64,000 nt of DNA from an uncultured Paraprevotella sp. (lineage in GTDB: Bacteria; Bacteroidota; Bacteroidia; Bacteroidales; Bacteroidaceae). The notes under the pieces are model-generated. The model worked only from the letters and a program-made list of their open reading frames with translations, had not been told where the DNA came from and did not search any database. The DNA is taken from the NCBI GenBank assembly GCA_944321525.1, contig CALULQ010000011.1, positions 1 to 64,000 on the forward strand, read 5' to 3'. Below are positions 1 through 64,000 of this stretch, piece after piece; within the stretch, counting starts at the first letter, position 1; the number at the start of each line of letters is the position of its first letter. A program made the translations under genes and the position numbers.

Positions 1-87
1 ACGGTCGCCAAACGCTACGTCCCCGCCTATGTCCTGGCCACTCTAAGATACCAATGGTCGTACACTCCCAAGAAAAAGAAACTATGA
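1..87 (+). CDS. C-terminal fragment of an unidentified protein
   Basis: Frame 1 is open from the window edge to a TGA at 85-87 and encodes 28 residues ending in a lysine-rich tail. The alternating hydrophobic/aromatic pattern (YVPAYVLATLRYQW) would suit a last beta-strand, but this is too short to identify. Frame 3 is also open across this stretch, so the frame choice is uncertain. The gene would lie directly upstream of the exporter cluster. Confidence 0.35.
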   Translation, partial: TVAKRYVPAYVLATLRYQWSYTPKKKKL

Positions 88-352
88 AACCGCCTAGCCC
101 TTATCCAAACCACCGACAGGGCTGCGCCTCTAGCTACTACGCCCTGCGTTATGAGATTCGTGAAGATTCCCTGGCTGAACACGGACTACACTATAGTTGT
201 GGATTCGGTCAATATCATCAATATCGTGAAAGGGGGGTGAAATGAGAATAGTCTGCAAATGGCATTTTTTACACCGCAAAGGCGTAGACGCGAATCTACC
301 TCGTGCGGGACACGGCGGGACATTACAATTTATTTTATTGTCTCACTCGTGA
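84..352 (+). other. Region of overlapping small ORFs upstream of the peptide exporter
   Basis: Three short reading frames compete here. One starts at ATG 84, overlaps the upstream stop as ATGA, and ends at 245 (53 residues, two Cys). One starts at ATG 242, again an ATGA overlap, and ends at 352 (36 residues). A third starts at ATG 151 and ends at 240 (29 residues); its last two residues are Gly-Gly. A run of six G at 232-237 sits at that Gly-Gly. Removing one G would join the 151 frame to the 242 frame, giving a peptide with a leader ending in Gly-Gly followed by a cationic tail. C39 exporters cleave after double glycine, so a precursor is expected near here, but which frame is translated, if any, cannot be settled from sequence. 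Confidence 0.3.
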
Positions 353-396
353 AGTTCTGCTTGTTTTTTCAATTGGGACTACAATAACAAGAATTC

Positions 397-2619
397 ATGC
401 GACGTTTTACACAATTTCCACACTACAAGCAGAACAACGCCATGGACTGCGGTCCGACGTGCCTGCGCATCATAGCACGGTATTACAAGCTGGACTACTC
501 GCCCGAGATGCTGCGCCGCCACTGCCACGTGTCGCGCACCGGGGTCAATCTGCTGGGCATCAGCGACGCCGCGGAGTACATCGGGCTGGAGGCGGTGGGG
601 GTGAAGATGACCTTCGAGCAGCTGGCCGAGGAGGGCGTGTTTCCCTGCATCCTCTACTGGAACCAGAACCACTTCGTGGTGTGCTACGGCATAGAGAGAC
701 GCAAGGGCGGAGGCTACAGGATACACATATCCGACCCGGCCTCGCAGCGGCTCACCTACACGCAGGAAGAGTTTGAGAAATGTTGGACGGGGGCCCGCGA
801 CGGGGGCGGGGACAAGAAGAGCGGCGTGGCCCTGATGGTGGAGCCGGGGGACAACTGGGGCAAGGTGGAGGACGAGTACCGGAAAAACCGGCGGAGCATC
901 CTGTCGTTCGTGCGCTATTTCACCCCCTACCGCCGCATGATAGCCCAACTGCTGCTGGCCATGCTGCTGGGGAGCCTGATACAGCTGGTGCTGCCCTTCC
1001 TGTCGCAGGCCATGGTGGACCAGGGCATCAACGGGCGCAACCTGAACATCATCACCCTGATCCTGCTGGCGCAGCTGGGCTTCTTCGTCGCCACGCTGAG
1101 CATCGACTACATCCGCTCGTGGATCATGCTGCACATCAACTCGCGCATCGACATCGCGCTCATCGCCGACTTCCTCATCAAGCTCACGGCCATGCCGCTG
1201 CAGTTTTTCGACTCGCGCATGACGGGCGACATCCTGCAGCGCATCGGCGACCACGGCCGCATCAAGAACTTCCTGCTGGGCAACAGCATGCGCATCGTGT
1301 TCTCGACGGTGAACTTCATCGTGTTCCTGTGCATCCTGGCCTATTACCACACGACGGTGCTGGCCATCTTCCTGACGGGCAACGCCCTCTACGTGGCGTG
1401 GATCTCGTTCTTCATGCGCTACCGGCGCGAACTGGACATCAAGCGGTTCAACCTGTCGGCCCAGGAACAGAGCAAGATGATACAGCTGGTGCAGGGCATG
1501 CAGGACATCAAGCTGAACAACAGCGAGCGGCAGAAGCGCTGGGAATGGGAACGGATACAGGTGAAGCTCTTCGGCATCGGGCTGAAGGGACTGCGCATCG
1601 GGCAGGTGCAGCAGTCCGGCTCGGTGTTCTTCACCCAGACCACCCACATCCTGATCTACTACATCGCGGCCAAGGCCGTGGTGGACGGGTCGATGACCCT
1701 CGGCATGATGATGTCGCTCACCTACATCATCGGGCAGGTGTCGGCCCCCATCGGCGAGTTCATCGGCTTCGCCCAGTCGTTCCAAGACGCGAAAATCAGC
1801 CTGGAGCGACTCAACGAGGTGCACTCGCAGCGGGACGAGGAGGAGGGAATAGAACGGAAACTGCCCCGGCTGCCCGGAGGGCGCGACATCGACATCAGGC
1901 ATCTCTCGTTCAGCTACAGCGGTTCGGACCGGGAACTGGCGCTCAACGACGTCAGCTTCCGGATTCCGGCCCACAAAGTGACGGCCGTCGTAGGCGAAAG
2001 CGGGTGCGGCAAGACCACCCTCATCAAACTGCTGCAGGGATTCTATGAGCCGACGCGCGGCAGCATCAGCGTGGGGGGCGTGGCCCTGTCGGACATCAAT
2101 CCCCACACGTGGCGGGCCGCCACTGGATCGGTGATGCAGGACAGCTTCATCTTCTCCGACACGATTGCGGGCAACATCGCCATCAGCACCGACGAGGCCA
2201 ACGAGGCGAGGGTGAGGGACGCGGCGAGGCTGGCACGGATTGACGACTTCGTGGAATCGCTCCCGCTGGGCTACGACACCGTCATCGGCATGGAGGGCAA
2301 GGGCGTGAGCCAGGGACAGCGGCAACGCATCCTGATAGCCCGCGCCATCTACAAGAACCCCGAATACATCTTCCTCGACGAGGCCACCAACTCGCTGGAC
2401 GCCACCAATGAGGCCGCCATCATGGACAACCTGAACCACTTCTACGAGGGGCGCACGGTGGTGGTCAGCGCCCACCGCCTGAGCACCGTGCGCAACGCCG
2501 ACCAAATCATCGTGATGGACAGGGGCAAGATAGTGGAGCACGGCGACCACCAAACCCTGCTGGAGAAACGGGGACGATATTATGAACTGGTGAAGAACCA
2601 AATGAGCGTAACGGCATGA
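397..2619 (+). CDS. Peptidase-containing ABC transporter (C39 bacteriocin-type exporter)
   Basis: A 740-residue protein that would cleave a leader peptide and export the core peptide across the inner membrane. Residues 1 to about 150 form a C39 cysteine peptidase: Cys18 in the MDCGPTC motif, His92 in NQNHFVV and Asp113 in ISDP are the likely triad. A six-helix ABC membrane domain follows (about 165-450). The nucleotide-binding domain has Walker A GESGCGKTT (533-541), a signature read as VSQGQ in place of LSGGQ, Walker B YIFLDEA (about 657) and the H-loop SAHRLSTV. Length fits the family. It heads a tightly packed cluster with a HlyD-like stub and modification enzymes. The function class is secure; the substrate is unknown. 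Confidence 0.93.
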   Translation: MRRFTQFPHYKQNNAMDCGPTCLRIIARYYKLDYSPEMLRRHCHVSRTGVNLLGISDAAEYIGLEAVGVKMTFEQLAEEGVFPCILYWNQNHFVVCYGIERRKGGGYRIHISDPASQRLTYTQEEFEKCWTGARDGGGDKKSGVALMVEPGDNWGKVEDEYRKNRRSILSFVRYFTPYRRMIAQLLLAMLLGSLIQLVLPFLSQAMVDQGINGRNLNIITLILLAQLGFFVATLSIDYIRSWIMLHINSRIDIALIADFLIKLTAMPLQFFDSRMTGDILQRIGDHGRIKNFLLGNSMRIVFSTVNFIVFLCILAYYHTTVLAIFLTGNALYVAWISFFMRYRRELDIKRFNLSAQEQSKMIQLVQGMQDIKLNNSERQKRWEWERIQVKLFGIGLKGLRIGQVQQSGSVFFTQTTHILIYYIAAKAVVDGSMTLGMMMSLTYIIGQVSAPIGEFIGFAQSFQDAKISLERLNEVHSQRDEEEGIERKLPRLPGGRDIDIRHLSFSYSGSDRELALNDVSFRIPAHKVTAVVGESGCGKTTLIKLLQGFYEPTRGSISVGGVALSDINPHTWRAATGSVMQDSFIFSDTIAGNIAISTDEANEARVRDAARLARIDDFVESLPLGYDTVIGMEGKGVSQGQRQRILIARAIYKNPEYIFLDEATNSLDATNEAAIMDNLNHFYEGRTVVVSAHRLSTVRNADQIIVMDRGKIVEHGDHQTLLEKRGRYYELVKNQMSVTA

Positions 2620-2819
2620 AAGACGAAAAAACACACTGCCCCGAAGTGGAGCAACTCATGAGCGGGCGCATGCCCTTCGTCACCCGGCACGGCATCACCA
2701 TCGTAGCCGCCGTGGTGGCCCTGACGGGCGCCGTGCTGCTGTGCTCGGGCGGGGCACCGCAACAACTGATGAAAGACATCGTGAAACACACCGTAGAACA
2801 AATCAAAAGCAAAATATGA
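2616..2819 (+). CDS. Small membrane protein resembling the N-terminal anchor of HlyD adaptors
   Basis: A 67-residue protein whose ATG overlaps the exporter stop (ATGA). A charged N-terminus of about 20 residues precedes one membrane helix (about 25-45), followed by a short charged tail. The segment around GRMPFVTRHGITIV recalls the entry to the single helix of Bacteroidetes HlyD/MFP adaptors, which are encoded beside such exporters but run to about 400 residues with hairpin and lipoyl domains. None of those domains is present, because the protein ends just after the helix. It may be a reduced adaptor, an exporter subunit, or the remnant of a degraded hlyD gene. The HlyD relation is inferred from pattern only. 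Confidence 0.6.
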   Translation: MKDEKTHCPEVEQLMSGRMPFVTRHGITIVAAVVALTGAVLLCSGGAPQQLMKDIVKHTVEQIKSKI

Positions 2820-4288
2820 TGGGACACACTGATTGCGTCATCTCGGCCGTGGGGCGAAACAGCCTGCACCGCCAATGGCTGGAAGGCGAGCCGCACTTCG
2901 ACCTCCACCTGATTGTATATGACGACTCCGCGGACCTGTTCCGCGGCGACACGGAACACTTGTGCCAGCTCAAGGGCTACAAGCTGAAAGTCGTTTACCG
3001 CTACCTGGAACTGCATCCGGAACTGATGGGGCGGTATGACTACTTCTTCATCCCGGACGACGACCTGCAGATGGACGCCGCCGCCATCAACGCCCTCTTC
3101 GAAGCCATGCGGCGCTACGGGCTGAGGGTGGCGCAGCCGGCGCTCCGCATGTCGTACTTCTCCTGGAAACACACGCTGAGGGACCGGTATTGCAGGCTGC
3201 GCTACACTAACTTCGTGGAGATGATGATGCCCTGTTTCTCGCGCGAGGCACTGGAGAAGGTACTGTTCACCTTCGACGAGAACGAGACGGGATGGGGGAC
3301 GGAGGCCCACTGGCCCCGATTGCTCCATGCCGGGCCAAAGGACATGGCCATCGTGGACGAAATCGGCGTGGTGCACGCGCGCCCCATACAGCCGAGGCGC
3401 CCCCTGCACCGGCAGGAACAAGAGGCTTATTTCCGGAAATACGGCCTGACGGACCGGGTGGAGGAATACGGGACCCTGCCGGCAGACGGGGCGCAGGATT
3501 TTCCCTGCTTCCGGGAGCGGTGCAGGCAATTCAAGGCGATGTTCGCGCACTGGCTCCAAGAGGAAAGGATGGCGACGGCATCGGTGGGAGAAGACGGGCA
3601 CTTCGGCTACGCACACTTCCTGTTCCTGCTGGCGCGAATCACGGAGTCGCAACGGCTGGCCGACGCGGCGCTGGACATCCTGGGCAGGGCACAAGACTGG
3701 CTGGGAAACATCAAGAACGACATGAGCTTCGGGCACGGCATCGCGGGATGCTGCTGGCTGGTGGAGTTCCTGGCACGGAACGGATTCATAGACTGTGACC
3801 CGCAGGACGTGCTGGAAGAGGCGGACCTACACGTGGAGCGCTACCTGCGGGAACACGAGGACGGACTGTCGTTCACGGAACTGGCGGGCATCGGGCGGTA
3901 TTACCTGGCCAAGGCCGCGCGCAGCGGCACGGCGGAGCACCGCAGGGACTGCGAGCACGTGGCGGAACTGCTGGAACGGAAAACAGACGGGGAGGAGGAC
4001 GAGGCGGACATCGAGACCGTGGCGGACGCCCTGGAGCTGCTGCAAAAATGTGGGCGAACGGACCATACACGGCTCCGCCGGCTGGAGAAGCGGGTGGGAA
4101 TCTGCACGTGCACTCCGCTGGAGCACGCGCACCGGATGTTCCGGCTATACGGCCTGACGGGAGACGAATATTTCAAAGTCTGCGTCAGGGAAGAACTGGA
4201 GCACCTTCCGCCCCAATTGCTGGACCTTGGCGGCGCGCTGGCCTTGGCGGAAATGTTATCTTTTGACTCAAACGGACTTATATCATGA
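2816..4288 (+). CDS. DUF707 glycosyltransferase-like / LanC-like fusion protein
   Basis: A protein of about 490 residues starting at ATG 2816, which overlaps the previous stop; ATG 2819 is equally possible. The N-terminal half (about 1-200) fits the DUF707 family: an acidic PDDDL motif (Asp81-83), RYTNFVEMMMP (from 129) and ENETGWG (about 152-158). This resembles a nucleotide-sugar transferase fold. The C-terminal half (about 240-485) is alpha-helical with GHGIAGCCWLVEFL (306-319) and ELAGIGRYYLA, like the repeated helical hairpins of LanC-type cyclases in Bacteroidetes peptide clusters. The usual C-terminal zinc-site motif (Trp-Cys-His-Gly) is not visible, so cyclase activity is doubtful. 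The context beside a C39 exporter suggests it modifies the exported peptide. The domain fusion is the unusual point. Confidence 0.65.
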   Translation: MMGHTDCVISAVGRNSLHRQWLEGEPHFDLHLIVYDDSADLFRGDTEHLCQLKGYKLKVVYRYLELHPELMGRYDYFFIPDDDLQMDAAAINALFEAMRRYGLRVAQPALRMSYFSWKHTLRDRYCRLRYTNFVEMMMPCFSREALEKVLFTFDENETGWGTEAHWPRLLHAGPKDMAIVDEIGVVHARPIQPRRPLHRQEQEAYFRKYGLTDRVEEYGTLPADGAQDFPCFRERCRQFKAMFAHWLQEERMATASVGEDGHFGYAHFLFLLARITESQRLADAALDILGRAQDWLGNIKNDMSFGHGIAGCCWLVEFLARNGFIDCDPQDVLEEADLHVERYLREHEDGLSFTELAGIGRYYLAKAARSGTAEHRRDCEHVAELLERKTDGEEDEADIETVADALELLQKCGRTDHTRLRRLEKRVGICTCTPLEHAHRMFRLYGLTGDEYFKVCVREELEHLPPQLLDLGGALALAEMLSFDSNGLIS

Positions 4289-5049
4289 CGAATACGGCTA
4301 TTTTGTTTACGACCCATGTGGTTCATGACAGCATCAGGCGGCAAATTCTGAAGCTCCGGGACGAGACCCGGGGGCAGGGCGATTTCTATGTGGGCTACCA
4401 GGCGGACAAGGTGTCTCTCCAACTGCCCGACGGCGTGACGCCCTTCCCTTTCACCCTGAGGAAGCTCAACCTGTTGGGCTACAGCCCGAGGGTGTGCACC
4501 CTGCTGGGCGGGAGCTTCCACTTCGTCCTGTTGGACTTCTTCCGCCATTTCCCGGGATATGATTACTATTGGCTGGTGGAATACGACGTGCGTTTCAACG
4601 GCAACTGGAAAGAGTTCTTTTCCTTTTTTGAAGACAAGGAGGAGGATTTCGTATCGGCCCATCTTGAGACGGTGGACGACTTCCCCGGATGGTCTTGGTG
4701 GGACGCCGTGGAGCTGGCGGGCATTCCCCTGAAACGAGAAAACCTGCGCAAGTCGTTCAATCCCATTTGCCGGCTTTCCTGGCGCGCCTTGGACTTGTTG
4801 GACCGGAGGTGCCAACTGGGCGACCGGGGACATTATGAGGCCGTGATGCCCACGCTGTTCCATCACTACCGGCTGCGGATGGCGGACTTCGGCGGGCGCG
4901 GCCGGTATGCGTACCCGGGTTGTCCCGACCTGTTTTATGCGGACAATCCCGGCGACGACGGTCCCGACCGGTGTACCCACCGCTTCCGGCCCGCGTACAC
5001 GGAGGAGGGCATGACCCTGCCCAACAAGATTTATCATCCTATAAAATAA
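4285..5049 (+). CDS. Glycosyltransferase-like protein
   Basis: A 254-residue soluble protein whose ATG overlaps the previous stop (ATGA). It opens with a beta-strand (AILFTTHVVHD) and carries YYWLVEYDVRFNGNWKEFF near residue 95, a hydrophobic strand ending in an acidic E-x-D pair as in metal-dependent GT-A glycosyltransferases. The pattern recalls DUF3405-type proteins. It ends in YHPIK, as its neighbour at 5055 nearly does (YHPFK), and both begin with an FTTH strand, so the two look like diverged duplicates. Translational coupling puts it in the exporter operon, where it may glycosylate the peptide. The enzymatic assignment is by pattern only. Confidence 0.55.
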   Translation: MTNTAILFTTHVVHDSIRRQILKLRDETRGQGDFYVGYQADKVSLQLPDGVTPFPFTLRKLNLLGYSPRVCTLLGGSFHFVLLDFFRHFPGYDYYWLVEYDVRFNGNWKEFFSFFEDKEEDFVSAHLETVDDFPGWSWWDAVELAGIPLKRENLRKSFNPICRLSWRALDLLDRRCQLGDRGHYEAVMPTLFHHYRLRMADFGGRGRYAYPGCPDLFYADNPGDDGPDRCTHRFRPAYTEEGMTLPNKIYHPIK

Positions 5050-5054
5050 CAATT

Positions 5055-5810
5055 ATGAGAAAAGAGTTTCAGACTTCCACGAGGAAGCACCAGAACTGCG
5101 TGGTGTTCACCACCCACAAGTTGGACGAAGGCGTATTGAGCTATCTGGCCTATCTCAAGAAAGAGGTAGAGGGCACAATGGACTTCGTCATCCTCTACGA
5201 CCAGTCGGCCCATCCCATCCGGGAGGAGGACTATCCCGACTACTCCTTCTTCTTCTTCGAATCGGAGAAACTGAGGGGCTTCTTCCATCAGGGCAACAAA
5301 CTGCTGCCCAACACATTCGTCGCCCTGATTGAATATGCAAAGCAATACCGCTACGACCATTACCTGCTGATGGAGAACGACATCATCCTGCAAGGCAAGT
5401 TCCATGAGTTCATCGGCCGGGTGTGCGAAGAGCAGGCGGACTACATCCATATCGCCACGGACGTGGAAGGCGGACCGCTCAATCATTGGCCCGTGCAATA
5501 CATCCGCGACTGCCCCTTTGAGCGCCTCTACTTCGCGTGGTGCCACATCTTCTATGTCAGCCGCAAATTCATCGTGGACGTAGCGAATTTCATGGACCAG
5601 AATGACAGCATACATTACGAATTCCTGTTGCCGACGATGGCTTACACCGGCGGTTACGAGGTGCGGCAGTTTGAAAACTTCGGCTATCATTTCCAAGTGT
5701 CGTGGGGACCGGTGGCCTATTATGAGTTCCTGCACCGCATAGAACAAACGCACAATACTTTCTACCATCCGTTCAAACACTTGGAACTGTTGGCGTTCGA
5801 GAACCTTTGA
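5055..5810 (+). CDS. Glycosyltransferase-like protein, paralogue of the preceding gene
   Basis: A 251-residue protein. The start at ATG 5055 lies 5 bases after the upstream stop and gives a normal N-terminus; the longer open frame upstream is out-of-frame sequence of the preceding gene. It has a first strand NCVVFTTHKLDEG, a central YDHYLLMENDIILQGKFHEF with the acidic E-x-D pair at the place equivalent to VEYDVRF in the neighbour, and a YHPFK tail. It is the last gene of the cluster and is followed by a hairpin. Sugar donor and acceptor are unknown. The pairing with a similar gene suggests either two sequential sugar additions or a heteromeric enzyme. Confidence 0.55.
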   Translation: MRKEFQTSTRKHQNCVVFTTHKLDEGVLSYLAYLKKEVEGTMDFVILYDQSAHPIREEDYPDYSFFFFESEKLRGFFHQGNKLLPNTFVALIEYAKQYRYDHYLLMENDIILQGKFHEFIGRVCEEQADYIHIATDVEGGPLNHWPVQYIRDCPFERLYFAWCHIFYVSRKFIVDVANFMDQNDSIHYEFLLPTMAYTGGYEVRQFENFGYHFQVSWGPVAYYEFLHRIEQTHNTFYHPFKHLELLAFENL

Positions 5811-5851
5811 CACGGGCACAGCTACAAGAAACGGAACTGACAAACGGAACT

Positions 5852-5890
5852 GCCGCGCACAGGAACGACTCCCGTGCGCAGCAGTTTTTT
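5852..5890. terminator. Probable terminator between convergent operons
   Basis: A 6-bp stem GCGCAC (5855-5860) / GTGCGC (5874-5879), with flanking TGC/GCA pairing, is followed by TTTTTT at 5885-5890. It lies 40 bases after the last gene of the peptide cluster and before the stop of the convergent GH51 gene. Confidence 0.6.
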
Positions 5891-5920
5891 CATGACCTCG
5901 TCCGTAACGGCAGATGGCAG

Positions 5921-8443
5921 TTACAGTTCGGCCTTTATACGCAGGATGGTGTAGGAATAAGGTTGGAACTCATACACGAAGTCGTCGCCAGCATCCTGAA
6001 GCTCGCTCTCCTGGGGCGAAATCTTCAAAGGCTCGGCAAACGAATTTTCCTCCGCGTCGTCCGTGGCCGACAGGGTAATCACCTTGCCAGTCCCGGCCAC
6101 CCGCTTGGCTCCTTCCAGCCTGATGCCCAAAGGATAGGTCTTGCCTTCGGCATTCACGACCTTGATGACCACTTCGCCGGCGGCCTCATCGTAGCCGGTG
6201 GTGAAGAACTGCATCGGGCTCGACTTCGGCTCGAAGGCCAGCACCAACTTGCCGTCCATGTAGAGTTCGCTCTTCTGCGGGGTGACCACCATCTTCACCT
6301 GATACCAGCGCCCCGTTTCGAGGCTCTGGGCGGTGCGGTTGTCGCCAGCCACGCCCGAGGTGCGCCCTTGGTTCACCTCCTCCACGGCCGTGGTCTGGTT
6401 GCCCCATCCGCCCACGTTGTACACGTAGCCTTTGCCCTGTGGCTCCGTCAGGCCCCAATAGAGGAAGAAGCCCTCGTTGCCGCCCGTCTTCTTCACCTGG
6501 CACTCCATCGTGAACCGGTTGCTCTTGACGCCGCTCAGGATGTAGCGGGCCGGAGTCTCAGGCGACGTCTGGGTGAGCACACCGTCCGTCCACGTCCAGT
6601 TGCCATTCTTGTGCGCCACGGCAGAGAGGTCCACCTCCATGGGCTTGCCATCGGCATCGGCAAACTTCACGTCGCGGAACTCCACGCTGGTGTTCCACGA
6701 ACCGAAGCCGAAAAGCCCCTCGCCGAAGGTCAACGCCCGCGGAGCGCTCATCGTCATGTTGCTCTTCACGTTGTACGACGGCCGGTTCTCGGCCGCCATC
6801 TTCTGCACGTAGTAAGAGCTGCGGCCCAGCACGCTGTCGGTGTCCAGCCAAATCAGGTTCACGGGCCAGGAGCGGTCGTGGCGGTTCTCGAGCAAGGGAG
6901 CGTAGGAAGCCATCTTCACCAGGTCGCCGTTGCGCTCCATGCCGCCGATGAAGGCCGCTTCGGAGAGCGCTGCGCGCATGTTGCCGCCGCCCACATTGGC
7001 GTTGCAGGCATACTCGCCGACGTAGATGTCATACTTGCCGCGCGGCTGGTTGTCGAAGATAGTGGTGTTCTGGAAGAAGAATTCCGGGGCGACATACCAA
7101 TGCGGGTCTATCATGTCGGTCTTGGCAATGTTCCCCGCAGCTCCCAACCCATGAGTGGAAATCAGCGTCAGTTGCGGATACTTCTCCTTGATGGCCGCAT
7201 AGAAGATGTCGAAGCGTTTGTCGTACTCCGCGCCCCAGTTTTCGTTGCCAATCTCCACATACTTCAAGGGGAAGGGAGCCGGATGGCCATGCGCGGCACG
7301 CTTAGCGCCCCACTCCGTGTCGGTGTCGCCGATGGCATACTCGATGGCATCCAGACAGTCGTCCACGTAGAAGGCGATTTCGTCGTCTGTGGAGACATCG
7401 GCCATGCGCATCTGACAAGCCATGCCCACGTTGCAGACGAACATGGCGTCGGCATGGATGTCCTCGCAGAACTGCAGCATCTCATAGTAACCGAAACCAT
7501 AGGAACAGCGATAGCCCCAGGTGCTGTATTCGCCGGGGCGGGCCGCCGGGTCGCCCAACGACTTCTTCCACTCATAGCGGTTGCCCAGCGTGATGCCTTC
7601 CACCACGCACCCGCCCGGCCAGCGGACGAAGGCCGGCTTCAGGTCGGCCAGCATCGTGGCCACGTCGTTGCGCAAACCGTTGGTCCGGCCATGGAAAGTT
7701 TTCTCGGGGAAGAGCGACACGTAGTCGAGCCAGACCGTGCCCGTGCCGTCGAACTCCAACGCCAGCTTGCCTTTCCCCGACGTGGCCAGGGGCACCAGCT
7801 TCTGGTCCACATCGCTCCACTGGCCGTCTTCACCGAGAAGCACGGGAGCAGACACCAGCACTTCGCCCTTTTCCGAGAGGAGAAGCGCCTTCACGCCCCC
7901 CTTATATCCCGACGTGCGCAGGATGGTGCGCAACAAGTAGGTGTCGCCTTCCACCAGGTTCATGCCCCAATAGCCGCCGTTGACCAGCCGCACCGGCGCA
8001 TCGGCGGCGGTGATGGAGAGTTTCAGGTTGTTGGGCGCCGTGTCGAACTTCGGGCGCTCCTTGGTCAGTTCCATCTTGGCGTCGGCGCCTTGCCCCGTCA
8101 CCAAGGTCCAGCCCGGAACGGGTTCGGTGGTCCAACGGAAACGGCCGTCGCCCGTCTTCCCCGTCATGTGGTTGACCACCTTCTTGGGGTGCAGCACGTC
8201 GCCCTCGGCATAATAGCCTTCCGGCATTTCCAGTTCTTCGAAACTGCGGTTTCTCACCAGTTCCGCATACAAGCCTCCGTCTCCGGCATGGTTGATTTCC
8301 TCGAAGAAGACACCATACATGGAGGGAGAGACCTCCGCGCCCTTGTCCTGCAGGTTGACCACGAGCTGGTCTTCCGGCTCCACTTGGGTGCACGCGCCTG
8401 CCAACAAGGCCAAAGACGCCATCAGCAAAACATTTCTCTTCAT
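5921..8443 (-). CDS. Alpha-L-arabinofuranosidase, GH51, lipoprotein
   Basis: An 840-residue enzyme predicted to release terminal alpha-L-arabinofuranose from arabinans or arabinogalactans. The start at 8443 gives a lipoprotein signal peptide with lipobox LAGAC; the extra 47 residues upstream in frame look non-coding. The catalytic acid/base Glu lies in VEIGNENWG (about residue 397) and the nucleophile Glu in YVGEYACN (about 475). A carbohydrate-binding-like insert follows in the C-terminal third before the family's terminal beta-sandwich. It lies 88 bases downstream of another secreted hydrolase gene on the same strand, so both are likely co-transcribed. Confidence 0.88.
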   Translation of the reverse strand: MKRNVLLMASLALLAGACTQVEPEDQLVVNLQDKGAEVSPSMYGVFFEEINHAGDGGLYAELVRNRSFEELEMPEGYYAEGDVLHPKKVVNHMTGKTGDGRFRWTTEPVPGWTLVTGQGADAKMELTKERPKFDTAPNNLKLSITAADAPVRLVNGGYWGMNLVEGDTYLLRTILRTSGYKGGVKALLLSEKGEVLVSAPVLLGEDGQWSDVDQKLVPLATSGKGKLALEFDGTGTVWLDYVSLFPEKTFHGRTNGLRNDVATMLADLKPAFVRWPGGCVVEGITLGNRYEWKKSLGDPAARPGEYSTWGYRCSYGFGYYEMLQFCEDIHADAMFVCNVGMACQMRMADVSTDDEIAFYVDDCLDAIEYAIGDTDTEWGAKRAAHGHPAPFPLKYVEIGNENWGAEYDKRFDIFYAAIKEKYPQLTLISTHGLGAAGNIAKTDMIDPHWYVAPEFFFQNTTIFDNQPRGKYDIYVGEYACNANVGGGNMRAALSEAAFIGGMERNGDLVKMASYAPLLENRHDRSWPVNLIWLDTDSVLGRSSYYVQKMAAENRPSYNVKSNMTMSAPRALTFGEGLFGFGSWNTSVEFRDVKFADADGKPMEVDLSAVAHKNGNWTWTDGVLTQTSPETPARYILSGVKSNRFTMECQVKKTGGNEGFFLYWGLTEPQGKGYVYNVGGWGNQTTAVEEVNQGRTSGVAGDNRTAQSLETGRWYQVKMVVTPQKSELYMDGKLVLAFEPKSSPMQFFTTGYDEAAGEVVIKVVNAEGKTYPLGIRLEGAKRVAGTGKVITLSATDDAEENSFAEPLKISPQESELQDAGDDFVYEFQPYSYTILRIKAEL

Positions 8444-8531
8444 GTTCTTCAGGTTTTTTGATATGATTATTGCGTTCCGCCCGCCGGGATGCCCGGCGGG
8501 ACTGTTTTTCCCATCCACGGGAAAGCCGCCG

Positions 8532-9767
8532 TCAGAAGATAATCTGGCAGCCTTCTTCCAACATCCGGGCCATCTCGTAGGCATAGGTCCGGATTTCCAC
8601 GATGTCGCGCTCCTTCTCGTCCTGCGCCCGCCACGTCCTGATGCGCGCCGTGAGCGGCACCTGCATGGGCACCATCTCCGACCCCTCGAGCAGGTTGGCG
8701 CAGACTTCCATCGCGTCGAGCAGCCGCTCGCTGGAGGACCGCTTCGAACGGAAGGCCGTATAGTCGTCCTTCATCGCGCGCTGCAGTTGCCGCAAGGCGG
8801 CTTCCACCTTGCCCTCCTTGTTGGGATTGGGGCGCACCAAGGCGGCCTCGTCACGGTTGCGATAGAAGCCGAAAAGGGCGGCGACGACAGACGGGTCGCG
8901 CACCGTGCCGTCGGGGTAGACAATGCCGTGAATGTCGCCCCAATAGCCGCCTATCATGAGGTTGAACAAATACCAGCCCGCTCCGTTCTTCTCGCAAAGC
9001 TCAATGGCCATGTCGTAGGAATTGGCGCGGCCCGGACATCCCGTTTCACTGTTGATGACGGGTTTGCCGTACTTTTCAGACACCTGACGGGCAACGTCGT
9101 AGCTCGCCTGCACCCGGGAGCGAGTGTCGGAATAGTCGTGGAAACAGAGCACGTCGACCAAGTCGGCTGTCCGCTCCAGGTTTTGCGCCACGGTGACGCC
9201 CACCGTGATGGCATTCTTTCCGTCCAGTTCCTTAACGAGCCGGCAATAATGGCGCACGAAGCCCCACACTTTGTCATGGCGAGCCTCGCGCTCCGCGGCC
9301 GGCGCCTGCCCGCAATAGTCGTTGCAGGTGGGTTCGTTCATGATGTCCCAGATAAAAAGTCCCGGCTCATCCTTGAGCGCGCCCACCACCGCCTTCACGT
9401 AAGCATCGCCCTCGGCCCGGAACTTCTCGTCCAAGATGGCGGGGTCCATCATGTTCCCGTTGAAAAGAATGGGCATGGTGGAGATGCCCATCTTGTGGGC
9501 CGTGCGGACGTAGTTGAGCAGTTTCTTGACATAAGCTTCCGGTTCGCGACGGTAGCTGTTGAAGTCCAGCCAGATGCGCGTGCTGTTCAGCCTGAGCTTC
9601 CGGGCATATCCCAAGTCGCGCTCCAGAATATCCTGCCGGTCCTCGAGACCATAGCACACACCGCGAACAAAACTGTAGTCTTTCAGGGGCTCGGTAGCCG
9701 CTGCCGGAACGATGCCCGCCCAGGCGGCCATCGACCATACGAATAAAATAAGGTAACAATGTTTCAT
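8532..9767 (-). CDS. Secreted clan GH-A glycoside hydrolase (GH5-like)
   Basis: A protein of about 411 residues with an N-terminal signal peptide. The start is taken at ATG 9767 (MKHCYLI), with 9776 as the alternative. A TIM-barrel hydrolase is indicated by RIWLDF, the acid/base region FIWDIMNEP and the nucleophile strand VINSETGCPG, the two glutamates expected at the ends of strands 4 and 7 in clan GH-A. The overall pattern is nearest to GH5/cellulase-type proteins, but subfamily and substrate cannot be read from sequence. The C-terminal 100 residues are helical and charged. It sits 31 bases after the murI stop and 88 bases before the GH51 gene. Confidence 0.72.
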   Translation of the reverse strand: MKHCYLILFVWSMAAWAGIVPAAATEPLKDYSFVRGVCYGLEDRQDILERDLGYARKLRLNSTRIWLDFNSYRREPEAYVKKLLNYVRTAHKMGISTMPILFNGNMMDPAILDEKFRAEGDAYVKAVVGALKDEPGLFIWDIMNEPTCNDYCGQAPAAEREARHDKVWGFVRHYCRLVKELDGKNAITVGVTVAQNLERTADLVDVLCFHDYSDTRSRVQASYDVARQVSEKYGKPVINSETGCPGRANSYDMAIELCEKNGAGWYLFNLMIGGYWGDIHGIVYPDGTVRDPSVVAALFGFYRNRDEAALVRPNPNKEGKVEAALRQLQRAMKDDYTAFRSKRSSSERLLDAMEVCANLLEGSEMVPMQVPLTARIRTWRAQDEKERDIVEIRTYAYEMARMLEEGCQIIF

Positions 9768-9797
9768 GGCATTCAAAGATTTAATGTTCTACAGATA

Positions 9798-10643
9798 CTA
9801 TTCCAGCACCACGCGCTCGGCTTCCACAGGCTGCCGAAGGAAAATGGAAGCCGACTCGACGAATTTCTCCGGACTCTCCGTGGTCAGGAAACGGCACGTG
9901 CCGCCCTGAGTGCACAAGGCCTGCATGTCGGCATGGCGGTGCAAGTAGTCCTTCAGGCTATAGGCCACATATTCGCCCTGCGGCACAATGCGCACGTTGC
10001 GGGGCGTATATTTCAGGATTTTGTTGAGCAACAGGGGATAGTGGGTGCAGCCCAGGATGATGGTATCTATCTGCGGGTCCTTGCGGAGCAGGTTGCCGAT
10101 GCGCTTCTGCACGAAGTAATCGGCCCCGGGGGAATCGTATTCATAGTTCTCCACCAGCGGCACCCACATGGGACAGGCTTCGCCGGTGACGACGATGTCG
10201 GGATAGAGTTTCTGAATCTCAAGGGGATAGGAACCGGACGTGATGGTGCCCGACGTGGCGAGGATGCCCACGTGGCGGCTGTGCGTAATCTGGCCGATGC
10301 ACTCCGCCGTGGGACGAATGACGCCCAACACGCGGCGCAACTGGCCCTCCATCTGCGGCAGGTCGTTCTGCTGGATACTCTTCAGGGCCTTGGCCGAAGC
10401 TGTATTGCAGGCAAGAATCACCAAGTGGCATCCCATGCCGAAGAGCTTCATCACGGCCTCGCGCGTGAACTCGTAGACCACCTCGAAGGAGCGGGTACCG
10501 TAGGGCGTGCGGGCATTGTCGCCCAAATACAAGTAATCGTATTGGGGCATCAGCTGGCGGATTTCATGCAGGATGGTCAGCCCGCCATAACCGGAATCGA
10601 ACACCCCGATGGGTCCCGGGGTCTGGACAGCAGGAAGGTTCAT
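9798..10643 (-). CDS. murI: Glutamate racemase
   Basis: A 281-residue enzyme making D-glutamate for peptidoglycan. It shows all family hallmarks: GVFDSGYGGLT at the N-terminus, LGDNARTPYG, the first catalytic Cys in VILACNTASA and the second in IILGCTHYPLL. Its ATG overlaps the stop of the upstream Skp-like gene (ATGA), so the two are translationally coupled. Length is normal. Confidence 0.97.
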   Translation of the reverse strand: MNLPAVQTPGPIGVFDSGYGGLTILHEIRQLMPQYDYLYLGDNARTPYGTRSFEVVYEFTREAVMKLFGMGCHLVILACNTASAKALKSIQQNDLPQMEGQLRRVLGVIRPTAECIGQITHSRHVGILATSGTITSGSYPLEIQKLYPDIVVTGEACPMWVPLVENYEYDSPGADYFVQKRIGNLLRKDPQIDTIILGCTHYPLLLNKILKYTPRNVRIVPQGEYVAYSLKDYLHRHADMQALCTQGGTCRFLTTESPEKFVESASIFLRQPVEAERVVLE

Positions 10644-11200
10644 GGCTGGGGAGCAGGTTCAACGCTGATGGGCAACTGGAGTTTCTCTTTCACGAGATTC
10701 GTCACGTCGTCGGCCATGGCCGGATGGAGGAAGGGGCAGACGTTGCCGTCCGTATTGACGATACAGGCATAGCCCCGCTCCACGCCCACGGCGCGGATGG
10801 CCTCGTTGAGCAGGTAGAGCATGTCGGCCTGCAAGTCCTTCTCGGCCTGCGTGAGCAACTGCTGCGCTTCTTCCTTGAAACGGATGCTCTTCTCCAGCAG
10901 GTCCTGCAACTCGTGCTGCCGCTTGAGCAGGATGTTCTCGGGGAACTCCTTCTGCCCTTGCAGGAACTCCACGAACTTGCGCTGGAACTCGGCTTCGCTC
11001 CGCTGGGCCTCCTTGTCGTACTTGGCCTTCAAATCGGCCAGTTTGCGCTGCGAAACCGCATATTCCGGCATGGACTGGAACACAGCGTTATAACTCAAAT
11101 AGCCCAACTTCCCGCTTACGGTCGCACCGGTCTGCGCCCCGGCACAAAACGGCCACAGCAGGAAAGATACGTACAAGAATAACCTACAAGCTTTTCCCAT
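10640..11200 (-). CDS. OmpH/Skp-family periplasmic chaperone (third copy)
   Basis: A 186-residue protein with a signal peptide ending near CAGAQ, then a short strand (GYLSYNAVFQSMPEY) and a long charged coiled-coil (about 60-140), the Skp trimer tentacle layout. It is more divergent than the two copies upstream and has its own strong promoter, being separated from them by a terminator. It would hold unfolded outer-membrane proteins on the way to BamA. Coupling to murI is by position and is common in this order. Confidence 0.88.
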   Translation of the reverse strand: MGKACRLFLYVSFLLWPFCAGAQTGATVSGKLGYLSYNAVFQSMPEYAVSQRKLADLKAKYDKEAQRSEAEFQRKFVEFLQGQKEFPENILLKRQHELQDLLEKSIRFKEEAQQLLTQAEKDLQADMLYLLNEAIRAVGVERGYACIVNTDGNVCPFLHPAMADDVTNLVKEKLQLPISVEPAPQP

Positions 11201-11227
11201 TTGCCTCTGACTTATGATTCATCGTAA

Positions 11228-11258
11228 CAAAAATACGGAATTTCGGGCTTCGCGCAAA
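11228..11258 (-). promoter_or_regulatory. Promoter of the skp-murI unit
   Basis: Read on the minus strand: -33 TTTG (11258-11255), 19 bases, then -7 TATTTTTG (11235-11228), matching the Bacteroidetes consensus and spacing. It lies 28 bases ahead of the Skp-like start. Confidence 0.8.
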
Positions 11259-11300
11259 CGGGAAACACCTTTTCTTTAACTAAAAAAGTAAAACAAAGCC

Positions 11301-11341
11301 AAAAGCCCCCTTCGGGAACATGCTTCCCGAAGGGGGCTTTT
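11301..11341 (-). terminator. Strong intrinsic terminator of the bamA-skp operon
   Basis: An uninterrupted 18-bp inverted repeat: AAAAGCCCCCTTCGGGAA (11301-11318), loop CATGC, and its exact complement (11324-11341), with A/T ends that act as a U-tract in both directions. It lies 32 bases beyond the stop of the second Skp gene. Confidence 0.92.
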
Positions 11342-11372
11342 GCGCTTTTTACGGTCGGCCCGACCGCGTTGC

Positions 11373-11870
11373 TTATTGCAATCCGAGTTTCTGCTTGATT
11401 TGAGCCGTCACATCGGTGCTCAGTGTCGTGCTGATGTAGGGAATGCCTGCGGCCACGTCCATGATGTACACATAACCGCCCTCGGCTCCGATTTCCTTGA
11501 TCACGCCCAGCATCTTGTCGGAGATGGCCTGCATCTTCTGCTGCGAAGTCTCCTGCAGGGAGCGCTGGTTGTCCTGATAGCTCTGCTGGATGCGGTTGTA
11601 CAAATCCTGCAATTCAGCTTCACGGCGCTGGCGCACGTTGTCCAGCAGGTTGGCTTTCTCAGCCTCATACTCTTCAGTCTTCTTCTTCAGTTCGTCCTGC
11701 ATACGCTTCAGGTCGTTCTCGTACTGGGTCTGCAACTGTTGCAGTTCGTTCTGCGCCGTGGTGTACTCCGGCATAAGTTGGATGATGGCACTTGAATCGA
11801 AATGGCCAAACTTCTGCGCGCAAAGGCTCATGGGAACGAGCAACAATGCCAACAAAATCACTTTCTTCAT
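11373..11870 (-). CDS. OmpH/Skp-family periplasmic chaperone (second copy)
   Basis: A 165-residue protein starting at MKKVILL (11870); an upstream in-frame ATG at 11885 would add five residues before the signal peptide. The signal peptide ends at LCAQ, followed by KFGHFDSSAIIQLMPEY and a long coiled-coil rich in Glu, Lys and Gln. It is the last gene of the DUF6242-DUF6089-uppS-bamA-skp-skp run and is followed by a strong terminator. Role: periplasmic carriage of outer-membrane proteins to BamA. Confidence 0.92.
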   Translation of the reverse strand: MKKVILLALLLVPMSLCAQKFGHFDSSAIIQLMPEYTTAQNELQQLQTQYENDLKRMQDELKKKTEEYEAEKANLLDNVRQRREAELQDLYNRIQQSYQDNQRSLQETSQQKMQAISDKMLGVIKEIGAEGGYVYIMDVAAGIPYISTTLSTDVTAQIKQKLGLQ

Positions 11871-11929
11871 TTTATTATACTTCATTTTTATATTACTGTT
11901 TTTTCATACAACGTGCAAATGTACTAATG

Positions 11930-12445
11930 TTAGTTGGAATATCCTAATTTAGCCAACACTTCGTTACTAATATCTATCTTCGGCGAAGCGAAAATGATGC
12001 CGGTGTCGGAAGCACGGTCCAGAATGAGGGCATAGCCCTTGCTGTCCGAGATGTCCTTCACGGCATTGTAGATTTCATCCTGGATGGGAGCCATCAGGCT
12101 CTCGCGTTTCTTGAAAAGCTCGCCCTCGGGACCGAAGTATTTCTTCTTCAGCTCGGCGGCTTCCTTCTCCTTGGCCACGATTTCCTCCTCCTTCTTTGTC
12201 TTCTGCTCCGTGCTCAGGAACACGGCCTCGCTCTGATAATTCTTATACAAGGTTTGCGCTTCCTCGGTCAAGGCATCCACCTCGGCCTGCCATTTCTTCG
12301 ACACTTGGTTCAACTGCTCGCTGGCACGCTCGTAAGCGGGAATATTCTTCAGGATATACTCCATGTCTACCAACGCGAATTTCTGCGCCATGGCTTGTGC
12401 GCCCATTATCATGAGCAAACACAAAGAAACGAATAACTTCTTCAT
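11930..12445 (-). CDS. OmpH/Skp-family periplasmic chaperone (first copy)
   Basis: A 171-residue protein with signal peptide ending AMAQ, then KFALVDMEYILKNIPAYE and a charged coiled-coil through residue 130. It starts 18 bases after the bamA stop. Placement of skp genes directly after bamA is the normal arrangement, which supports a chaperone role for beta-barrel assembly. Confidence 0.93.
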   Translation of the reverse strand: MKKLFVSLCLLMIMGAQAMAQKFALVDMEYILKNIPAYERASEQLNQVSKKWQAEVDALTEEAQTLYKNYQSEAVFLSTEQKTKKEEEIVAKEKEAAELKKKYFGPEGELFKKRESLMAPIQDEIYNAVKDISDSKGYALILDRASDTGIIFASPKIDISNEVLAKLGYSN

Positions 12446-12463
12446 CTTTCGTCTGTTTTTTAG

Positions 12464-15097
12464 TTAAAACTCTTGTCCCAAAATGAAATGGAACTGGCTG
12501 CCGCCATATTGTTTGCTGCCGAACACGTCGTCGAAACCATAGGCCCAGTCGATACCCAAAAGGCCGACCATGGGCAGGAAGATGCGCACGCCGACTCCGG
12601 CAGACCGTTTCATGTCGAAGGGATTGAAATCCTTCACGCTCGTCCAAGCATTACCGCCCTCGACGAAGGTCAAGGCATAGATGTTGGTTGAGCCTTGCAG
12701 CATGAGCGGATAGCGCAGCTCCAGCGTGAAGCGATCGTAGGCATAACCCGTGTAGCCGCTCGGCGTCAAGGCACCATTATCATATCCGCGCAAGCCGATG
12801 GTCTCTGTGGCATAGGTCGTGGAATAGCCGGACATGCCGTCGCCACCCACATAATAAGTCTCGAAAGGCGACTTCTTATACTTATTGTAGGCCCCCAACA
12901 AGCCCATCTCCACACGCGCCATCAGCACAGGGCACTTCACCGCGCCGCTCAGGGCCGTGTAGGTGCGGAGTTTGAACTTCCACTTGTGGTATTCAATCCA
13001 CTTGTATTTCTCCTGCATCTCGCGATCGTAGCTGGCGCTCTGATAGTTGTTGGCCAAGTTCTTGTAGTCCTTGTTGTCAAACAACGAATAAGGCGGTGTC
13101 AGTCCCACAGACAGCAGGAACTCCGAACCGCGACGGGGGAAGATGGGGTTGTCCGTGGAGTTGCGCGAGAGTGCCAAGTTCAGCGCGATGTTGTTGCACG
13201 ACCCGTTCGCGATAAGGAAGTAATTCCAGTCCTTCAGGATGTAACGCTGGTAGGACAGGTCGGCCGACAGCTGGAAGTAGTCGTCGGGCCAACGCAGGCG
13301 CTTGCCCCATCCCAACGACACGCCGAACAATTTCACATAAGAGTCGGGGTCGAGGAAATTCTCATAATAGTCATACCCGTTCGTTCCGTAACCGTAGAGG
13401 TAATTGTAGTAGCTATTATAATAGGAAGAGTTATAATAGTTGTCGCTCACGTCGGTCTGCTTGGAGAAGAAGGCGGAGAACGAAAGCGCATTGGGACGCT
13501 TTCCGCCGAACCACGGGTTCATGTAGTTGATACTGTACGACTGGTAATACTGGCCGTTGGTCTGGCCGCTGATGCTGAACGTCTCCCCGTTGCCTTGGGG
13601 CAGCACGCCGCGGCGAAGCCCGCTCTTGGAGAAGAGGTTGGCCAGACAGAAGTTGGAGAACTTCAAGCCGATTTTACCGATGACGCCCGTCTGTCCGTAA
13701 CCCAGCGAGAACTCAATCTGGTCGTTCGACTTCGACACCAGGCCCCAGTCGATGTCCACCGTTCCGTCAGCCGGCGACGGGTGTATGCCCGGATCGATTT
13801 GTTCGGGGTCGAAATGGCCCAGCGAGGCAATTTCACGGAAAGAACGCTCCAAAGCCTCTTTACTGAACAGGTCGCCCGGTTTGACCCTCAGCTCACGACG
13901 CACCACGCTTTCGTAGACACGGTCGTTACCACTGATGGAGATGTGGCGGATGGTGGCCTGCGGGCCTTCGGAAATGCGCAGTTCCAAGTCAATGGAGTCG
14001 CCGTCGATGTTCACTTCCACGGGGTCGAGCTTGTAGAAGACGTAACCATTGTTATAATAGAGGTTGCCCACGGCGTCCTCGTCCAGAGAAGTGCGCTCTT
14101 CCAGTTTGGTCTGGTTGTAGACGTCTCCCTTCTTCATGCGGAGCAAAAGGTTCAGGCGGTCGGTGGAATAAATCGTATTGCCGACCCATTCGATATTACG
14201 CAAGTAGTATTTCTGCCCTTCTTCCACCTTCACATAGACGTCCACCGTCTTCTCATTATGGGGCGTCACGCTGTCCACGAGGATGACCGCATCGCGGTAT
14301 CCCAGTTCATTGTACTTCTTGATAAGGTTATTCTTGTCCTCTTCATATTTCTCCTCAATGAACTTCTTCGTGCGGAACCAGCTTCCGGGACGTCCCTTCT
14401 CATTGGTCTTCTTGAACACACCCGGCACGAACATCGTACCCTTGATCTTCTTGGTGCTCAACGCATGGTTGCCCTCGATGGTGATGGAGTTGATTCTCAC
14501 CTTGGCCTTCTTGTCGATGTGAATGTCCACGATGGTGCGGTCGGGCGCCGTGACGTCGTCGCGCTGTATGATTTCCACTTCGGCATTCTTATAGCCTTTC
14601 TCGTCGTAATACTTCTTAATAAGGAACTTTGCCCGGTCTACCATGTTCGGGGTCAGCTGGTTGTCCTTCAGGAGCCCAATACGGTTCTCCAAGTCTTCCC
14701 GCTCCCCTTTCTTCACGCCGATATAGTTGATCTGCGACACACGCGGGCGCTGGGTCAGCTTGATGCCCAAGTAGACCTTGTCGCCCACCACGCTGTCCGC
14801 CTCAATAGACACGTTAGAGAACAAGCCATTGCGCCAGAAACGCTTGACGGCGTCGGTGATTTCCTCGCCCGGGATACTTACCCGCTGGCCCACCGAAAGT
14901 CCCGACAAGCCGATGAGCATGTAGTCGTCATAGTTCTTCGCCCCTTCCACCGTGATGCCTCCGATGGTATACAAGCGGGGCACGCGCGAATATTCCACCG
15001 TGGGGTTGACTTGCTTCTCGTCGGTCTGCGCCTGCACGGCCGGAATTCCGGTACACATTATTATAGATGCAAGAAAAATGCTCTTTACTGTTTTCAT
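12464..15097 (-). CDS. bamA: Outer membrane protein assembly factor BamA
   Basis: An 877-residue protein with signal peptide (ending VQAQ), several POTRA repeats (about 45-420) and an Omp85 barrel (about 450-877) ending in the C-terminal Phe (FILGQEF) that Bam substrates carry. GLRGYDNGALTP lies in the position of the family's loop-6 (V/I)RGY motif. It inserts beta-barrel proteins into the outer membrane. A stretch near residues 553-580 is strikingly Tyr/Asn-rich (repeated YYNS-type units) and probably forms an extracellular loop. The flanking uppS and skp genes support the call. Confidence 0.97.
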   Translation of the reverse strand: MKTVKSIFLASIIMCTGIPAVQAQTDEKQVNPTVEYSRVPRLYTIGGITVEGAKNYDDYMLIGLSGLSVGQRVSIPGEEITDAVKRFWRNGLFSNVSIEADSVVGDKVYLGIKLTQRPRVSQINYIGVKKGEREDLENRIGLLKDNQLTPNMVDRAKFLIKKYYDEKGYKNAEVEIIQRDDVTAPDRTIVDIHIDKKAKVRINSITIEGNHALSTKKIKGTMFVPGVFKKTNEKGRPGSWFRTKKFIEEKYEEDKNNLIKKYNELGYRDAVILVDSVTPHNEKTVDVYVKVEEGQKYYLRNIEWVGNTIYSTDRLNLLLRMKKGDVYNQTKLEERTSLDEDAVGNLYYNNGYVFYKLDPVEVNIDGDSIDLELRISEGPQATIRHISISGNDRVYESVVRRELRVKPGDLFSKEALERSFREIASLGHFDPEQIDPGIHPSPADGTVDIDWGLVSKSNDQIEFSLGYGQTGVIGKIGLKFSNFCLANLFSKSGLRRGVLPQGNGETFSISGQTNGQYYQSYSINYMNPWFGGKRPNALSFSAFFSKQTDVSDNYYNSSYYNSYYNYLYGYGTNGYDYYENFLDPDSYVKLFGVSLGWGKRLRWPDDYFQLSADLSYQRYILKDWNYFLIANGSCNNIALNLALSRNSTDNPIFPRRGSEFLLSVGLTPPYSLFDNKDYKNLANNYQSASYDREMQEKYKWIEYHKWKFKLRTYTALSGAVKCPVLMARVEMGLLGAYNKYKKSPFETYYVGGDGMSGYSTTYATETIGLRGYDNGALTPSGYTGYAYDRFTLELRYPLMLQGSTNIYALTFVEGGNAWTSVKDFNPFDMKRSAGVGVRIFLPMVGLLGIDWAYGFDDVFGSKQYGGSQFHFILGQEF

Positions 15098-15110
15098 ACG
15101 TTGGTGTTAC

Positions 15111-15851
15111 TTATTCTGCAGCCACTTGTTCACTGGTCTTTCCGAACCGGCGCTCCCTGGACTGATAATCGGCAATGGCTCTCCTCAACTCCTCCTCATT
15201 GAAATCTGGCCAATAGGTATCACAAAAATAAAGTTCCGTATAGGCACATTGCCACAGCAGGTAATTGCTGATGCGGCATTCGCCTCCCGTCCGAATCAGC
15301 AAGTCCGGGTCGGGCATGAAATTCGTTGTCAGGTGCGACGCCACCGTGTCCTCGGTAATCTGCGAGGGGAGCAGACGGCCTTCCTTCACCTCGTCCGCAA
15401 TGCGGCGCATGGCCTCCGTCAGTTCCCACCGCGAAGAATAGCTCAGCGCGATCGTGAGGGTCATCTTGTCGTTCCCGGCGGTGCGCCGCATGCATTCCTG
15501 CAACCGTGCCTGCACCGCCTCGGGCATGCGCCCCATGTCGCCGATGACACGGAAGCGGACATTGTTCTTCATGAAGATAGCATCCTCGAGATGTTCCAGA
15601 ATCAGTCCCATGAGCGCTGCCACCTCGGGAGCCGGTCGGTTCCAGTTTTCCGTGGAAAAGGTATACAAAGTCAGGTATCTGACGCCCAAGCGGACAGCCT
15701 CTTCCGTGATTTTCTTCACCGTTTCCACGCCTTCCTGGTGGCCGGCCGTGCGCGGAAGGCCTTTGGCTTTCGCCCAACGCCCGTTGCCGTCCATGATGAT
15801 GGCTATATGGCAAGGCACGCGCCCGGCATCTATTTCATTGTCAAAACACAT
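15111..15851 (-). CDS. uppS: Isoprenyl transferase (undecaprenyl diphosphate synthase)
   Basis: A 246-residue cis-prenyltransferase making the C55 carrier lipid for wall and surface polysaccharides. Motifs: [14 protein letters not shown] at residues 15-28 (catalytic Asp), [12 protein letters not shown], and the C-terminal [19 protein letters not shown]. The start overlaps the upstream DUF6089 gene by 11 bases, indicating one operon. Confidence 0.97.
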
Positions 15852-16575
15852 ATTTTATATTGTTACAATTTACACATTTAGGGAACAAGTCATAGGTTAT
15901 CGACACCATGGTGAACGAATAACAGTCTTTGTTCTTGAAACCGGCGCTACGCACGCCATACGGGTCCTCGAGCACCACTCCGTCCGGGTTCGACACGTCC
16001 AGACGGTCTGTCGTCGTGAAGCGCATGCTCCATTCGAAACCGATGTTCAACCGCGGCCGCAACTTGAACTTCACCCCCACGCCTATCGGGATGTTGAACC
16101 CCGCGTCGGTGCGCACATGACCGGGCGCCAACGTCAGTCCGGCACCTGCCAGCATGTAGGGCGTGATACGGCTGTAGCCTTCTTCATAACCGTGCCCAAT
16201 CCCGTATCCCCAGAAGTTGAACTCGAATTGGGCGCCGATGTCTATTACGTTGCGCTTGAAAGTCGCGGTTCCCCGCGCCCCGCCGGCCGCATCTCCGCTC
16301 CCGGCATCCTGCGGGAAGAAGTCCGCCCCCGTATCGCCGGAAATATGCCCCACGGCCAAGTTGCCCTTTATCGCCATACGGGGATTGAAGATGTAGCGGG
16401 CCACGATGCTCCCCATCGGGCCCAGATTGGCAAACGGCTTGCTGTTGGCGTCGCCGATGTAGAAAGCTCCGCCCAGGCCCCCGCCCAATTCCATCCGGTA
16501 AAGCTCGTCCTGCGCCTTGCCGCCCAAAGGACAGCAAAAACAGAAGCAGAAGACTATCACCAGAAGTTTCTTCAT
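15841..16575 (-). CDS. DUF6089-family outer-membrane beta-barrel protein
   Basis: A 244-residue protein with signal peptide (ending GGKAQ) and glycine-rich alternating strands ([34 protein letters not shown]) typical of an 8-stranded outer-membrane barrel. Position directly before uppS-bamA is the conserved location of DUF6089 proteins in this order. Function is unknown. The last residues are Cys/Asn-rich and run into the uppS start. Confidence 0.85.
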
Positions 16576-16586
16576 GCCCTTCAGGT

Positions 16587-17960
16587 TCAGCGGGCCTCGA
16601 AACCCAATTCATTCAGGCGGCCGCGCCACACTTGCGCACCGGCCACAATCCACAGATAGGAAGCCCCGTCCACCGCAGCCGACGAAACGACATCCTGTCC
16701 TGCCAACTCCTCCGGCAGGGTATATGTCCCATCCGCCTTCCACGTGATGCCGTTGTCTTGGCTCACATACATGTCATCGAAAGCTTCGTGGGAAACAGCG
16801 TCCAGCGACTTGCGTCCCACGGCCAACAGCACATCGCCGTAGTGGAGCAACATCAGGCCTTTCAGCCGCGGACAAGGGTAATAGTTATCGGGAGAGACGT
16901 TGAAATAAGTCCAACCGACGGCTTCCTGCCCCGGCATCGTGCTACGGCTCCACACCACAGCGGCGCCGTCGGCAGGATAGCTGGCCCACGCTCGGTTTCC
17001 GGCCAGCAACACCCGCTCCACGCCGTTCTCCTGCGCATAAGCCAAAGCCGCAAAGTCCTGGGCGGGCAAAAGCGAGGCATCGTCGTCCAACGCTTCCTCC
17101 TGCCACGTCTGGCCATCGGCCGAACGCCAGATGCCGCCATCGGAGAGTGCGTATAAATTCGTCCCGTCGGCCGCCAGCAGGCGCAGGGTGCGCCCCGCGG
17201 CCACGTTGTTCCAGTTCTGTCCGTCGGTGGACTTCAGCAATGCTCCGTCCGTGGTGCTCATGTACAAAGTTCCCGCCAATTCGGCCAAAGTGGCCACGTC
17301 GGCGTTTTGACATCCGGCCACAGCCAGCTCTCTCCAGTTCCGTCCGTCCGACGCTTCTGTGACAAACAGGCGCGCGCCGCCGTTTTCTTGTCCGTAGAGC
17401 CAGACCTGCCCGTTCCGCACCACGGCTTTCAGCGCTTCGGCCGCGGCCCATGGCTGCTGCTCCGCCATCTTTTCCCACACGAACACCTCGCCATCCTGCT
17501 GGTGTACGTTCACTTGTACCCTGTAATCACGGCTTGCCGAATTGTCGGGGGCATACACACGGAAAATCAAGGGAGTGGAAAAGTCAATGGAGTCCGACGT
17601 GGAGTACGAGTGCCAAGAATCCTCGCCTTCGTTCTCCTTCCGGTAGACCACCGTCCCCGACGACTCCACCGTAGCCAGCACGGCTCTCACGTCGCTGTTC
17701 ACCGGCAACGAGTCCTTGTTGGCAATCGTGCCTTCCAGTTGGTTCACTATCATGGGATAGTAAAGCCCGCTGTAGGAAACGGTGTAAGTGGTGTCGTTCC
17801 CCGATGAGCCCACCGTGGAAATCACCCGCTTCACATTTCCCAGCGTCAGACTGTTGATGTAGCAATCCGAACTCAACACGACATTTTCATCATCGTCGCA
17901 CGAGCTGGCCAAGCACAAGGCAAACACGGCTGCAGACAATGACAATATGATTTTTTTCAT
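16587..17960 (-). CDS. DUF6242-type lipoprotein
   Basis: A 457-residue lipoprotein (lipobox LASSC after a 20-residue signal) with an N-terminal domain of beta-strands (about 25-150) and then a beta-propeller-like half with repeated W/G units such as LLKSTDGQNWNNVAAG, IWRSADGQTWQEEA and MYVSQDNGITWKADG. Such BNR-like repeats occur in DUF6242 proteins. The gene lies 11 bases from the DUF6089 start and is the first gene of the uppS-bamA operon. Role unknown. Confidence 0.8.
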   Translation of the reverse strand: MKKIILSLSAAVFALCLASSCDDDENVVLSSDCYINSLTLGNVKRVISTVGSSGNDTTYTVSYSGLYYPMIVNQLEGTIANKDSLPVNSDVRAVLATVESSGTVVYRKENEGEDSWHSYSTSDSIDFSTPLIFRVYAPDNSASRDYRVQVNVHQQDGEVFVWEKMAEQQPWAAAEALKAVVRNGQVWLYGQENGGARLFVTEASDGRNWRELAVAGCQNADVATLAELAGTLYMSTTDGALLKSTDGQNWNNVAAGRTLRLLAADGTNLYALSDGGIWRSADGQTWQEEALDDDASLLPAQDFAALAYAQENGVERVLLAGNRAWASYPADGAAVVWSRSTMPGQEAVGWTYFNVSPDNYYPCPRLKGLMLLHYGDVLLAVGRKSLDAVSHEAFDDMYVSQDNGITWKADGTYTLPEELAGQDVVSSAAVDGASYLWIVAGAQVWRGRLNELGFEAR

Positions 17961-17993
17961 AAATCTATCAATACTTCATTATTTATCAAGGTA

Positions 17994-18001
17994 CAAAAGT
18001 A
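17994..18001 (-). promoter_or_regulatory. -7 element of the DUF6242-uppS-bamA operon
   Basis: TACTTTTG on the minus strand (complement CAAAAGTA at 17994-18001) fits TAnnTTTG and lies 33 bases before the DUF6242 start. No convincing -33 box was seen. Confidence 0.55.
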
Positions 18002-18088
18002 CGCACATTTTTCACTTTGACGAAACATAGAGCGTTGAATTATGCAAAAAATCGATAAATCAAAGGCTTTTTTCGCCCATTAGCGTGT

Positions 18089-19165
18089 TTATACGGCCCG
18101 GCGGCTGCATGCGGGAAAGATGCGGACGAGCGCATTCCCGTCCAGCGGTTCCACCTCCATCCGCCCGCGGGGCCATGCCGGCGCCGGCACACCATTGCCC
18201 AACGACACAGGCGACTGCTCCACCCTCACCTCGTCCCAAAGGTCGGCCGCGAGGAAGCTCTCCAGCAACTGGCGCCCGCCCTCCACCAGCAGCGACTGCA
18301 CGGACAGCCCATACAAGTCGTCCAGCAACTGGGGCAGGATGTCGCGCCCGAAATCCAAGCGCACGCAAACGACACCCGGCCGGCCCTCGTAGACCGCACG
18401 GGGTACAGAAGCGTCGACATAGGCACGCGTTTGCTGGGTGCCGTCGAACAGCCGCAGGCCGGAAGGCAAATTCCCTTCGCGGTCCACCACCAGCCGCAAG
18501 GGCTGGCGTCCCGCCCACAACCTGACCGACAGCGCGGGATTGTCGGCCAAGGCCGTCTGCCGCCCCACCAGGATGGCCTGATGGGCCGCACGGACACGGT
18601 GCATGCACATCTGGCTGAAAGGCGTGGAAAACACGTAAGCCTTCTCGCAGGCATAATCGGCGCGCAAGGTGTCGATGAAGCCGTCGGCCGACTGCGCCCA
18701 TTTCAAGGTGATGAAAGGACGGCGCAAGGTGTGGAACGTGATGAAGCGGCGGTTCAATGCCCGGCATTCCTCCTCGAGCACCCCCACCTTCACCTCCACG
18801 CCGGCGTCGCGCAACTTCGCGATGCCGCGCCCGGCCACCCGGGCAAAGGGATCCATGCAGCCCACCACGACGCGGGGGATGCCCCGCTCCACGATCATGT
18901 CGGCACAAGGCGGCGTGCGCCCGTAGTGCGAACAAGGTTCCAGACTGACGTAGAGCGTGCTGTCGGCCAGCCACTCGGGATGTTCCACCGACCGCACGGC
19001 ATTCACCTCGGCATGCGGCCCTCCGCAACGCACATGATAACCCTCGCCGATGATGCGCCCCCGGCGCACGATGACGGCCCCCACCATGGGATTGGGCGCC
19101 GCACCATAGAAACCATTGCGCGCCAACTGAATGCAACGCGCCATATATTTTTCATCTGCTGTCAT
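18089..19165 (-). CDS. ribD: Bifunctional riboflavin deaminase/reductase
   Basis: A protein of about 358 residues carrying out two consecutive steps of riboflavin synthesis. The N-terminal cytidine-deaminase-like domain shows GAAPNPMVGAVIV, the zinc ligand and acid in GGPHAEVNA, and the Cys pair in LEPCSHYGRTPPC. The C-terminal reductase has GRQTALADNP and LLVEGGRQLLESF. The start could be ATG 19177, 19165 or 19144; 19165 leaves a short N-terminus like that of relatives. It is transcribed divergently from prmC. Confidence 0.95.
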   Translation of the reverse strand: MTADEKYMARCIQLARNGFYGAAPNPMVGAVIVRRGRIIGEGYHVRCGGPHAEVNAVRSVEHPEWLADSTLYVSLEPCSHYGRTPPCADMIVERGIPRVVVGCMDPFARVAGRGIAKLRDAGVEVKVGVLEEECRALNRRFITFHTLRRPFITLKWAQSADGFIDTLRADYACEKAYVFSTPFSQMCMHRVRAAHQAILVGRQTALADNPALSVRLWAGRQPLRLVVDREGNLPSGLRLFDGTQQTRAYVDASVPRAVYEGRPGVVCVRLDFGRDILPQLLDDLYGLSVQSLLVEGGRQLLESFLAADLWDEVRVEQSPVSLGNGVPAPAWPRGRMEVEPLDGNALVRIFPACSRRAV

Positions 19166-19187
19166 ATTCCCATCCAAATAAAATCAC

Positions 19188-19195
19188 TACTTTTG
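19188..19195 (+). promoter_or_regulatory. -7 element upstream of prmC
   Basis: TACTTTTG matches TAnnTTTG and lies 21 bases before the GTG start of prmC, so the leader would be very short. No clear -33 box. Confidence 0.5.
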
Positions 19196-19216
19196 TCCGA
19201 CAAAAAATCTTCTTTA

Positions 19217-20068
19217 GTGGATACGTCTTTCAAATCCATCCTCGCCCGGCTCGCGGCGGACTACCCGGAGCGGGAAGCCCGCGCCTTGGCCCGCCATGTC
19301 CTGGAGGTGCGCTTTGGCGTCACGCAAACGGACATTTGCCTGGGACGGGAAAGGAATTTTTCAATAGAAGAACGGCAAGAACTTGAAAATATTGTGAACC
19401 GGCTGTTGCGAAGAGAGCCCCTCCAATACGTCCTCGGGCAGGCCGACTTCTGCGGCCGCACCTTCGCCGTGGCGCCCGGCGTCCTGGTGCCAAGGCCTGA
19501 AACGGAAGAACTCGTCGGATGGATCGTCGGCGAAGAAGGGCGCACGGAGCGCCCTGCAAGCTCCTTGGACATCGGTACCGGCAGCGGCTGCATCGCCGTC
19601 ACGCTGGCACTCGAGCTGCCGCAAGTCCGGGTCGCGGCCCTCGACATCAGCGCGGAAGCCCTCACCATCGCACGGTGGAACGCCGCCACGCTGCATGCCC
19701 GCGTAGACTTCCGCCAAGCCGACATCCTGTCCATGGCAGCGGAAGACGGCCCCGAAACGGAATGGGACTTCATTGCCAGCAACCCGCCCTACATCTGCGA
19801 ACGGGAACGTGAGGACATGGACGACAACGTGCGGCTTCACGAACCGGAACTGGCGCTCTTCGTGCCGGACAGCGACCCGTTGCTTTTCTACCGTGCCATC
19901 GGACAGTATGCCCTCCGGACACTGAAGGCCGGCGGACGGCTCTACGTGGAAATCAACCGGGCCTACGGACGGGAAACCGCACGGCTGTTCCGGGAACTGG
20001 GACTGCGCGACATCGAACTGAGGAAAGACATCTACGGCAACGACAGAATGATACGATGCAAAAAATGA
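19217..20068 (+). CDS. prmC: Release factor glutamine methyltransferase
   Basis: A 283-residue enzyme that methylates the GGQ glutamine of release factors. It has an N-terminal helical domain (ARLAADYPEREARALARHVLE), the SAM-binding strand DIGTGSGCIAVTLAL and the NPPY motif in ASNPPYICERE. No ATG is available at the expected position. A GTG at 19217 (VDTSFKSIL) fits family length and lies just downstream of the promoter; the frame open further upstream is antisense to ribD. The 3' end overlaps recX. Confidence 0.93.
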   Translation: MDTSFKSILARLAADYPEREARALARHVLEVRFGVTQTDICLGRERNFSIEERQELENIVNRLLRREPLQYVLGQADFCGRTFAVAPGVLVPRPETEELVGWIVGEEGRTERPASSLDIGTGSGCIAVTLALELPQVRVAALDISAEALTIARWNAATLHARVDFRQADILSMAAEDGPETEWDFIASNPPYICEREREDMDDNVRLHEPELALFVPDSDPLLFYRAIGQYALRTLKAGGRLYVEINRAYGRETARLFRELGLRDIELRKDIYGNDRMIRCKK

Positions 20069-20538
20069 AAGAACTGACCGCACAAGAGGCTTTCAACAAA
20101 GCCGCAGCCTGCTGCTCACGGGCGGAATGCTGCACCGCCGACATCAGCAAGAAACTGGAACGATGGGGACTGGACGCCGATGCCCGCGAAGAAGTCATAG
20201 GGCGACTCGTCGGCGAACGGTTCATCGACGAACGGAGATACTGCCACAGCTTCGTGCGCGACAAATTCCGCTACAACCAATGGGGACGGACGAAAATCGC
20301 GCAAGCCCTGCGACTCAAAGGCGTGCCCGAAGACTGCGCCCGCGAGGCCCTGGAAGAAATAGAAGAAGAAGAATACCGGGCCACCCTCGGCAAGCTCTTG
20401 CAGGCCAAATCGCGAGGCCTGAAGGCTGCCTCCGACTACGAGCGCCGGGGCAAGCTCATCCGCTTCGCCCTGGGACGGGGCTTCGAAATGGAAACCATCA
20501 AGCACTGCCTGCATGCCGACGACGAAGATTTTGCATGA
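20056..20538 (+). CDS. recX: RecX-family regulatory protein
   Basis: A 160-residue protein with three-helix repeats characteristic of RecX (RAECCTADISKKLERWG, RLVGERFIDERRYCHSFVRDKF, WGRTKIAQALRLKGV). RecX binds and limits RecA filaments. It overlaps the prmC end by 13 bases; the start may be ATG 20056 or 20065. Overlap with the next gene as well suggests one transcript. Confidence 0.93.
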   Translation: MQKMKELTAQEAFNKAAACCSRAECCTADISKKLERWGLDADAREEVIGRLVGERFIDERRYCHSFVRDKFRYNQWGRTKIAQALRLKGVPEDCAREALEEIEEEEYRATLGKLLQAKSRGLKAASDYERRGKLIRFALGRGFEMETIKHCLHADDEDFA

Positions 20539-21235
20539 CCTTTCCCTCTTCGGGCGCAGCTTGCTGGACTTCGTATTCCCGCGCTATTGCGTCTGTTGCG
20601 GCAGCCGCCTCGCGCTCCTGGAGGAAACGCTCTGCACCCGTTGCCTCGAAGGCTTGCCGCGCGTGCGCTTCTTCTCGTGGGAAGACAACGACATCGCCCG
20701 CATCTTCTGGGGGCTGGTCGACGTGCAGAGGGCCGCGTCGTTCTTCCACTACACCCGCCACTCGCCCTACAGCCGCATCCTTTTCGCCTTGAAATACCAC
20801 AACCGCCCGGAAGTGGGGAAAGCCATGGGCCGCATGATGGGCGAAGCCCTCAAGCGCAAGGGCTTTTTCGAAGGCGTGGACCTCATCGTCCCCGTCCCCC
20901 TCTCGCGGAAAAAGGAACGCCAAAGGGGCTACAACCAAAGTGCCTGGATAGCAAGGGGCATAGCCGAGGCCACCGGACTGCCCGTCGACACGCAGAGCGT
21001 GGTGCGCACCGTTTCCAACCCTAGCCAGACCAGCCTGGACGAACACCAACGGCAGGAAAACGTAAGGAACATTTTCGGCGTGGCCCACCCCGAAAGGCTG
21101 GAGGGCCGGCACATCCTGTTGGTAGACGACGTCATCACCACCGGAGCCACCATGAAATCGTGCGCGGAGACCATCGCCCACGCCTGCCACGTGCGTTTCA
21201 GCGTGCTCAGTCTTGCCTGGGCCGGGGCGTCGTAA
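20513..21235 (+). CDS. ComF-family phosphoribosyltransferase-like protein
   Basis: A 240-residue protein with an N-terminal zinc-ribbon-like pair of Cys motifs (CVCC at about 25, LCTRC at about 39) and a type I phosphoribosyltransferase domain with ILLVDDVITTGATM near residue 203. This is the ComF/GntX layout, linked to DNA uptake in competent bacteria but of uncertain role in Bacteroidetes. The start overlaps recX by 26 bases. It is the last core gene before the accessory region. Confidence 0.88.
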   Translation: MPTTKILHDLSLFGRSLLDFVFPRYCVCCGSRLALLEETLCTRCLEGLPRVRFFSWEDNDIARIFWGLVDVQRAASFFHYTRHSPYSRILFALKYHNRPEVGKAMGRMMGEALKRKGFFEGVDLIVPVPLSRKKERQRGYNQSAWIARGIAEATGLPVDTQSVVRTVSNPSQTSLDEHQRQENVRNIFGVAHPERLEGRHILLVDDVITTGATMKSCAETIAHACHVRFSVLSLAWAGAS

Positions 21236-21337
21236 GGATTTCGCAAGGAAGTTCCCCTTTAGGCCTCGAACCGCATTTCATCTCCGAAACATACGCATCT
21301 GTTTTTACAATCCGCCAGGATAAAGCCAACCGCCCCG

Positions 21338-22282
21338 CTAAAGATTCCCCTCCCGGAGCCACAGCTTCAGCAGCGGATCGGCTATCGTATACCGCCCTCC
21401 TCGCACGACCTTCGCCTCCTTGCCCACCAACCCCTTGTCGGCCATCAGCTTCAGATAGGGCGACAACCGCCCATTGTCATCTCCGGTCATTTCACGAATG
21501 TCCTGCAATGTGCCGCCATCTTCCATTTGCGCCAACGCGGAAAGGATCTTCTGGACTTGCCCCACACATTCATCATATCTGGCCTGGCAATACGGCGAAA
21601 TCCAATCTCTCAAGAGTGCGACATCTGTCCGGGAATCATTTGAAACCGAAAGAATCCCCATGACGACCAACAAGGAGCGCGGCGTTCGGGGCAGACAAGA
21701 CAGCAATTTCTCCAAACGCCCCATATCCGTGCCTTGCGCCACGACCGCCTGCACGTCGGACATCTCAAGTGGCCTTATGTAGGAAATTTTAAACCCATCA
21801 AAGAACGCCGCATTATAATCCGTAAACGCCGGCAACACCTTGTCTGATGTCGCCATTATGACAGGCGCCCCGGGCCTATTCAGCTTGCCCCGCAAACTGA
21901 AATGCTCACTGCCCTCTGTCCTGTTGAAATAGTATTGCATATTGTCGACCAACAAGACCACCCTGCATGAGTGCTCCTTTTGCCAAGACAAAATGTCCTC
22001 AAAGGCTGCCGAGCCGCCATGGATTTGCAGGCAAGAAGCACAATATCGCCAAATATCATCGGTCGAAAAAAGCATCTTGCCTTCGATCGACACAGGCCTC
22101 AGCGACGCCCCCAACCGTTCTTCAATCATGACAGAAAGCTTCCTCAGCAGAAATGTTTTGCCACTGCCGCTTCCGCCGACAATCAGATGTGGTTGTGCGG
22201 GTTTGCCCATATCCTCCCTTTTCAGATAATCAAAGAAAGAAGCTATCAATCCGTCGTTAATGGTAAGGAAATTTATATTCAT
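21338..22282 (-). CDS. AAA ATPase with C-terminal winged-helix domain
   Basis: A 314-residue protein with Walker A VGGSGSGKTFLLRKL (about 35-49), Walker B VVLLVDNMQYYF, a sensor-like IMATSDKVLP and a helical C-terminal region ending in a winged-helix-like segment (TLQDIREMTGDDNGRLSPYLKLMADKG followed by a basic wing). This is the archaeal-ATPase/STAND-like arrangement. Its start overlaps the upstream ATPase stop by 4 bases, so both are co-expressed. Function is unknown. The base composition is close to the flanks, unlike the capsule genes on the other side. Confidence 0.7.
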   Translation of the reverse strand: MNINFLTINDGLIASFFDYLKREDMGKPAQPHLIVGGSGSGKTFLLRKLSVMIEERLGASLRPVSIEGKMLFSTDDIWRYCASCLQIHGGSAAFEDILSWQKEHSCRVVLLVDNMQYYFNRTEGSEHFSLRGKLNRPGAPVIMATSDKVLPAFTDYNAAFFDGFKISYIRPLEMSDVQAVVAQGTDMGRLEKLLSCLPRTPRSLLVVMGILSVSNDSRTDVALLRDWISPYCQARYDECVGQVQKILSALAQMEDGGTLQDIREMTGDDNGRLSPYLKLMADKGLVGKEAKVVRGGRYTIADPLLKLWLREGNL

Positions 22283-23430
22283 AGAACAAACCTATCAAAC
22301 CAATAATCCCGCAGCAACGGAGAACGGAAAGTCCGTAATGCTCCATTTTTCATAATATACCCATCATTTTCCAGCATATCCAACACCTTGCTCAACAACA
22401 AGTCGACCCTTTCAAATCCCTCCGATTCGCGTCCGGTCATCAGTTTGTCCAGCAAAGCTCCTCTCTCCATGCCGGCAGGCTGGGTGGAAAGTGACTTCAA
22501 TATCTGACGGGCCGGCGACTCGTATTCCTGATATTCCGCAAGACGCTCCGACCATGTCCCCAGGTAACTCTCTGAACACAAATCCCGATAGGCCAAATCC
22601 ACACTGCCACGAGTCAATGTCCCATCATAGTTCTCAACCAATTTAGAGAATATGATTTGAATGAAATAAGGTATGTTCCAAGATAGTTTATCCAATGCAT
22701 ACTCAATGATGTCATCATCCATGGTTATTCCTTCGGACTTACCCAATTCCAAAAGCAGACCGTACGCCTCTCTACGGTCAAGTTCATCAAGATTGAATTC
22801 CGTCAAGTCATTGACCGTATAACCTAAGTTCCTAGACGAGGTGAAATTCCGCAATCCCACGGAACCACAAAACAGCCAGCGTATTTTCGTTCCTCCCACT
22901 TGCCTCAGACTTCTCAGCCAATTAAGAATATAGGCAACTTTTTTCGCCCCATCCTCACTCTTATTAAGAAGCCCTAAAAAAAGCGTCAGTTCATCAACAA
23001 CGATAAAAGAATCTTCATCATGCCGAAACAACCTCTTTAAGCCTTGATACAAATCCTCCTGTTCTCCACTTTTACCTATACCAAATTCAACCGGGCCAAC
23101 AGACACCTTATCTATTTTGTCCAAAACCGATGTCAGCCTCTTGGAAACCTGCTCCCAGATTCCATTCTTGCGAAAAGCATCAATTACCAAACGAAGAAAG
23201 CCATCTTCCGTAATGGTCTCCTCAAGGTCAATATAAACACATTTCCAACCCTTCCTCCGCTTCTCTTCTATCAGTTTTTTAGCCAATGACGATTTTCCAA
23301 TACGCCGAGGAGCTGACAGCAATAATGAGTGTCCGTTGTCAAGCAGGCGATTCGCTAGACGGATTTCCTTTTCCCGTCCAAAAAAGTCATCCCCCTCCAC
23401 GGGAGGACCTATTTTATTCGAAATACACAT
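22279..23430 (-). CDS. AAA ATPase of the archaeal-ATPase type
   Basis: A 383-residue protein starting at ATG 23430; the in-frame extension upstream lies over the promoter. The N-terminus GPPVEGDDFFGREKEI is typical of this family, which recruits itself to target loci. Walker A is SAPRRIGKSSL, Walker B is SFIVVDELTLF, and a C-terminal winged-helix follows (RGALLDKLM to DMLENDGYIMKNG). It is the first gene of a two-ATPase operon that diverges from the capsule locus. Similar paired ATPases occur in mobile and defence contexts, but no specific system is recognised. Confidence 0.72.
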   Translation of the reverse strand: MCISNKIGPPVEGDDFFGREKEIRLANRLLDNGHSLLLSAPRRIGKSSLAKKLIEEKRRKGWKCVYIDLEETITEDGFLRLVIDAFRKNGIWEQVSKRLTSVLDKIDKVSVGPVEFGIGKSGEQEDLYQGLKRLFRHDEDSFIVVDELTLFLGLLNKSEDGAKKVAYILNWLRSLRQVGGTKIRWLFCGSVGLRNFTSSRNLGYTVNDLTEFNLDELDRREAYGLLLELGKSEGITMDDDIIEYALDKLSWNIPYFIQIIFSKLVENYDGTLTRGSVDLAYRDLCSESYLGTWSERLAEYQEYESPARQILKSLSTQPAGMERGALLDKLMTGRESEGFERVDLLLSKVLDMLENDGYIMKNGALRTFRSPLLRDYWFDRFVL

Positions 23431-23470
23431 ATATTTATTATTATAAGACCAAATTGCAAGATTGCATCTA

Positions 23471-23478
23471 CAAAGATA
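23471..23478 (-). promoter_or_regulatory. -7 element of the ATPase operon
   Basis: TATCTTTG on the minus strand (complement CAAAGATA) lies 41 bases ahead of the ATPase start. Just upstream are AT-rich inverted repeats (TATAGAAAA/TTTTCTATA, 23491-23510) that could be an operator. Confidence 0.6.
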
Positions 23479-23716
23479 CACATTATGCCTTATAGAAAAC
23501 TTTTTCTATAGAACTTTTTTTCTATAAAAACATTTTTCTACAACTGGCAGCCCCCTGCCACGCTCCCGACATACGCACTGTAAAGAACGGCCTGCCACGC
23601 AAAGCCAAAAGGGACTCTCGCGCCAAACGCGCTCCCAACAGCAACAACGATTTCACGCTCGAAATACCTCACGCTGAAATCCTTATAAAAAACAAAACCT
23701 TGGGTTTAAAAGAACG

Positions 23717-23732
23717 TCTCTTACCAAGAGAG
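23717..23732 (+). repeat. Left inverted repeat of the invertible promoter
   Basis: TCTCTTACCAAGAGAG, itself a hairpin (TCTCTT, ACC, AAGAGA). Confidence 0.8.
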
Positions 23733-23905
23733 ATTCTTCCTGCGGACAAAGTTACGGAATTTCCTTAAATACCAAGCACTTTTCCGCATTTTATTTGTGA
23801 TAGTTTAAGCATTTTGTTTACCGATGTTTTCCAAATGAGTGATGCCGGCGTTCGGGGAATGCTCCTTATTAGTCTATTATCCAAATGTTTACAATTCCCG
23901 CGATG

Positions 23906-23921
23906 CTCTCTTGGTAAGAGA
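23906..23921 (-). repeat. Right inverted repeat of the invertible promoter
   Basis: CTCTCTTGGTAAGAGA, the exact complement of the left repeat, 173 bases away. Confidence 0.8.
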
Positions 23922-23960
23922 GCGTCTTTTCAGCATTCAAATCCAAGGTCCAAAAACCGG

Positions 23961-24620
23961 ATGGAAGCAACGCTTAACGACATCACGAAGCCACAAAACA
24001 GTGAGCCGGCTGCACAAGTCGGCAGCGCCGTAGGCCTATCCGGACCGAACCAAGCACCCAAACACTGGTACATCGCCATCGTCGGCAACAACACCGAAAA
24101 AGTGTGCTGCGAACGGATGAGGAAACTCTTCGAAGAATGGAGGCGGGAGGGGAAAAACTGCGAGGCATACGTCCCCATCCAAAAGGAAATGCGCGCATGG
24201 CGCAACGGCCGCCGCACGGAAGTGGGTCGCATCATCCTCCCCACATTCGTATTCGTGAGATGCACCGAACTTGAACGCCGCAAAGACGTGGCCTATATCC
24301 CCTACGTCCGTCGCTTCTTCGTCAACGCAGCAGGCGCCCCCGTCAACGGGCATCGCCCCATCGCCATCATCCCCGACCGCCAAATGGCCAGCCTGATGCG
24401 CATGGTAGACGGCGCCGATTCGCCCGTCAGCATCAGCTCGCGCCCCTTGCGTCTCGGCGAACGCGTCCGCGTCAACGGCGGGAAACTAGTGGGCCTCGAA
24501 GGCAACGTGTTCCGCGAAGCCGACGGCAGCACCAACCTCGTAGTGAAAATCGACATACTCGGTTGCGCCATGGTGAAAATCGCCCGCGACTTGCTGGAAC
24601 CGCTCGAGGAACCGGCATAA
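23961..24620 (+). CDS. upxY: UpxY-family transcription antiterminator
   Basis: A 219-residue NusG paralogue that lets RNA polymerase read through the long capsule leader. The NGN domain starts at KHWYIAIVGNNTEKVCCERM (about residue 33) and includes EAYVPIQKEMRAWRNGRRTEVGRIILPTFVFV in two adjacent strands; a KOW-like segment (LRLGERVRVNGGKLVGLEGNV) follows. The start at ATG 23961 matches family length; the frame open further upstream crosses the inverted repeat. It is the first gene of the capsule locus. No upxZ partner, often the second gene, was found. Confidence 0.93.
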   Translation: MEATLNDITKPQNSEPAAQVGSAVGLSGPNQAPKHWYIAIVGNNTEKVCCERMRKLFEEWRREGKNCEAYVPIQKEMRAWRNGRRTEVGRIILPTFVFVRCTELERRKDVAYIPYVRRFFVNAAGAPVNGHRPIAIIPDRQMASLMRMVDGADSPVSISSRPLRLGERVRVNGGKLVGLEGNVFREADGSTNLVVKIDILGCAMVKIARDLLEPLEEPA

Positions 24621-25357
24621 CGTCGCCAACCGCCGCCACAGGAGAAACAAGAAAAAATCTGCGACATATATATAAACTTGTACGGATGGCATTCCACTTG
24701 TTATATTGGAAAGCCGTAACCAACTCAACAAACAAATAACCATGCGGCTTTCATAAGCCCGACACTCCCAAAAACCAAAAAGCCACAGACTGTCCGGAGC
24801 TGTCGCCCGCGAACGGGCACCAAGACAACGGCCAGCGGTGAAGCCCCTTCACCACATCAAAGCCTGCGCCAGGCCCTTCACCGGACCACTCTGTCCGACA
24901 AGGCATTCAGCCAGCGGTATGTGAACCCTGCGTGAACCCCGCGAAGATAGAGAGTTCACCAGAACACACTGATACACAAAGAGTATGAACCCTGCGAACC
25001 CTTTTGCATAAAAAGCCGCTGAAGGGAGGAGGAAAGAAGGCCTCCCGCCCCGAATCCTCCAAAACAGCACCACACGAAACATCCCCCAGTCCCCGTCCCC
25101 CCGTTCCGCACACCAGAAGCACGCACTGCGCACAATGACCAACCGCCTTGCGCACAACACGTCGCTCCCGAGCACACAAGAACAAAGGACAGCCCCAACC
25201 AGAAAGGCAAAAATAACATACAAAAACCATTCCGGCAAACCCAGCCCGAACATCCCAACACAACAAACAACAGCCTCCCCCAAGCCGGTAACTTTTATCA
25301 ATGCTACTTTAAACCTTATCAGCCCCCGGGGAGAGCTGTTTTCCCTAAAACCAACCT
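24621..25357 (+). promoter_or_regulatory. Long untranslated leader of the capsule operon, C-rich and G-poor
   Basis: 737 bases between upxY and wzx with no credible gene on either strand. The second half is strongly skewed: my count for 25081-25320 is about 93 C and 33 G on the sense strand, with few stems. Such C-over-G, weakly structured RNA is the type bound by Rho, and a NusG-like antiterminator encoded immediately upstream would be the natural counter. The bases just before wzx include CCCCCGGGGAG. The Rho role is inference. Confidence 0.5.
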
Positions 25358-26896
25358 ATGTCACAAACTTCACAAAACAACAAGCGGATTGCCAAGAACA
25401 CGCTGCTGCTTTATGTGCGGATGCTGTTCATGATGGCGGTAAATCTCTACACCTCGCGAGTGGTGTTGAACGCCTTGGGAGTGGAGGATTTCGGCATCTA
25501 TAATGTAGTAGGAGGAGTCGTGGCCATGTTTTCCGTAATCTCCGGTTCGCTGTCTGCTGCCATAAGCCGGTTCATCACGTATGAGTTGGGCAAAGGCAAC
25601 AATGACAGGCTAAACAAGATATTCTCGGCTTCGGTTACCATACAGTTGCTGCTGTCGCTTATCATAGTGATTCTGGTCGAATCCATTGGAGTGTGGTTCT
25701 TGAATGTGAAAATGAGTATACCAACGGACAGGATGCTGGCCGCCAACTGGGTGTTACAATTTTCCATTGCCACATTCGTCATTAACCTTGTCAGCGTGCC
25801 CTACAACGCCGCCATCATAGCCCACGAACGGATGTCGGCCTTCGCATACATCAGTATATTGGAAGCTTTGGGAAAGTTGGCCATCGCATTCCTCATCGTT
25901 GTGTCCCCTATGGACCGAGTGATATTTTATGCCTTACTGATGTGCTCCGTAGCTGTCATTGTCAGAGCTGTTTATGGCTACTATTGCAAACGACATTTCG
26001 CGGAGTGCACCTATCATTTCCATTGGGATAGGGAGATTCTGAAGAAGATGTTCGGATTCGCCGGGTGGAACTTCATCGGAGCGTCTTCCGCCGTGTTAAG
26101 AGACCAAGGAGGCAACATCATCATCAATCTGTTTGCCGGCCCGGCGGTGAACGCCGCAAGGGGGATTGCCGGGCAAGTGAACAATGCTGTCACCGGATTT
26201 GTGAGCAATTTCATGACAGCCCTGAATCCGCAAATTACCAAGTCATACGCATCCGGAGACCGAGAATACATGATGATCTTGATATATCAAGGAGCGAGGC
26301 TGTCGTTTTACATGCTGCTGCTTTTGTCGCTGCCCATACTCGCAAACACGCACTATATCCTTTCGCTTTGGCTGAAAACCGTTCCCGAACATTCAGTGCT
26401 GTTCGTGCAACTGACTCTGATCTTCGCCATGAGCGAATCCATCTCCAACCCATTGGTAACAGCCATGCTGGCCACGGGAAACATCCGCAATTATCAGATT
26501 GTGGTCGGCGGCCTGCAAATGATGAATCTCCCCGTCTCATACGTATTGCTGCGCATGGGTTACATTCCCGAAACGGTTCTGATTGTAGCGATATGCATAT
26601 CTCAATGCTGCCTTGCCGCAAGGCTCTACATGCTTCGGGGCATGATCGGCCTGTCATCAAAAACTTATCTGAAAAAAGTCTATCTGAATATTGTTGTGGT
26701 GACGGCTGTCGCTGCGGCTATCCCTTTCGCGATATCAACGAACATGAGAGCATCATTTCTCTCGTTCGTCACCGTGTCGGCCATAGCCCTATGCTGTTCC
26801 GCCTTGAGCATCTTTTATGTGGGATGCAACAAGCGGGAACGTGAGTTTGTAATATCCAAGGCCCGAAAGGCCATCCATAAAATCAAAAAAGAATGA
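25358..26896 (+). CDS. wzx: Polysaccharide flippase (Wzx/MATE-like)
   Basis: A 512-residue protein with about 12-14 hydrophobic helices, starting NTLLLYVRMLFMMAVNLYTSRVVL and containing VEDFGIYNVVGGVV and INLFAGPAVNAARGIAGQVN, patterns of Bacteroidetes lipopolysaccharide and capsule flippases. It would flip undecaprenyl-linked repeat units to the periplasm. It overlaps the next gene by 4 bases. Confidence 0.92.
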   Translation: MSQTSQNNKRIAKNTLLLYVRMLFMMAVNLYTSRVVLNALGVEDFGIYNVVGGVVAMFSVISGSLSAAISRFITYELGKGNNDRLNKIFSASVTIQLLLSLIIVILVESIGVWFLNVKMSIPTDRMLAANWVLQFSIATFVINLVSVPYNAAIIAHERMSAFAYISILEALGKLAIAFLIVVSPMDRVIFYALLMCSVAVIVRAVYGYYCKRHFAECTYHFHWDREILKKMFGFAGWNFIGASSAVLRDQGGNIIINLFAGPAVNAARGIAGQVNNAVTGFVSNFMTALNPQITKSYASGDREYMMILIYQGARLSFYMLLLLSLPILANTHYILSLWLKTVPEHSVLFVQLTLIFAMSESISNPLVTAMLATGNIRNYQIVVGGLQMMNLPVSYVLLRMGYIPETVLIVAICISQCCLAARLYMLRGMIGLSSKTYLKKVYLNIVVVTAVAAAIPFAISTNMRASFLSFVTVSAIALCCSALSIFYVGCNKREREFVISKARKAIHKIKKE

Positions 26897-28048
26897 TAAA
26901 AGTAACAAATCCGGCGGACTGCTGCGGATGCACCGCATGTGCCAGCATCTGCACGCATGATGCCATCAGCATGCAGCCCGACGCCTTGGGCTTCCTCTAC
27001 CCCGTTGTGGACGAAAGCAAATGCACCGACTGCGGACTGTGCGAGAAGGTGTGCGCTTTTAATGACCACTACGACACCGGCCTGAACCTTCCACAGCCCG
27101 AGGCCTACGCAGCCCGCCACAAGGACATGCACGAGGTGGAGACCAGCCGGAGCGGGGCGGCATTCATCGCCATCTCTGACTATGTGCTCGAAAACGGGGG
27201 CGTGGTCTATGGAGCAGGCTACACGGACCATTTCCGCGTAGTGCATAAACGCGCGACGACCAAAGAAGAACGCGACGAGTTCAAGGGCAGCAAGTACGTG
27301 CAAAGCGACCTGACGGGAGTGTTCCGGCAAGTGAAGCAAGACTTGAAAGATGGACTGACCGTGCTGTTCTCTGGCACACCCTGCCAAACCTCGGGGCTGA
27401 ATTCATACGTGGGAAAGAAACTGCGCGAAAACCTGGTGCTCGTGGACATCGTATGCCACGGCGTGCCGGGCCCCTACTTGTGGCGTGACTATCTCGCCTA
27501 TCTGGAAAAGAAGCAAGGCGCGGCAATCTGTTGGGTGAACTTCCGCGACAAACAGGAATTCGGTTGGAAAGCCCACAAAGAAACATTTAAATTTGTTAAT
27601 AGGGGAGGGTAAGATGAGCTTTACATATCTGTTTTATCAGCACATCATGTTCCGCCACTCGTGCGGAAAGTGCCATTTCTGCAACACGCGCCGTCCCAGC
27701 GACATCACCATTGCCGACTTCTGGGGATGGGAAAAGACCGACCCGGACATCAACAAGGACGACAAGGGCGTGTCGCTGATTCTCGTCAACACCGAGAAAG
27801 GGCGTGAGATATTCAATGCCGTAAAAGACCGCATGACCGTTGTTCCCGCAAAATTGGAAGATTGCCTGCAACCGAACTTAAGACATCCTTCCGTGATTCA
27901 TCCCCAACGCATGGCCTTTGAACAGGATTACCAGCGAAAAGGATTCGAATACGCAATGAAGAAATACGGAGGAAACAATTGGAAAAAGAAGGTAAGACGG
28001 CTTGCCGGTAAGATAAAACGGCGACTGAAACAAAAATTTGGATTCTAA
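26893..28048 (+). pseudogene. Coenzyme F420 hydrogenase/dehydrogenase beta-subunit family Fe-S protein, frameshifted
   Basis: Two N-terminal 4Fe-4S clusters (CCGCTACASIC and CTDCGLCEKVC) and the FrhB-like domain (FSGTPCQTSGL, VDIVCHGVPGPYLW) are followed by a stop at 27610. The rest of the domain continues in the +1 frame (FTYLFYQHIMFRHSCGKCHFC, ITIADFWGW) to 28048. Removing one G from the stretch AGGGGAGGGTAAG at 27599-27611 restores an intact protein of about 384 residues. Such proteins accompany pyruvyltransferase genes in Bacteroidetes capsule loci, where their role in sugar modification is not defined. The shift may be a true mutation or a sequencing error; the G runs are short for phase variation. 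Confidence 0.8.
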
Positions 28049-28049
28049 A

Positions 28050-29147
28050 ATGAGAATAGGAATACTTACTTTTCATTGTGCACATAATTATGGGGCAGTG
28101 TTGCAATGTTATGCCCTGCAGGAGACATTGAAGAATATGGGGTATGAAGTTGAGGTCATAAATTATCGACCTGAATACTTGCTTACTCCATTTAGGAGAT
28201 TCAACATCAAACGCTATAAATCAAACAACCCCTTTAAAATAGTTAAGAAGACCCTCAGAGAAGTGCTTGTGGCCCGAATGAGGATAAAAAGATATTCGGC
28301 ATTCCATAATTTTATTCAAACGATGCTGAACTTATCTGCAAAAGTACAAGGGCGTGACATTCCATCTACGTATGATATTTACATCATGGGCAGTGACCAA
28401 ATATGGAATCCCAAAATCACAAAGGGATTCGACCCTGTATATTTTGGAAACTTTCAGTTTGCCAAAGCCAACAAAAAATATGTTGCATACGCAGCAAGTA
28501 TGGAAGCATGCGCACTTGCACCTGAAGCCATTGACTTTTATCAAAAATCGCTATGCAACTTTGACTCTGTCAGTGTACGGGAAAAACAATTAGCCGGCCT
28601 GCTTCAGCCATTAAGCGAAAAACCCATTGAGACCGTACTTGACCCGACGTTATTGGCAGAAGCAGAAATCTGGCACAAAATAGCCAAACGCCCTAGATTC
28701 AATGGAACGTACGTTTTAGTATATCAAGTGAGCGGAAACAGAAACACCTTAAAAATCGCCAATTCAATAGCACAAGAAATCGGGGCGGTCGTGATTGAAA
28801 TAACAGCTGAAATCTTTGCCTCATTTAATCGGCGTAAACTTCAATGCGAATCACCGGAAGAGTTCCTCGGCTGGATAAAACACGCCTCATTTGTCGTAAC
28901 GACTTCGTTTCATGGCACAGCATTTTCCATCATCTTCAACCGACCATTTTATTGCATCGAACTTAAGAAGAATGGCAATACACGTTGCAGGTCTCTGTTA
29001 AGCAGTATCGGACTTGAAAACAGACTAATAAGCGTACTTGACATGCCAAGATTCTCCGACCTGAATTATAGCTATGCCAGTTCTTGCATCTCAAAATTGC
29101 AGGCACAATCCCAAAGTTTCTTAACTAAAGCTATTCGATATAGATAA
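28050..29147 (+). CDS. Polysaccharide pyruvyl transferase family protein
   Basis: A 365-residue protein adding pyruvyl ketals to a capsule sugar from phosphoenolpyruvate (family role). Motifs: MRIGILTFHCAHNYGAVLQCYAL at residues 1-23 in two parts, the central DIYIMGSDQIWNP, YVAYAASM, VSVREKQ and the C-terminal VVTTSFHGTAFSIIF. The start at 28050 is one base after the preceding stop. From here the DNA becomes clearly AT-richer than the flanks. Confidence 0.9.
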   Translation: MRIGILTFHCAHNYGAVLQCYALQETLKNMGYEVEVINYRPEYLLTPFRRFNIKRYKSNNPFKIVKKTLREVLVARMRIKRYSAFHNFIQTMLNLSAKVQGRDIPSTYDIYIMGSDQIWNPKITKGFDPVYFGNFQFAKANKKYVAYAASMEACALAPEAIDFYQKSLCNFDSVSVREKQLAGLLQPLSEKPIETVLDPTLLAEAEIWHKIAKRPRFNGTYVLVYQVSGNRNTLKIANSIAQEIGAVVIEITAEIFASFNRRKLQCESPEEFLGWIKHASFVVTTSFHGTAFSIIFNRPFYCIELKKNGNTRCRSLLSSIGLENRLISVLDMPRFSDLNYSYASSCISKLQAQSQSFLTKAIRYR

Positions 29148-29164
29148 ATTGAACATAGTTAATA

Positions 29165-30067
29165 ATGAGAATTTCCATACTAGTACCTTTATATAGAAGT
29201 GAAAACTTTGTTGGTAGATGTTGTGAATCTCTATTTACCCAAAGCATAGAAGAACTTGAATATATCTTTATAAGTGACTGTTCTCCAGATAAAAGTATAG
29301 AGATCGTTGAGAACTATTTAAACAAGTACCCAAAAAGGAAGCAACAGACTCACATCATAGCTCTAGAAGAAAACCATGGAGTTGCTTACGTAAGGAACCT
29401 ATTATTATCCAAAGCTCAAGGAGAATATCTGCTTTTTGTCGATAGTGATGATTGGATTGAGCAAGATACCATAGGAGTACTATATGAGAAAGTAAAAGAA
29501 TGCAAAGCAGATGTTGTTTCATTTGGTTTCTTTTGCGAAAACAAGAATAGAACTACACCACGCCTTTTCCATTACAGCTCAATCACACAATGCCTATACG
29601 ATATCATCGGCAACAAGTGGGGAGTAGTTTGGCGTTTCCTATTCAGAAGAGACATCATTGAAAAAAATGCAATCAGGTTCCCAACTGGACTGCAAGGTGG
29701 AGAAGATTATGTCTTCTGCGCAAAGTTCATATCATGCGCAGAAAGTATAATATCTATCAAACGTCCATTATATCACTATGTTACCTATAATTCAAACTCA
29801 CTTATCACGACTCAAAATCTCAATAGCATTATACATCAATATCTAGCGACGAATATTATTGAAGACTTCCTAAAAAAAAGGTCAATGCTTCCACAATACA
29901 AAAGAGCCTTGAATAAACGGAAATATTATGTTAAAAAGAATATTCTTGCTTTTTTGAGAAGGCAATGGGGTAGCTTAGTCTTTACAGGAATCAGATGTGA
30001 ATGCAACTTCTATCTACAGAAAGCACAAAATCTTTATCATAGAATCATCATAAAAAAATCGCGATGA
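29165..30067 (+). CDS. Family 2 glycosyltransferase
   Basis: A 300-residue GT-A enzyme: RISILVPLYRSENFVGRCCES at the N-terminus, YIFISDCSPDKS, HGVAYVRNLLLSKAQGEYLLF and the metal-binding VDSDDW. The catalytic region near GGEDYVF follows. The C-terminal third is basic and helical, suggesting membrane contact. It is AT-rich, between the pyruvyltransferase and the polymerase, and overlaps the next gene by 4 bases. Confidence 0.9.
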   Translation: MRISILVPLYRSENFVGRCCESLFTQSIEELEYIFISDCSPDKSIEIVENYLNKYPKRKQQTHIIALEENHGVAYVRNLLLSKAQGEYLLFVDSDDWIEQDTIGVLYEKVKECKADVVSFGFFCENKNRTTPRLFHYSSITQCLYDIIGNKWGVVWRFLFRRDIIEKNAIRFPTGLQGGEDYVFCAKFISCAESIISIKRPLYHYVTYNSNSLITTQNLNSIIHQYLATNIIEDFLKKRSMLPQYKRALNKRKYYVKKNILAFLRRQWGSLVFTGIRCECNFYLQKAQNLYHRIIIKKSR

Positions 30068-31254
30068 ATCATCTCCCCTCCCCAAAGCTCTTGTTATGGG
30101 GTATATTTTTATACCTCATCGTAACGAATTCTGTCTTATCAGTATTGGGTTATGGTGCCTTAATTGATGCAAATCCAATATTCAAGATGGGCATCGGTAC
30201 AATCTTTATCCTTATAACCTTTGCCTTCTATTATAAAAAACTAAGAATAAGAACTCCAGAAAAAAATATGTTCTGGCTTATAGCAATCATGCTATTCATT
30301 AACGTGATTATAAAGGGGGAATATCAAATAACTAATTATGTAACCGCTATCATATTCCCTGTTTGCTTATCTTGCCTACTCACTAACTACAATGACTCAT
30401 TGACCAAACACAAAATACAAAAAATAGTCTTATTGTTCTTCTATATTGAGTGCGGCTTATCCATCCTTGAAAGAGTTCTCATGCTTCATCTATTTGGCAA
30501 TGCAGCCAGTGGCGATGAAACAGCCACCACGCTTGAATCTTACGAGTTCAGAAGTAATGCCCTATGGGGGCATCCTTTAACAAATTCAGCACTCACAACA
30601 TTTCTCCTCCCTTTCATTTTACTTAATGAAGAATACTCCATAAAGAAACGGAACCTATTATGGAGCCTTGGAATGTTATCACTATTGTGCTTCAATTCAA
30701 GAATGGCCATTGTGTGTTCTGCCACGATTTATATACTCATAAACTTTAAATCAATCATTCATTCAAGATACAAGGCACAGATATTGCTCGGCATCAGCAT
30801 CATTACTATAAGTTTTTTCTACGCACTATTCTGCACTTCACTAGGAGGAAGACTATTGAACCTAGGTCTTTATGGCTCAGACAGCAGCTCACTGGCACGC
30901 ACTGAGATTCTTGAAATCTTTAGCTGCGTTAATCTAAAAGACTTTATATTCATAGGTATTCCCTATTCAGAAATCGACATGATTCAACATAAAGCTGGAT
31001 TAGACTACCTAATAATCGAAAATCCATGGATTATCTTCATATTTCGTTACGGTATACTCCAAACTATAGCAATGTTTTTATTCTTTATTCCTGTTTTCAA
31101 AAAATGGCTTAATCCCTATGGCAATTATCACGCTATAATTATCGCAATATTTTTCATCATAATAATATCCTCGTCTAATTCCCTAGCGGTAGGAAGTACT
31201 TCCATTGCACAACTTATTTTATTCGCGTACACATTTTCTAACTCTCAAACATAA
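30064..31254 (+). CDS. wzy: Wzy-like O-antigen/capsule polymerase
   Basis: A 396-residue integral membrane protein with about 10 hydrophobic helices and a large periplasmic loop. It contains SYEFRSNALWGHPLTNSALT and FNSRMAIV, recalling Wzy/WaaL proteins, which are recognised by topology more than by motif. It would join flipped repeat units. The position within a capsule operon that also has wzx supports the call. Very AT-rich. Confidence 0.75.
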   Translation: MNHLPSPKLLLWGIFLYLIVTNSVLSVLGYGALIDANPIFKMGIGTIFILITFAFYYKKLRIRTPEKNMFWLIAIMLFINVIIKGEYQITNYVTAIIFPVCLSCLLTNYNDSLTKHKIQKIVLLFFYIECGLSILERVLMLHLFGNAASGDETATTLESYEFRSNALWGHPLTNSALTTFLLPFILLNEEYSIKKRNLLWSLGMLSLLCFNSRMAIVCSATIYILINFKSIIHSRYKAQILLGISIITISFFYALFCTSLGGRLLNLGLYGSDSSSLARTEILEIFSCVNLKDFIFIGIPYSEIDMIQHKAGLDYLIIENPWIIFIFRYGILQTIAMFLFFIPVFKKWLNPYGNYHAIIIAIFFIIIISSSNSLAVGSTSIAQLILFAYTFSNSQT

Positions 31255-31257
31255 TTT

Positions 31258-32019
31258 ATGATACCTAAAATTATTCATTATTGTTGGCTTAGTGACGAGC
31301 CTATACCAACACATTTACAAGAATGCATAAACAGTTGGAAAAGGTTAATGCCAGACTACAAAATAATCAAATGGGATACTAGAGAGTTTGACATAAAATC
31401 AAATTCTCTAGTCCAAGAAGCATTTGATGCAAAGAAATGGGCTTTTGCAACAGACTATATTAGAGCATATGCTCTTTACCAACACGGAGGAATCTATCTT
31501 GATTCAGATGTAATGCTTTACAAAAATCTATCTAATATATTATTAGATAATTTTGTTTCTGGAATGGAATATCACATGGATGCAAATCCAAAAGGTGTAT
31601 TAAATGAAAGTGGCTATAGACAATCAAAAGACATTTATGTCCCGGGAATAGGAATACAAGCAGCATTCCTTGCATCTTCACCATATCACCCCTTAGTGAA
31701 AGATGTGCTTGATTTTTATAAAGAGAAAAAACTACATGATTTATTAAACAATAAATATTACGCCCCCGTAGTTTGGGCTCACTGTGCAGAAAAATATGGA
31801 TTTAGATATGTAGATACAATTCAACAATTAGCATCAGGAATAAATATACTCTCAACAAAAGAAATAAGCAACTATGACCAATTTACCTCAAAAAGTTATT
31901 TAGTACACTTCTGCGCAGGTAGTTGGGTAAATGACCAATCAATAAGGAAACAAATAATGTCTTTTATCAAAAGACATCGCGCATTATTTATCGCATATAA
32001 TTATATCAAGAAATTATGA
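31258..32019 (+). CDS. Glycosyltransferase, GT32-like (DXD)
   Basis: A 253-residue protein with MIPKIIHYCWLSDEPIP at the N-terminus, ATDYIRAYALYQHGGIYLDSD (the DXD sugar-binding motif at about residues 82-84) and a terminal WVNDQS. This is the pattern of capsular GT32 enzymes (mannosyl/galactosyl transferase-like). It is three bases after wzy and overlaps the acetyltransferase gene by 4 bases. Confidence 0.88.
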   Translation: MIPKIIHYCWLSDEPIPTHLQECINSWKRLMPDYKIIKWDTREFDIKSNSLVQEAFDAKKWAFATDYIRAYALYQHGGIYLDSDVMLYKNLSNILLDNFVSGMEYHMDANPKGVLNESGYRQSKDIYVPGIGIQAAFLASSPYHPLVKDVLDFYKEKKLHDLLNNKYYAPVVWAHCAEKYGFRYVDTIQQLASGINILSTKEISNYDQFTSKSYLVHFCAGSWVNDQSIRKQIMSFIKRHRALFIAYNYIKKL

Positions 32020-32585
32020 TAAAGTCTAAAAGAGACTTAAAAAGGTATATTGAAGCTGATTTCAATGCGCAAGCAATGACTCATCCATGGCTTGCCCGTT
32101 TCACTTACGGAGAAAACTGGCGCATGTTTAACTATATGAAAACACTCAGAAAATTAGAATACTATTTAAATACGAGAGCTACTGTTTGGGGAAATATCAT
32201 GTACGGCTACTACAATTTTCTTCATAGAAAAAATAGCTTAAAATATAATATCACCATTGCTCCTAATGTCGTAGGACCTGGGTTGAAACTTGTGCATGCT
32301 GGATTTAGACGCTTTGGAGCTCCTGGCATGAAAATTGGATCGAATTGTACAGTGCTACCAATGGTGCTTTTAGGCAAAAAGAGACCTGATAGCAATTTGT
32401 CCGACTTTGAAATTGGAGATAACTGCTACTTTGGTGCAGGTGCAATAGTAATGGGACCTATAAAAATAGGAAACAACGTAACAATAGGTGCTGGCGCTGT
32501 CGTAACTAAGGACATTCCAGACAACAGCGTTGTTGTGGGAAATCCGGCACGAGTCATATCGCATAACCCTATAATCCAATCGTAA
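32016..32585 (+). CDS. Hexapeptide-repeat acetyltransferase (CysE-like)
   Basis: A 189-residue protein whose C-terminal half is a left-handed beta-helix (GMKIGSNCTVLPMVLLG, FEIGDNCYFGAGAIVMGPIKIGNN, GAGAVVTKDIPDNSVVVGNP). It resembles serine acetyltransferases, but in this setting it probably acetylates a capsule sugar. The N-terminal part is helical. Its stop TAA overlaps the ATG of the next gene by one base (TAATG). Confidence 0.87.
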   Translation: MIKSKRDLKRYIEADFNAQAMTHPWLARFTYGENWRMFNYMKTLRKLEYYLNTRATVWGNIMYGYYNFLHRKNSLKYNITIAPNVVGPGLKLVHAGFRRFGAPGMKIGSNCTVLPMVLLGKKRPDSNLSDFEIGDNCYFGAGAIVMGPIKIGNNVTIGAGAVVTKDIPDNSVVVGNPARVISHNPIIQS

Positions 32586-33681
32586 TGAAAAAGCTTCCTT
32601 TAGTATCCGTAATCATCCCTGCATACAACACTAGTGAATATATTGCTGGGATGCTACAAGATGTCTTTAACCAAACTTATAAGAACATTGAAATAATTGT
32701 CGTTGATGATGGGTCTACCGACAATGCCATAGAAATTATAACAGAATTTAACAGAATGGGGGGGGGGTAAGAATTGTCTCCTTAGAACACGCCGGAGTAT
32801 CTGCTGCTCGCAATGCCGGATTGGCTTTGGCACAAGGCGAAAAGGTATTCTTTTGGGACAGCGATGACAGTATGGAACCTGACACAATTGAACAATGCCT
32901 AGCCTTCTGCGAGAAACATTCTGTCAACTCTGTATTATATGGATACGCCAATCGTATAAATGGAATTAAAGGCACCCCGCATCCTCACGAGCTAAAACAA
33001 CTTTATAGAGGACGCGAGATAGTGACGGAATTAATGCCTCATTTCCTTGGGCATTCATTCACTGATGTCAACGAATGGATTAAGGGTAAGCGTGGTCTAA
33101 GGCAAGGCAAAGAAAATACAGCTCTATGGCACATTATGCTGGATGCAAATACAATCAAGAATAATAACCTGCATTTTGATACGAACTTGTCATTAGGAGA
33201 AGATACCCGGTTTGTCAACGAATACATGCTACATGAGACCTCCATCGGTTTCTTAGACAAATGCCTTTACTATCTGACGATACGGGAAACAGGGGCCAAC
33301 CTCTCGTCTTTGAAGGATGTCAGAAAAAGGCTGAATGACAAACTAAAGATAATAAAGGCCAGAAAGGAGATAGACCAAAAGGCCTTACGCCTATATGGAA
33401 TAAATACACATTCTTATTGGGAAGGCACATTGATACTTTCCACGGTGGAAGTATGTTTGAGATTGGCGCAGAACAACGACATCAGCCTTAAAGAAAAGCA
33501 TGCCATGCTCAAGGCTTTCATGAATAATGATGCAGTAAAAGAAGCCTGCCAAACCTTCAAACCGGAAAAGGGGCTGAAAGCCATTCCTTTTAATATAATA
33601 CAGAGGGGCCAAGCCAAAGCCTTGTTTCACCTGCTTAGCCTCCTACCTAAATCGCTGGCTAACAAAATCACAAAACAATAG
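32585..33681 (+). pseudogene. Family 2 glycosyltransferase split by a G10 tract, probably phase-variable
   Basis: The first 57 or so codons (LPLVSVIIPAYNTSEYIAG, IEIIVVDDGSTD) run into ATG GGG GGG GGG TAA at 32756-32770. The rest of the enzyme (HAGVSAARNAGLALAQGEKV, FFWDSDDSMEPD, LGEDTRF) continues in another frame to 33681. One more G, or two fewer, restores a protein of about 365 residues. All catalytic parts are present across the two frames, so only tract length keeps it off. Flanking genes are intact and tightly spaced. Known family role: adds one sugar to the repeat unit. Confidence 0.85.
32758..32767 (+). repeat. Homopolymeric tract of ten G
   Basis: Ten consecutive G inside the coding region of the GT2 gene, in an AT-rich context, immediately before a TAA. 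Length 11 or 8 would be in frame. Confidence 0.9.
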
Positions 33682-33685
33682 CACT

Positions 33686-34252
33686 ATGTCAACAAAAACA
33701 ACAAGGAGAGGGATAAAAAGCCTTCTTCTTCAAGCAAAGTTCTTTCTCGTAGAGTTCCTTAACATCACTTATCAATTATGGCCTAACCCTCTACGCAAGT
33801 ACTATCTGCGTTGCTTCGGCATCAAAGTTGGCAAAAAGAGCTGCATACATCGCAAATGCAAATTTTTCCATGTCGGAAAAATCACGGTGGGAGAAAGATC
33901 GGTAATTAATTTCGGGTGTTATCTTGATAATAGGAGAGGCATCTACATTGGTTCTAACGTGGGCATCGCCCATAATAGCAAGATATACACGCTGGGCCAC
34001 AACATCGAAAGCCCACACTTTGAAACCAAAGGAGCCCAAGTGACCATCTGCGACAACGTGTTCATCTTTGCCAATGCCATGATCATGCCGGGTGTTACTA
34101 TCGGAGAGGGAGCGATAATCTTACCGGGAAGCGTCGTCACCAAAGATGTTCCATCACGAAAAATCGTTGGAGGAAACCCGGCGAGAGTAATAAGAGACAG
34201 AACTGCGGAAATAGATTATAACCAAAGCTATAATTATTGGTTCGCATTATAA
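33686..34252 (+). CDS. Hexapeptide acyltransferase (WbbJ/maltose O-acetyltransferase-like)
   Basis: A 188-residue protein: GIKVGKKSCIHRKCKFFHVGKI, VINFGCYLDNRRGIYIGSNVG and IAHNSKIYTLGHN with the catalytic His, then NAMIMPGVTIGEGAIILPGSVVTKDVPSRKIVGGNP as the beta-helix end (quoted in separate parts of the fold). It probably O-acetylates the capsule. It starts 4 bases after the GT2 gene and abuts the next ATG (TAAATG). Confidence 0.9.
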   Translation: MSTKTTRRGIKSLLLQAKFFLVEFLNITYQLWPNPLRKYYLRCFGIKVGKKSCIHRKCKFFHVGKITVGERSVINFGCYLDNRRGIYIGSNVGIAHNSKIYTLGHNIESPHFETKGAQVTICDNVFIFANAMIMPGVTIGEGAIILPGSVVTKDVPSRKIVGGNPARVIRDRTAEIDYNQSYNYWFAL

Positions 34253-35425
34253 ATGAGCATCCTATTCTTACTAAAGTCTTTTGAAATAGGCGGTCTGGAA
34301 GTCGTGACGTCCGTACTGGCCAACAAGTTTGTGGCAGAAGGCCACGATGTCACGCTATGGGCTTTCTATAAAGGCAAGACATCTTTGGAGGAAAGGCTCG
34401 ACAAGCGCGTAAACTTGGTGTATGGACATGGGTTTCACTCCGGCAAGGCAAATGTAGCATCATTAAGGAACATCATCATAGAGAAAAATATCCAGATTGC
34501 CATCAATCAATGGGGATTGCCTTACATCCCGGCAAAGACGCTGAAAAGAGCCTTCCGAGGACTGGATGTCAAGACAATTGCCGTTTATCACAACGACCCA
34601 AGTACGAATGGACGCTTGAAAGAAGTGGAAATCGCCATTGAACATTGTGACAATCCGATAAAACTGTCGCTGCTTAAATTTAAATTATGGACATACCGGA
34701 AGATTACGTCTGCCAGTATGCGTTATATATATAGGAATAGCGACAGGTTCATGGTTCTCTCCCAAAGCTTTATTTCTCACTTTGAAGACTTCACAGGAAT
34801 AAGTAATGCGCAGAAACTCATCGCGCAAACCAATCCGGTCACAATCAAGCAACCTTCAGAAACATTGGACCTGAATGACAAGAAGAAGGAAGTCATCTAT
34901 GTCGGCCGCTTGGACTATAATCAAAAACGTACATACCGCATAATAGAAACTTGGGCTTTACTTGAAGATATAATTCCGGATTGGCGCCTGACCATCGTGG
35001 GTGACGGGCCGGAACGGGAGAACTTGGAACGGTTTGCGCGCGACTTAAACTTGCAGCACGTCCGTTTTGAAGGTTTCCAACGCCCTGAACCTTATTACAA
35101 ACGCGCATCCATATTAATTCTTACGTCTGAATATGAAGGTTTCCCACTCGTATTGGCCGAATGCATGAGCTTTGGTGTAGTCCCGGTTGTCTATGGCAGC
35201 TATTCCGCCGTATATGACATCATAAAGGACGGTGAGAATGGATTGATTGTAAAGCCACAAAATGGTGAGTTTAAGGCAGAGGCCATGGCCAAGGCTTTGG
35301 AGCAAGCGATGACAGACGAAGACAAACGACATGACATGGCAGAAAAATCCATCGCAACGAGCCAGAACTATTCATTAGACGTAATTTACAAACAATGGGA
35401 AGGCTTATTCAACGATTTAAAATAA
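34253..35425 (+). CDS. Family 4 glycosyltransferase
   Basis: A 390-residue GT-B enzyme. The N-terminal domain begins ILFLLKSFEIGGLEVVTSVL; the C-terminal Rossmann domain has EVIYVGRLDYNQKRTYRIIE, WRLTIVGDGPERENLE and the E-x7-E motif in SEYEGFPLVLAECMSFG. It would transfer a sugar from an activated nucleotide donor with retention. GC content begins to return toward that of the flanks here. Confidence 0.93.
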   Translation: MSILFLLKSFEIGGLEVVTSVLANKFVAEGHDVTLWAFYKGKTSLEERLDKRVNLVYGHGFHSGKANVASLRNIIIEKNIQIAINQWGLPYIPAKTLKRAFRGLDVKTIAVYHNDPSTNGRLKEVEIAIEHCDNPIKLSLLKFKLWTYRKITSASMRYIYRNSDRFMVLSQSFISHFEDFTGISNAQKLIAQTNPVTIKQPSETLDLNDKKKEVIYVGRLDYNQKRTYRIIETWALLEDIIPDWRLTIVGDGPERENLERFARDLNLQHVRFEGFQRPEPYYKRASILILTSEYEGFPLVLAECMSFGVVPVVYGSYSAVYDIIKDGENGLIVKPQNGEFKAEAMAKALEQAMTDEDKRHDMAEKSIATSQNYSLDVIYKQWEGLFNDLK

Positions 35426-35465
35426 GAACCGCAAGTATTCAAACGACCTTCAACACTTATGAGTT

Positions 35466-36221
35466 ATGAATAAGACCATCAAGATACTGAACAGCAACAT
35501 CCTTTCACTCACACAAACGGATTTGCTGAACCAGCTGCAACGCGGCGTGCTCATCACCCCGAACCTGGACCACCTCGTGAAGCTGCAACACGACCGCGAG
35601 TTCTACGAGGTGTATCGGCAGGCGGAGTGGGTGGTGTGCGACAGCAAGATCTTGTATCTGCTGTCCAAACTGCTGAAGCATCCGTTGCCGGAGGCCATCC
35701 CGGGGTCGAGTTTCTTCACGGCTTTCTACATGTTCCACAAGGATGACCCGGACTGCCGGATTTTCTTACTGGGAGCTAAGGAAGGCATCGCACAAAAGGC
35801 GATGGAGCGCATCAACGAGAAAGTGGGACGGAAGATTGTCGTCGGAGCGCACTCGCCGTCGTTCGGCTTCGAGAAGAACGAAAGGGAATGCGAGGCACTG
35901 GTTGACATTGTGAATAAAAGTGGCGCAAATGTGCTGCTGGTGGGCGTGGGAGCACCGAAACAGGAGAAATGGATCATGAAATACCGCAACCAAATGCCGG
36001 ACGTGGACTTGTTCATGGCGCTGGGGGCTACCATCGACTTCGAGGCGGGCACGCTGAAACGGGCGCCGCGGCTGTGGCAGAAGCTGGGGATGGAGTGGCT
36101 CTACCGTTGCCTGAAAGAGCCCCGCCGACTGTTCAAGCGCTATTTCGTGGACGACATGCAGTTCTTCTACTACTTCGCCCAACAATTGCTCGGCATATAC
36201 AAGGACCCGTTCGGCAAATAA
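35466..36221 (+). CDS. WecG/TagA/CpsF-family glycosyltransferase (GT26)
   Basis: A 251-residue protein: TPNLDHLVKLQHDREFYEVY, WVVCDSKILYLLSKLL, FLLGAKEG, VGVGAPKQEKWI and LFMALGATIDFEAG with RAPRLWQKLGMEWLYRCLKE (family core, in pieces). Such enzymes add the second sugar to the lipid carrier. It is the last gene of the capsule operon, 40 bases after the GT4 gene. No initiating sugar-phosphate transferase (WcaJ/PglC type) lies in the window, so that step must be encoded elsewhere. Confidence 0.93.
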   Translation: MNKTIKILNSNILSLTQTDLLNQLQRGVLITPNLDHLVKLQHDREFYEVYRQAEWVVCDSKILYLLSKLLKHPLPEAIPGSSFFTAFYMFHKDDPDCRIFLLGAKEGIAQKAMERINEKVGRKIVVGAHSPSFGFEKNERECEALVDIVNKSGANVLLVGVGAPKQEKWIMKYRNQMPDVDLFMALGATIDFEAGTLKRAPRLWQKLGMEWLYRCLKEPRRLFKRYFVDDMQFFYYFAQQLLGIYKDPFGK

Positions 36222-36223
36222 TC

Positions 36224-36328
36224 TTATTTGCGAAACAAGCGGCCTATCCAAGCCATAGGCATCAATACGACTGCCGCCAGATAGGCACCACACAACCGGA
36301 GCAAAAAGCCAAGCGTCTTCACCGCCAT
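36224..36328 (-). CDS. Possible 34-residue membrane peptide
   Basis: ATG 36328 to TAA 36224 encodes a basic N-terminus, one hydrophobic helix (LLRLCGAYLAAVVLMPMAWIG) split by a Cys, and a basic end (RLFRK). AAGGA lies directly before the ATG and TAACTTTA, close to the -7 consensus, lies 20 bases upstream. It is convergent with the GT26 gene, with stops 3 bases apart. No relatives are recalled. Confidence 0.35.
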   Translation of the reverse strand: MAVKTLGFLLRLCGAYLAAVVLMPMAWIGRLFRK

Positions 36329-36425
36329 TCCTTATTATATATGTAAAGTTAGCATTTATCTCTGAATTCCGCCCCGGATGGGTTCCACTTTTGACAAGAC
36401 AGGCGGCGCCTCGGAAGCGCAATAT

Positions 36426-36452
36426 AAAAAAATGAGCTTCGCTCATCTTTTA
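36426..36452. terminator. Bidirectional terminator after the capsule locus
   Basis: AAAAAA, stem ATGAGC (36432-36437), loop TTC, stem GCTCAT (36441-36446), then CTTTTATTTT. It works in either direction. Confidence 0.65.
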
Positions 36453-36453
36453 T

Positions 36454-36484
36454 TTTGCACTTCTCTCGACTTGCACTATCTTTG
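36454..36484 (+). promoter_or_regulatory. Promoter of the AAA/PD-(D/E)XK gene
   Basis: -33 TTTG (36454-36457), 19 bases, -7 TATCTTTG (36477-36484); an exact consensus promoter 27 bases before the start. Confidence 0.85.
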
Positions 36485-36511
36485 CAAAGAAATCCCTAAA
36501 AGGCTGAAGCA

Positions 36512-38053
36512 ATGAAATATCCGATAGGAATTCAAAATTTTGAGAGTCTACGCAAGGATCATTATCTTTATATAGACAAAACGGCTTTGATACACCAGAT
36601 GGTGGAGAACGGCCGATACTATTTTCTAAGCCGCCCTCGGAGATTTGGCAAGAGCCTGTTGGTTTCCACCCTTGAGGCTTACTTTTTAGGGAAGAAAGAG
36701 TTGTTCGAAGGTTTGGCCTTGGAAGGATTGGAACAGAAATGGGAGAAACGTCCGGTTCTGCACTTAGACTTGAACATTGAGAGATATGAGTCACTTGACA
36801 ACTTAACGGATATCTTGAATGTCAACCTCAAACTTTGGGAACAGATTTACGGCAGCGACGCGTCGGAAACGTCCGTCTCTCTCCGTTTTGCCGGCATCAT
36901 CCGCCGGGCATACGAAAAGACAGGCCACCGGGTGGCAATCTTGGTGGATGAATACGACAAGCCTTTGCTTCAATCAATTGGCAACGAAGAGTTGCAGGAA
37001 CAATTCCGCAACTCCTTGAAACCGTTCTATGGCGTGTTGAAAACAATGGACGGATACATCAAGTTTGCCCTAATGACGGGAGTGACCAAGATGGGTAAAG
37101 TGAGCGTGTTCAGCGACCTGAACAACCTGAACGACATTTCGATGGATCGGCAATACACGTCGTTATGCGGAATCACTGAAAAAGAGATTCACGACAATCT
37201 GGAAGAAGAAACCCGGGCGCTGGCCACCGCCCAAGGCTTATCTTACGAGGAGACTTGCGACAAACTGAAAGAAATGTATGACGGCTATCATTTTGCCCCG
37301 GATTCGGAAGGTGTCTATAACCCTTTCAGCTTGCTGAATGCTTTTTCAAAGAAGACTTTGAGCTGCTATTGGTTCGAAACCGGCACGCCAACCTATTTGG
37401 TGGAGTTGTTGAAGCACAGCGATTACAATCTGGCAAACCTGACGCATGTGGAGACAAGCCTGAGCGTGTTGAACAATGTGTATGGCGACGACAAAGCCAT
37501 TCCGGTCATCTACCAAAGCGGCTACTTGACCATCAAAGACTACGACAGAGAGTTTGGGATTTATACGCTGGACTTCCCCAACAAGGAAGTGGAGGAGGGC
37601 TTCATGGAATTCTTATTGCCCTGCTATTCTTACACGGACGCGACCCTGTCGCAATCCTATGTCAGGCAATTCGTGCGCGAAATTCGGGAAGGAAATACCG
37701 ATGCTTTCTTCCGGCGCCTGCAAAGCTTCTTTACCGACACACCTTACGAACTGGTTCGCGACCTCGAACTTCATTATCAGAATGTGTTGTTTATCATTTT
37801 CAAGCTGATTGGCTTCCACGTCAACGCGGAATACCATACCTCACAAGGGCGTATCGATCTGGTACTTCAGACTACGAAGTTCGTCTATGTCATGGAGTTC
37901 AAATTGGAAGGCACTGCAGAATCTGCCTTGCAGCAAATAGAAGAGAAACAATATGCCATGCCTTTTAAGGCGGATGGACGAAAGGTGTTCAAAATTGGGG
38001 TGAACTTCAGCGCACAAACGCGCAATATAGAAAAATGGGTCGTAGGTGAATAG
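36512..38053 (+). CDS. AAA-ATPase-like protein with C-terminal PD-(D/E)XK nuclease domain
   Basis: A 513-residue protein of the large Bacteroidetes family beginning MKYPIGIQNFESLRKDHYLYIDKT. It has a variant P-loop (FLSRPRRFGKSLLVSTL), Walker B VAILVDEYDKPLL, and at the C-terminus a nuclease-like core (RIDLVLQTTKFVYVMEFKLEG, with D and E-x-K) . These genes occur in many copies in Bacteroidetes genomes and may act on DNA, but their job is not established. It has its own promoter and is separate from the capsule operon. Confidence 0.88.
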   Translation: MKYPIGIQNFESLRKDHYLYIDKTALIHQMVENGRYYFLSRPRRFGKSLLVSTLEAYFLGKKELFEGLALEGLEQKWEKRPVLHLDLNIERYESLDNLTDILNVNLKLWEQIYGSDASETSVSLRFAGIIRRAYEKTGHRVAILVDEYDKPLLQSIGNEELQEQFRNSLKPFYGVLKTMDGYIKFALMTGVTKMGKVSVFSDLNNLNDISMDRQYTSLCGITEKEIHDNLEEETRALATAQGLSYEETCDKLKEMYDGYHFAPDSEGVYNPFSLLNAFSKKTLSCYWFETGTPTYLVELLKHSDYNLANLTHVETSLSVLNNVYGDDKAIPVIYQSGYLTIKDYDREFGIYTLDFPNKEVEEGFMEFLLPCYSYTDATLSQSYVRQFVREIREGNTDAFFRRLQSFFTDTPYELVRDLELHYQNVLFIIFKLIGFHVNAEYHTSQGRIDLVLQTTKFVYVMEFKLEGTAESALQQIEEKQYAMPFKADGRKVFKIGVNFSAQTRNIEKWVVGE

Positions 38054-38395
38054 GAATAGTTCCTCTACCTTATAAACGTCCCTTCTTCTTTGGCGTTTGC
38101 TCCAGAATTCGCATCAACCCGAAAGAAGATGAAACTGGTGGCCGGCTTATAGCCGCCCTTACTTCTCCCCGCCGCATCCGCCCTCCTGCTGCCTTGGCCT
38201 GCACCAGGCCGGCAGCTACGGACTCTTCTCTCAACATTTCTTACGGCCAGAGCCGAGGCTCGCACACGGCCAATGCCTTGATGCCCGCCGGCATCATCCA
38301 CACGCTTTTTTTCCGACTATACAATCTCCCTTCCGCGCCTTGCCCCTCCGGCATGGCACTTTGTCCTTATCCCCGCACAACAGCTTGTCCTCCAC
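38054..38395. other. 342-base gap before the helicase gene
   Basis: C-rich sequence with no credible gene or RNA. A longer open frame starting at 38194 overlaps the helicase in another frame and has the Arg/Gly/Pro-rich look of a shadow. No consensus promoter was seen. Confidence 0.5.
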
Positions 38396-40708
38396 ATGAC
38401 AGCCACCGGACCGTTCTTATTGCGCCCCTACCAGACCGACATGAAGCGCCGGATATTCGCGGAGTGGGAACTGCACCGCAGCCTGATGGTGCAGATGCCC
38501 ACCGGAACGGGCAAGACGCACTTGCTCGCATCGGTCATCCGCGACCTTTCGGAGACGACAGGGAACAAGGACGTGTGGATCATCGCCCACCGCCGCGAAC
38601 TGGTGGAGCAAATCGAGGAAACCGTGTCGCGGTATGGCATGCGCTCGTCGGAGGGACGGGTGAAGGCCATGTCCATCCAGTGGCTCTCGCGACATTGGGA
38701 CGACATGGACGGACGGCGCCCGGGACTGATTGTCGTCGACGAGACGCACCACGCGCTGGCCGCGACCTACAAGGAGCTGTGGAAGCGCTATCCCGAGGCC
38801 CGCAAGCTGGGCATGACAGCCACGCCGTGCCGGCTGGACCGGCGGGGATTCACGGACTTGTTCGAGGTGCTGATCGCGTCGGACGGCATCGCCGGATTCA
38901 TCCGGCAGGGATGGCTGTCGGCGTTCGACTACGTGTCCATCCGTCCGGACGGCGAGGACCAACGGCTGGTGGACAGCCTCTCGAAGCGCGGAGCCGACGG
39001 CGACTTCCAAGTGAAGGAGATGGACGCGGTGCTGAACCGCAAACCGGAAATCGGACGGCTGTATGAAAGCATGTGCCAATACGCCCGTGGCAAAAAGGGC
39101 ATCGTGTATGCCGTCAGCATCGGCCACGCCAGAAACATCGCGGAGTATTATAATAATAAAGGTGTAAGCGCCGCGGCCATCGACAGCAAAACGCCGGCCG
39201 GGGAGCGCAAGCTGGCGGTGGACGGTTTCCGGCAGGGACGGTTGCAGGTGCTGGTGAACGTGGACGTCTTCAGCGAAGGCTTCGACTGCCCGGACGTGGA
39301 GTTCATCCAGCTGGCCCGCCCCACCCTCTCGTTGGCCAAATACCTGCAACAGGTGGGGCGCGGACTGCGCCGGACAGAGGGCAAGGAGGCGTGCGTGCTG
39401 ATCGACAACGTGGGATTGTACCGCCTCTTCGGGCTGCCCTCGGCGCACAGGGACTGGGCCGCCATGTTCGAAGGCCGCCTGGCCGGAAAAGGGCACGCCG
39501 CGGCCCGCTCCTCGGCGGCATACATGGCCGAGGCACGGGCCGCACAGGACAGGGACGGCAAGGACAGTCCGCTCGAGATGGTCGTGTCGCACGAACAACT
39601 GTTGCACGCTCTGGAGCAGGAAGATGCGTCCGCCGCCCGCGACATGCCGTCGCAAGAAGCCCTGAAACCGTTCAAGGACCGGCAAAGCGGACTGTGGGGA
39701 CTGAGGCGCGGGCCGGTACTCACCGTCCCGCCACGATACGCGGCCATATCCGCCACGAGGGGCGACTTCGCCGCCGTGAAATTCGGCGACGGGCACATGG
39801 CCGTCGTCGACGACAGCGGGCGCGTCCGGATGGAACTCGGACGGCACAGGCGGGCAAGATTCCTGCCGGACGACCTTATGGCCCTGACGGACGACAGACA
39901 GCCGGACACCTACATCGACCTAAGGAACGGACAACCATACACGCAAAGGCCGTCAATCGTCCGGTTCGGGCCGATAGAGCTGCTCCGCTCCGACGGCGTC
40001 TACTACAGCCGCACGAGAGAGGTCTTCCGGAGTCCGCCCGGCACCGCGCCTTACGACTTTGTCCGCAGGAGCTTCTACCTGTTGGCCTACGACTATTCCT
40101 CTCCCCCGTCCGTCCCGACGGTCGACCCGCCGGACGCCCTCCCGGGCCGCTCGTGTGCCTGCCTTCTCGAAGGCGATGCCGAGCGCTACTACTGGTTCTG
40201 CGGTAAACTGGCGGACGGGAGCATCGTGGTGGCCGACAACGACGGGAACTACTATCACGCGGAAAAGGGGAAGGAAAAGCGGCGCATCGCCGGCCAACGC
40301 CCGCTCCCCGGAGAAGAGGACTTCCACACCGCGGTCCACCGGCTGAAGGCCGACGCCGCAAGGCGCGCCTGCAAACACCGGGAAGAACGGCGGGCCGAAG
40401 AAGAAAAGCGGCGGCAGGAGAGGCTGGCCGCACTGCGGCAGGCCGTCCCCTTCCATGCCGGACCCAAATGGGGACTGAAGATGGGCGACACCATCGTCGT
40501 GCCCCCCATCTACCGCAACATCCAGACCCCCGTAGGCTACTTTTGCGCCGTGGAGTGCAACCCGCGGCAATGGGGCGTCATCATGCTGGACGGGAAGATG
40601 GTGGTGGAAGCGCGCTATGCGAACGTGGAAATCGAGGAAAACGGGACGGCGCGCCTGACCCTCGCCACGGGGAAGACCAAAACCATAAGGTTGCAGGCGA
40701 CACGCTGA
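38396..40708 (+). CDS. DEAD/DEAH-box helicase with C-terminal WG-like repeats
   Basis: A 770-residue superfamily 2 helicase: the N-terminal RecA domain has FLLRPYQTDMKRRI (Q-like motif), Walker A MPTGTGKTHLL and the DEXH box VVDETHHAL. The second domain has VYAVSIGHARNIAEYYN, DVFSEGFDCPDVEF and motif VI QQVGRGLRR. From about residue 440 it carries beta-rich repeats with W-G and P-P-R/I-Y units (GLWGLRRGPVLTVPPRYAAI, KWGLKMGDTIVVPPIYRNI), similar to WG repeats, and a charged helix between them. Possible roles are in RNA or DNA remodelling. It lies alone between the nuclease-like gene and pyrE. Confidence 0.85.
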   Translation: MTATGPFLLRPYQTDMKRRIFAEWELHRSLMVQMPTGTGKTHLLASVIRDLSETTGNKDVWIIAHRRELVEQIEETVSRYGMRSSEGRVKAMSIQWLSRHWDDMDGRRPGLIVVDETHHALAATYKELWKRYPEARKLGMTATPCRLDRRGFTDLFEVLIASDGIAGFIRQGWLSAFDYVSIRPDGEDQRLVDSLSKRGADGDFQVKEMDAVLNRKPEIGRLYESMCQYARGKKGIVYAVSIGHARNIAEYYNNKGVSAAAIDSKTPAGERKLAVDGFRQGRLQVLVNVDVFSEGFDCPDVEFIQLARPTLSLAKYLQQVGRGLRRTEGKEACVLIDNVGLYRLFGLPSAHRDWAAMFEGRLAGKGHAAARSSAAYMAEARAAQDRDGKDSPLEMVVSHEQLLHALEQEDASAARDMPSQEALKPFKDRQSGLWGLRRGPVLTVPPRYAAISATRGDFAAVKFGDGHMAVVDDSGRVRMELGRHRRARFLPDDLMALTDDRQPDTYIDLRNGQPYTQRPSIVRFGPIELLRSDGVYYSRTREVFRSPPGTAPYDFVRRSFYLLAYDYSSPPSVPTVDPPDALPGRSCACLLEGDAERYYWFCGKLADGSIVVADNDGNYYHAEKGKEKRRIAGQRPLPGEEDFHTAVHRLKADAARRACKHREERRAEEEKRRQERLAALRQAVPFHAGPKWGLKMGDTIVVPPIYRNIQTPVGYFCAVECNPRQWGVIMLDGKMVVEARYANVEIEENGTARLTLATGKTKTIRLQATR

Positions 40709-40769
40709 CACGGCCTGCGCACGCCTCCGCTTCCGGCCGCATCCGGAGCGGAATGCGGGCGGAAGCCAT

Positions 40770-40845
40770 GCGGAGTTCCGAATCGTACTTTGCGGAAAGT
40801 ACTCGAGTACTTGCCGCAGAGTACGCCGACGGACTCCGCACGGCG
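40770..40845. repeat. Dispersed extragenic repeat, copy 1
   Basis: This stretch shares GCGGAG, GCGGAAAGTACTCGAGTAC, GCAGAGTACGCCG and intervening sequence with 58428-58540. It contains the 16-base perfect palindrome AAGTACTCGAGTACTT (40798-40813). It is intergenic in both places. Confidence 0.75.
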
Positions 40846-40918
40846 TTACACGGCATCGGGCCACGCCGGGAAGCGAAGCCCTGGATAAAAATAAAAAACA
40901 TGCTGGGCACGCTTTTAT

Positions 40919-40949
40919 TTTGTATTTCGCCCGACTTGCACTATCTTTG
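40919..40949 (+). promoter_or_regulatory. pyrE promoter
   Basis: -33 TTTG (40919-40922), 19 bases, -7 TATCTTTG (40942-40949); 28 bases ahead of the pyrE ATG. Confidence 0.88.
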
Positions 40950-40977
40950 CAACGTCAATCATAAAGTTAGGATAATT

Positions 40978-41610
40978 ATGGAAACATTAGAGAAGATTTT
41001 CGCAGCCAAGTTACTCAAGGTCAAAGCTATCAAACTCCAGCCGACCAATCCTTTCACGTGGGCTTCCGGATGGAAATCCCCCTTCTATTGCGACAATCGC
41101 AAAACATTATCCTATCCAGGACTGCGCAGCTTTGTGAAAATCGAGATAGGGCGCCTCATCTCCGAGCGCTTCCCCGAAGCCGACGCCATCGCCGGAGTGG
41201 CCACAGGGGCCATCCCGCAAGGCGCGTTGGTGGCCGACCTTCTGGCCCTTCCGTTCGTCTATGTCCGCTCCAAGCCCAAAGACCACGGACTGGAAAACCT
41301 CATCGAGGGCGAACTCCGTCCGGGCATGAAGGTAGTGGTGGTGGAAGACCTGATCTCCACCGGCGGCAGCAGCCTGAAAGCCGTTGAGGCCATCCGCAAC
41401 AACGGATGCGAAGTCTGCGGCATGGTGGCGGCCTACACCTACGGGTTCGACGTGGCCACCGAAGCCTTCAAGGCCGCCAACGTGAAGCTGGTGACGCTCA
41501 CCAACTACGAAGCCGTGGTGGCAGAAGCCGTGCGCACGGGATACATCGACGCCGCCGACGTGGACGTGCTCAACGAATGGAGAAAAGACCCCGCACACTG
41601 GAACGGATAA
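40978..41610 (+). CDS. pyrE: Orotate phosphoribosyltransferase
   Basis: A 210-residue enzyme converting orotate and PRPP to OMP in pyrimidine synthesis. Motifs: SGWKSPFYCDNRKTLSYPG near the N-terminus, GVATGAIPQGALVAD, YVRSKPKDHGLENLIEG (flexible loop) and the PRPP loop VVVVEDLISTGGSS. The start at ATG 40978 follows a consensus promoter. It heads the pyrE-SRPBCC-argH group. Confidence 0.97.
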   Translation: METLEKIFAAKLLKVKAIKLQPTNPFTWASGWKSPFYCDNRKTLSYPGLRSFVKIEIGRLISERFPEADAIAGVATGAIPQGALVADLLALPFVYVRSKPKDHGLENLIEGELRPGMKVVVVEDLISTGGSSLKAVEAIRNNGCEVCGMVAAYTYGFDVATEAFKAANVKLVTLTNYEAVVAEAVRTGYIDAADVDVLNEWRKDPAHWNG

Positions 41611-41638
41611 CCCATCGCCCACGCTAACAAAGAGAATC

Positions 41639-42121
41639 ATGTCGAAACAACAATTTGAAAGCAACGTCAAGGCCGTCGCCCATCCGCAATCGTGCGTGTA
41701 TGCCAAACTGGCCGACCTGAACAACCTGGCCGTCATCAAGGAACGGTTCAACGACCCGGCGCTCCGCAGCCAGATGGCCGGACAAGTGCCCGAAGACAAA
41801 CTGGAACAGCTGCAAAGGAACATCGAGGAAATGACGTTCGACACCGACTCGGTCACCTGCAAGGTGCCGCCCGTAGGCGACCTCTCGCTCCGCATCATCG
41901 AGCGGGAAGAACCGAAGTGCATCAAGTTCGAAACCGTCAACTCGCCCATCCATCTCAACTTGTGGATACAGCTGCTGCCCACGTCGGAAACCACCTGCAA
42001 GATGAAACTCACCGTGGGAGCCGACCTCAACCCCTTCATCAAGGGCATGGTCGAGAAACCGCTGCGCGAAGGAGTGGAAAAACTGGCCGACATGCTGGCC
42101 ATGATTCCCTACGGGGATTAA
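41639..42121 (+). CDS. SRPBCC-family (START-like) protein
   Basis: A 160-residue protein without signal peptide. It has alternating strands and a long C-terminal helix (GMVEKPLREGVEKLADMLAM) around a hydrophobic cavity typical of the polyketide cyclase/START-like fold. Position between pyrE and argH is a conserved one for such a protein. Ligand unknown. Confidence 0.82.
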   Translation: MSKQQFESNVKAVAHPQSCVYAKLADLNNLAVIKERFNDPALRSQMAGQVPEDKLEQLQRNIEEMTFDTDSVTCKVPPVGDLSLRIIEREEPKCIKFETVNSPIHLNLWIQLLPTSETTCKMKLTVGADLNPFIKGMVEKPLREGVEKLADMLAMIPYGD

Positions 42122-42144
42122 AAAGGTACAAACAACATACAGCT

Positions 42145-43485
42145 ATGGCAAGCAAACTCTGGGAAAAAAACACAGAAGTCAACAAAGAGATAGAAAAGTT
42201 CACGGTCGGCCGCGACCGTGAACTTGATTTATATCTGGCCAAGTACGACGTGCTCGGCTCCATGGCGCACATCACCATGCTGCAGTCCATCGGACTGCTC
42301 GGCGCCGACGAACTGGACGTGCTGCTGGCCGAACTGCGCCTCATCCACGCCGACATCGAGGCCGGACGCTTCACCATCGAAGACGGGGTGGAGGACGTGC
42401 ACTCGCAGGTGGAACTGCTCCTGACCCGCAAACTGGGCGACGTGGGAAAGAAAATACACAGCGGGCGGTCGCGCAACGACCAAGTGCTGGTGGACCTGAA
42501 ACTCTTCACCCGCGCCCAACTGAAAGAAATCGCCGAAGAGACCAAAGTGCTGTTCGAAGAACTGCAGGCCCAAAGCGAACGCTACAAGGGCGTGCTCATG
42601 CCGGGCTACACCCACCTGCAGGTGGCCATGCCGTCAAGCTTCGGACTGTGGTTCGGGGCCTATGCCGAAAGCCTGGTGGACGACCTGCTCTTCCTACAGG
42701 CAGCCTACAAGATGACCAACCGCAACCCGCTCGGCTCCGCCGCCGGATACGGTTCGTCCTTCCCCCTCAACCGCACGCTGACCACCCGCCTGCTGGGCTT
42801 CGACTCCATGAACTACAACGTGGTCTACGCCCAGATGGGGCGCGGGAAAATGGAGCGCAACGTGGCCTTCGCCCTGGCCAGCATCGCCGGGACGCTCAGC
42901 AAACTGGCCTTCGACGCCTGCCTGTTCAACTCGCAGAACTTCGGGTTCGTCAAACTGCCGGACAACTGCACCACCGGCTCCAGCATCATGCCGCACAAGA
43001 AAAACCCCGACGTGTTCGAACTGACCCGCGCCAAGTGCAACAAAATCCAGGCCCTGCCGCAACAGATCATCCTCATCATGAACAACCTGCCCTGCGGCTA
43101 CTTCCGCGACCTGCAGATCATCAAGGAAGTCTTCCTCCCGGCTTTCGAGGAACTGAAAGACTGCCTGCGCATGACGGCCTACATCGTGAACAAGATCCAA
43201 GTGAACGAACACATTTTGGACGACCCGAAATACGACAACATGTTCAGCGTGGAAGAAGTCAACCGCCTGGCCGCTTCCGGCATGCCCTTCCGCGACGCCT
43301 ACAAGAAAGTGGGGCTCGACATCGAGGCGGGCAACTTCGTGCCGGACAAGCACATCCGCCACACCCATGAAGGCAGCATCGGCAACCTCTGCAACAGCGA
43401 GATCCATGCCCTGATGGAAAAAGTGTGGGACGGCTTCAACTTCGCGCAAGCCGAAGAGGCGGAAAAGCGCCTGCTCGAACCATGA
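42145..43485 (+). CDS. argH: Argininosuccinate lyase
   Basis: A 446-residue enzyme releasing arginine and fumarate from argininosuccinate. Motifs: VEDVHSQVELLLTRKLGDVG, HSGRSRNDQVLVDLKLF, GYTHLQVAMPSSFG, and the signature loop TTGSSIMPHKKNPDVFE with the catalytic Ser. The start at ATG 42145 (MASKLWEKN) gives normal length; the frame upstream is a shadow of the SRPBCC gene. Confidence 0.97.
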   Translation: MASKLWEKNTEVNKEIEKFTVGRDRELDLYLAKYDVLGSMAHITMLQSIGLLGADELDVLLAELRLIHADIEAGRFTIEDGVEDVHSQVELLLTRKLGDVGKKIHSGRSRNDQVLVDLKLFTRAQLKEIAEETKVLFEELQAQSERYKGVLMPGYTHLQVAMPSSFGLWFGAYAESLVDDLLFLQAAYKMTNRNPLGSAAGYGSSFPLNRTLTTRLLGFDSMNYNVVYAQMGRGKMERNVAFALASIAGTLSKLAFDACLFNSQNFGFVKLPDNCTTGSSIMPHKKNPDVFELTRAKCNKIQALPQQIILIMNNLPCGYFRDLQIIKEVFLPAFEELKDCLRMTAYIVNKIQVNEHILDDPKYDNMFSVEEVNRLAASGMPFRDAYKKVGLDIEAGNFVPDKHIRHTHEGSIGNLCNSEIHALMEKVWDGFNFAQAEEAEKRLLEP

Positions 43486-43578
43486 CATTGATGCCAACCG
43501 GCGCGCAGGGACCTGGGCAAAAGGACAAAAAAGCAAGACCTTGCAAAATAAAACACGAGAAACTCCGTTATTCTTAAC

Positions 43579-44130
43579 ATGAAAAGAATACGGAGTTTTT
43601 TGTTTCTGACCCTGCTGGTCTGCCTTGCCGCTTGCAAGGACGACGTGCAAAGCACTTATTCCAACTATCCGGCCTATTTCGTGTGCAAGAACGTGAACAC
43701 CGTCCCGCCCCTCAACGCAGCCATGAACAGCCTGGGCATCTTCACCACCATCCGCTACGACCGCAACCGCTTCCTCTTTACCGACGAACGGGGAAACACG
43801 ACGCCCGTCAATGCCACCGCCATCGCCGGCAACTCTTCCCTGCAAATGGGCATTGCCGGCTTCATTGCCGGACTGCCCAACATCCCCGAGCTGGGCAACA
43901 GCGTGTCCGTCCCCGTCTGCTTCGACCTGGCCTGCCCCAACTGCTATTCCAGCTACAACATCTCCCGCTCCCTCGACCTGAAAGAAGGAGGATACGCGGC
44001 GTGCGTTTCCTGCGGACGGACCTACGACCTGAACAACCAAGGGCAGATTGCCATCGGCGAAGCAGGGGTCAACCTGTTCCGCTACCACATCACCTATTCA
44101 GGCAACACCATGGTCATCAACAACCGCTAA
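43579..44130 (+). CDS. Small Cys-containing lipoprotein of unknown function
   Basis: A 183-residue protein with lipobox LAAC after 18 residues. The mature part has two C-x-x-C pairs (CPNC near 114 and CVSC near 137, separated by 22 residues), a layout that could bind a metal or iron-sulfur group, as in Rieske-like folds, plus beta-strands and the end YHITYSGNTMVINNR. It follows argH by 93 bases and precedes the tRNA pair. Rieske-like function is only a guess. Confidence 0.8.
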   Translation: MKRIRSFLFLTLLVCLAACKDDVQSTYSNYPAYFVCKNVNTVPPLNAAMNSLGIFTTIRYDRNRFLFTDERGNTTPVNATAIAGNSSLQMGIAGFIAGLPNIPELGNSVSVPVCFDLACPNCYSSYNISRSLDLKEGGYAACVSCGRTYDLNNQGQIAIGEAGVNLFRYHITYSGNTMVINNR

Positions 44131-44145
44131 AAAGCAAACAAAAAA

Positions 44146-44177
44146 TTTGGCATAAACAGGGAAATGCACTATCTTTG
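44146..44177 (+). promoter_or_regulatory. Promoter of the tRNA pair
   Basis: -33 TTTG (44146-44149), 20 bases, -7 TATCTTTG (44170-44177); 23 bases ahead of tRNA-Gly. Confidence 0.85.
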
Positions 44178-44200
44178 CAGCCGTTATCATCACACGCCCT

Positions 44201-44276
<76 letters not shown>

Positions 44277-44281
44277 AGGTC

Positions 44282-44367
44282 GCTCGAATGGTGGAATCGG
44301 TAGACACGAGGGACTTAAAATCCCTTGGCCAGTGATGGCTGTGCGGGTTCAAGTCCCGCTTCGAGTA
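44282..44367 (+). tRNA. tRNA-Leu (TAA)
   Basis: An 86-base class II cloverleaf: acceptor GCTCGAA/TTCGAGT (first pair G-U), anticodon TAA in the loop ACTTAAAAT, a long variable arm, and T-loop GGTTCAAGTCC. CCA is not encoded. Its last 14 bases lie in the attachment site of the integrated element, which therefore restores the tRNA end. Confidence 0.95.
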
Positions 44368-44370
44368 CTC
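44354..44370 (+). repeat. Left attachment site (in tRNA-Leu)
   Basis: TCCCGCTTCGAGTACTC, identical to 53789-53805. A hairpin CTAATTAT/ATAATTAG (44380-44398) lies just inside the element. Confidence 0.9.
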
Positions 44371-44422
44371 CTAAAACTTCTAATTATCAGATAATTAGAG
44401 AATTACAAAATCACACCTATGC

Positions 44423-44450
44423 TTTTGTGCGACTAAAATGCGACTTCATT
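44423..44450 (+). repeat. Integrase-arm-like repeats, left end
   Basis: TTTTGTGCGACT (44423-44434) followed by AAAATGCGACTTCATT (44435-44450); the same motif is found four times near the right end. Confidence 0.65.
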
Positions 44451-44736
44451 CAGATTATAGCGATATGAGGTAGCAAAAAAGGCCGCTTGCCACACTTGAC
44501 AAAACGACCTTCATTTGCGATTAAAATACCTTATGGCATTTCGGCACAAAGATACGATTTCTTTTTCACCGCAACAACTTTCCGGTACGGAAGTGTTAAC
44601 GCCACAGACGAACGCCCACGAAACGGAAAATCAGGCATGAAACCCTGCTGTCCCTCTTCCGGGCGATTCCCAACCGCCCAAAAACGCCCTGAAACCGACA
44701 AAAAACCGTGTTAAATCCGCGTGAACGAATATTAAA

Positions 44737-44768
44737 GAAAAAAGGCGGCTCACGTAGAACCGCCCCTT
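44737..44768 (-). terminator. Terminator of the element's minus-strand operon
   Basis: On the minus strand GGCGGTTC, loop TACGT, GAGCCGCC (one mismatch), then TTTTTTCTTT. It lies just past the stop of the last operon gene. Confidence 0.7.
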
Positions 44769-44770
44769 CC

Positions 44771-45040
44771 TCATCTCAAAAATTTAATCAAATCCGGCTT
44801 ATCTGCTGCATACTCAATCAGCTTGTCCGTTGGCCGCACATAGAACGTATTCTTAGCTCTACGCCGTTCTGTGAAGCCTGCCTGCCTCATCAACGCGGCC
44901 ATCTCGTCCACACCGACACCCTCATCAAAGATGCACCCAAGCAACGCCGCCCACCGTTCAGGTGATAACCGCAACGGCTTCCGTATGTCGCCCACGAAGA
45001 AAGCCCGTAGCATCTTTAGTTTCATCCTTTTTGTAATCAT
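44771..45040 (-). CDS. Small conserved-looking element protein, unknown
   Basis: 89 residues, basic N-terminus (MITKRMKLKMLRAFFVGDIR) and helical throughout, with LSPERWAALLGCIF and RAKNTFYVRPTDKLIEYAA; possibly a winged-helix-like DNA-binding fold. Its ATG overlaps the upstream stop (ATGA). It ends the element's operon. It has the same length as, and some resemblance in tail pattern to, its neighbour at 45037. Confidence 0.6.
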   Translation of the reverse strand: MITKRMKLKMLRAFFVGDIRKPLRLSPERWAALLGCIFDEGVGVDEMAALMRQAGFTERRRAKNTFYVRPTDKLIEYAADKPDLIKFLR

Positions 45041-45306
45041 GCCATAATATCCCCTCGTTTGAATCTCCGTCTCAATTCCGGCACCATTTTCAGCCGGAAT
45101 GCGCCCGTCTTTTTCTGCACGTAGCCCATCTCCAATAACAGCTCAATGAACTTATCCACAGCAAGATAAACGCCCGTGTCCTGCTGCAAGCCGTGCTTCA
45201 GGCGATACGGCGAAATGCTGTCTCCGAGCAGCGTGGTCGGCACAAGATGCTGCCGAACCCACGCCATAGCCAAATCCTTGTCCTGCTTGGTCATACCCTC
45301 ACGCAT
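45037..45306 (-). CDS. Small element protein, unknown, winged-helix-like
   Basis: 89 residues, starting at ATG 45306 in a TAATG overlap with the interrupted gene upstream; the longer open frame starting at 45576 is a shadow of that gene. It has LLGDSISPYRLKHGLQQ, then VDKFIELLLEMGYVQKKTGAFRLKM, which reads like a helix-turn-helix followed by a wing. A DNA-binding role is inferred. Confidence 0.6.
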   Translation of the reverse strand: MREGMTKQDKDLAMAWVRQHLVPTTLLGDSISPYRLKHGLQQDTGVYLAVDKFIELLLEMGYVQKKTGAFRLKMVPELRRRFKRGDIMA

Positions 45307-45828
45307 TAATCTGAATCCTTTGCAGGGAACTTCCCGGCCATCATCTGAAAAAACACGTCTTTGTCCGGACGCTTCAAAAAGTCCACGAAAGAAACCTCTG
45401 CCGGAAGGACGGATGCACCGACTTTTCGTGTGAAGAAACATCTGCGTTCCATGCCAGCGAACACGGGCAGTCCATGTTCCTGCTCCCACTGCCGCGCCCC
45501 CTCTATGGCCGCGACCACCAAGGAAAGCCGCCACCAATACTCCGACATCAAAGCCGCATCCACCCGGGTAGTGCAAGCCTCGCGGGCGACACGCTCCTGC
45601 TCCTTGTGGTTGATTACCATCTTACCGCCTTTCTCCTCCGCCATCAGCCCGGCGTCGAATGCCTTCTTTATGCGGGCGACATGCGGGTAAATGGCATCTG
45701 CAAGTTCCTGATAGACGGCTTGAATCCGGAGTTTCTCGCGCTTGGGGACGAACCCCAACGACCGCACACAATGGTCGCGCATGTCCCGGAAGAACGCGGC
45801 AAAAGCCTCCTCACTCTCACTTATCTCT

Positions 45829-46874
45829 ACGCGAGTTCGGGATAATTTTCGTTTAAAAGAGTGTCAGTTGCATGGTATTTTCGACATGCACAGGCAAAGC
45901 TTCCGGCTTATTGTCAAAGAAGCAGTATGCGGTGAGTGCCGAACAGATGTTCATTATAAAGTTGTGTACAGAGCGGTGTCTTGAATGCACGATGTTCGCC
46001 TTGTTCTTGAGTAGTTCGTTGATGCATTCGATGACATACCTTTTCCTGAGCATGATTTTATCCCACATGGGCATGAGCCTGTTCTTCATGTTGGCCTTAA
46101 TGCCGTGTACGAGGTGTATGCCTTGGTCGAAGAGTGATTCGAAAAGTTCCCTCTTGATATATCCCCTGTCGGCGAAGACCTTCCCGTAGAGTTCCTTGGT
46201 GAAAACCTGCCATACTCTTTCGTCCCTGTCGTCCACGTTCGCCCCTGTCAGGCAGAATGTTATGATATCTCCGGAATCGTTGCACAGCAGGTGCAGCTTG
46301 AAACCATGGCACCACCCCATCGTACCTTTCCCGTCTTTGGCCAGACCGGTGAAAACCTTGTTCATATACCTCCTGATGTTGTGGCACACGGGAATCATGG
46401 TGCTGTCCACAAACGTGATGCCGGTGCATTTGCCGAAGGCGTACAGCTTCATGAAAAGCATCATCAGGAAGAACACCCTCGGCATCAGTTCGACAAAGCG
46501 GTTGTATGAGACCGCATCCGGAAAACAGTCCTTCATGCTCCCCTTGATACAGTTGAGATAGTAGTCCTTGAAGGTGCGGTATGTGCCGAAATGGTAACAC
46601 ACCAAGACGGTCATTATCTCACTTTCGGACATCCTGCCCGGACGGTTCCGATGCCTTATGCCGTCTTTCACGACGGACGGCAGACGAAGGTTTTTTGAGA
46701 GTTCGACACTCAAATTCTTGTCAAATTCATCAATAATACAAAAAATCTCTGTAACTTTGTCCTTGGTAATCATCGCTTGTTCGTTTTGTAGTGTTTTGAT
46801 TCTCAACTATAAATATACAAAATACAGGCGAGATTACCAACTTTTTTCCGACCTTTTTTATCCCGAACTCGCGT
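45829..46874 (-). mobile_element. IS982-family insertion sequence
   Basis: 1046 bases with perfect 17-base terminal inverted repeats, ACGCGAGTTCGGGATAA (45829-45845) and its complement (46858-46874). They are flanked by the 6-base direct repeat ATCTCT (45823-45828 and 46875-46880). One intact transposase gene fills it. The perfect ends and target duplication suggest a recent insertion. Confidence 0.95.
45853..46773 (-). CDS. IS982-family transposase
   Basis: A 306-residue DDE transposase starting MITKDKVTEIF; an in-frame ATG 33 bases upstream is less likely. Motifs: PGRMSESEIMTVLVCYHFG at the N-terminus, the first catalytic Asp in ITFVDSTMIPVCHN, the second in KVFADRGYIKRELF and the Glu in RYVIECINELLKNKANI. 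No frameshift or stop, so it is probably active. Confidence 0.95.
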   Translation of the reverse strand: MITKDKVTEIFCIIDEFDKNLSVELSKNLRLPSVVKDGIRHRNRPGRMSESEIMTVLVCYHFGTYRTFKDYYLNCIKGSMKDCFPDAVSYNRFVELMPRVFFLMMLFMKLYAFGKCTGITFVDSTMIPVCHNIRRYMNKVFTGLAKDGKGTMGWCHGFKLHLLCNDSGDIITFCLTGANVDDRDERVWQVFTKELYGKVFADRGYIKRELFESLFDQGIHLVHGIKANMKNRLMPMWDKIMLRKRYVIECINELLKNKANIVHSRHRSVHNFIMNICSALTAYCFFDNKPEALPVHVENTMQLTLF

Positions 46875-47034
46875 ATCTCTCGCAACTTGTCCAAAGAAAC
46901 CGTGACTTCCTCTTCTTTGATAGCGTCCACAGCTGCAAAGAAAGCATCCTCCTCGGCTTTCAGCTGCGAAATACGGGCATTGAATAAGTACTCATCAAAT
47001 ACTTCACTTGGGAATTGAATTTTCTGTTCCATAA

Positions 47035-47181
47035 TTACCTCCTTGTTTGATTTTTTCCATCCGACACGGCGGGCAGTAGCCCCTTGGCTCTCATTCTCGC
47101 CCTAAAGCTCTCACGTTGTGCCAGTTGCGCCTTAGTTAGCGTGGCATTTAATAATTTTTCGTTATCCTGAAAATAGTTCAT
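47035..47181 (-). CDS. Small 48-residue element protein
   Basis: ATG 47181 to TAA 47035. It is hydrophilic and basic, rich in Lys, Arg and Gln (LAQRESFRARMRAKGLL). Its last codons contain the AAGGAGG ribosome site of the next gene, so the two are translationally linked. No family is recognised. Confidence 0.5.
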   Translation of the reverse strand: MNYFQDNEKLLNATLTKAQLAQRESFRARMRAKGLLPAVSDGKNQTRR

Positions 47182-47276
47182 AATAATCTATTCCTTAATC
47201 TGTTATCCTATACAAATATACAATAAAAACACGCACATATTCTACATTAAAAATGTTAAATATCAAGAAAACCTTA

Positions 47277-47657
47277 TCATCCAAACAGCCTCCCTTGCTC
47301 GTTGATTTCCTCAATCGCGAACTCCACACGCGGCCTATATTTGTCGAAATGTCGGTGCGCTTCAATGTGGACACACAGACTGTCGTTGGAAATCGCGCCA
47401 CACGCCTGCAATAGGTCTAACAACGCCTTAAAACATCCGTCCAGGTCATGGGTATGGTCAGGGTAGTACACATCCACCACAAGACGGAACGGCGTGGATA
47501 TGCCCCTGCCCTTGTAGATGGTGCATTGCCGGAGAAACTCACGCTCATACCGCTTCATCTCATTGCTCTTAACGATGCAAGGATGCCCGTTTACACGTCC
47601 GACCATGTAGGAATTGCTCTTGCTGGGGATAATCCCGAAAATCGTCTCTTTCTCCAT
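47277..47657 (-). CDS. RusA-like Holliday junction resolvase
   Basis: A 126-residue protein with the RusA acidic core DHTHDLDGCFKALLDLLQAC and ISNDSLCVHIEAHRH, corresponding to the family's D-L-D-N, K and D-D residues; the usual Asn after the second Asp reads Gly here. RusA-type nucleases resolve branched intermediates and are typical phage and satellite genes. It starts 4 bases after the primase-like gene stop. Confidence 0.8.
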   Translation of the reverse strand: MEKETIFGIIPSKSNSYMVGRVNGHPCIVKSNEMKRYEREFLRQCTIYKGRGISTPFRLVVDVYYPDHTHDLDGCFKALLDLLQACGAISNDSLCVHIEAHRHFDKYRPRVEFAIEEINEQGRLFG

Positions 47658-47661
47658 TGAA

Positions 47662-48657
47662 TCAAATATTAATCGTAAATCTTTCCTTGGGAAAACCTAA
47701 CTCCTGATTCCATCTCAATATGTCTCCGATAGTGGTCGGCTTGTCCAGCGGCTTGCGCTCATCCATAATGAGGTCGGCAATGTCACGCTTACTGCCCTGC
47801 GGTTCATCCTTAGCCCAATCGGACAGATGGATGCTCCGACAAAAGGTAAGCGATTGGATTTTTTCGCCCCATTCACCCACGGCATCCGCGTCCGCATAAA
47901 CCAACACGTCCCGCCCGGCCAATGACTTGCACATTCTCGGCGAAAGGCCATATTTTCCGCCCGTGGCCACCCACACATATTGCGGGAACACAAGCGAAGC
48001 GATAACCGCCGACTTCTCGCCCTCCACCACACAAACGATGCTGTCCGGACGTTTGGGCAGGAGATGCTCGCCAAATAAGCACTGCCGCAAATGATAGTCG
48101 GATGCTGTCTTGCCCTGTTGGCGCATCAGCCGGGCATGAAGCCAATCCACGGCATCGCACTCACTTCGCTTGACGCGGTGGCCGTCCGCTCCGTAGGCCA
48201 TGACCTTGCCCGTCCGGCACATTCCGCAACGGTCTATCTGTGGGTAGATAATTTCGCCACTACGGGTGCTGCCAAGGTGGTACATTTTCGTCACCCGCTC
48301 CAAATCCTTTTGTGCGAAGAACTTGGATAGGTAGCGAATAAGGCCGTTGGCCGTGCCTTCGCTTTTTTGTATCAAACCAAAAGGAATGTAGTCCGTCCTG
48401 ACCTCTTTTTGTTGCCGTTGAGACTCTGCCGGGCGATACTTTTCCCGCCCATGTTCCTGCGGGTGGTCTGCGAAATATTGTGCCGGGGTATGGTGGTAGC
48501 CGCATGAATTAAGATGTTCGCACCTCCCGACATCGCTCGCCAGCGGATTTCCCGCCGCGTCCACGTAGAGAGTGAAACAATGCGGTCGCCCACAAGCCGG
48601 GCAGGTGTGGCGGCTGTTCCGTCCGCGGTACTGTTGCAAATGATATTTGTAATTCAT
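47662..48657 (-). CDS. Primase-like protein with zinc-finger and Toprim-like domains
   Basis: A 331-residue protein. An N-terminal zinc-binding segment has CPACGRPHCF and CEHLNSCGYH (residues about 19-53). A Toprim-like core shows VCVVEGEKSAVIASL and DVLVYADADAVGEWG, the Glu and DxD of the fold. This is the Bacteroidetes DUF6371/CHC2-type layout of phage and plasmid primases. It lies 126 bases downstream of the RepA-like gene, with iteron-like repeats between them. Confidence 0.8.
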   Translation of the reverse strand: MNYKYHLQQYRGRNSRHTCPACGRPHCFTLYVDAAGNPLASDVGRCEHLNSCGYHHTPAQYFADHPQEHGREKYRPAESQRQQKEVRTDYIPFGLIQKSEGTANGLIRYLSKFFAQKDLERVTKMYHLGSTRSGEIIYPQIDRCGMCRTGKVMAYGADGHRVKRSECDAVDWLHARLMRQQGKTASDYHLRQCLFGEHLLPKRPDSIVCVVEGEKSAVIASLVFPQYVWVATGGKYGLSPRMCKSLAGRDVLVYADADAVGEWGEKIQSLTFCRSIHLSDWAKDEPQGSKRDIADLIMDERKPLDKPTTIGDILRWNQELGFPKERFTINI

Positions 48658-48688
48658 GTCAAAAACAATCTTTTTACCGTTAATGAAT

Positions 48689-48783
48689 CGGGTAGTTTTC
48701 GGGTAGTTTTTCGGGTAATTTGGGTAGTTATATCCGGGTAGGGTAGGTAGTCCCCCTTTATAAGGGGACTAACCTACCTACCC
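48689..48783. repeat. Iteron-like repeats and palindrome, candidate replication origin
   Basis: CGGGTAGTTTT (48689-48699), CGGGTAGTTTTT (48700-48711), CGGGTAATTT (48712-48721), TGGGTAGTTA (48721-48730) and a GGGTAGGGTAGG run are followed by an inverted repeat, GGGTAGGTAGTCCCC (48741-48755) with GGGGACTAACCTACCTACCC (48764-48783; one extra base). It sits between the RepA-like and primase-like genes. The palindrome could instead be a terminator of the ATPase gene, though no T-run follows it on the minus strand. Confidence 0.55.
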
Positions 48784-49839
48784 TCAAAAAGGTAGTTGAT
48801 TGTCGCTACCCTCCTGCTCATTTGATAGAACATATCCGCCCGCCTGTGTTTTGATGATAATACCGGCCTTGGTGGCATTATTCACTATCTGCTTGGCTCT
48901 GTCATATTTAACGGGCTTCCCTTCATTCTCCCGATACTTCATTACCCTGCTTGACAAATCTCCATGGCTGACCGCCCTCCCGTCTGAAAGGATTTCTGCG
49001 AACATCTCGCGCGTGTTGTCCTCTCGCGGCATGGCCGGGACATCACAGACAGCGGGCAATCCGTTCACCACAGAAAAAGCGAAATCGTCCGGCCTAATGT
49101 CGCGGGTTTTAACAAACGACACTTTACTCACTTCGCCCTGCGCGGTGACGGTGACAGCGGTCTCGCACTTGCGCATGAGGTTGCTCCCCAAATGCCCCCG
49201 CGCCTTGTCATTTCCGGGATTGCAGTGTACCACGGTGGAAATATGACAATCGTATTGTTTTGATGCTGCCATCAGCAACTGCTGTATCTCTGCGGACTGC
49301 TCTATGTTGTTTGGGTCGTCCATCAAGTCCGCCGCACCGTCCAATATGACCAAATCAGGGTGAAAGACTTCCAACGAATACCGGAACACGTCTTTTCGTT
49401 GCTGTGGGGCATATTCCCGCAACATGAGGATTACCACCTCCGGTGCGTTTTCGTTCTCCGGACGGCCATCCAAACGGTTAATCCGACGGCCTACACGTGC
49501 AACGTGCCCCGGTGCCTGTTCCGTGTCTATCCACAGTATTGTCCCCTTGCCGTTGGCTGACCTGAAACATCCGCACTCCCCATGAAGATACGCACCCGCA
49601 AGTATGGTCATCAGGAAAGACTTTCTGCTGCCGGGCAATCCTATGATAACGGAGAAATTACCGCGCGTGGCAAATGGCAGTCCGTTGCACAAGAGAATGG
49701 CTTCCGGGTCGGGGTTATCCCTCGTCAGGTCAAGTCGGGAAGCGGTGATTATATCCATCACTTCACGTGGTACACCGCTTTGGGCTTCCGCTTGTCTTTG
49801 GATTAATTCTTGTTCCAAATCGAACAAATTCACGCCCAT
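48784..49839 (-). CDS. RepA-like replicative ATPase (AAA_25 type)
   Basis: A 351-residue RecA-fold ATPase: VIIGLPGSRKSFLMTILAGA (Walker A, with Arg before Lys-Ser), TILWIDTEQAPGHVARV, Walker B DLVILDGAADLMDD and sensor STVVHCNPGN. The C-terminal 80 residues form a winged-helix-like end. This is the RepA/helicase-loader group of plasmids and phages. It overlaps the upstream gene by 10 bases and is followed by the candidate origin. Confidence 0.85.
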   Translation of the reverse strand: MGVNLFDLEQELIQRQAEAQSGVPREVMDIITASRLDLTRDNPDPEAILLCNGLPFATRGNFSVIIGLPGSRKSFLMTILAGAYLHGECGCFRSANGKGTILWIDTEQAPGHVARVGRRINRLDGRPENENAPEVVILMLREYAPQQRKDVFRYSLEVFHPDLVILDGAADLMDDPNNIEQSAEIQQLLMAASKQYDCHISTVVHCNPGNDKARGHLGSNLMRKCETAVTVTAQGEVSKVSFVKTRDIRPDDFAFSVVNGLPAVCDVPAMPREDNTREMFAEILSDGRAVSHGDLSSRVMKYRENEGKPVKYDRAKQIVNNATKAGIIIKTQAGGYVLSNEQEGSDNQLPF

Positions 49840-50171
49840 GATGCACCTCCTTCCTCGCCGAATAATGATAACTGCATATCATGCTTTTTCTGCCACTTAG
49901 ACGGGTTCGCGCTGTAATGCTTTGCCATGAAGTGTGTACGCTTGTCAGGTGCAACGTAAATAGCTTGTAGCAAGCCCATCGCCTCCAAATCACGAACGTA
50001 ATAAGTAATGCTGTTCCGTAACACTCCCGTGGCAAACATGCAGTCGAGCGTAGTGCCAACCGTATATCGAAAGTAATTCAAAACTTTTTCAATGTCCTTT
50101 TCTTGTCGTACCTTTGCCCCTGTAAGGTTTTGGATTGGGGCGGCTTCGGTCGCTCTTTTCTTGTGTTCCAT
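49830..50171 (-). CDS. Winged-helix-like element protein
   Basis: A 113-residue protein with a basic N-terminus, a helix-turn-helix-like segment (TTLDCMFATGVLRNSITYYV followed by RDLEAMGLL) and a wing (IYVAPDKRTHFMAKH). It probably binds DNA in replication or regulation. It sits 3 bases from the upstream HTH gene and overlaps the RepA-like start. Confidence 0.65.
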   Translation of the reverse strand: MEHKKRATEAAPIQNLTGAKVRQEKDIEKVLNYFRYTVGTTLDCMFATGVLRNSITYYVRDLEAMGLLQAIYVAPDKRTHFMAKHYSANPSKWQKKHDMQLSLFGEEGGASWA

Positions 50172-50174
50172 AGC

Positions 50175-50459
50175 CTATCCCTCCATCAATTTAAGAACAT
50201 CACTTTTTTTATAGAATGGTTTGCGCCCTACCTTCACATTCTTCAAGTAGCCGTCGCGATTCCACCGCCACAGAGAATTGGTCGTTACTCCCAACATCTC
50301 TGCGGTCTGTTGAGGCGTAAGATACTCCTCATCTTCTTTTTCTTCCTTTGCAGCCGCCTTGGCTTCCGCGATTAGTGTCAACGCGAACTCCTTCAAGTCC
50401 GCAAGCGAAAGGATTGCACACATTCCGTTCCCTGAATCCAACAAATCTTTAATTTTCAT
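50175..50459 (-). CDS. Helix-turn-helix protein, excisionase-like
   Basis: A 94-residue protein whose C-terminal half is a MerR/excisionase-type HTH_17 domain (YLTPQQTAEMLGVTTNSLWR, then NRDGYLKNVKVGRKPFY). It is the first gene of the element's replication operon, behind a -7 box and three 13-base repeats. It may serve as excisionase, regulator of the operon, or both. Confidence 0.8.
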   Translation of the reverse strand: MKIKDLLDSGNGMCAILSLADLKEFALTLIAEAKAAAKEEKEDEEYLTPQQTAEMLGVTTNSLWRWNRDGYLKNVKVGRKPFYKKSDVLKLMEG

Positions 50460-50575
50460 GTTTTAATATTTAAACGGCGGATTTCCGCGTCTGTTTGGGG
50501 AGTTTCCCCCGCTTCTTCCGCTTCTCCGTCCAACAACGGCACAAACAGAAAATGCCGCATCGAACTTAGACACGG

Positions 50576-50583
50576 CAAAAGTA
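50576..50583 (-). promoter_or_regulatory. -7 element of the element's replication operon
   Basis: TACTTTTG on the minus strand (complement CAAAAGTA), 117 bases ahead of the HTH gene. Confidence 0.5.
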
Positions 50584-50621
50584 AATGTGGAATCAAGCAA
50601 AAAAAAGAAATTGGAGGAATT

Positions 50622-50659
50622 GGTAAGTATTGGTGGTAAGTATTGGCGGTAAGTATATT
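50622..50659. repeat. Three tandem 13-base repeats upstream of the replication operon
   Basis: GGTAAGTATTGGT (50622-50634), GGTAAGTATTGGC (50635-50647) and GGTAAGTATATT (50648-50659). They lie 39 to 76 bases upstream of the -7 box, where an activator or repressor could bind. Confidence 0.7.
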
Positions 50660-50678
50660 AGATTACATTAAACGACAT

Positions 50679-51404
50679 TTACAATTTCCTCCTAAACCAA
50701 TCCTCACTACATTTTATTATACCTGCATTCTTTAATTCATGGGCGTATTTCTTTCTTAATCTATCAAGATTCTCTATTTTAGGCTTCCCGAACTTGTCTT
50801 TTTCTTTTGCCCATTTGCCAATCAATCGCGCGATTTCTTCGTCAGATTTTCCAACCAACTCATCCAACAACTCCACATTTCCCTTAAACAGTTTTTTCAG
50901 CTCATCGCTATATCCGGTCGGCATATCTGATGGATGCTGCTCTACACCGCACAACTCACTTGCATCTTGTTGGAAAACTCCGGCCAACTTCCCTCTTAGA
51001 TTGACCAACATCGCCGTCACATCCGTGAACATCGCCAGCAAATGCACTCGCTTCCACTCCGTCAACTCCGGCTCTTCGCCTTTCGTTCCGGTCACTATGT
51101 ACGCATATCGGTTGCAGTCAAACAACCCGCACCGCACCGCCATGGACAATCTATCCATAACCACGTCCGCATATCCTTCCACATCTTCCAGCCTTTCATC
51201 TGTGAATGTAGCAAGCTGCCCGCATTGCGTTCTTATCTCTTTCATGTACTCTTCTAACGACAGTGCATCCTCATTCCACTCACCTACATAATTGAAGTGA
51301 TACAAATCATGGACTTCCCTCATTGTTTGAGGTTTGTTTTGGATGAACAGACTTAACAATGAAATCCCATCCTTTAATCCCTTTAATCCTAATGCGTAGT
51401 TCAT
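50679..51404 (-). CDS. Element protein of unknown function
   Basis: A 241-residue protein; the start at ATG 51404 (MNYALGLKGLKDG) is preferred over an in-frame start 48 bases upstream. It is mostly helical, with charged segments (GNVELLDELVGKSDEEIARL) and a basic tail. Cargo or regulatory role cannot be inferred. Its orientation matches the integrase side of the element. Confidence 0.6.
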   Translation of the reverse strand: MNYALGLKGLKDGISLLSLFIQNKPQTMREVHDLYHFNYVGEWNEDALSLEEYMKEIRTQCGQLATFTDERLEDVEGYADVVMDRLSMAVRCGLFDCNRYAYIVTGTKGEEPELTEWKRVHLLAMFTDVTAMLVNLRGKLAGVFQQDASELCGVEQHPSDMPTGYSDELKKLFKGNVELLDELVGKSDEEIARLIGKWAKEKDKFGKPKIENLDRLRKKYAHELKNAGIIKCSEDWFRRKL

Positions 51405-51494
51405 TCTCTTGTGTTCAAAGAAATGGAAGAAAAAAATTTTGCCTGCACTCAATGCCGGACGTTATCATTTCATAGGGGGGGGTGGCCCCCTCCC

Positions 51495-52076
51495 TCATTT
51501 CTCTTCATCCCTCCGCTCCTGAATCGCCTTAAATCCGATAGGTTGAGGCTTTGAAGCCTTCTTCTGCTTGGCGGCAAGCTGCGAGAGAGCCAAATAAATA
51601 TCGTCCAATTCCTTGCGGGTGTCCTCCGACAGGTCATTGATTGCGGCCATCGTCTCCTCGCTGGCCTCCTCCAACTCTTTGAGCCGGGCTTTCAGCTCCT
51701 CCAACTCCTTGTTTGTATTCACTTGCGACAAGCCTTGCCGTATGGCCACGAATGCCCGCATGATGCCGATATTCACCTCTATGGCCAAATCACTGTTTAG
51801 TACGCCGGACAGCATCGCAAGCCCTTGTTCCGTGAAAGCATAAGGCAGCTTGCGCACACCGCCCCAATTTGAAGTCACAAAGTGTGATTTCAAGTTTTCC
51901 CATTCCTCTTTGGTCAACTGAAACATGAAATCAGGCGGAAACCTTTTCATGTTCCTTTTCACGGCCTGATTCAACGCCCGCACCTCCACTTGGTAGAGTG
52001 CTGCCAAATCCTTGTCCAGCATTACTTTCACGCCTCTCACCTCGTAAATCCTACTCTGAATTACTGCCAATTCCAT
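51495..52076 (-). CDS. ORF6N-domain protein
   Basis: A 193-residue protein. Residues 1-110 match the ORF6N domain ([34 protein letters not shown] in parts, [32 protein letters not shown]). A long coiled-coil ([20 protein letters not shown]) and a basic tail follow. ORF6N proteins are phage and mobile-element regulators of the antirepressor type. It lies 13 bases after the integrase stop. Confidence 0.9.
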
Positions 52077-52089
52077 ACACTTGTATCAT

Positions 52090-53595
52090 TTAATCCAACA
52101 ATGAAACTACTTCCTTTTTCACCTCCTCATCGATTCCCCGGTAACGGGCAAACGCCTTACTCCCCTCTGCGTGGCCTGACATGGAAGCAATCAGGTTCGG
52201 GTCTTTCACCTTTTTATAAAGGTTGCCCACGAAGCACCGCCGCGCCATGTGACTGCTTGCCACCTCGTTGATAGGCCGCTGTTCCTCTTTCCCGGTCACA
52301 CTGTTTACCACGGTCACCAGCCGGGTCACACCGCACAACCGGAATATCTCTTTTATATCATCATTATACTTTTGGGGGCTGATAAAAGGAAACATCCTTC
52401 CTTTTGCGTCCACGCCCTTGTATTTCTCCACCAACGCCAACGCACGGGCATTCAGGGGAACACGCACCACGTTCTGCCTTTCCCCCTTGGTCTTGTGCGG
52501 AATGTACTCCACCGCACCCCCTATCAAATTTCTCTCGGTCAGCCGCATCAAGTCACTCACCCGGCACCCAATGCAACATTGGAAAACGAATATGTCCCTT
52601 TGCACGGCCAATTCCGGATGCCCTGCAAGGTCGAAGTCGGCAATTCGGTTGCGCTCGGACAGATTAATATAATAAGGTGTACCATAGTGTTCTGATACTA
52701 CCCCCTCATAACCGACAAACGGATTATTCCTTGTGATTTTCTTCTCATTCAACCAATTGAAGAACGCTTTGAGTTTATTAAACAAGGCACAAATCGTATT
52801 ATTCCCGCGTGGTTGCGGTTTCGGATTTTTGCGCTTAACATCTGTGAATGCAGGTATCTGCCTGAAAATTCCCGGATAGTCTTCCAACAAGGCATGCTCA
52901 TTCCTTAAAAAGGATTCTATATCCTCTATCGTCTCGCTGTCCATCGTGTCTACATCCAGCATGAAGCCTTTTCGCGTTGAATCCGAAAGCCAAATAAATG
53001 CCTCATATCGTTTCAACGCCCGCACCAATACATCGAAGTTCTTCTTCCACACATCCGATTTATCACCCTCGCGCTTTCCGTTCACCTTCTTCTTGGCATT
53101 GTCCCGGAAGTCCGCCATAAGGTCGAAAAAAGAACGCTTGCTGGCTTTGACACTTTCCGCCTCTATCTCCTGACGCTCCTTTTCCATCAGTTCCGCAATG
53201 TGCTGATAGCTTATATTCTCTATATTGGTGTTTTCCTTGTTGATGAGCCGCAATGAGGTGGCAATCCACTCCGTTGTCAGTTCATCCTTATGTTTCTCGG
53301 AGGTAGCATCACAGATTTTAATGATTCGCTGCAAGTAAAGAGCCAGTTTCATGCCTGTTTCCTCCAGCTCCTTTACTTCTGCAAAATTATGCTTCCCCCG
53401 TCTCGGAATGTCTATCTCATAACTTGCGCACCTTGCGCGTGCCCCCCTTTCCGCCTGAATGAACCTTTTAGGGTCAACAAACAAGCCGCTCCTGAATTGC
53501 GGGCAAAATTGCTTGGTCACATAGAGGCGGACTATTATTTCCGCCTTGCCGTCTTCACGGACTTTTGATAATTTCACATCATTAACCCTTGCCAT
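52090..53595 (-). CDS. Tyrosine site-specific integrase
   Basis: A 501-residue recombinase; the start at ATG 53595 (MARVNDVKLSK) is preferred because the upstream extension overlaps arm repeats. It has an N-terminal arm-binding region, core-binding SAM-like domain and catalytic domain: Arg in CCIGCRVSDLMRL (about 345), H-x-x-R in SSHMARRCF (about 449) and the nucleophile Tyr in AFARYRGI (about 485). It faces into the element from the right attachment site and would recombine the tRNA-Leu sites. Confidence 0.93.
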   Translation of the reverse strand: MARVNDVKLSKVREDGKAEIIVRLYVTKQFCPQFRSGLFVDPKRFIQAERGARARCASYEIDIPRRGKHNFAEVKELEETGMKLALYLQRIIKICDATSEKHKDELTTEWIATSLRLINKENTNIENISYQHIAELMEKERQEIEAESVKASKRSFFDLMADFRDNAKKKVNGKREGDKSDVWKKNFDVLVRALKRYEAFIWLSDSTRKGFMLDVDTMDSETIEDIESFLRNEHALLEDYPGIFRQIPAFTDVKRKNPKPQPRGNNTICALFNKLKAFFNWLNEKKITRNNPFVGYEGVVSEHYGTPYYINLSERNRIADFDLAGHPELAVQRDIFVFQCCIGCRVSDLMRLTERNLIGGAVEYIPHKTKGERQNVVRVPLNARALALVEKYKGVDAKGRMFPFISPQKYNDDIKEIFRLCGVTRLVTVVNSVTGKEEQRPINEVASSHMARRCFVGNLYKKVKDPNLIASMSGHAEGSKAFARYRGIDEEVKKEVVSLLD

Positions 53596-53650
53596 AATCT
53601 GTAAACTTAATCGCACAACAAAGATACAAAATCGAGGTCGCATAAAAAAG

Positions 53651-53707
53651 TTTTGTGCGACTTTTGTGCGACTTCATTGCAATTTTGTGCGACTTTGTGC
53701 GACTTTT
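53651..53707 (+). repeat. Integrase-arm-like repeats, right end
   Basis: TTTTGTGCGACT at 53651, 53662 (extended by TCATT as in the left end) and 53683, and TTTGTGCGACTTTT at 53694. They lie between the integrase gene and the right attachment site. Confidence 0.7.
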
Positions 53708-53788
53708 ACAAAAATTAGCAATCCGCCAATTCACTGATTATCATTATACTTACATGTATTTGGTTTTATGGCATTTTACACTTAATAT

Positions 53789-53805
53789 TCCCGCTTCGAG
53801 TACTC
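53789..53805 (+). repeat. Right attachment site
   Basis: TCCCGCTTCGAGTACTC, the displaced original 3' end of tRNA-Leu, immediately followed by the tRNA terminator. Confidence 0.9.
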
Positions 53806-53806
53806 T

Positions 53807-53845
53807 AAATGCTAACCGCTTCTTGCGAGCCGTTAGCATTTTTCT
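53807..53845 (+). terminator. Original terminator of the tRNA-Gly/tRNA-Leu unit
   Basis: AAATGCTAAC (53807-53816) pairs with GTTAGCATTT (53832-53841), with inner pairing CGC/GCG, followed by TTTCTATTT. It lies one base beyond the right attachment site, so it terminated tRNA-Leu before the element inserted. From here to 54138 no gene is seen. Confidence 0.8.
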
Positions 53846-54138
53846 ATTTCCAGACGTGTCAAGGCCGGCTTCTTGAGTAGGTGAAGGAAGCTGCCAAGCC
53901 GGGACAACAAGGATTTACAGCCACAAAGAGACGCGGAGCCCGGTTGCCGCCGTCCGCTGCGCATACCCACGGCAAATTTGTGTCATCGGACGGGCAGAAT
54001 CCTGTCAAAAGCTACTTGAATACTTTTCTGCTATTTTATTGCACGTTTGTGTTATCCCGTTCGGAATTAAAGCGCCAAATTTGCACCCAAATCAGGCGCA
54101 ACCGCGTGTGAACAAATACATTTCAAGAACGAACATTT

Positions 54139-55164
54139 ATGCAGAAGAAAAAGTATCTATTGTTTTTAGGCGCATGGGCCTGCCTCTTCATGGCGGGCGT
54201 CGGCGCGTGCCGCAAGCCAGCCCCGAGGACCATCGTGCCGGGCACGGTGTGGCATGACACGGAGGGGAATCCCATCAACGCCCATGGGGGAGGCATCTTG
54301 TATCACGACGGCACCTATTACTGGTATGGGGAATACAAGGGCGACTCCACGCGCTACAGCCCGGACATCTGCGTGGGATGGCGGGCCGAGGCTGGCGGAG
54401 TGGCGTGCTATTCGTCGGCCGACCTGGCGGAATGGACCTTCGAGGGCGTGGTGCTGCCGCCCGACACGGCCGACCCGCGTTCGGACCTCCACCCTTCTCA
54501 AATCATAGAGCGCCCCAAAGTGGTCTACAACGACAAGACGGAGAAGTTCGTCATGTGGGTGCACATCGACGACCCGAACTACGAGAAGGCGCACGCGGGA
54601 GTAGCCGTAGCCGACTCGCCCACGGGCCCGTTCACCTACCTGGGCTCCTGCAAGCCAAACGGGGAAGACAGCCGCGACCAGACCCTGTTCAAGGACGACG
54701 ACGGGCGAGCCTACCACATTTATTCGTCGGAGTGGAACAAGACGCTCCACATCGGACTACTGAACGAGGACTACACCCGGCACACGGGGACTTACACGCG
54801 CAACTTCGTAGGCCAGTATCGCGAGGCGCCGGCCGTGTTCAAACACGAGGGGAAGTATTACCTCATCCCTTCCGGCTGCACGGGATGGGACCCGAACACG
54901 GCGCAATGCGCGGTGGCGGACTCCATGCTGGGCGAATGGACGGTGATCGGCAATCCCTGCAAGGGGGAGGGCGCGGAAACGACCTTCGGGGCGCAAAGCA
55001 CCTTCGTGCTGCCCGTCGAGGGGCAGGAGGGGCGGCTCGTAGCCATGTTCGACCGCTGGAACAAGACCGACCTGGACGACTCGCGCTACGTGTGGCTCCC
55101 CATCGCGTTCACCGACGGCCGGCCGGTGATTGAGTGGAAAGACGCTTGGAACCTTGACGAATGA
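54139..55164 (+). CDS. GH43-family glycoside hydrolase, lipoprotein
   Basis: A 341-residue five-bladed-propeller hydrolase with lipobox GVGAC. NAHGGGILYHDGTYYWYGEYKG supplies the first-blade residues (given in the order INAHGGGILYHDG then TYYWYGEY). A central DSRDQTLFKDDDGRAYHIYS holds the pKa-modulating Asp and QYREAPAVFKHEGKYYLI the catalytic Glu. The N-terminal pattern recalls the exo-beta-1,3-galactanase-type subfamilies. It heads a run of hydrolases with GH35 next, which suggests galactan or arabinogalactan side chains. The subfamily is inferred. Confidence 0.85.
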   Translation: MQKKKYLLFLGAWACLFMAGVGACRKPAPRTIVPGTVWHDTEGNPINAHGGGILYHDGTYYWYGEYKGDSTRYSPDICVGWRAEAGGVACYSSADLAEWTFEGVVLPPDTADPRSDLHPSQIIERPKVVYNDKTEKFVMWVHIDDPNYEKAHAGVAVADSPTGPFTYLGSCKPNGEDSRDQTLFKDDDGRAYHIYSSEWNKTLHIGLLNEDYTRHTGTYTRNFVGQYREAPAVFKHEGKYYLIPSGCTGWDPNTAQCAVADSMLGEWTVIGNPCKGEGAETTFGAQSTFVLPVEGQEGRLVAMFDRWNKTDLDDSRYVWLPIAFTDGRPVIEWKDAWNLDE

Positions 55165-55200
55165 AATACGCTGTTTCATGAACGAATTCAATCCATACGA

Positions 55201-56934
55201 ATGAAGAAGACTTTGCTATCACTGGCCCTCTCGCTCGCTCTCGTTGGCGGGAGGGCGCAGGCGGGCGGCCCCGACCACCCGCACCTGGACAGGCGGAACG
55301 GACAGACGCAACTCATCGTGGACGGCAAGCCTTGGCTGATGCTGGCCGCCGAGCTGCACAACTCGGCAACCGGCAGCGCCCACCGCATGGCTCCCGTCTG
55401 GGGGCAGATGGCCGCCAAGAACGTCAACACCGTGCTGGCCCCCGTCAGCTGGGAGCTCATAGAGCCGGAAGAAGGGCGGTTTGACTTCGCCCAAGTGGAC
55501 AGCATCATCGCGGGCGCCCAGGGGGCCGGGCTCAAGGTGGGCATCCTGTGGTTCGGGAGCTGGAAGAACGGGCTTTCCACCTACGCCCCGTCATGGGTGA
55601 AGCTGGACACGCGGCGCTTCCCGCTGGCCTGCTTCAACGACGGAAGGAAGGCCAACATGCTCTCCACCCTGGGGCGCGAAACCATGGAGGCCGACGCACG
55701 GGCCTTCGCCGCGATGATGGAGCACATCAAGGCAACGGACCACGACCACACAGTAGTCGTGGTGCAGGTGGAAAACGAGATGGGGGCGCTGGACTTGGCC
55801 GCGGCCTTCTGGGGCACGCCCAACCGCGCCATACGCGACTATTCGCCCGCTGCCAACCGCGCCTTCAAGGGACAGGTGCCCGAAGCGCTGACCGACTACT
55901 TGGCGGAACACCGCAAGGAGCTGCACCCCGCCATCCGCCAAGCCTGGGAGGCCAACGGAAGCAAGCGGACGGGCACGTGGGAAGAGGTGTTCGGCAAAGG
56001 GCAGCCCGGCAGCGGCACAGACCGATGGATGGACGAGTATCCCTACCTGACGGAAGAAATCTTCATGGCCTGGCACTACGCCACCTACGTGGAGCATGTC
56101 GCCTCGCGGGGCAAGCAGGCCTACGCCCTGCCCATGTATGTCAACGCATGGCTGAAATTCAGCAGCTGGGAGGAACCGGGCAAATATCCGTCAGGGGGCC
56201 CGTTGCCGCACGTGTTCGACATCTGGCGCGCGGCGGCCCCGTCCATTGACTTCTTCGCCCCGGACATCTATGCCATAGAAATCTTCGACGAGACCTGCCG
56301 GCAATACGCCGCCGGGGGGAACCCGCTGTTCATCCCCGAGACGACGGCCGACGCGGCGGGCGCGGCGCGGGCGTTCTACGCCTTCGGCCACTACGGGGCC
56401 ATCTGCTACTCGCCCTTCGGGATAGACCGGTGGTGGTCCGTGGGCGACCCGTCGTATGACAAGGCCTTCGGCTACCTGAAGCACCTCGCCCCCTACATCC
56501 AGTCGGCGGCCGGGACTCCCCGCCTGGCGGGACTGCTCATCGACGGCCCCAAGCGCACCGACAGCGTGGAGCTGGGGGAATACGTCATCAGCATCGGGCC
56601 CCACTCGAACAACCGCGTCATGGCCCTGGCCGGCATCGTGACGAAGAAAGAGGAGCCGCAATCCTCCAACGGCGGGACGGCCGGCCTGCTGGTCATCGAG
56701 ATGGGCGAGGGCGATTTCCTGCTGGCCGGGTTCGGCGACATGATGGTCACCATCGGGAAAGGCAGCCGCTGCAAGACGGACAACCTGGGGCTGCTCTCAG
56801 TGGACGAAATCACCTTCGCGGACGACGGGGAAATGCTGTGCCACCGGCTCAACGGCGACGAGGCGACGCACTGCTGCGTCTCCATCGGCAAGGACGAGGC
56901 CAAGGCTTTCAGGATAAAAATGTATGGATATTGA
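55201..56934 (+). CDS. GH35 beta-galactosidase (DUF5597 C-terminal domain)
   Basis: A 577-residue secreted enzyme with signal peptide ending AQA. TIM-barrel motifs: VDGKPWLMLAAELHNSATGS, NTVLAPVSWELIEPEEGRFDF, acid/base Glu in VVVQVENEMGALD (about residue 195) and nucleophile Glu in NPLFIPETTADA (about 380). The C-terminal beta domain (from about 440) fits DUF5597. It removes terminal beta-galactose. It lies 37 bases after the GH43 gene. Confidence 0.92.
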   Translation: MKKTLLSLALSLALVGGRAQAGGPDHPHLDRRNGQTQLIVDGKPWLMLAAELHNSATGSAHRMAPVWGQMAAKNVNTVLAPVSWELIEPEEGRFDFAQVDSIIAGAQGAGLKVGILWFGSWKNGLSTYAPSWVKLDTRRFPLACFNDGRKANMLSTLGRETMEADARAFAAMMEHIKATDHDHTVVVVQVENEMGALDLAAAFWGTPNRAIRDYSPAANRAFKGQVPEALTDYLAEHRKELHPAIRQAWEANGSKRTGTWEEVFGKGQPGSGTDRWMDEYPYLTEEIFMAWHYATYVEHVASRGKQAYALPMYVNAWLKFSSWEEPGKYPSGGPLPHVFDIWRAAAPSIDFFAPDIYAIEIFDETCRQYAAGGNPLFIPETTADAAGAARAFYAFGHYGAICYSPFGIDRWWSVGDPSYDKAFGYLKHLAPYIQSAAGTPRLAGLLIDGPKRTDSVELGEYVISIGPHSNNRVMALAGIVTKKEEPQSSNGGTAGLLVIEMGEGDFLLAGFGDMMVTIGKGSRCKTDNLGLLSVDEITFADDGEMLCHRLNGDEATHCCVSIGKDEAKAFRIKMYGY

Positions 56935-56959
56935 CAAGACAAACACAAGACATAGCATC

Positions 56960-58411
56960 ATGCATAAAAGACATTCTTTGCGGAAACGGGCCCTGCCCGG
57001 ATTGTTGCTCCTTGCGGGAGCGGCCCTTTCTTATGCCTCGCCCGCGGGAGCTGCCACGGTAGCACCGGGCGACGGCCGTGGAGCGCGGACATTTCATGTG
57101 GACCCCGCGAACGACGGGGACATGGCGGACGGCAGCAGGGAACACCCCTTCAGGACATTGGACGACTTGAGCGACATGCGGTTCCGCCCTGGAGACAGCA
57201 TCCTGCTTTCCGGCGCCGGGACGCTGGAGGGGCGCATCCGGGTTTCCGGCGTGAAGGCCACGCCGGACGCTCCCGTCGTCATCACGTCGTACGGGGGCGG
57301 AAGGGCGGAAATCCTCTCGGGCGAATCGTCCGCCATCACCGTCGAGAACTGCGAGCACATCCACATAAAGGACGTGGCCGTGAGAGGCAAAGGCCGCAAG
57401 GAGGGAAACAAGGGGAGCGGAATCGAGGTGACAGACTCCCGGCACGTGAGGATTGAGCACGCCGAGGCTTCGGGCTATCTCATGAACGGCATCGGGGTGA
57501 CGGGCGGCGAGGACATACGCATCGCCCACTCCTATACCCACGACAATGGCTTCAACGGGATCGAGGTGACGGGGCGCCCCGGCGGAGACTCCGTGCGCAA
57601 CGTGTACGTAGGCTACTGCATCGCGGAGAACAACCCGGGATGCCCCGCCATCACGGACAACCATAGCGGGAGCGGAATCCTGCTGGGATACGTCAGGCAT
57701 GCCTTGGTGGAATACTGCGAGGCGATGGAGAACGGCTGGGACATGCCCCGCCCCGGGAACGGTCCGGTGGGCATCTGGGGCTACGAGGCGGACCATCTGA
57801 CCATACAGTATTGCTATTCGCACGACAACAAGACCTCGCCCAACGGATATGACGGCGGCGGGTTCGACTTCGATGGGGGCATAACGAACTCCGTCATGCA
57901 ATACAACCTGTCGATGAACAACGAGGGGGCCGGTTATGGGCTGTTCCAGTTCGGCGGCGCCGGGGTGTGGAGCGACAACGTCATGCGCTACAACGTGAGC
58001 ATCAACGACGGGTGGAAATACTCCCATGCGGGCATCTTTGTGTGGTGCGCGCCGGAGCACAAGGATTCGCCGTTGTGCAACACGCTGGTGCACGACAACC
58101 TGGTCGTCAACGGGAGCCACTCCATCGCCTTCAGTTCGCCCTATGCCTCGGGCCTGGAGTTCGCGGACAACAAGTTCCTGCTCACGGGGACAGGCATGGA
58201 GCATTTCCACGGCGACGACCTCAAATCGCTCTCCTCGTACAAAGGCAACCGCTATTGGTCGCAGAAAGCGGAGCGCGACGGCAGTCCCCAACCCCGGGAG
58301 CCGTTGGACGGGGAGGCCGTCTACGGCAAGATCTCTTATTCGCCGCCCGGGCGGATAGACATCGTCCGGATAAAAGGCATCGTGAGCGACTTGATTTTCG
58401 GAAAGGATTGA
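56960..58411 (+). CDS. Secreted right-handed parallel beta-helix protein
   Basis: A 483-residue protein starting at ATG 56960, which gives a clean signal peptide (ending ASPAGA); an in-frame ATG at 56924 overlaps the GH35 stop. After FHVDPANDGDMADGSREHPF, the DUF1565-like entry, come about ten coils with repeated N/G positions (IRIAHSYTHDNGFNGIEVTG, VRHALVEYCEAMENG). Such helices occur in pectate lyases, GH28-like and other glycan-cleaving enzymes. No catalytic set was identified. It belongs to the GH43-GH35 group. Confidence 0.75.
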   Translation: MHKRHSLRKRALPGLLLLAGAALSYASPAGAATVAPGDGRGARTFHVDPANDGDMADGSREHPFRTLDDLSDMRFRPGDSILLSGAGTLEGRIRVSGVKATPDAPVVITSYGGGRAEILSGESSAITVENCEHIHIKDVAVRGKGRKEGNKGSGIEVTDSRHVRIEHAEASGYLMNGIGVTGGEDIRIAHSYTHDNGFNGIEVTGRPGGDSVRNVYVGYCIAENNPGCPAITDNHSGSGILLGYVRHALVEYCEAMENGWDMPRPGNGPVGIWGYEADHLTIQYCYSHDNKTSPNGYDGGGFDFDGGITNSVMQYNLSMNNEGAGYGLFQFGGAGVWSDNVMRYNVSINDGWKYSHAGIFVWCAPEHKDSPLCNTLVHDNLVVNGSHSIAFSSPYASGLEFADNKFLLTGTGMEHFHGDDLKSLSSYKGNRYWSQKAERDGSPQPREPLDGEAVYGKISYSPPGRIDIVRIKGIVSDLIFGKD

Positions 58412-58427
58412 AACGGGCGCACGCCTT

Positions 58428-58540
58428 GCGGAGCTCCGGAACGTGCTTTCCGCAAAGCACTCGAGTACTCTGCGGAAAGTACTCGAGTACCGAGCGCAGA
58501 GTACGCCGGCGACTTCGGCACGGGGTCGCCGGCGAAACCT
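58428..58540. repeat. Dispersed extragenic repeat, copy 2
   Basis: This region shares several exact blocks with 40770-40845, including GCGGAAAGTACTCGAGTAC (58472-58490) and GCAGAGTACGCCG. The CTCGAGTAC unit occurs twice, and a 10-bp hairpin GCCGGCGAC/GTCGCCGGC (58505-58533) ends it. It is intergenic, between the beta-helix gene and the regulator. Confidence 0.75.
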
Positions 58541-58557
58541 GATTTCCGCCCGGCGGC

Positions 58558-58588
58558 TTGCAGGTCCGAGATATTCTTAATAACTTTA
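58558..58588 (+). promoter_or_regulatory. Promoter of the hybrid two-component regulator
   Basis: -33 TTGC (58558-58561), 19 bases, -7 TAACTTTA (58581-58588; last base differs from consensus). It lies 29 bases before the ATG. Confidence 0.6.
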
Positions 58589-58617
58589 TCCCCTCACAGA
58601 CATAATTCCAAACGACC

Positions 58618-61600
58618 ATGACGAACAAACTGCTGCCGGCCCTTTCCCTGCTGCTCGTTGCCTGCTGCGCCTGCGCGCTGAAGGCCTAGGAACTGGTGCA
58701 CTACGGGCTGGACGACGGGCTCTCCAGCACGGAAATCACAGCCATCTGCGAGGACGACAACTACATCTGGATTGCCACCGAGGACGGACTCAACCGCTTC
58801 GACGGGCATCACTTCAAAGTGTACAAGCCCGGCAAAGGAGGCGGAAACGGATTGAGGCACAGCCACATCGAGACGCTCTTCGTCGACTCGGGAGGACTGC
58901 TGTGGATTGGTTTCAAATCCGGCGGGGTGGACGTCTACAATCCGTACACGGGGCGGTTCACCCCTCTCGACAGCCTGGTCGGGCAACCCGTACCCCGACG
59001 GATTTTCTCCATCTTCGAAGACTCCGGCCACAACATCTGGCTGGGCGGCTGGGAAGAAAGGATATGCAGGCTGACGCCCGACGACAAGGAGCGCAGCAGC
59101 TTCACCGCGACCTACAGCGACCGGGCCTGCATCGCCTCCAGCTTTGCCGAGAAGCCCAAGGGGCACATCTGGATTGGCACCTACACGGGGCTCGTCCGCT
59201 ACGACGCCCAAAAGCAGGAATGGGAAAGCATGCCGGCGGGAGACCGGGTCGTCACGGACCTGTACGACACGGGAGAGCCCCGCACGCTCTACTATTCGTC
59301 ATGGGACAACGCGCTGCACAAGCTGGATTGGACCGACGGCCCGGAGCGCATACAGACCACGCGGCTCCACGACGTCGGCACCCCCGTCTTCTGCCTGCTG
59401 GGCTCCGGCGGGCGGCTCCTTGCCGGCACATGGGGCGACGGGGTGAAGGTGTGCGGCAAGGACGGCGGGCGGCCGCTCCCGCTCCCGGGAACGGAACACT
59501 GGGGGACGACGTTCGTCTATGCCCTCTTCAAGGACAGGGCCGGTAACATTTGGATCGGCTTCTACGGGAAGGGCTTGTACAAATACACCGACCGCGACCG
59601 GGGAACCAGCCGGCTGACCGCCAGCCCCGTGCCCCACTCGCCCGTCAGCTCGATTGCCGGGCAGCAGGACCGGCTGCTGCTGGGGACGTTGGGAGACGGC
59701 ATGTATGCCTACGACATGGAGACCGGCGACATGAGGGAGTGCTACAAGACGGGCAACAAGGAGAGCGACCACATCCTGGCCATCAAACAATACGGCGACC
59801 TCACCCTCGTGGGCCACGACGGGACGGGGCTGCTCTATTCGTTCGGCAGCGGGGACGGCTCCCGCCCCCAGTGGAAAGAGTTCCGGGCCGGCAAGGAACT
59901 GGTAAAGGCCACGGCCTTCTGCTTCGACGGCGACAGGGTGTGGGTCGGTACGAAACAAAACGGGCTGATGTCGGTCGGCGTCGACGGCCGGACGAAAGAG
60001 ATGACGGGCTTCGCCGTACATGAATCTTCCGGGCGGGAACGCATAAACGCCATCGTCCCTTACCGCGACGAACGGCTCTTCATCGCCTCCTACAGCGGGC
60101 TGGCAGTCTTCGACAAGTCGGAGCAGCGGGCCGTGGGGCGCAAGGTCATCGACGACGAAACTGTCTACTCCATCATCGAAGACCGACCGGGCCGTTGCTG
60201 GTGGGTCGGCACGTCCGGCAGCCTGCTGAAGATGGTGCAGCGGGGCGACTCCCTGCACATCTCGCTCGCCTTCCCCTCCTATCCGTTGCCGCAGGGAGCC
60301 GTCAAGTCCCTCTTGCTCGACAGCAACCACAATCTGTGGTTCTTCATCGGCGACAGGGTGTTCTGCCACATCGACAGCGAGCACCGCCTCTGCGAGCCCG
60401 ACATCGGACATTGGGGCAACCTCACCATCCTCACGGCCGAGAAGGTGCTTCGCGGCGGAAGGGAATACATCTTGTGCGGCGACACGGAGCAGGTCATCGC
60501 CATAGACACAGAAAAGGCCCTGAACCAGAAGGACGAGACGCGGCTCATACTGACCGACCTGGAGGTGGACCACCGGAAAGTGCAGGCGGGCGACACCTTG
60601 GCCCGCCGCGTCGTCCTGACGGAAAACCCAGAATACGCCCACGCCATGACCCTGCCCCATGATGCCAAATGGATTTCGCTGGCCTTCACGGAAACGGGCG
60701 AGACCGGCTACCGCAACAAATACTTGTACAGGATGGCCGGCTTCACGGACGAATGGCAACATTTCGACGCGTCCGTCCCCCTGACCTTCTCGCGGCTCAA
60801 TCCCGGGAAATATGCCTTGGAAATCAAGAGATACGACGAAGCGCCCGACGCGGGGCCGTGCTGGGCCATGGACATCACCGTCGTCCCGCCTTGGTGGAAG
60901 ACGCCGTTGTTCCGCGCCGCCGTGGCCCTCGCCGTCCTGCTGGCCGTCGTGTCCGCCGTGCGCCTGGTCATCCTGCGCAACAAGAAGGAGAACCTGCGGA
61001 AACTGCGGGCGATGGAGACGTTGAAGAAAGAAGAACTGCTGAAAGAGAAGGAAAGCTTCTTCGACAGTCTGGGACACGACCTCATCACGCCCTTGTCGCT
61101 GATTCTGGCGCCGGCCAACGACCTGCTGCGCGAAACCGACGAGACGGACGCGCGGCATGAGAAACTGTCCATCATCTCCAAGAACGCCACGTTCCTGTCC
61201 GACCTGTTCTCCACGGTTCTCGACTTCAAGCGCGTGGAGCTCTCCGACATGGCGGTCTGCAGGCGGAACGTCGAGGCCGTGTCGTTCTGCCGCACCATCG
61301 TCAACGCGTTCAACTATCTGGCGGATTCCAAGCAGATTCAGCTGGACTTCCAATCCGCCATCCCCTCCGCGCACGTATGGATCGACCAGGTGAAATTTGA
61401 ACGGATCCTGTACAACCTCCTGAGCAACGCCGTCAAGTACACTCCCCACCAAGGCCGCGTGTCCGTGGCATTGGAATATGCGGACGGCCTGCTGGCCGTG
61501 TCCGTCAAAGACACCGATCCGGGCATCAACCCGTCGCACCAGGCCGCGGTGTTCGACAAGTTCTACCGCGAGCCCCAATACGACAAGGAGAACAGCCCCG

Positions 61601-62559
61601 GCGGACTGGGCTTGGGGCTATACGTCGTGAAGAAGTTCGTCGCCGCCATGGACGGAACGGTCTCCGTCTGTTCGCGCCCCGGCGAAGGCACCACCCTGTG
61701 CGTGAAACTGCCGGCAGAACAAGCCGAAAGCCGGCAGTCGGCGGCCGACATCCCCGAACCCGACCCGCAAGCCAACGACACGGCCGGCCATGCCACCATT
61801 CTGCTGGTGGAGGACAACGAGCAAATCCTCAACTACCTTGCCGGCCAATTGGCGGGACACTTCAACATCGTGACCGCCACCAACGGGGAAGAGGCCCTGG
61901 AACAGACCGAACGCCACCTCCCCGAAATCATCATATCGGACATCATCATGCCCGGCATGGACGGCCTGGAACTGTGCCGGCACATCAAGGAAAACCCGCT
62001 CTACGCCGACATCTTCATGATACTGCTCACCGCAAAGACGTCGGCGGAAGACGAACTGAAAGGCTACAAGGGAGGCGCCGACATTTACATCAGGAAGCCT
62101 TTCGACACCGCCGCACTGGCCAGCCAAATCTCGAACATCCTGAACACGCGCCAGAAACGGAAAGAACAACTGCTGAAAAGCCTGACGGCGCAAGGCCACG
62201 CCCCCGTGGAGTTCAACTCCAAGGAAGTGTTCCTGCAGCAGGCCATGAAAGTGATAGAAGAAAACCTGGACAAGGCCGACTTCAACATCGAAGAGTTCGC
62301 GGCCGCCATGAACATCAGCAAGACCGTCCTCCACAAGAAATTCAAGATGCTCATCGGACAGACGCCCAACCAGTTCATCCGGGCCGTCAGAATCAGGAAA
62401 GCGTCGGAACTGCTGGAAAGCACCGACTTGTCGGTCACCGAAATCGCCTACCTGACCGGCTTCAACCAGGCCCACTATTTCATCAAGTGCTTCAAGGAAG
62501 TGTATGATGAAACGCCCAAGAACTTCCGTGAACGGAAAAGGAAAGGGCCGAAGACCTGA
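58618..62559 (+). pseudogene. Hybrid two-component system regulator with amber codon after the signal peptide
   Basis: From ATG 58618 a 23-residue signal peptide (ending CALKA) is followed directly by TAG (58687-58689) where related proteins continue; the rest is open to 62559. CAG to TAG is the simplest change. The sensor has about 14 propeller repeats (IWIATEDGLNRFDG and similar), a Y_Y_Y domain and one membrane helix (about 762-785). Then come histidine kinase (His820 in SLGHDLITPL), ATPase (Asn937 in LLSNAVKY; G-box reads DTDPGI), receiver (Asp1108 in ISDIIMPGMDG) and AraC HTH (about 1210-1313). Such regulators sense oligosaccharides in the periplasm. A GTG at 58696 could restart translation, but without signal peptide. 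Confidence 0.88.
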
Positions 62560-62638
62560 ACGGAGGAAGCGGCCTGCAACGGGGACGGAATTGACAAATC
62601 ACAAAATCGAGGACGGCGCCACGGCCTTCCCTTCACCC

Positions 62639-63103
62639 TTATAGTCCCAATTCATTCATGACATGCCTCACTCCCTCGATTGTCTCCGTGTCCTGCGAAA
62701 TCTGCGCAATCCGCATCGCCTTCCTGAACACATCGCCCAGATAGTTGCGGTCGCGGATTTCCGCCAACGAATCCAAGGTGCGGTTCAGCTCACGCTCCGG
62801 GTCATGCGTCATGGAGACTTTCACGATCCTCTCCACCTCCGGACGGGACAACCCCAGACTTTGGATTGTCGACTGGACGATGGCATTCGCCTCATCGCTG
62901 AATGCGCTCAACGGGGAAGCCCCTTGCACTAAAGCAAGAAACTTCACGATGGCGTATTTTTGGTTCGTCAGCAAATCCTTTGCCGGGTTTGTGACCACGG
63001 CTGGCCTATTCGCGAACTTCCTCTCCGACTTATCCGCACTCCTATGAAGCGCAAAAGCCGCTACCGCCATCAAGGCGGCCAAAATGAACAAAAAGACTTC
63101 CAT
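62639..63103 (-). CDS. TerB-like protein with N-terminal membrane helix
   Basis: 154 residues starting at ATG 63103 (MEVFLFIL) behind GGAGCAGG; a TTG further upstream is less likely. One membrane helix (2-20) precedes a helical domain with PLSAFSDEANAIVQSTIQSL and repeated acidic positions (DPERELNRTLDSLAEI), as in TerB/tellurite-resistance-like folds. It is last in a run of five small genes. The function is not known. Confidence 0.6.
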   Translation of the reverse strand: MEVFLFILAALMAVAAFALHRSADKSERKFANRPAVVTNPAKDLLTNQKYAIVKFLALVQGASPLSAFSDEANAIVQSTIQSLGLSRPEVERIVKVSMTHDPERELNRTLDSLAEIRDRNYLGDVFRKAMRIAQISQDTETIEGVRHVMNELGL

Positions 63104-63113
63104 TCCTGCTCCT

Positions 63114-63290
63114 TCAATCAAGACCCTTCATGTATTCGTTATATTTCCCGCGCCGGTAAACCACCATTATAATCATCGGGAAGAAGATGGCGCAGGCGAC
63201 GACGTCCACGACCCAGCTCATCGCGCTACGGTTGTAGTCCACTTTTTCGTTGTGTCGGCGAATCTTTTCCCTAAGCCTGTCCTCGTCCAT
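63114..63290 (-). CDS. Small membrane protein (58 residues)
   Basis: ATG 63290 to TGA 63114. A basic N-terminus (MDEDRLREKIRRHNEK), one hydrophobic helix (MSWVVDVVACAIFFPMIIMV) and a basic tail ending YMKGLD. It overlaps the upstream gene by 20 bases and lies 10 bases before the TerB-like start. Confidence 0.65.
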   Translation of the reverse strand: MDEDRLREKIRRHNEKVDYNRSAMSWVVDVVACAIFFPMIIMVVYRRGKYNEYMKGLD

Positions 63291-63480
63291 CTTCCTGTCC
63301 TCCTTTCCTGTTCCAGTCCTCCTTTTCCTTTTGTTCCCTCTCCTTCGTCTTCCCGCGGTGCACGAGATAAGCCCCCAAGCCTGTCCAGAAAAGAGGCCCT
63401 ACGACACTCGTGCCGCCCACCAGGCTTCCCACGAGACTCAAGATGCCGAGCACCAAAACAATCCAACCTGCGATTTTCAT
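63271..63480 (-). CDS. Small membrane protein (69 residues)
   Basis: Two short hydrophobic helices (AGWIVLVLGILSLVGSLVGG and SVVGPLFWTGLGAYLV) followed by a highly charged tail rich in Lys, Glu and Arg. The ATG overlaps the stop of the upstream gene (ATGA). Unknown function. Confidence 0.65.
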   Translation of the reverse strand: MKIAGWIVLVLGILSLVGSLVGGTSVVGPLFWTGLGAYLVHRGKTKEREQKEKEDWNRKGGQEDGRGQA

Positions 63481-63680
63481 TTGTCCTTCCGTTTAATGTC
63501 TATAAAATCCACGTCATTCTCAATCTTTTTCGAGCACAAGGTCACGATAAGCCCCAGGAACAAGTTGATCACCGAGAGGAAGAAGGCCCACCCGAAACCG
63601 ATTTTGCGCTTGCGCCCCAGGCAACCAACACCGTAAGCCAACGCCAATCCAATCACAAAGAAAAAGAACGTCTCCATCAT
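63477..63680 (-). CDS. Small membrane protein (about 67 residues)
   Basis: Starts at ATG 63680 (TAATG overlap with the gene upstream) or 63677. Two membrane helices (TFFFFVIGLALAYGVGCLG and WAFFLSVINLFLGLIVTL) are joined by a basic loop (RKRKIG), with a basic C-terminus. Unknown function. Confidence 0.65.
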   Translation of the reverse strand: MMETFFFFVIGLALAYGVGCLGRKRKIGFGWAFFLSVINLFLGLIVTLCSKKIENDVDFIDIKRKDK

Positions 63681-64000
63681 TACTCCTCCTCGATTTTGAC
63701 TCCCAACTCGCATTCCGCCCTCTCCTTCAGGCCACGCAAGGCGGCATAATCGTGCTTGTGCCTCACCAGCAGACCGAAGATTTCCGTGGCCTTGGCCGCC
63801 AGCCGCCCGTCCCCTGCGAAGCGGTCCGGGTGGCACACCTTCTTCAATCCGTCATACAAAGCCTTGGCCTTGAAAGAGCTGTCAATCACATTTGAAAAGT
63901 CGACATCCCCCTCGCGGAGAATCCTCTCCTTCACCTTTTCCCTTTCCGGCCGGCACCGGCCGCGCAGGAGCAAAAGGCGCACGCACACGAACACGAGCAG
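63680..64000 (-). CDS. J-domain-like protein, 5' end outside the window
   Basis: The frame is open to the window edge, so the N-terminus is missing. About 106 residues are visible: a hydrophobic segment (LLVFVCVRLLLLRG), a charged helix, and YDGLKKVCHPDRFAGDG, which carries the His-Pro-Asp motif of DnaJ domains followed by AKATEIFGLLVRHKHDYAAL. J-domains stimulate Hsp70-type ATPases. Linked to the TerB-like and membrane proteins by overlapping starts. Confidence 0.65.
   Translation of the reverse strand: MLVFVCVRLLLLRGRCRPEREKVKERILREGDVDFSNVIDSSFKAKALYDGLKKVCHPDRFAGDGRLAAKATEIFGLLVRHKHDYAALRGLKERAECELGVKIEEE

Follow-up and report, generated by a model that had tools for sequence, protein, structure and literature searches.

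Glycocins such as sublancin, glycocin F and thermoglycocin are sugar-bearing peptides. Their clusters combine a small cysteine-rich precursor with one dedicated glycosyltransferase, with thiol-disulfide oxidoreductases and with an ABC exporter that has a C39 peptidase domain, and most of the characterized glycocins contain five cysteines in the core, according to the sections of the source that deal with them (PMC12457901). Hydrophobic residues at positions -7 and -12 are described in the same sections for most C39 substrates (PMC12457901). In Bacteroidota, the bacteroidetocins (class IIf) carry a leader of 15–16 residues ending in GG, and a four-gene region is enough for activity in E. coli, as given in the parts of the report on these peptides (PMC6671954). 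In addition, RiPP areas of Bacteroidales contain LanC-like proteins without LanB or the zinc triad, some of these areas include a GlyS domain, and some clusters with a GG precursor combine a PCAT with an OMP without a membrane fusion protein; eight of the nine clusters selected in that survey carry a radical SAM enzyme, as stated in its main text (Fernandez-Cantos 2023; PMC10352776). This main text is free of any word beginning with "DUF" (PMC10352776).

We analyzed a 64,000-nucleotide stretch of DNA, the window, which comprises positions 1–64,000 of contig C11 of its own genome (G000) and begins at the contig start. An initial annotation of the window had proposed a peptide system in its first six kilobases. 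We compared this locus with related genomes, protein family models, predicted structures and the described systems above. The genome surveys used (101, 399, and 393 genomes) overlap.

Five coupled genes at the start of the window

All five open reading frames of the initial annotation were found at the coordinates it had given, all on the forward strand: a C39 exporter gene (397–2619, 740 residues), a stub gene (2616–2819, 67 residues), a fusion gene (2816–4288, 490 residues), and two glycosyltransferase-like genes, GT1 (4285–5049, 254 residues) and GT2 (5055–5810, 251 residues). The tight packing it described is as stated, with three ATGA overlaps coupling the C39 exporter, stub, fusion and GT1 and a spacing of five bases between GT1 and GT2. 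The packing is not due to chance because the identical order recurs in two other genomes, G014 (L016) and G012 (L017), with identities of 55–85%. A third genome keeps the order, though its fusion and GT2 are decayed. We set the end of the unit at 5810, since the long gene-like frames beyond it (5921–8584 and 8532–9776) run in the opposite direction.

The beginning of the unit had been placed at position 84, which is the start of a 53-residue frame (84–245), the status of which as a gene is not supported. We rejected this frame as a precursor: it starts at the stop of the preceding barrel gene and lacks a GG leader, and its DNA was unmatched in the 40 other genomes searched, as was the DNA of the entire region 80–400. 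Bases 81–128 recur once in the own genome, at 90% and behind the second copy of the barrel gene on contig C23, where the frame has 48 bases in common before the sequence diverges. There is no precursor gene within the window. As the window lies at the contig start, it lacks the first half of the operon.

The leader-cleaving peptide exporter of the initial annotation was confirmed by matches to all three expected Pfam domains, Peptidase_C39 (108.5 bits), ABC_membrane (69.5 bits) and ABC_tran (105.4 bits), within 397–2619. Cys18, His92 and Asp113 are what we presume to be the catalytic triad. The exporter is the sole match to PF03412 in the own genome at E≤1e-5, and five other genomes contain two to six matches each, including fragments and VKOR-type C39-like domains. 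Its counterparts in G014, G012 and G001 are 84–85% identical, and in G014 the exporter, which is also a component of glycocin clusters, shares one contig with the precursor described below.

For the HlyD-like anchor stub, the gene itself is real, with homologues of 67–68 residues and 67–72% identity in G014, G012 and G001, but the HlyD label stems from its position and a weak similarity. The same slot is occupied by a 239–242-residue protein in G045 and G049. A profile built from four stubs scored 13.1 bits for the G049 protein, compared with a best score of 8.3 in 1,000 shuffles, and 8.1 and 5.9 bits for those of G045 and G020, respectively, and both adaptors of G012 ranked below the shuffles. 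The stub matched PsbN only among Pfam models, at 12.2 bits and below the cut-off of 25. It is probably an anchor-only remnant with a single transmembrane segment in the slot of a HlyD-type adaptor. NCBIfam models gave no function for the stub, fusion, GT1 or GT2.

The fusion protein and two glycosyltransferase-like proteins

The DUF707/LanC-like fusion proposed for 2816–4288 withstood the check by structure prediction. The AlphaFold2 model (mean pLDDT 92.7, pTM 0.91) consists of a DUF707 half with a GT-A fold (approximately residues 2–215) and a LanC-like α/α-toroid (approximately residues 225–489), with Pfam scores of 49.5 bits for DUF707 (cut-off 24.1) and 17.9 bits for LANC_like, below its cut-off of 23.2. 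In the DUF707 half, Asp82 and Asp83 are present in 66 of 66 sequences and His187 in 65. Both this half and GT2 combine a GT-A fold with an acidic motif of the D-x-D type, and their glycosyltransferase activity is predicted. No PDB chain was matched by the fusion sequence. Against Glycos_transf_2 the fusion reached 12.4 bits (cut-off 23.3), GT1 and GT2 had no match to this Pfam model, and NCBIfam gave none for these two proteins at E≤1. The fusion matched 24 plasmid records, but no record contained 80% of the query at a single site. The best 20 of the 24 matches all fell within residues 2–207, namely the DUF707 half.

The toroid half shows neither a conserved Cys/His set fitting zinc (C...CH) nor a CH pair among the 66 sequences, of which the best-conserved cysteines are Cys312 (63/66), Cys313 (54/66), Cys231 (52/66) and Cys412 (50/66). 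In the VIA-align fold list, LanCL1 is outranked by GH76, squalene-hopene cyclase and C3d, and MadC is also among the matches. The list does not single out LanC because chains of the LanC type tie with unrelated toroids; the modeled fold is one common to many non-LanC proteins. A LanC-type cyclase was therefore dropped as the default reading. The initial annotation needs correction on this point: since conserved zinc ligands are lacking and none of the proteins scanned scored near the cut-off for a dehydratase, the LanC-like half does not speak for a modification of the LanC type. Because the conserved LanC zinc set is lacking, the toroid half is probably a docking module and not a cyclase.

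GT1 scored 21.4 bits against DUF3405, below the cut-off of 25, carries an E-x-D motif (VEYDV) and is predicted to be a DUF3405-like glycosyltransferase from its sequence. It is 56–57% identical in G014, G012 and G045. In G045, G107 and G432, GT1 is fused with DUF707 into a single chain, and chains of GT1, DUF707 and LanC were also found. The two proteins had been described as related, which is borne out by BLAST identities of 23–28% with the orthologues of the respective partner, indicating a distant relationship between GT1 and GT2. GT2 has no Pfam match and 71 homologues, and its AlphaFold2 model has a pLDDT of 90.3. Its best Foldseek matches include the LH3 glycosyltransferase, B3GNT2 and GfsA from Aspergillus (E 7e-6 to 1e-5), closely followed by sugar nucleotidyltransferases (ADP-glucose pyrophosphorylase, E 1.5e-5). 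In its Glu107-x-Asp109 motif, Glu107 is present in 59 of 59 and Asp109 in 58 of 59 sequences. GT2 is accordingly modeled and predicted as a GT-A-like glycosyltransferase, the sugar of which is not fixed by the predicted fold. GfsA is a fungal galactofuranosyltransferase.

A likely second half of the operon on another contig

The first bases of the window (1..87, forward strand) are the 3′ part of a gene for an outer-membrane β-barrel of the OMP_b-brl_3 type, truncated by the contig start. In frame 1, this part reads ...RYVPAYVLATLRYQWSYTPKKKKL up to the stop and resembles the end of the 958-residue barrel of G014 (L016 3109–5985), which matches OMP_b-brl_3 with 53.5 bits. The barrel gene lies directly 5′ of the C39 exporter in G014 (L016), G012 (L017, cut by the contig end) and G001 (L019). 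The own genome contains the barrel as a repeat in two copies, with two 5′ ends, on contigs C32 and C61, near-identical across the first 170 bases of the gene, and two 3′ ends, on C11 and C23, near-identical across approximately 120 bases; the C23 copy ends that contig. No high-identity match to the middle of the barrel was present among 14 matches in the own genome. From the own genome alone, a join of C61 to C11 is therefore also possible owing to the repeat, and the C32–C11 junction is absent from the assembly. We link C32 to C11 because of the synteny on one contig in G014; the start of C32 is likely the other half of the operon, adjoining C11.

The C32 cluster (L041), read towards the contig start, begins with a UDP-xylose synthase (UXS, 6449–7516) and a UDP-galactopyranose mutase (UGM, 5313–6437), both assigned by family matches. 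They matched a solved UDP-glucuronate decarboxylase (E 2e-105) and a solved UDP-galactopyranose mutase (E 4e-129), respectively, and a search of the own genome for UXS at E≤1e-20 gave a single match, which lies on C32. UDP-xylose and UDP-galactofuranose are thus the likely donors, judging from these gene assignments. These genes are followed by a separate LanC-like protein of 202 residues (4714–5322; LANC_like 19.1 bits, below the cut-off), a GT4 glycosyltransferase (3098–4723), a GT7C-type protein (GT7, 2355–3116), and a protein combining VKOR (47.7 bits) and Thioredoxin_4 (34.3 bits) domains in one chain (721–2355). In the Pfam scan of the C32 GT4 and GT7 proteins, both had matches over the cut-off, and GT7 reached 17.8 bits against Glyco_tranf_2_2, below 27.3. 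The VKOR and thioredoxin domains provide the cluster with a disulfide enzyme of the sort present in glycocin clusters. A 75-residue double-glycine peptide (468–695, reverse strand) comes next, adjoining the VKOR gene and the start of a barrel gene, of which C32 holds the 5′ end only, beyond the precursor.

In G014, a congener, a single contig carries the order UXS-LanC-GT4-GT7-VKOR-precursor-barrel-C39-stub-fusion-GT1-GT2 with identities of 55–85% and without UGM, as read from two overlapping stretches of contig C8 (L045 and L016) with the barrel of G014 itself as the barrel query. The G014 cluster lacks UGM, and the fetched stretches of G001 contain no UXS, which means that the sugars may vary from one species to another.

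The precursor consists of a 27-residue double-glycine leader and a 48-residue core with six cysteines (MKKLKKFVLSSSCLSLDENAMSKIVGG / IFARATSCGTSCGSGDPVYIFNCNGDCYSKEGKYVVCIGPTKEYWKYC). The leader length of 27 residues and its Gly-1, Gly-2, Ile-4, Met-7 and Leu-12 are found in both G000 and G014, where a leader predicted to be cleavable by C39 precedes a Cys-rich core, as in glycocins. Whole-length relatives were found in G014 (69% identity) and in a JGI metagenome protein (P0122, 63%); a third match, P0123, covers the leader part only, and 99 other related genomes gave no match. When the sequences were read by eye, the three cores shared six cysteines in the pattern C-x3-C-x10-C-x3-C-x9-C-x10-C and six serine or threonine residues, Thr6, Thr10, Ser11, Ser14, Ser/Thr29 and Ser/Thr41. 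The slot in G001 holds another short peptide of 70 residues without GG. All family scores of the precursor were below the cut-offs: Resistin (18.4 of 25), Bacteriocin_IIc (15.4 of 27.1) and TIGR04149 (14.9 of 25). The TIGR04149 match covers residues 1–41, so that the leader resembles this family by sequence but fails its threshold of 25 bits, which a peptide of G020 passes with 25.9 bits; no match to the model is listed for the G014 precursor. The search of the own genome with TIGR04149 had no power, as it returned no match at E≤10 despite the presence of the precursor.

Homologue neighborhoods and distribution

Outside the own genome, strong matches to the fusion (E≤1e-20) occur at 10 loci in six genomes. 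In the stretches of 11.7–18 kb fetched around them, seven of the ten contain a C39 exporter (G014, G012:C2, G045:C40, G001, G012:C39, G012:C28 at 52.7 kb, and G432). The chance of a C39 exporter in a random 18-kb stretch is approximately 2%, an estimate derived from two to six C39 per genome that ignores clustering. The survey thus did not refute the proposed adjacency of homologues and exporters. The three loci with no C39 in the fetched stretch (G012:C28 at 30.4 kb, G045:C104, and G107) carry UXS or UGM together with GT14, as well as proteins that look exported and have an N-terminus of the double-glycine or GTWPGG type. UXS or UGM is present in five of the ten strong loci, counting an extra G014 stretch; such an upstream stretch was added for G014 and G001, and the counts elsewhere derive from one stretch each.

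Below the 1e-20 line and outside the ten-locus count, G049 (7e-14) has an exporter split into two open reading frames and a UXS fragment, and G020 (9e-9) has the LanC half only, with C39. G042, also outside the neighborhood count, has two matches to the LanC half (E 4e-5 and 4e-4). The fusion family was found in 7 of 399 genomes of the bacterial family, including the own genome, and in one of 393 genomes of the order, which is the own genome. Six short fusion patterns, which reach close relatives only, detected a single relative among 84,980 species genomes, in Segatella copri, a species of the same family as the source bacterium; a radical SAM match is present at the homologue locus of S. copri. 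The fusion family therefore appears rare in the genomes sampled.

Discussion

The window probably carries the export-glycosylation half of an operon for a multiply glycosylated peptide with disulfide bonds that is exported after removal of its leader, with the precursor half likely at the start of C32. The proposal that the cluster makes a glycosylated exported peptide by an undescribed enzyme set has gained support from the GG precursor, the disulfide enzyme and the two sugar-nucleotide genes on C32, together with the one-contig order in G014. The steps below are inferred from protein families and gene order. In the cytoplasm, the toroid half of the fusion or the separate LanC-like protein would recognize the precursor, perhaps via its leader. 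UXS would supply UDP-xylose and UGM UDP-galactofuranose, from which the GT4, GT7-type, DUF707, DUF3405-like and GT2 enzymes could build a short glycan on conserved Ser/Thr or Cys residues of the core. The small anchor protein would hold the C39 exporter, which would then cleave after Gly-Gly and carry the core across the inner membrane. Disulfides among the cysteines would be made by the VKOR-thioredoxin protein, and the barrel protein is the likely exit through the outer membrane. As to the role of the product, our default guess is competition among bacteria.

Capsule and O-antigen loci often contain UXS, UGM and glycosyltransferases. The glycosyltransferases could hence make a surface polysaccharide or glycolipid, with the C39 exporter and the peptide serving a separate, neighboring function, and the three of ten strong loci without C39 in the fetched stretch would fit such an arrangement. 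We consider it unlikely: the ATGA overlaps couple the exporter and stub to the fusion and GT1, two other genomes keep the order, as does a third in which the fusion and GT2 are decayed, and no polymerase, flippase or undecaprenyl-phosphate transferase reached a cut-off in the scans of proteins from the window and the C32 cluster. Moreover, the three C39-less loci themselves encode the proteins mentioned above, which look exported and begin with double-glycine or GTWPGG-type sequences.

An unmodified disulfide bacteriocin of the bacteroidetocin type, its exporter standing by chance before glycosyltransferase genes, is very unlikely, even though a GG leader, Cys-rich core, thiol oxidoreductase and C39-type exporter are all described as bacteroidetocin parts in the sections on these peptides, which likewise come from Bacteroidota (PMC6671954). 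By the description given there, the four-gene region that suffices for bacteroidetocins is without glycosyltransferases and the leader has 15–16 residues, whereas the present leader has 27 residues, the core has six cysteines as opposed to four in bacteroidetocins A and B, and five glycosyltransferase-type proteins stand in a kept order in G000 and G014.

A lanthipeptide-like pathway with thioether rings closed by the LanC-like half is exceedingly improbable: the weak LANC_like matches of the fusion and the 202-residue protein, both below the cut-off, a LanKC match to the toroid half (10.6 bits; cut-off 575) and the appearance of LanCL1 and MadC in the fold list are set against a toroid without a conserved Cys/His zinc set, the lack of a CH pair in both proteins, equal or higher fold scores for GH76, squalene-hopene cyclase and C3d, no match to LanB or LanM among the window and C32 proteins scanned, and published Bacteroidales LanC-like proteins that are also described without the triad in the main text of their survey (PMC10352776). 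Lanthionine chemistry is not indicated.

The multiply glycosylated peptide favored here has its closest parallels in glycocins, with which the cluster shares a Cys-rich precursor, a C39 exporter, a disulfide enzyme and leader hydrophobics at -7 and -12, going by the sections cited above. It differs from them in having five glycosyltransferase-type proteins instead of one, two sugar-nucleotide genes, LanC-like toroids, a barrel and an adaptor stub, a predicted Gram-negative product and six core cysteines. The SunS-type enzyme presumably belongs to Glycos_transf_2. By its gene content, the cluster would work like a glycocin pathway, and we do not file it as a glycocin because no SunS-type enzyme was found by Pfam. 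With the Bacteroidales RiPP areas it has in common the zinc-less LanC-like proteins and the PCAT-with-OMP layout without an adaptor, as far as the main text on them goes (Fernandez-Cantos 2023), and differs in that the scans of proteins from the window and the C32 cluster gave no radical SAM match.

Among the matches listed, no description of a DUF707-toroid fusion with UXS, UGM and VKOR was found in the literature searched. That search, whose coverage leaves out supplementary files and most subscription papers, also returned no paper on DUF707 with "bacteroid" or on DUF3405. A sugar-coated peptide of this kind would thus be one not found in the literature searched. A wider reading, possible but rather doubtful, is that the window cluster and its relatives form a single system of Bacteroidota glycosylating exported double-glycine peptides and proteins, in which XylT1-like, GT7-type, DUF707 and DUF3405 enzymes would build a xylose-started, galactofuranose-bearing glycan and catalytically dead LanC-like toroids would steer them, in parallel with the xylose-galactose linker of animal proteoglycans but applied in this case to a bacteriocin-like peptide.

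If the proposed glycosylated peptide is real, DUF707 and DUF3405, both of unknown function according to Pfam, would gain a role in peptide glycosylation. It would also suggest why zinc-less LanC-like proteins occur beside glycosyltransferases in Bacteroidales. The product would be an exported glycopeptide of a Gram-negative bacterium with a sugar chain made from UDP-xylose and UDP-galactofuranose, as opposed to the GlcNAc given for glycocins in the sections cited (PMC12457901).

Possible recombination and apparent decay of the cluster

We found that the 310-bp stretch separating the outer-membrane barrel gene from the C39 exporter (window positions 84–396) is confined to the Paraprevotella genome itself among the 41 genomes searched, and that bases 81–128 of the window are found again on contig C23, where they follow the other copy of the barrel gene (last 130 bases of L043). 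Because of this genome-specific stretch and the recurring bases, we suggest that the barrel of the cluster was replaced via recombination from the other barrel copy.

The version of the cluster in the relative G001 (L019, 1859–11325) looks decayed. Its DUF707/LanC-like fusion lacks residues 291–432, the second glycosyltransferase (GT2) is split into two pieces, and only the thioredoxin end of the VKOR protein is left. The exporter, the stub, GT1, and the UDP-galactopyranose mutase (UGM) are still present.

Domain arrangements in other relatives

At the related locus in the Segatella copri type genome G432 (L050, 527–10082), the GT1-DUF707 fusion is accompanied by radical SAM and GT7C proteins and by a C39 exporter. 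A further protein of 345 residues encoded there appears LanC-like by eye but has no Pfam match. In the relative G012, a single 1337-residue chain (L020, 6709–10722) unites GT1, DUF707, and the toroid with further stretches that resemble glycosyltransferases by eye, downstream of genes for a C39 protein, an adaptor-sized protein, and a protein judged TolC-like by eye. The C39 locus of G020 (L025, 866–8113) gave no DUF707 match. It encodes a TIGR04149-type double-glycine peptide of 94 residues (14.7 bits with the lanthipeptide-leader model, under the cut-off of 22), a LanC-like protein (21.8 bits, under the cut-off of 23.2), a 437-residue adaptor-like protein, and a GT4 relative.

Association with xylosyltransferase-like genes

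Relatives of the fusion adjoin UDP-xylose synthase or UGM genes at three loci (L021, 9115–16257; L023, 2782–12689; L049, 797–6335), where they also neighbor a GT14-methyltransferase protein; in L021 and L023 this protein matches the solved xylosyltransferase 1 (E-values of 2e-12 and 1.5e-15, respectively). Large exported-looking proteins near these relatives contain linkers rich in Ser-Gly or Ser-Asp, with DGSGYW-type repeats in L021, and an NlpC/P60 domain follows one of them in L023. These gene sets look like a bacterial system for Ser-Gly xylosylation.

The Paraprevotella genome carries one XylT1-like GT14 of 264 residues (Branch, 81.4 bits) at the start of contig C2 (L053, 1214–2683 for the region), followed by a separate methyltransferase-like ORF, whereas the two form a single fused protein in L021 and L023. 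This GT14, encoded outside the cluster, could start the glycan of the window cluster.
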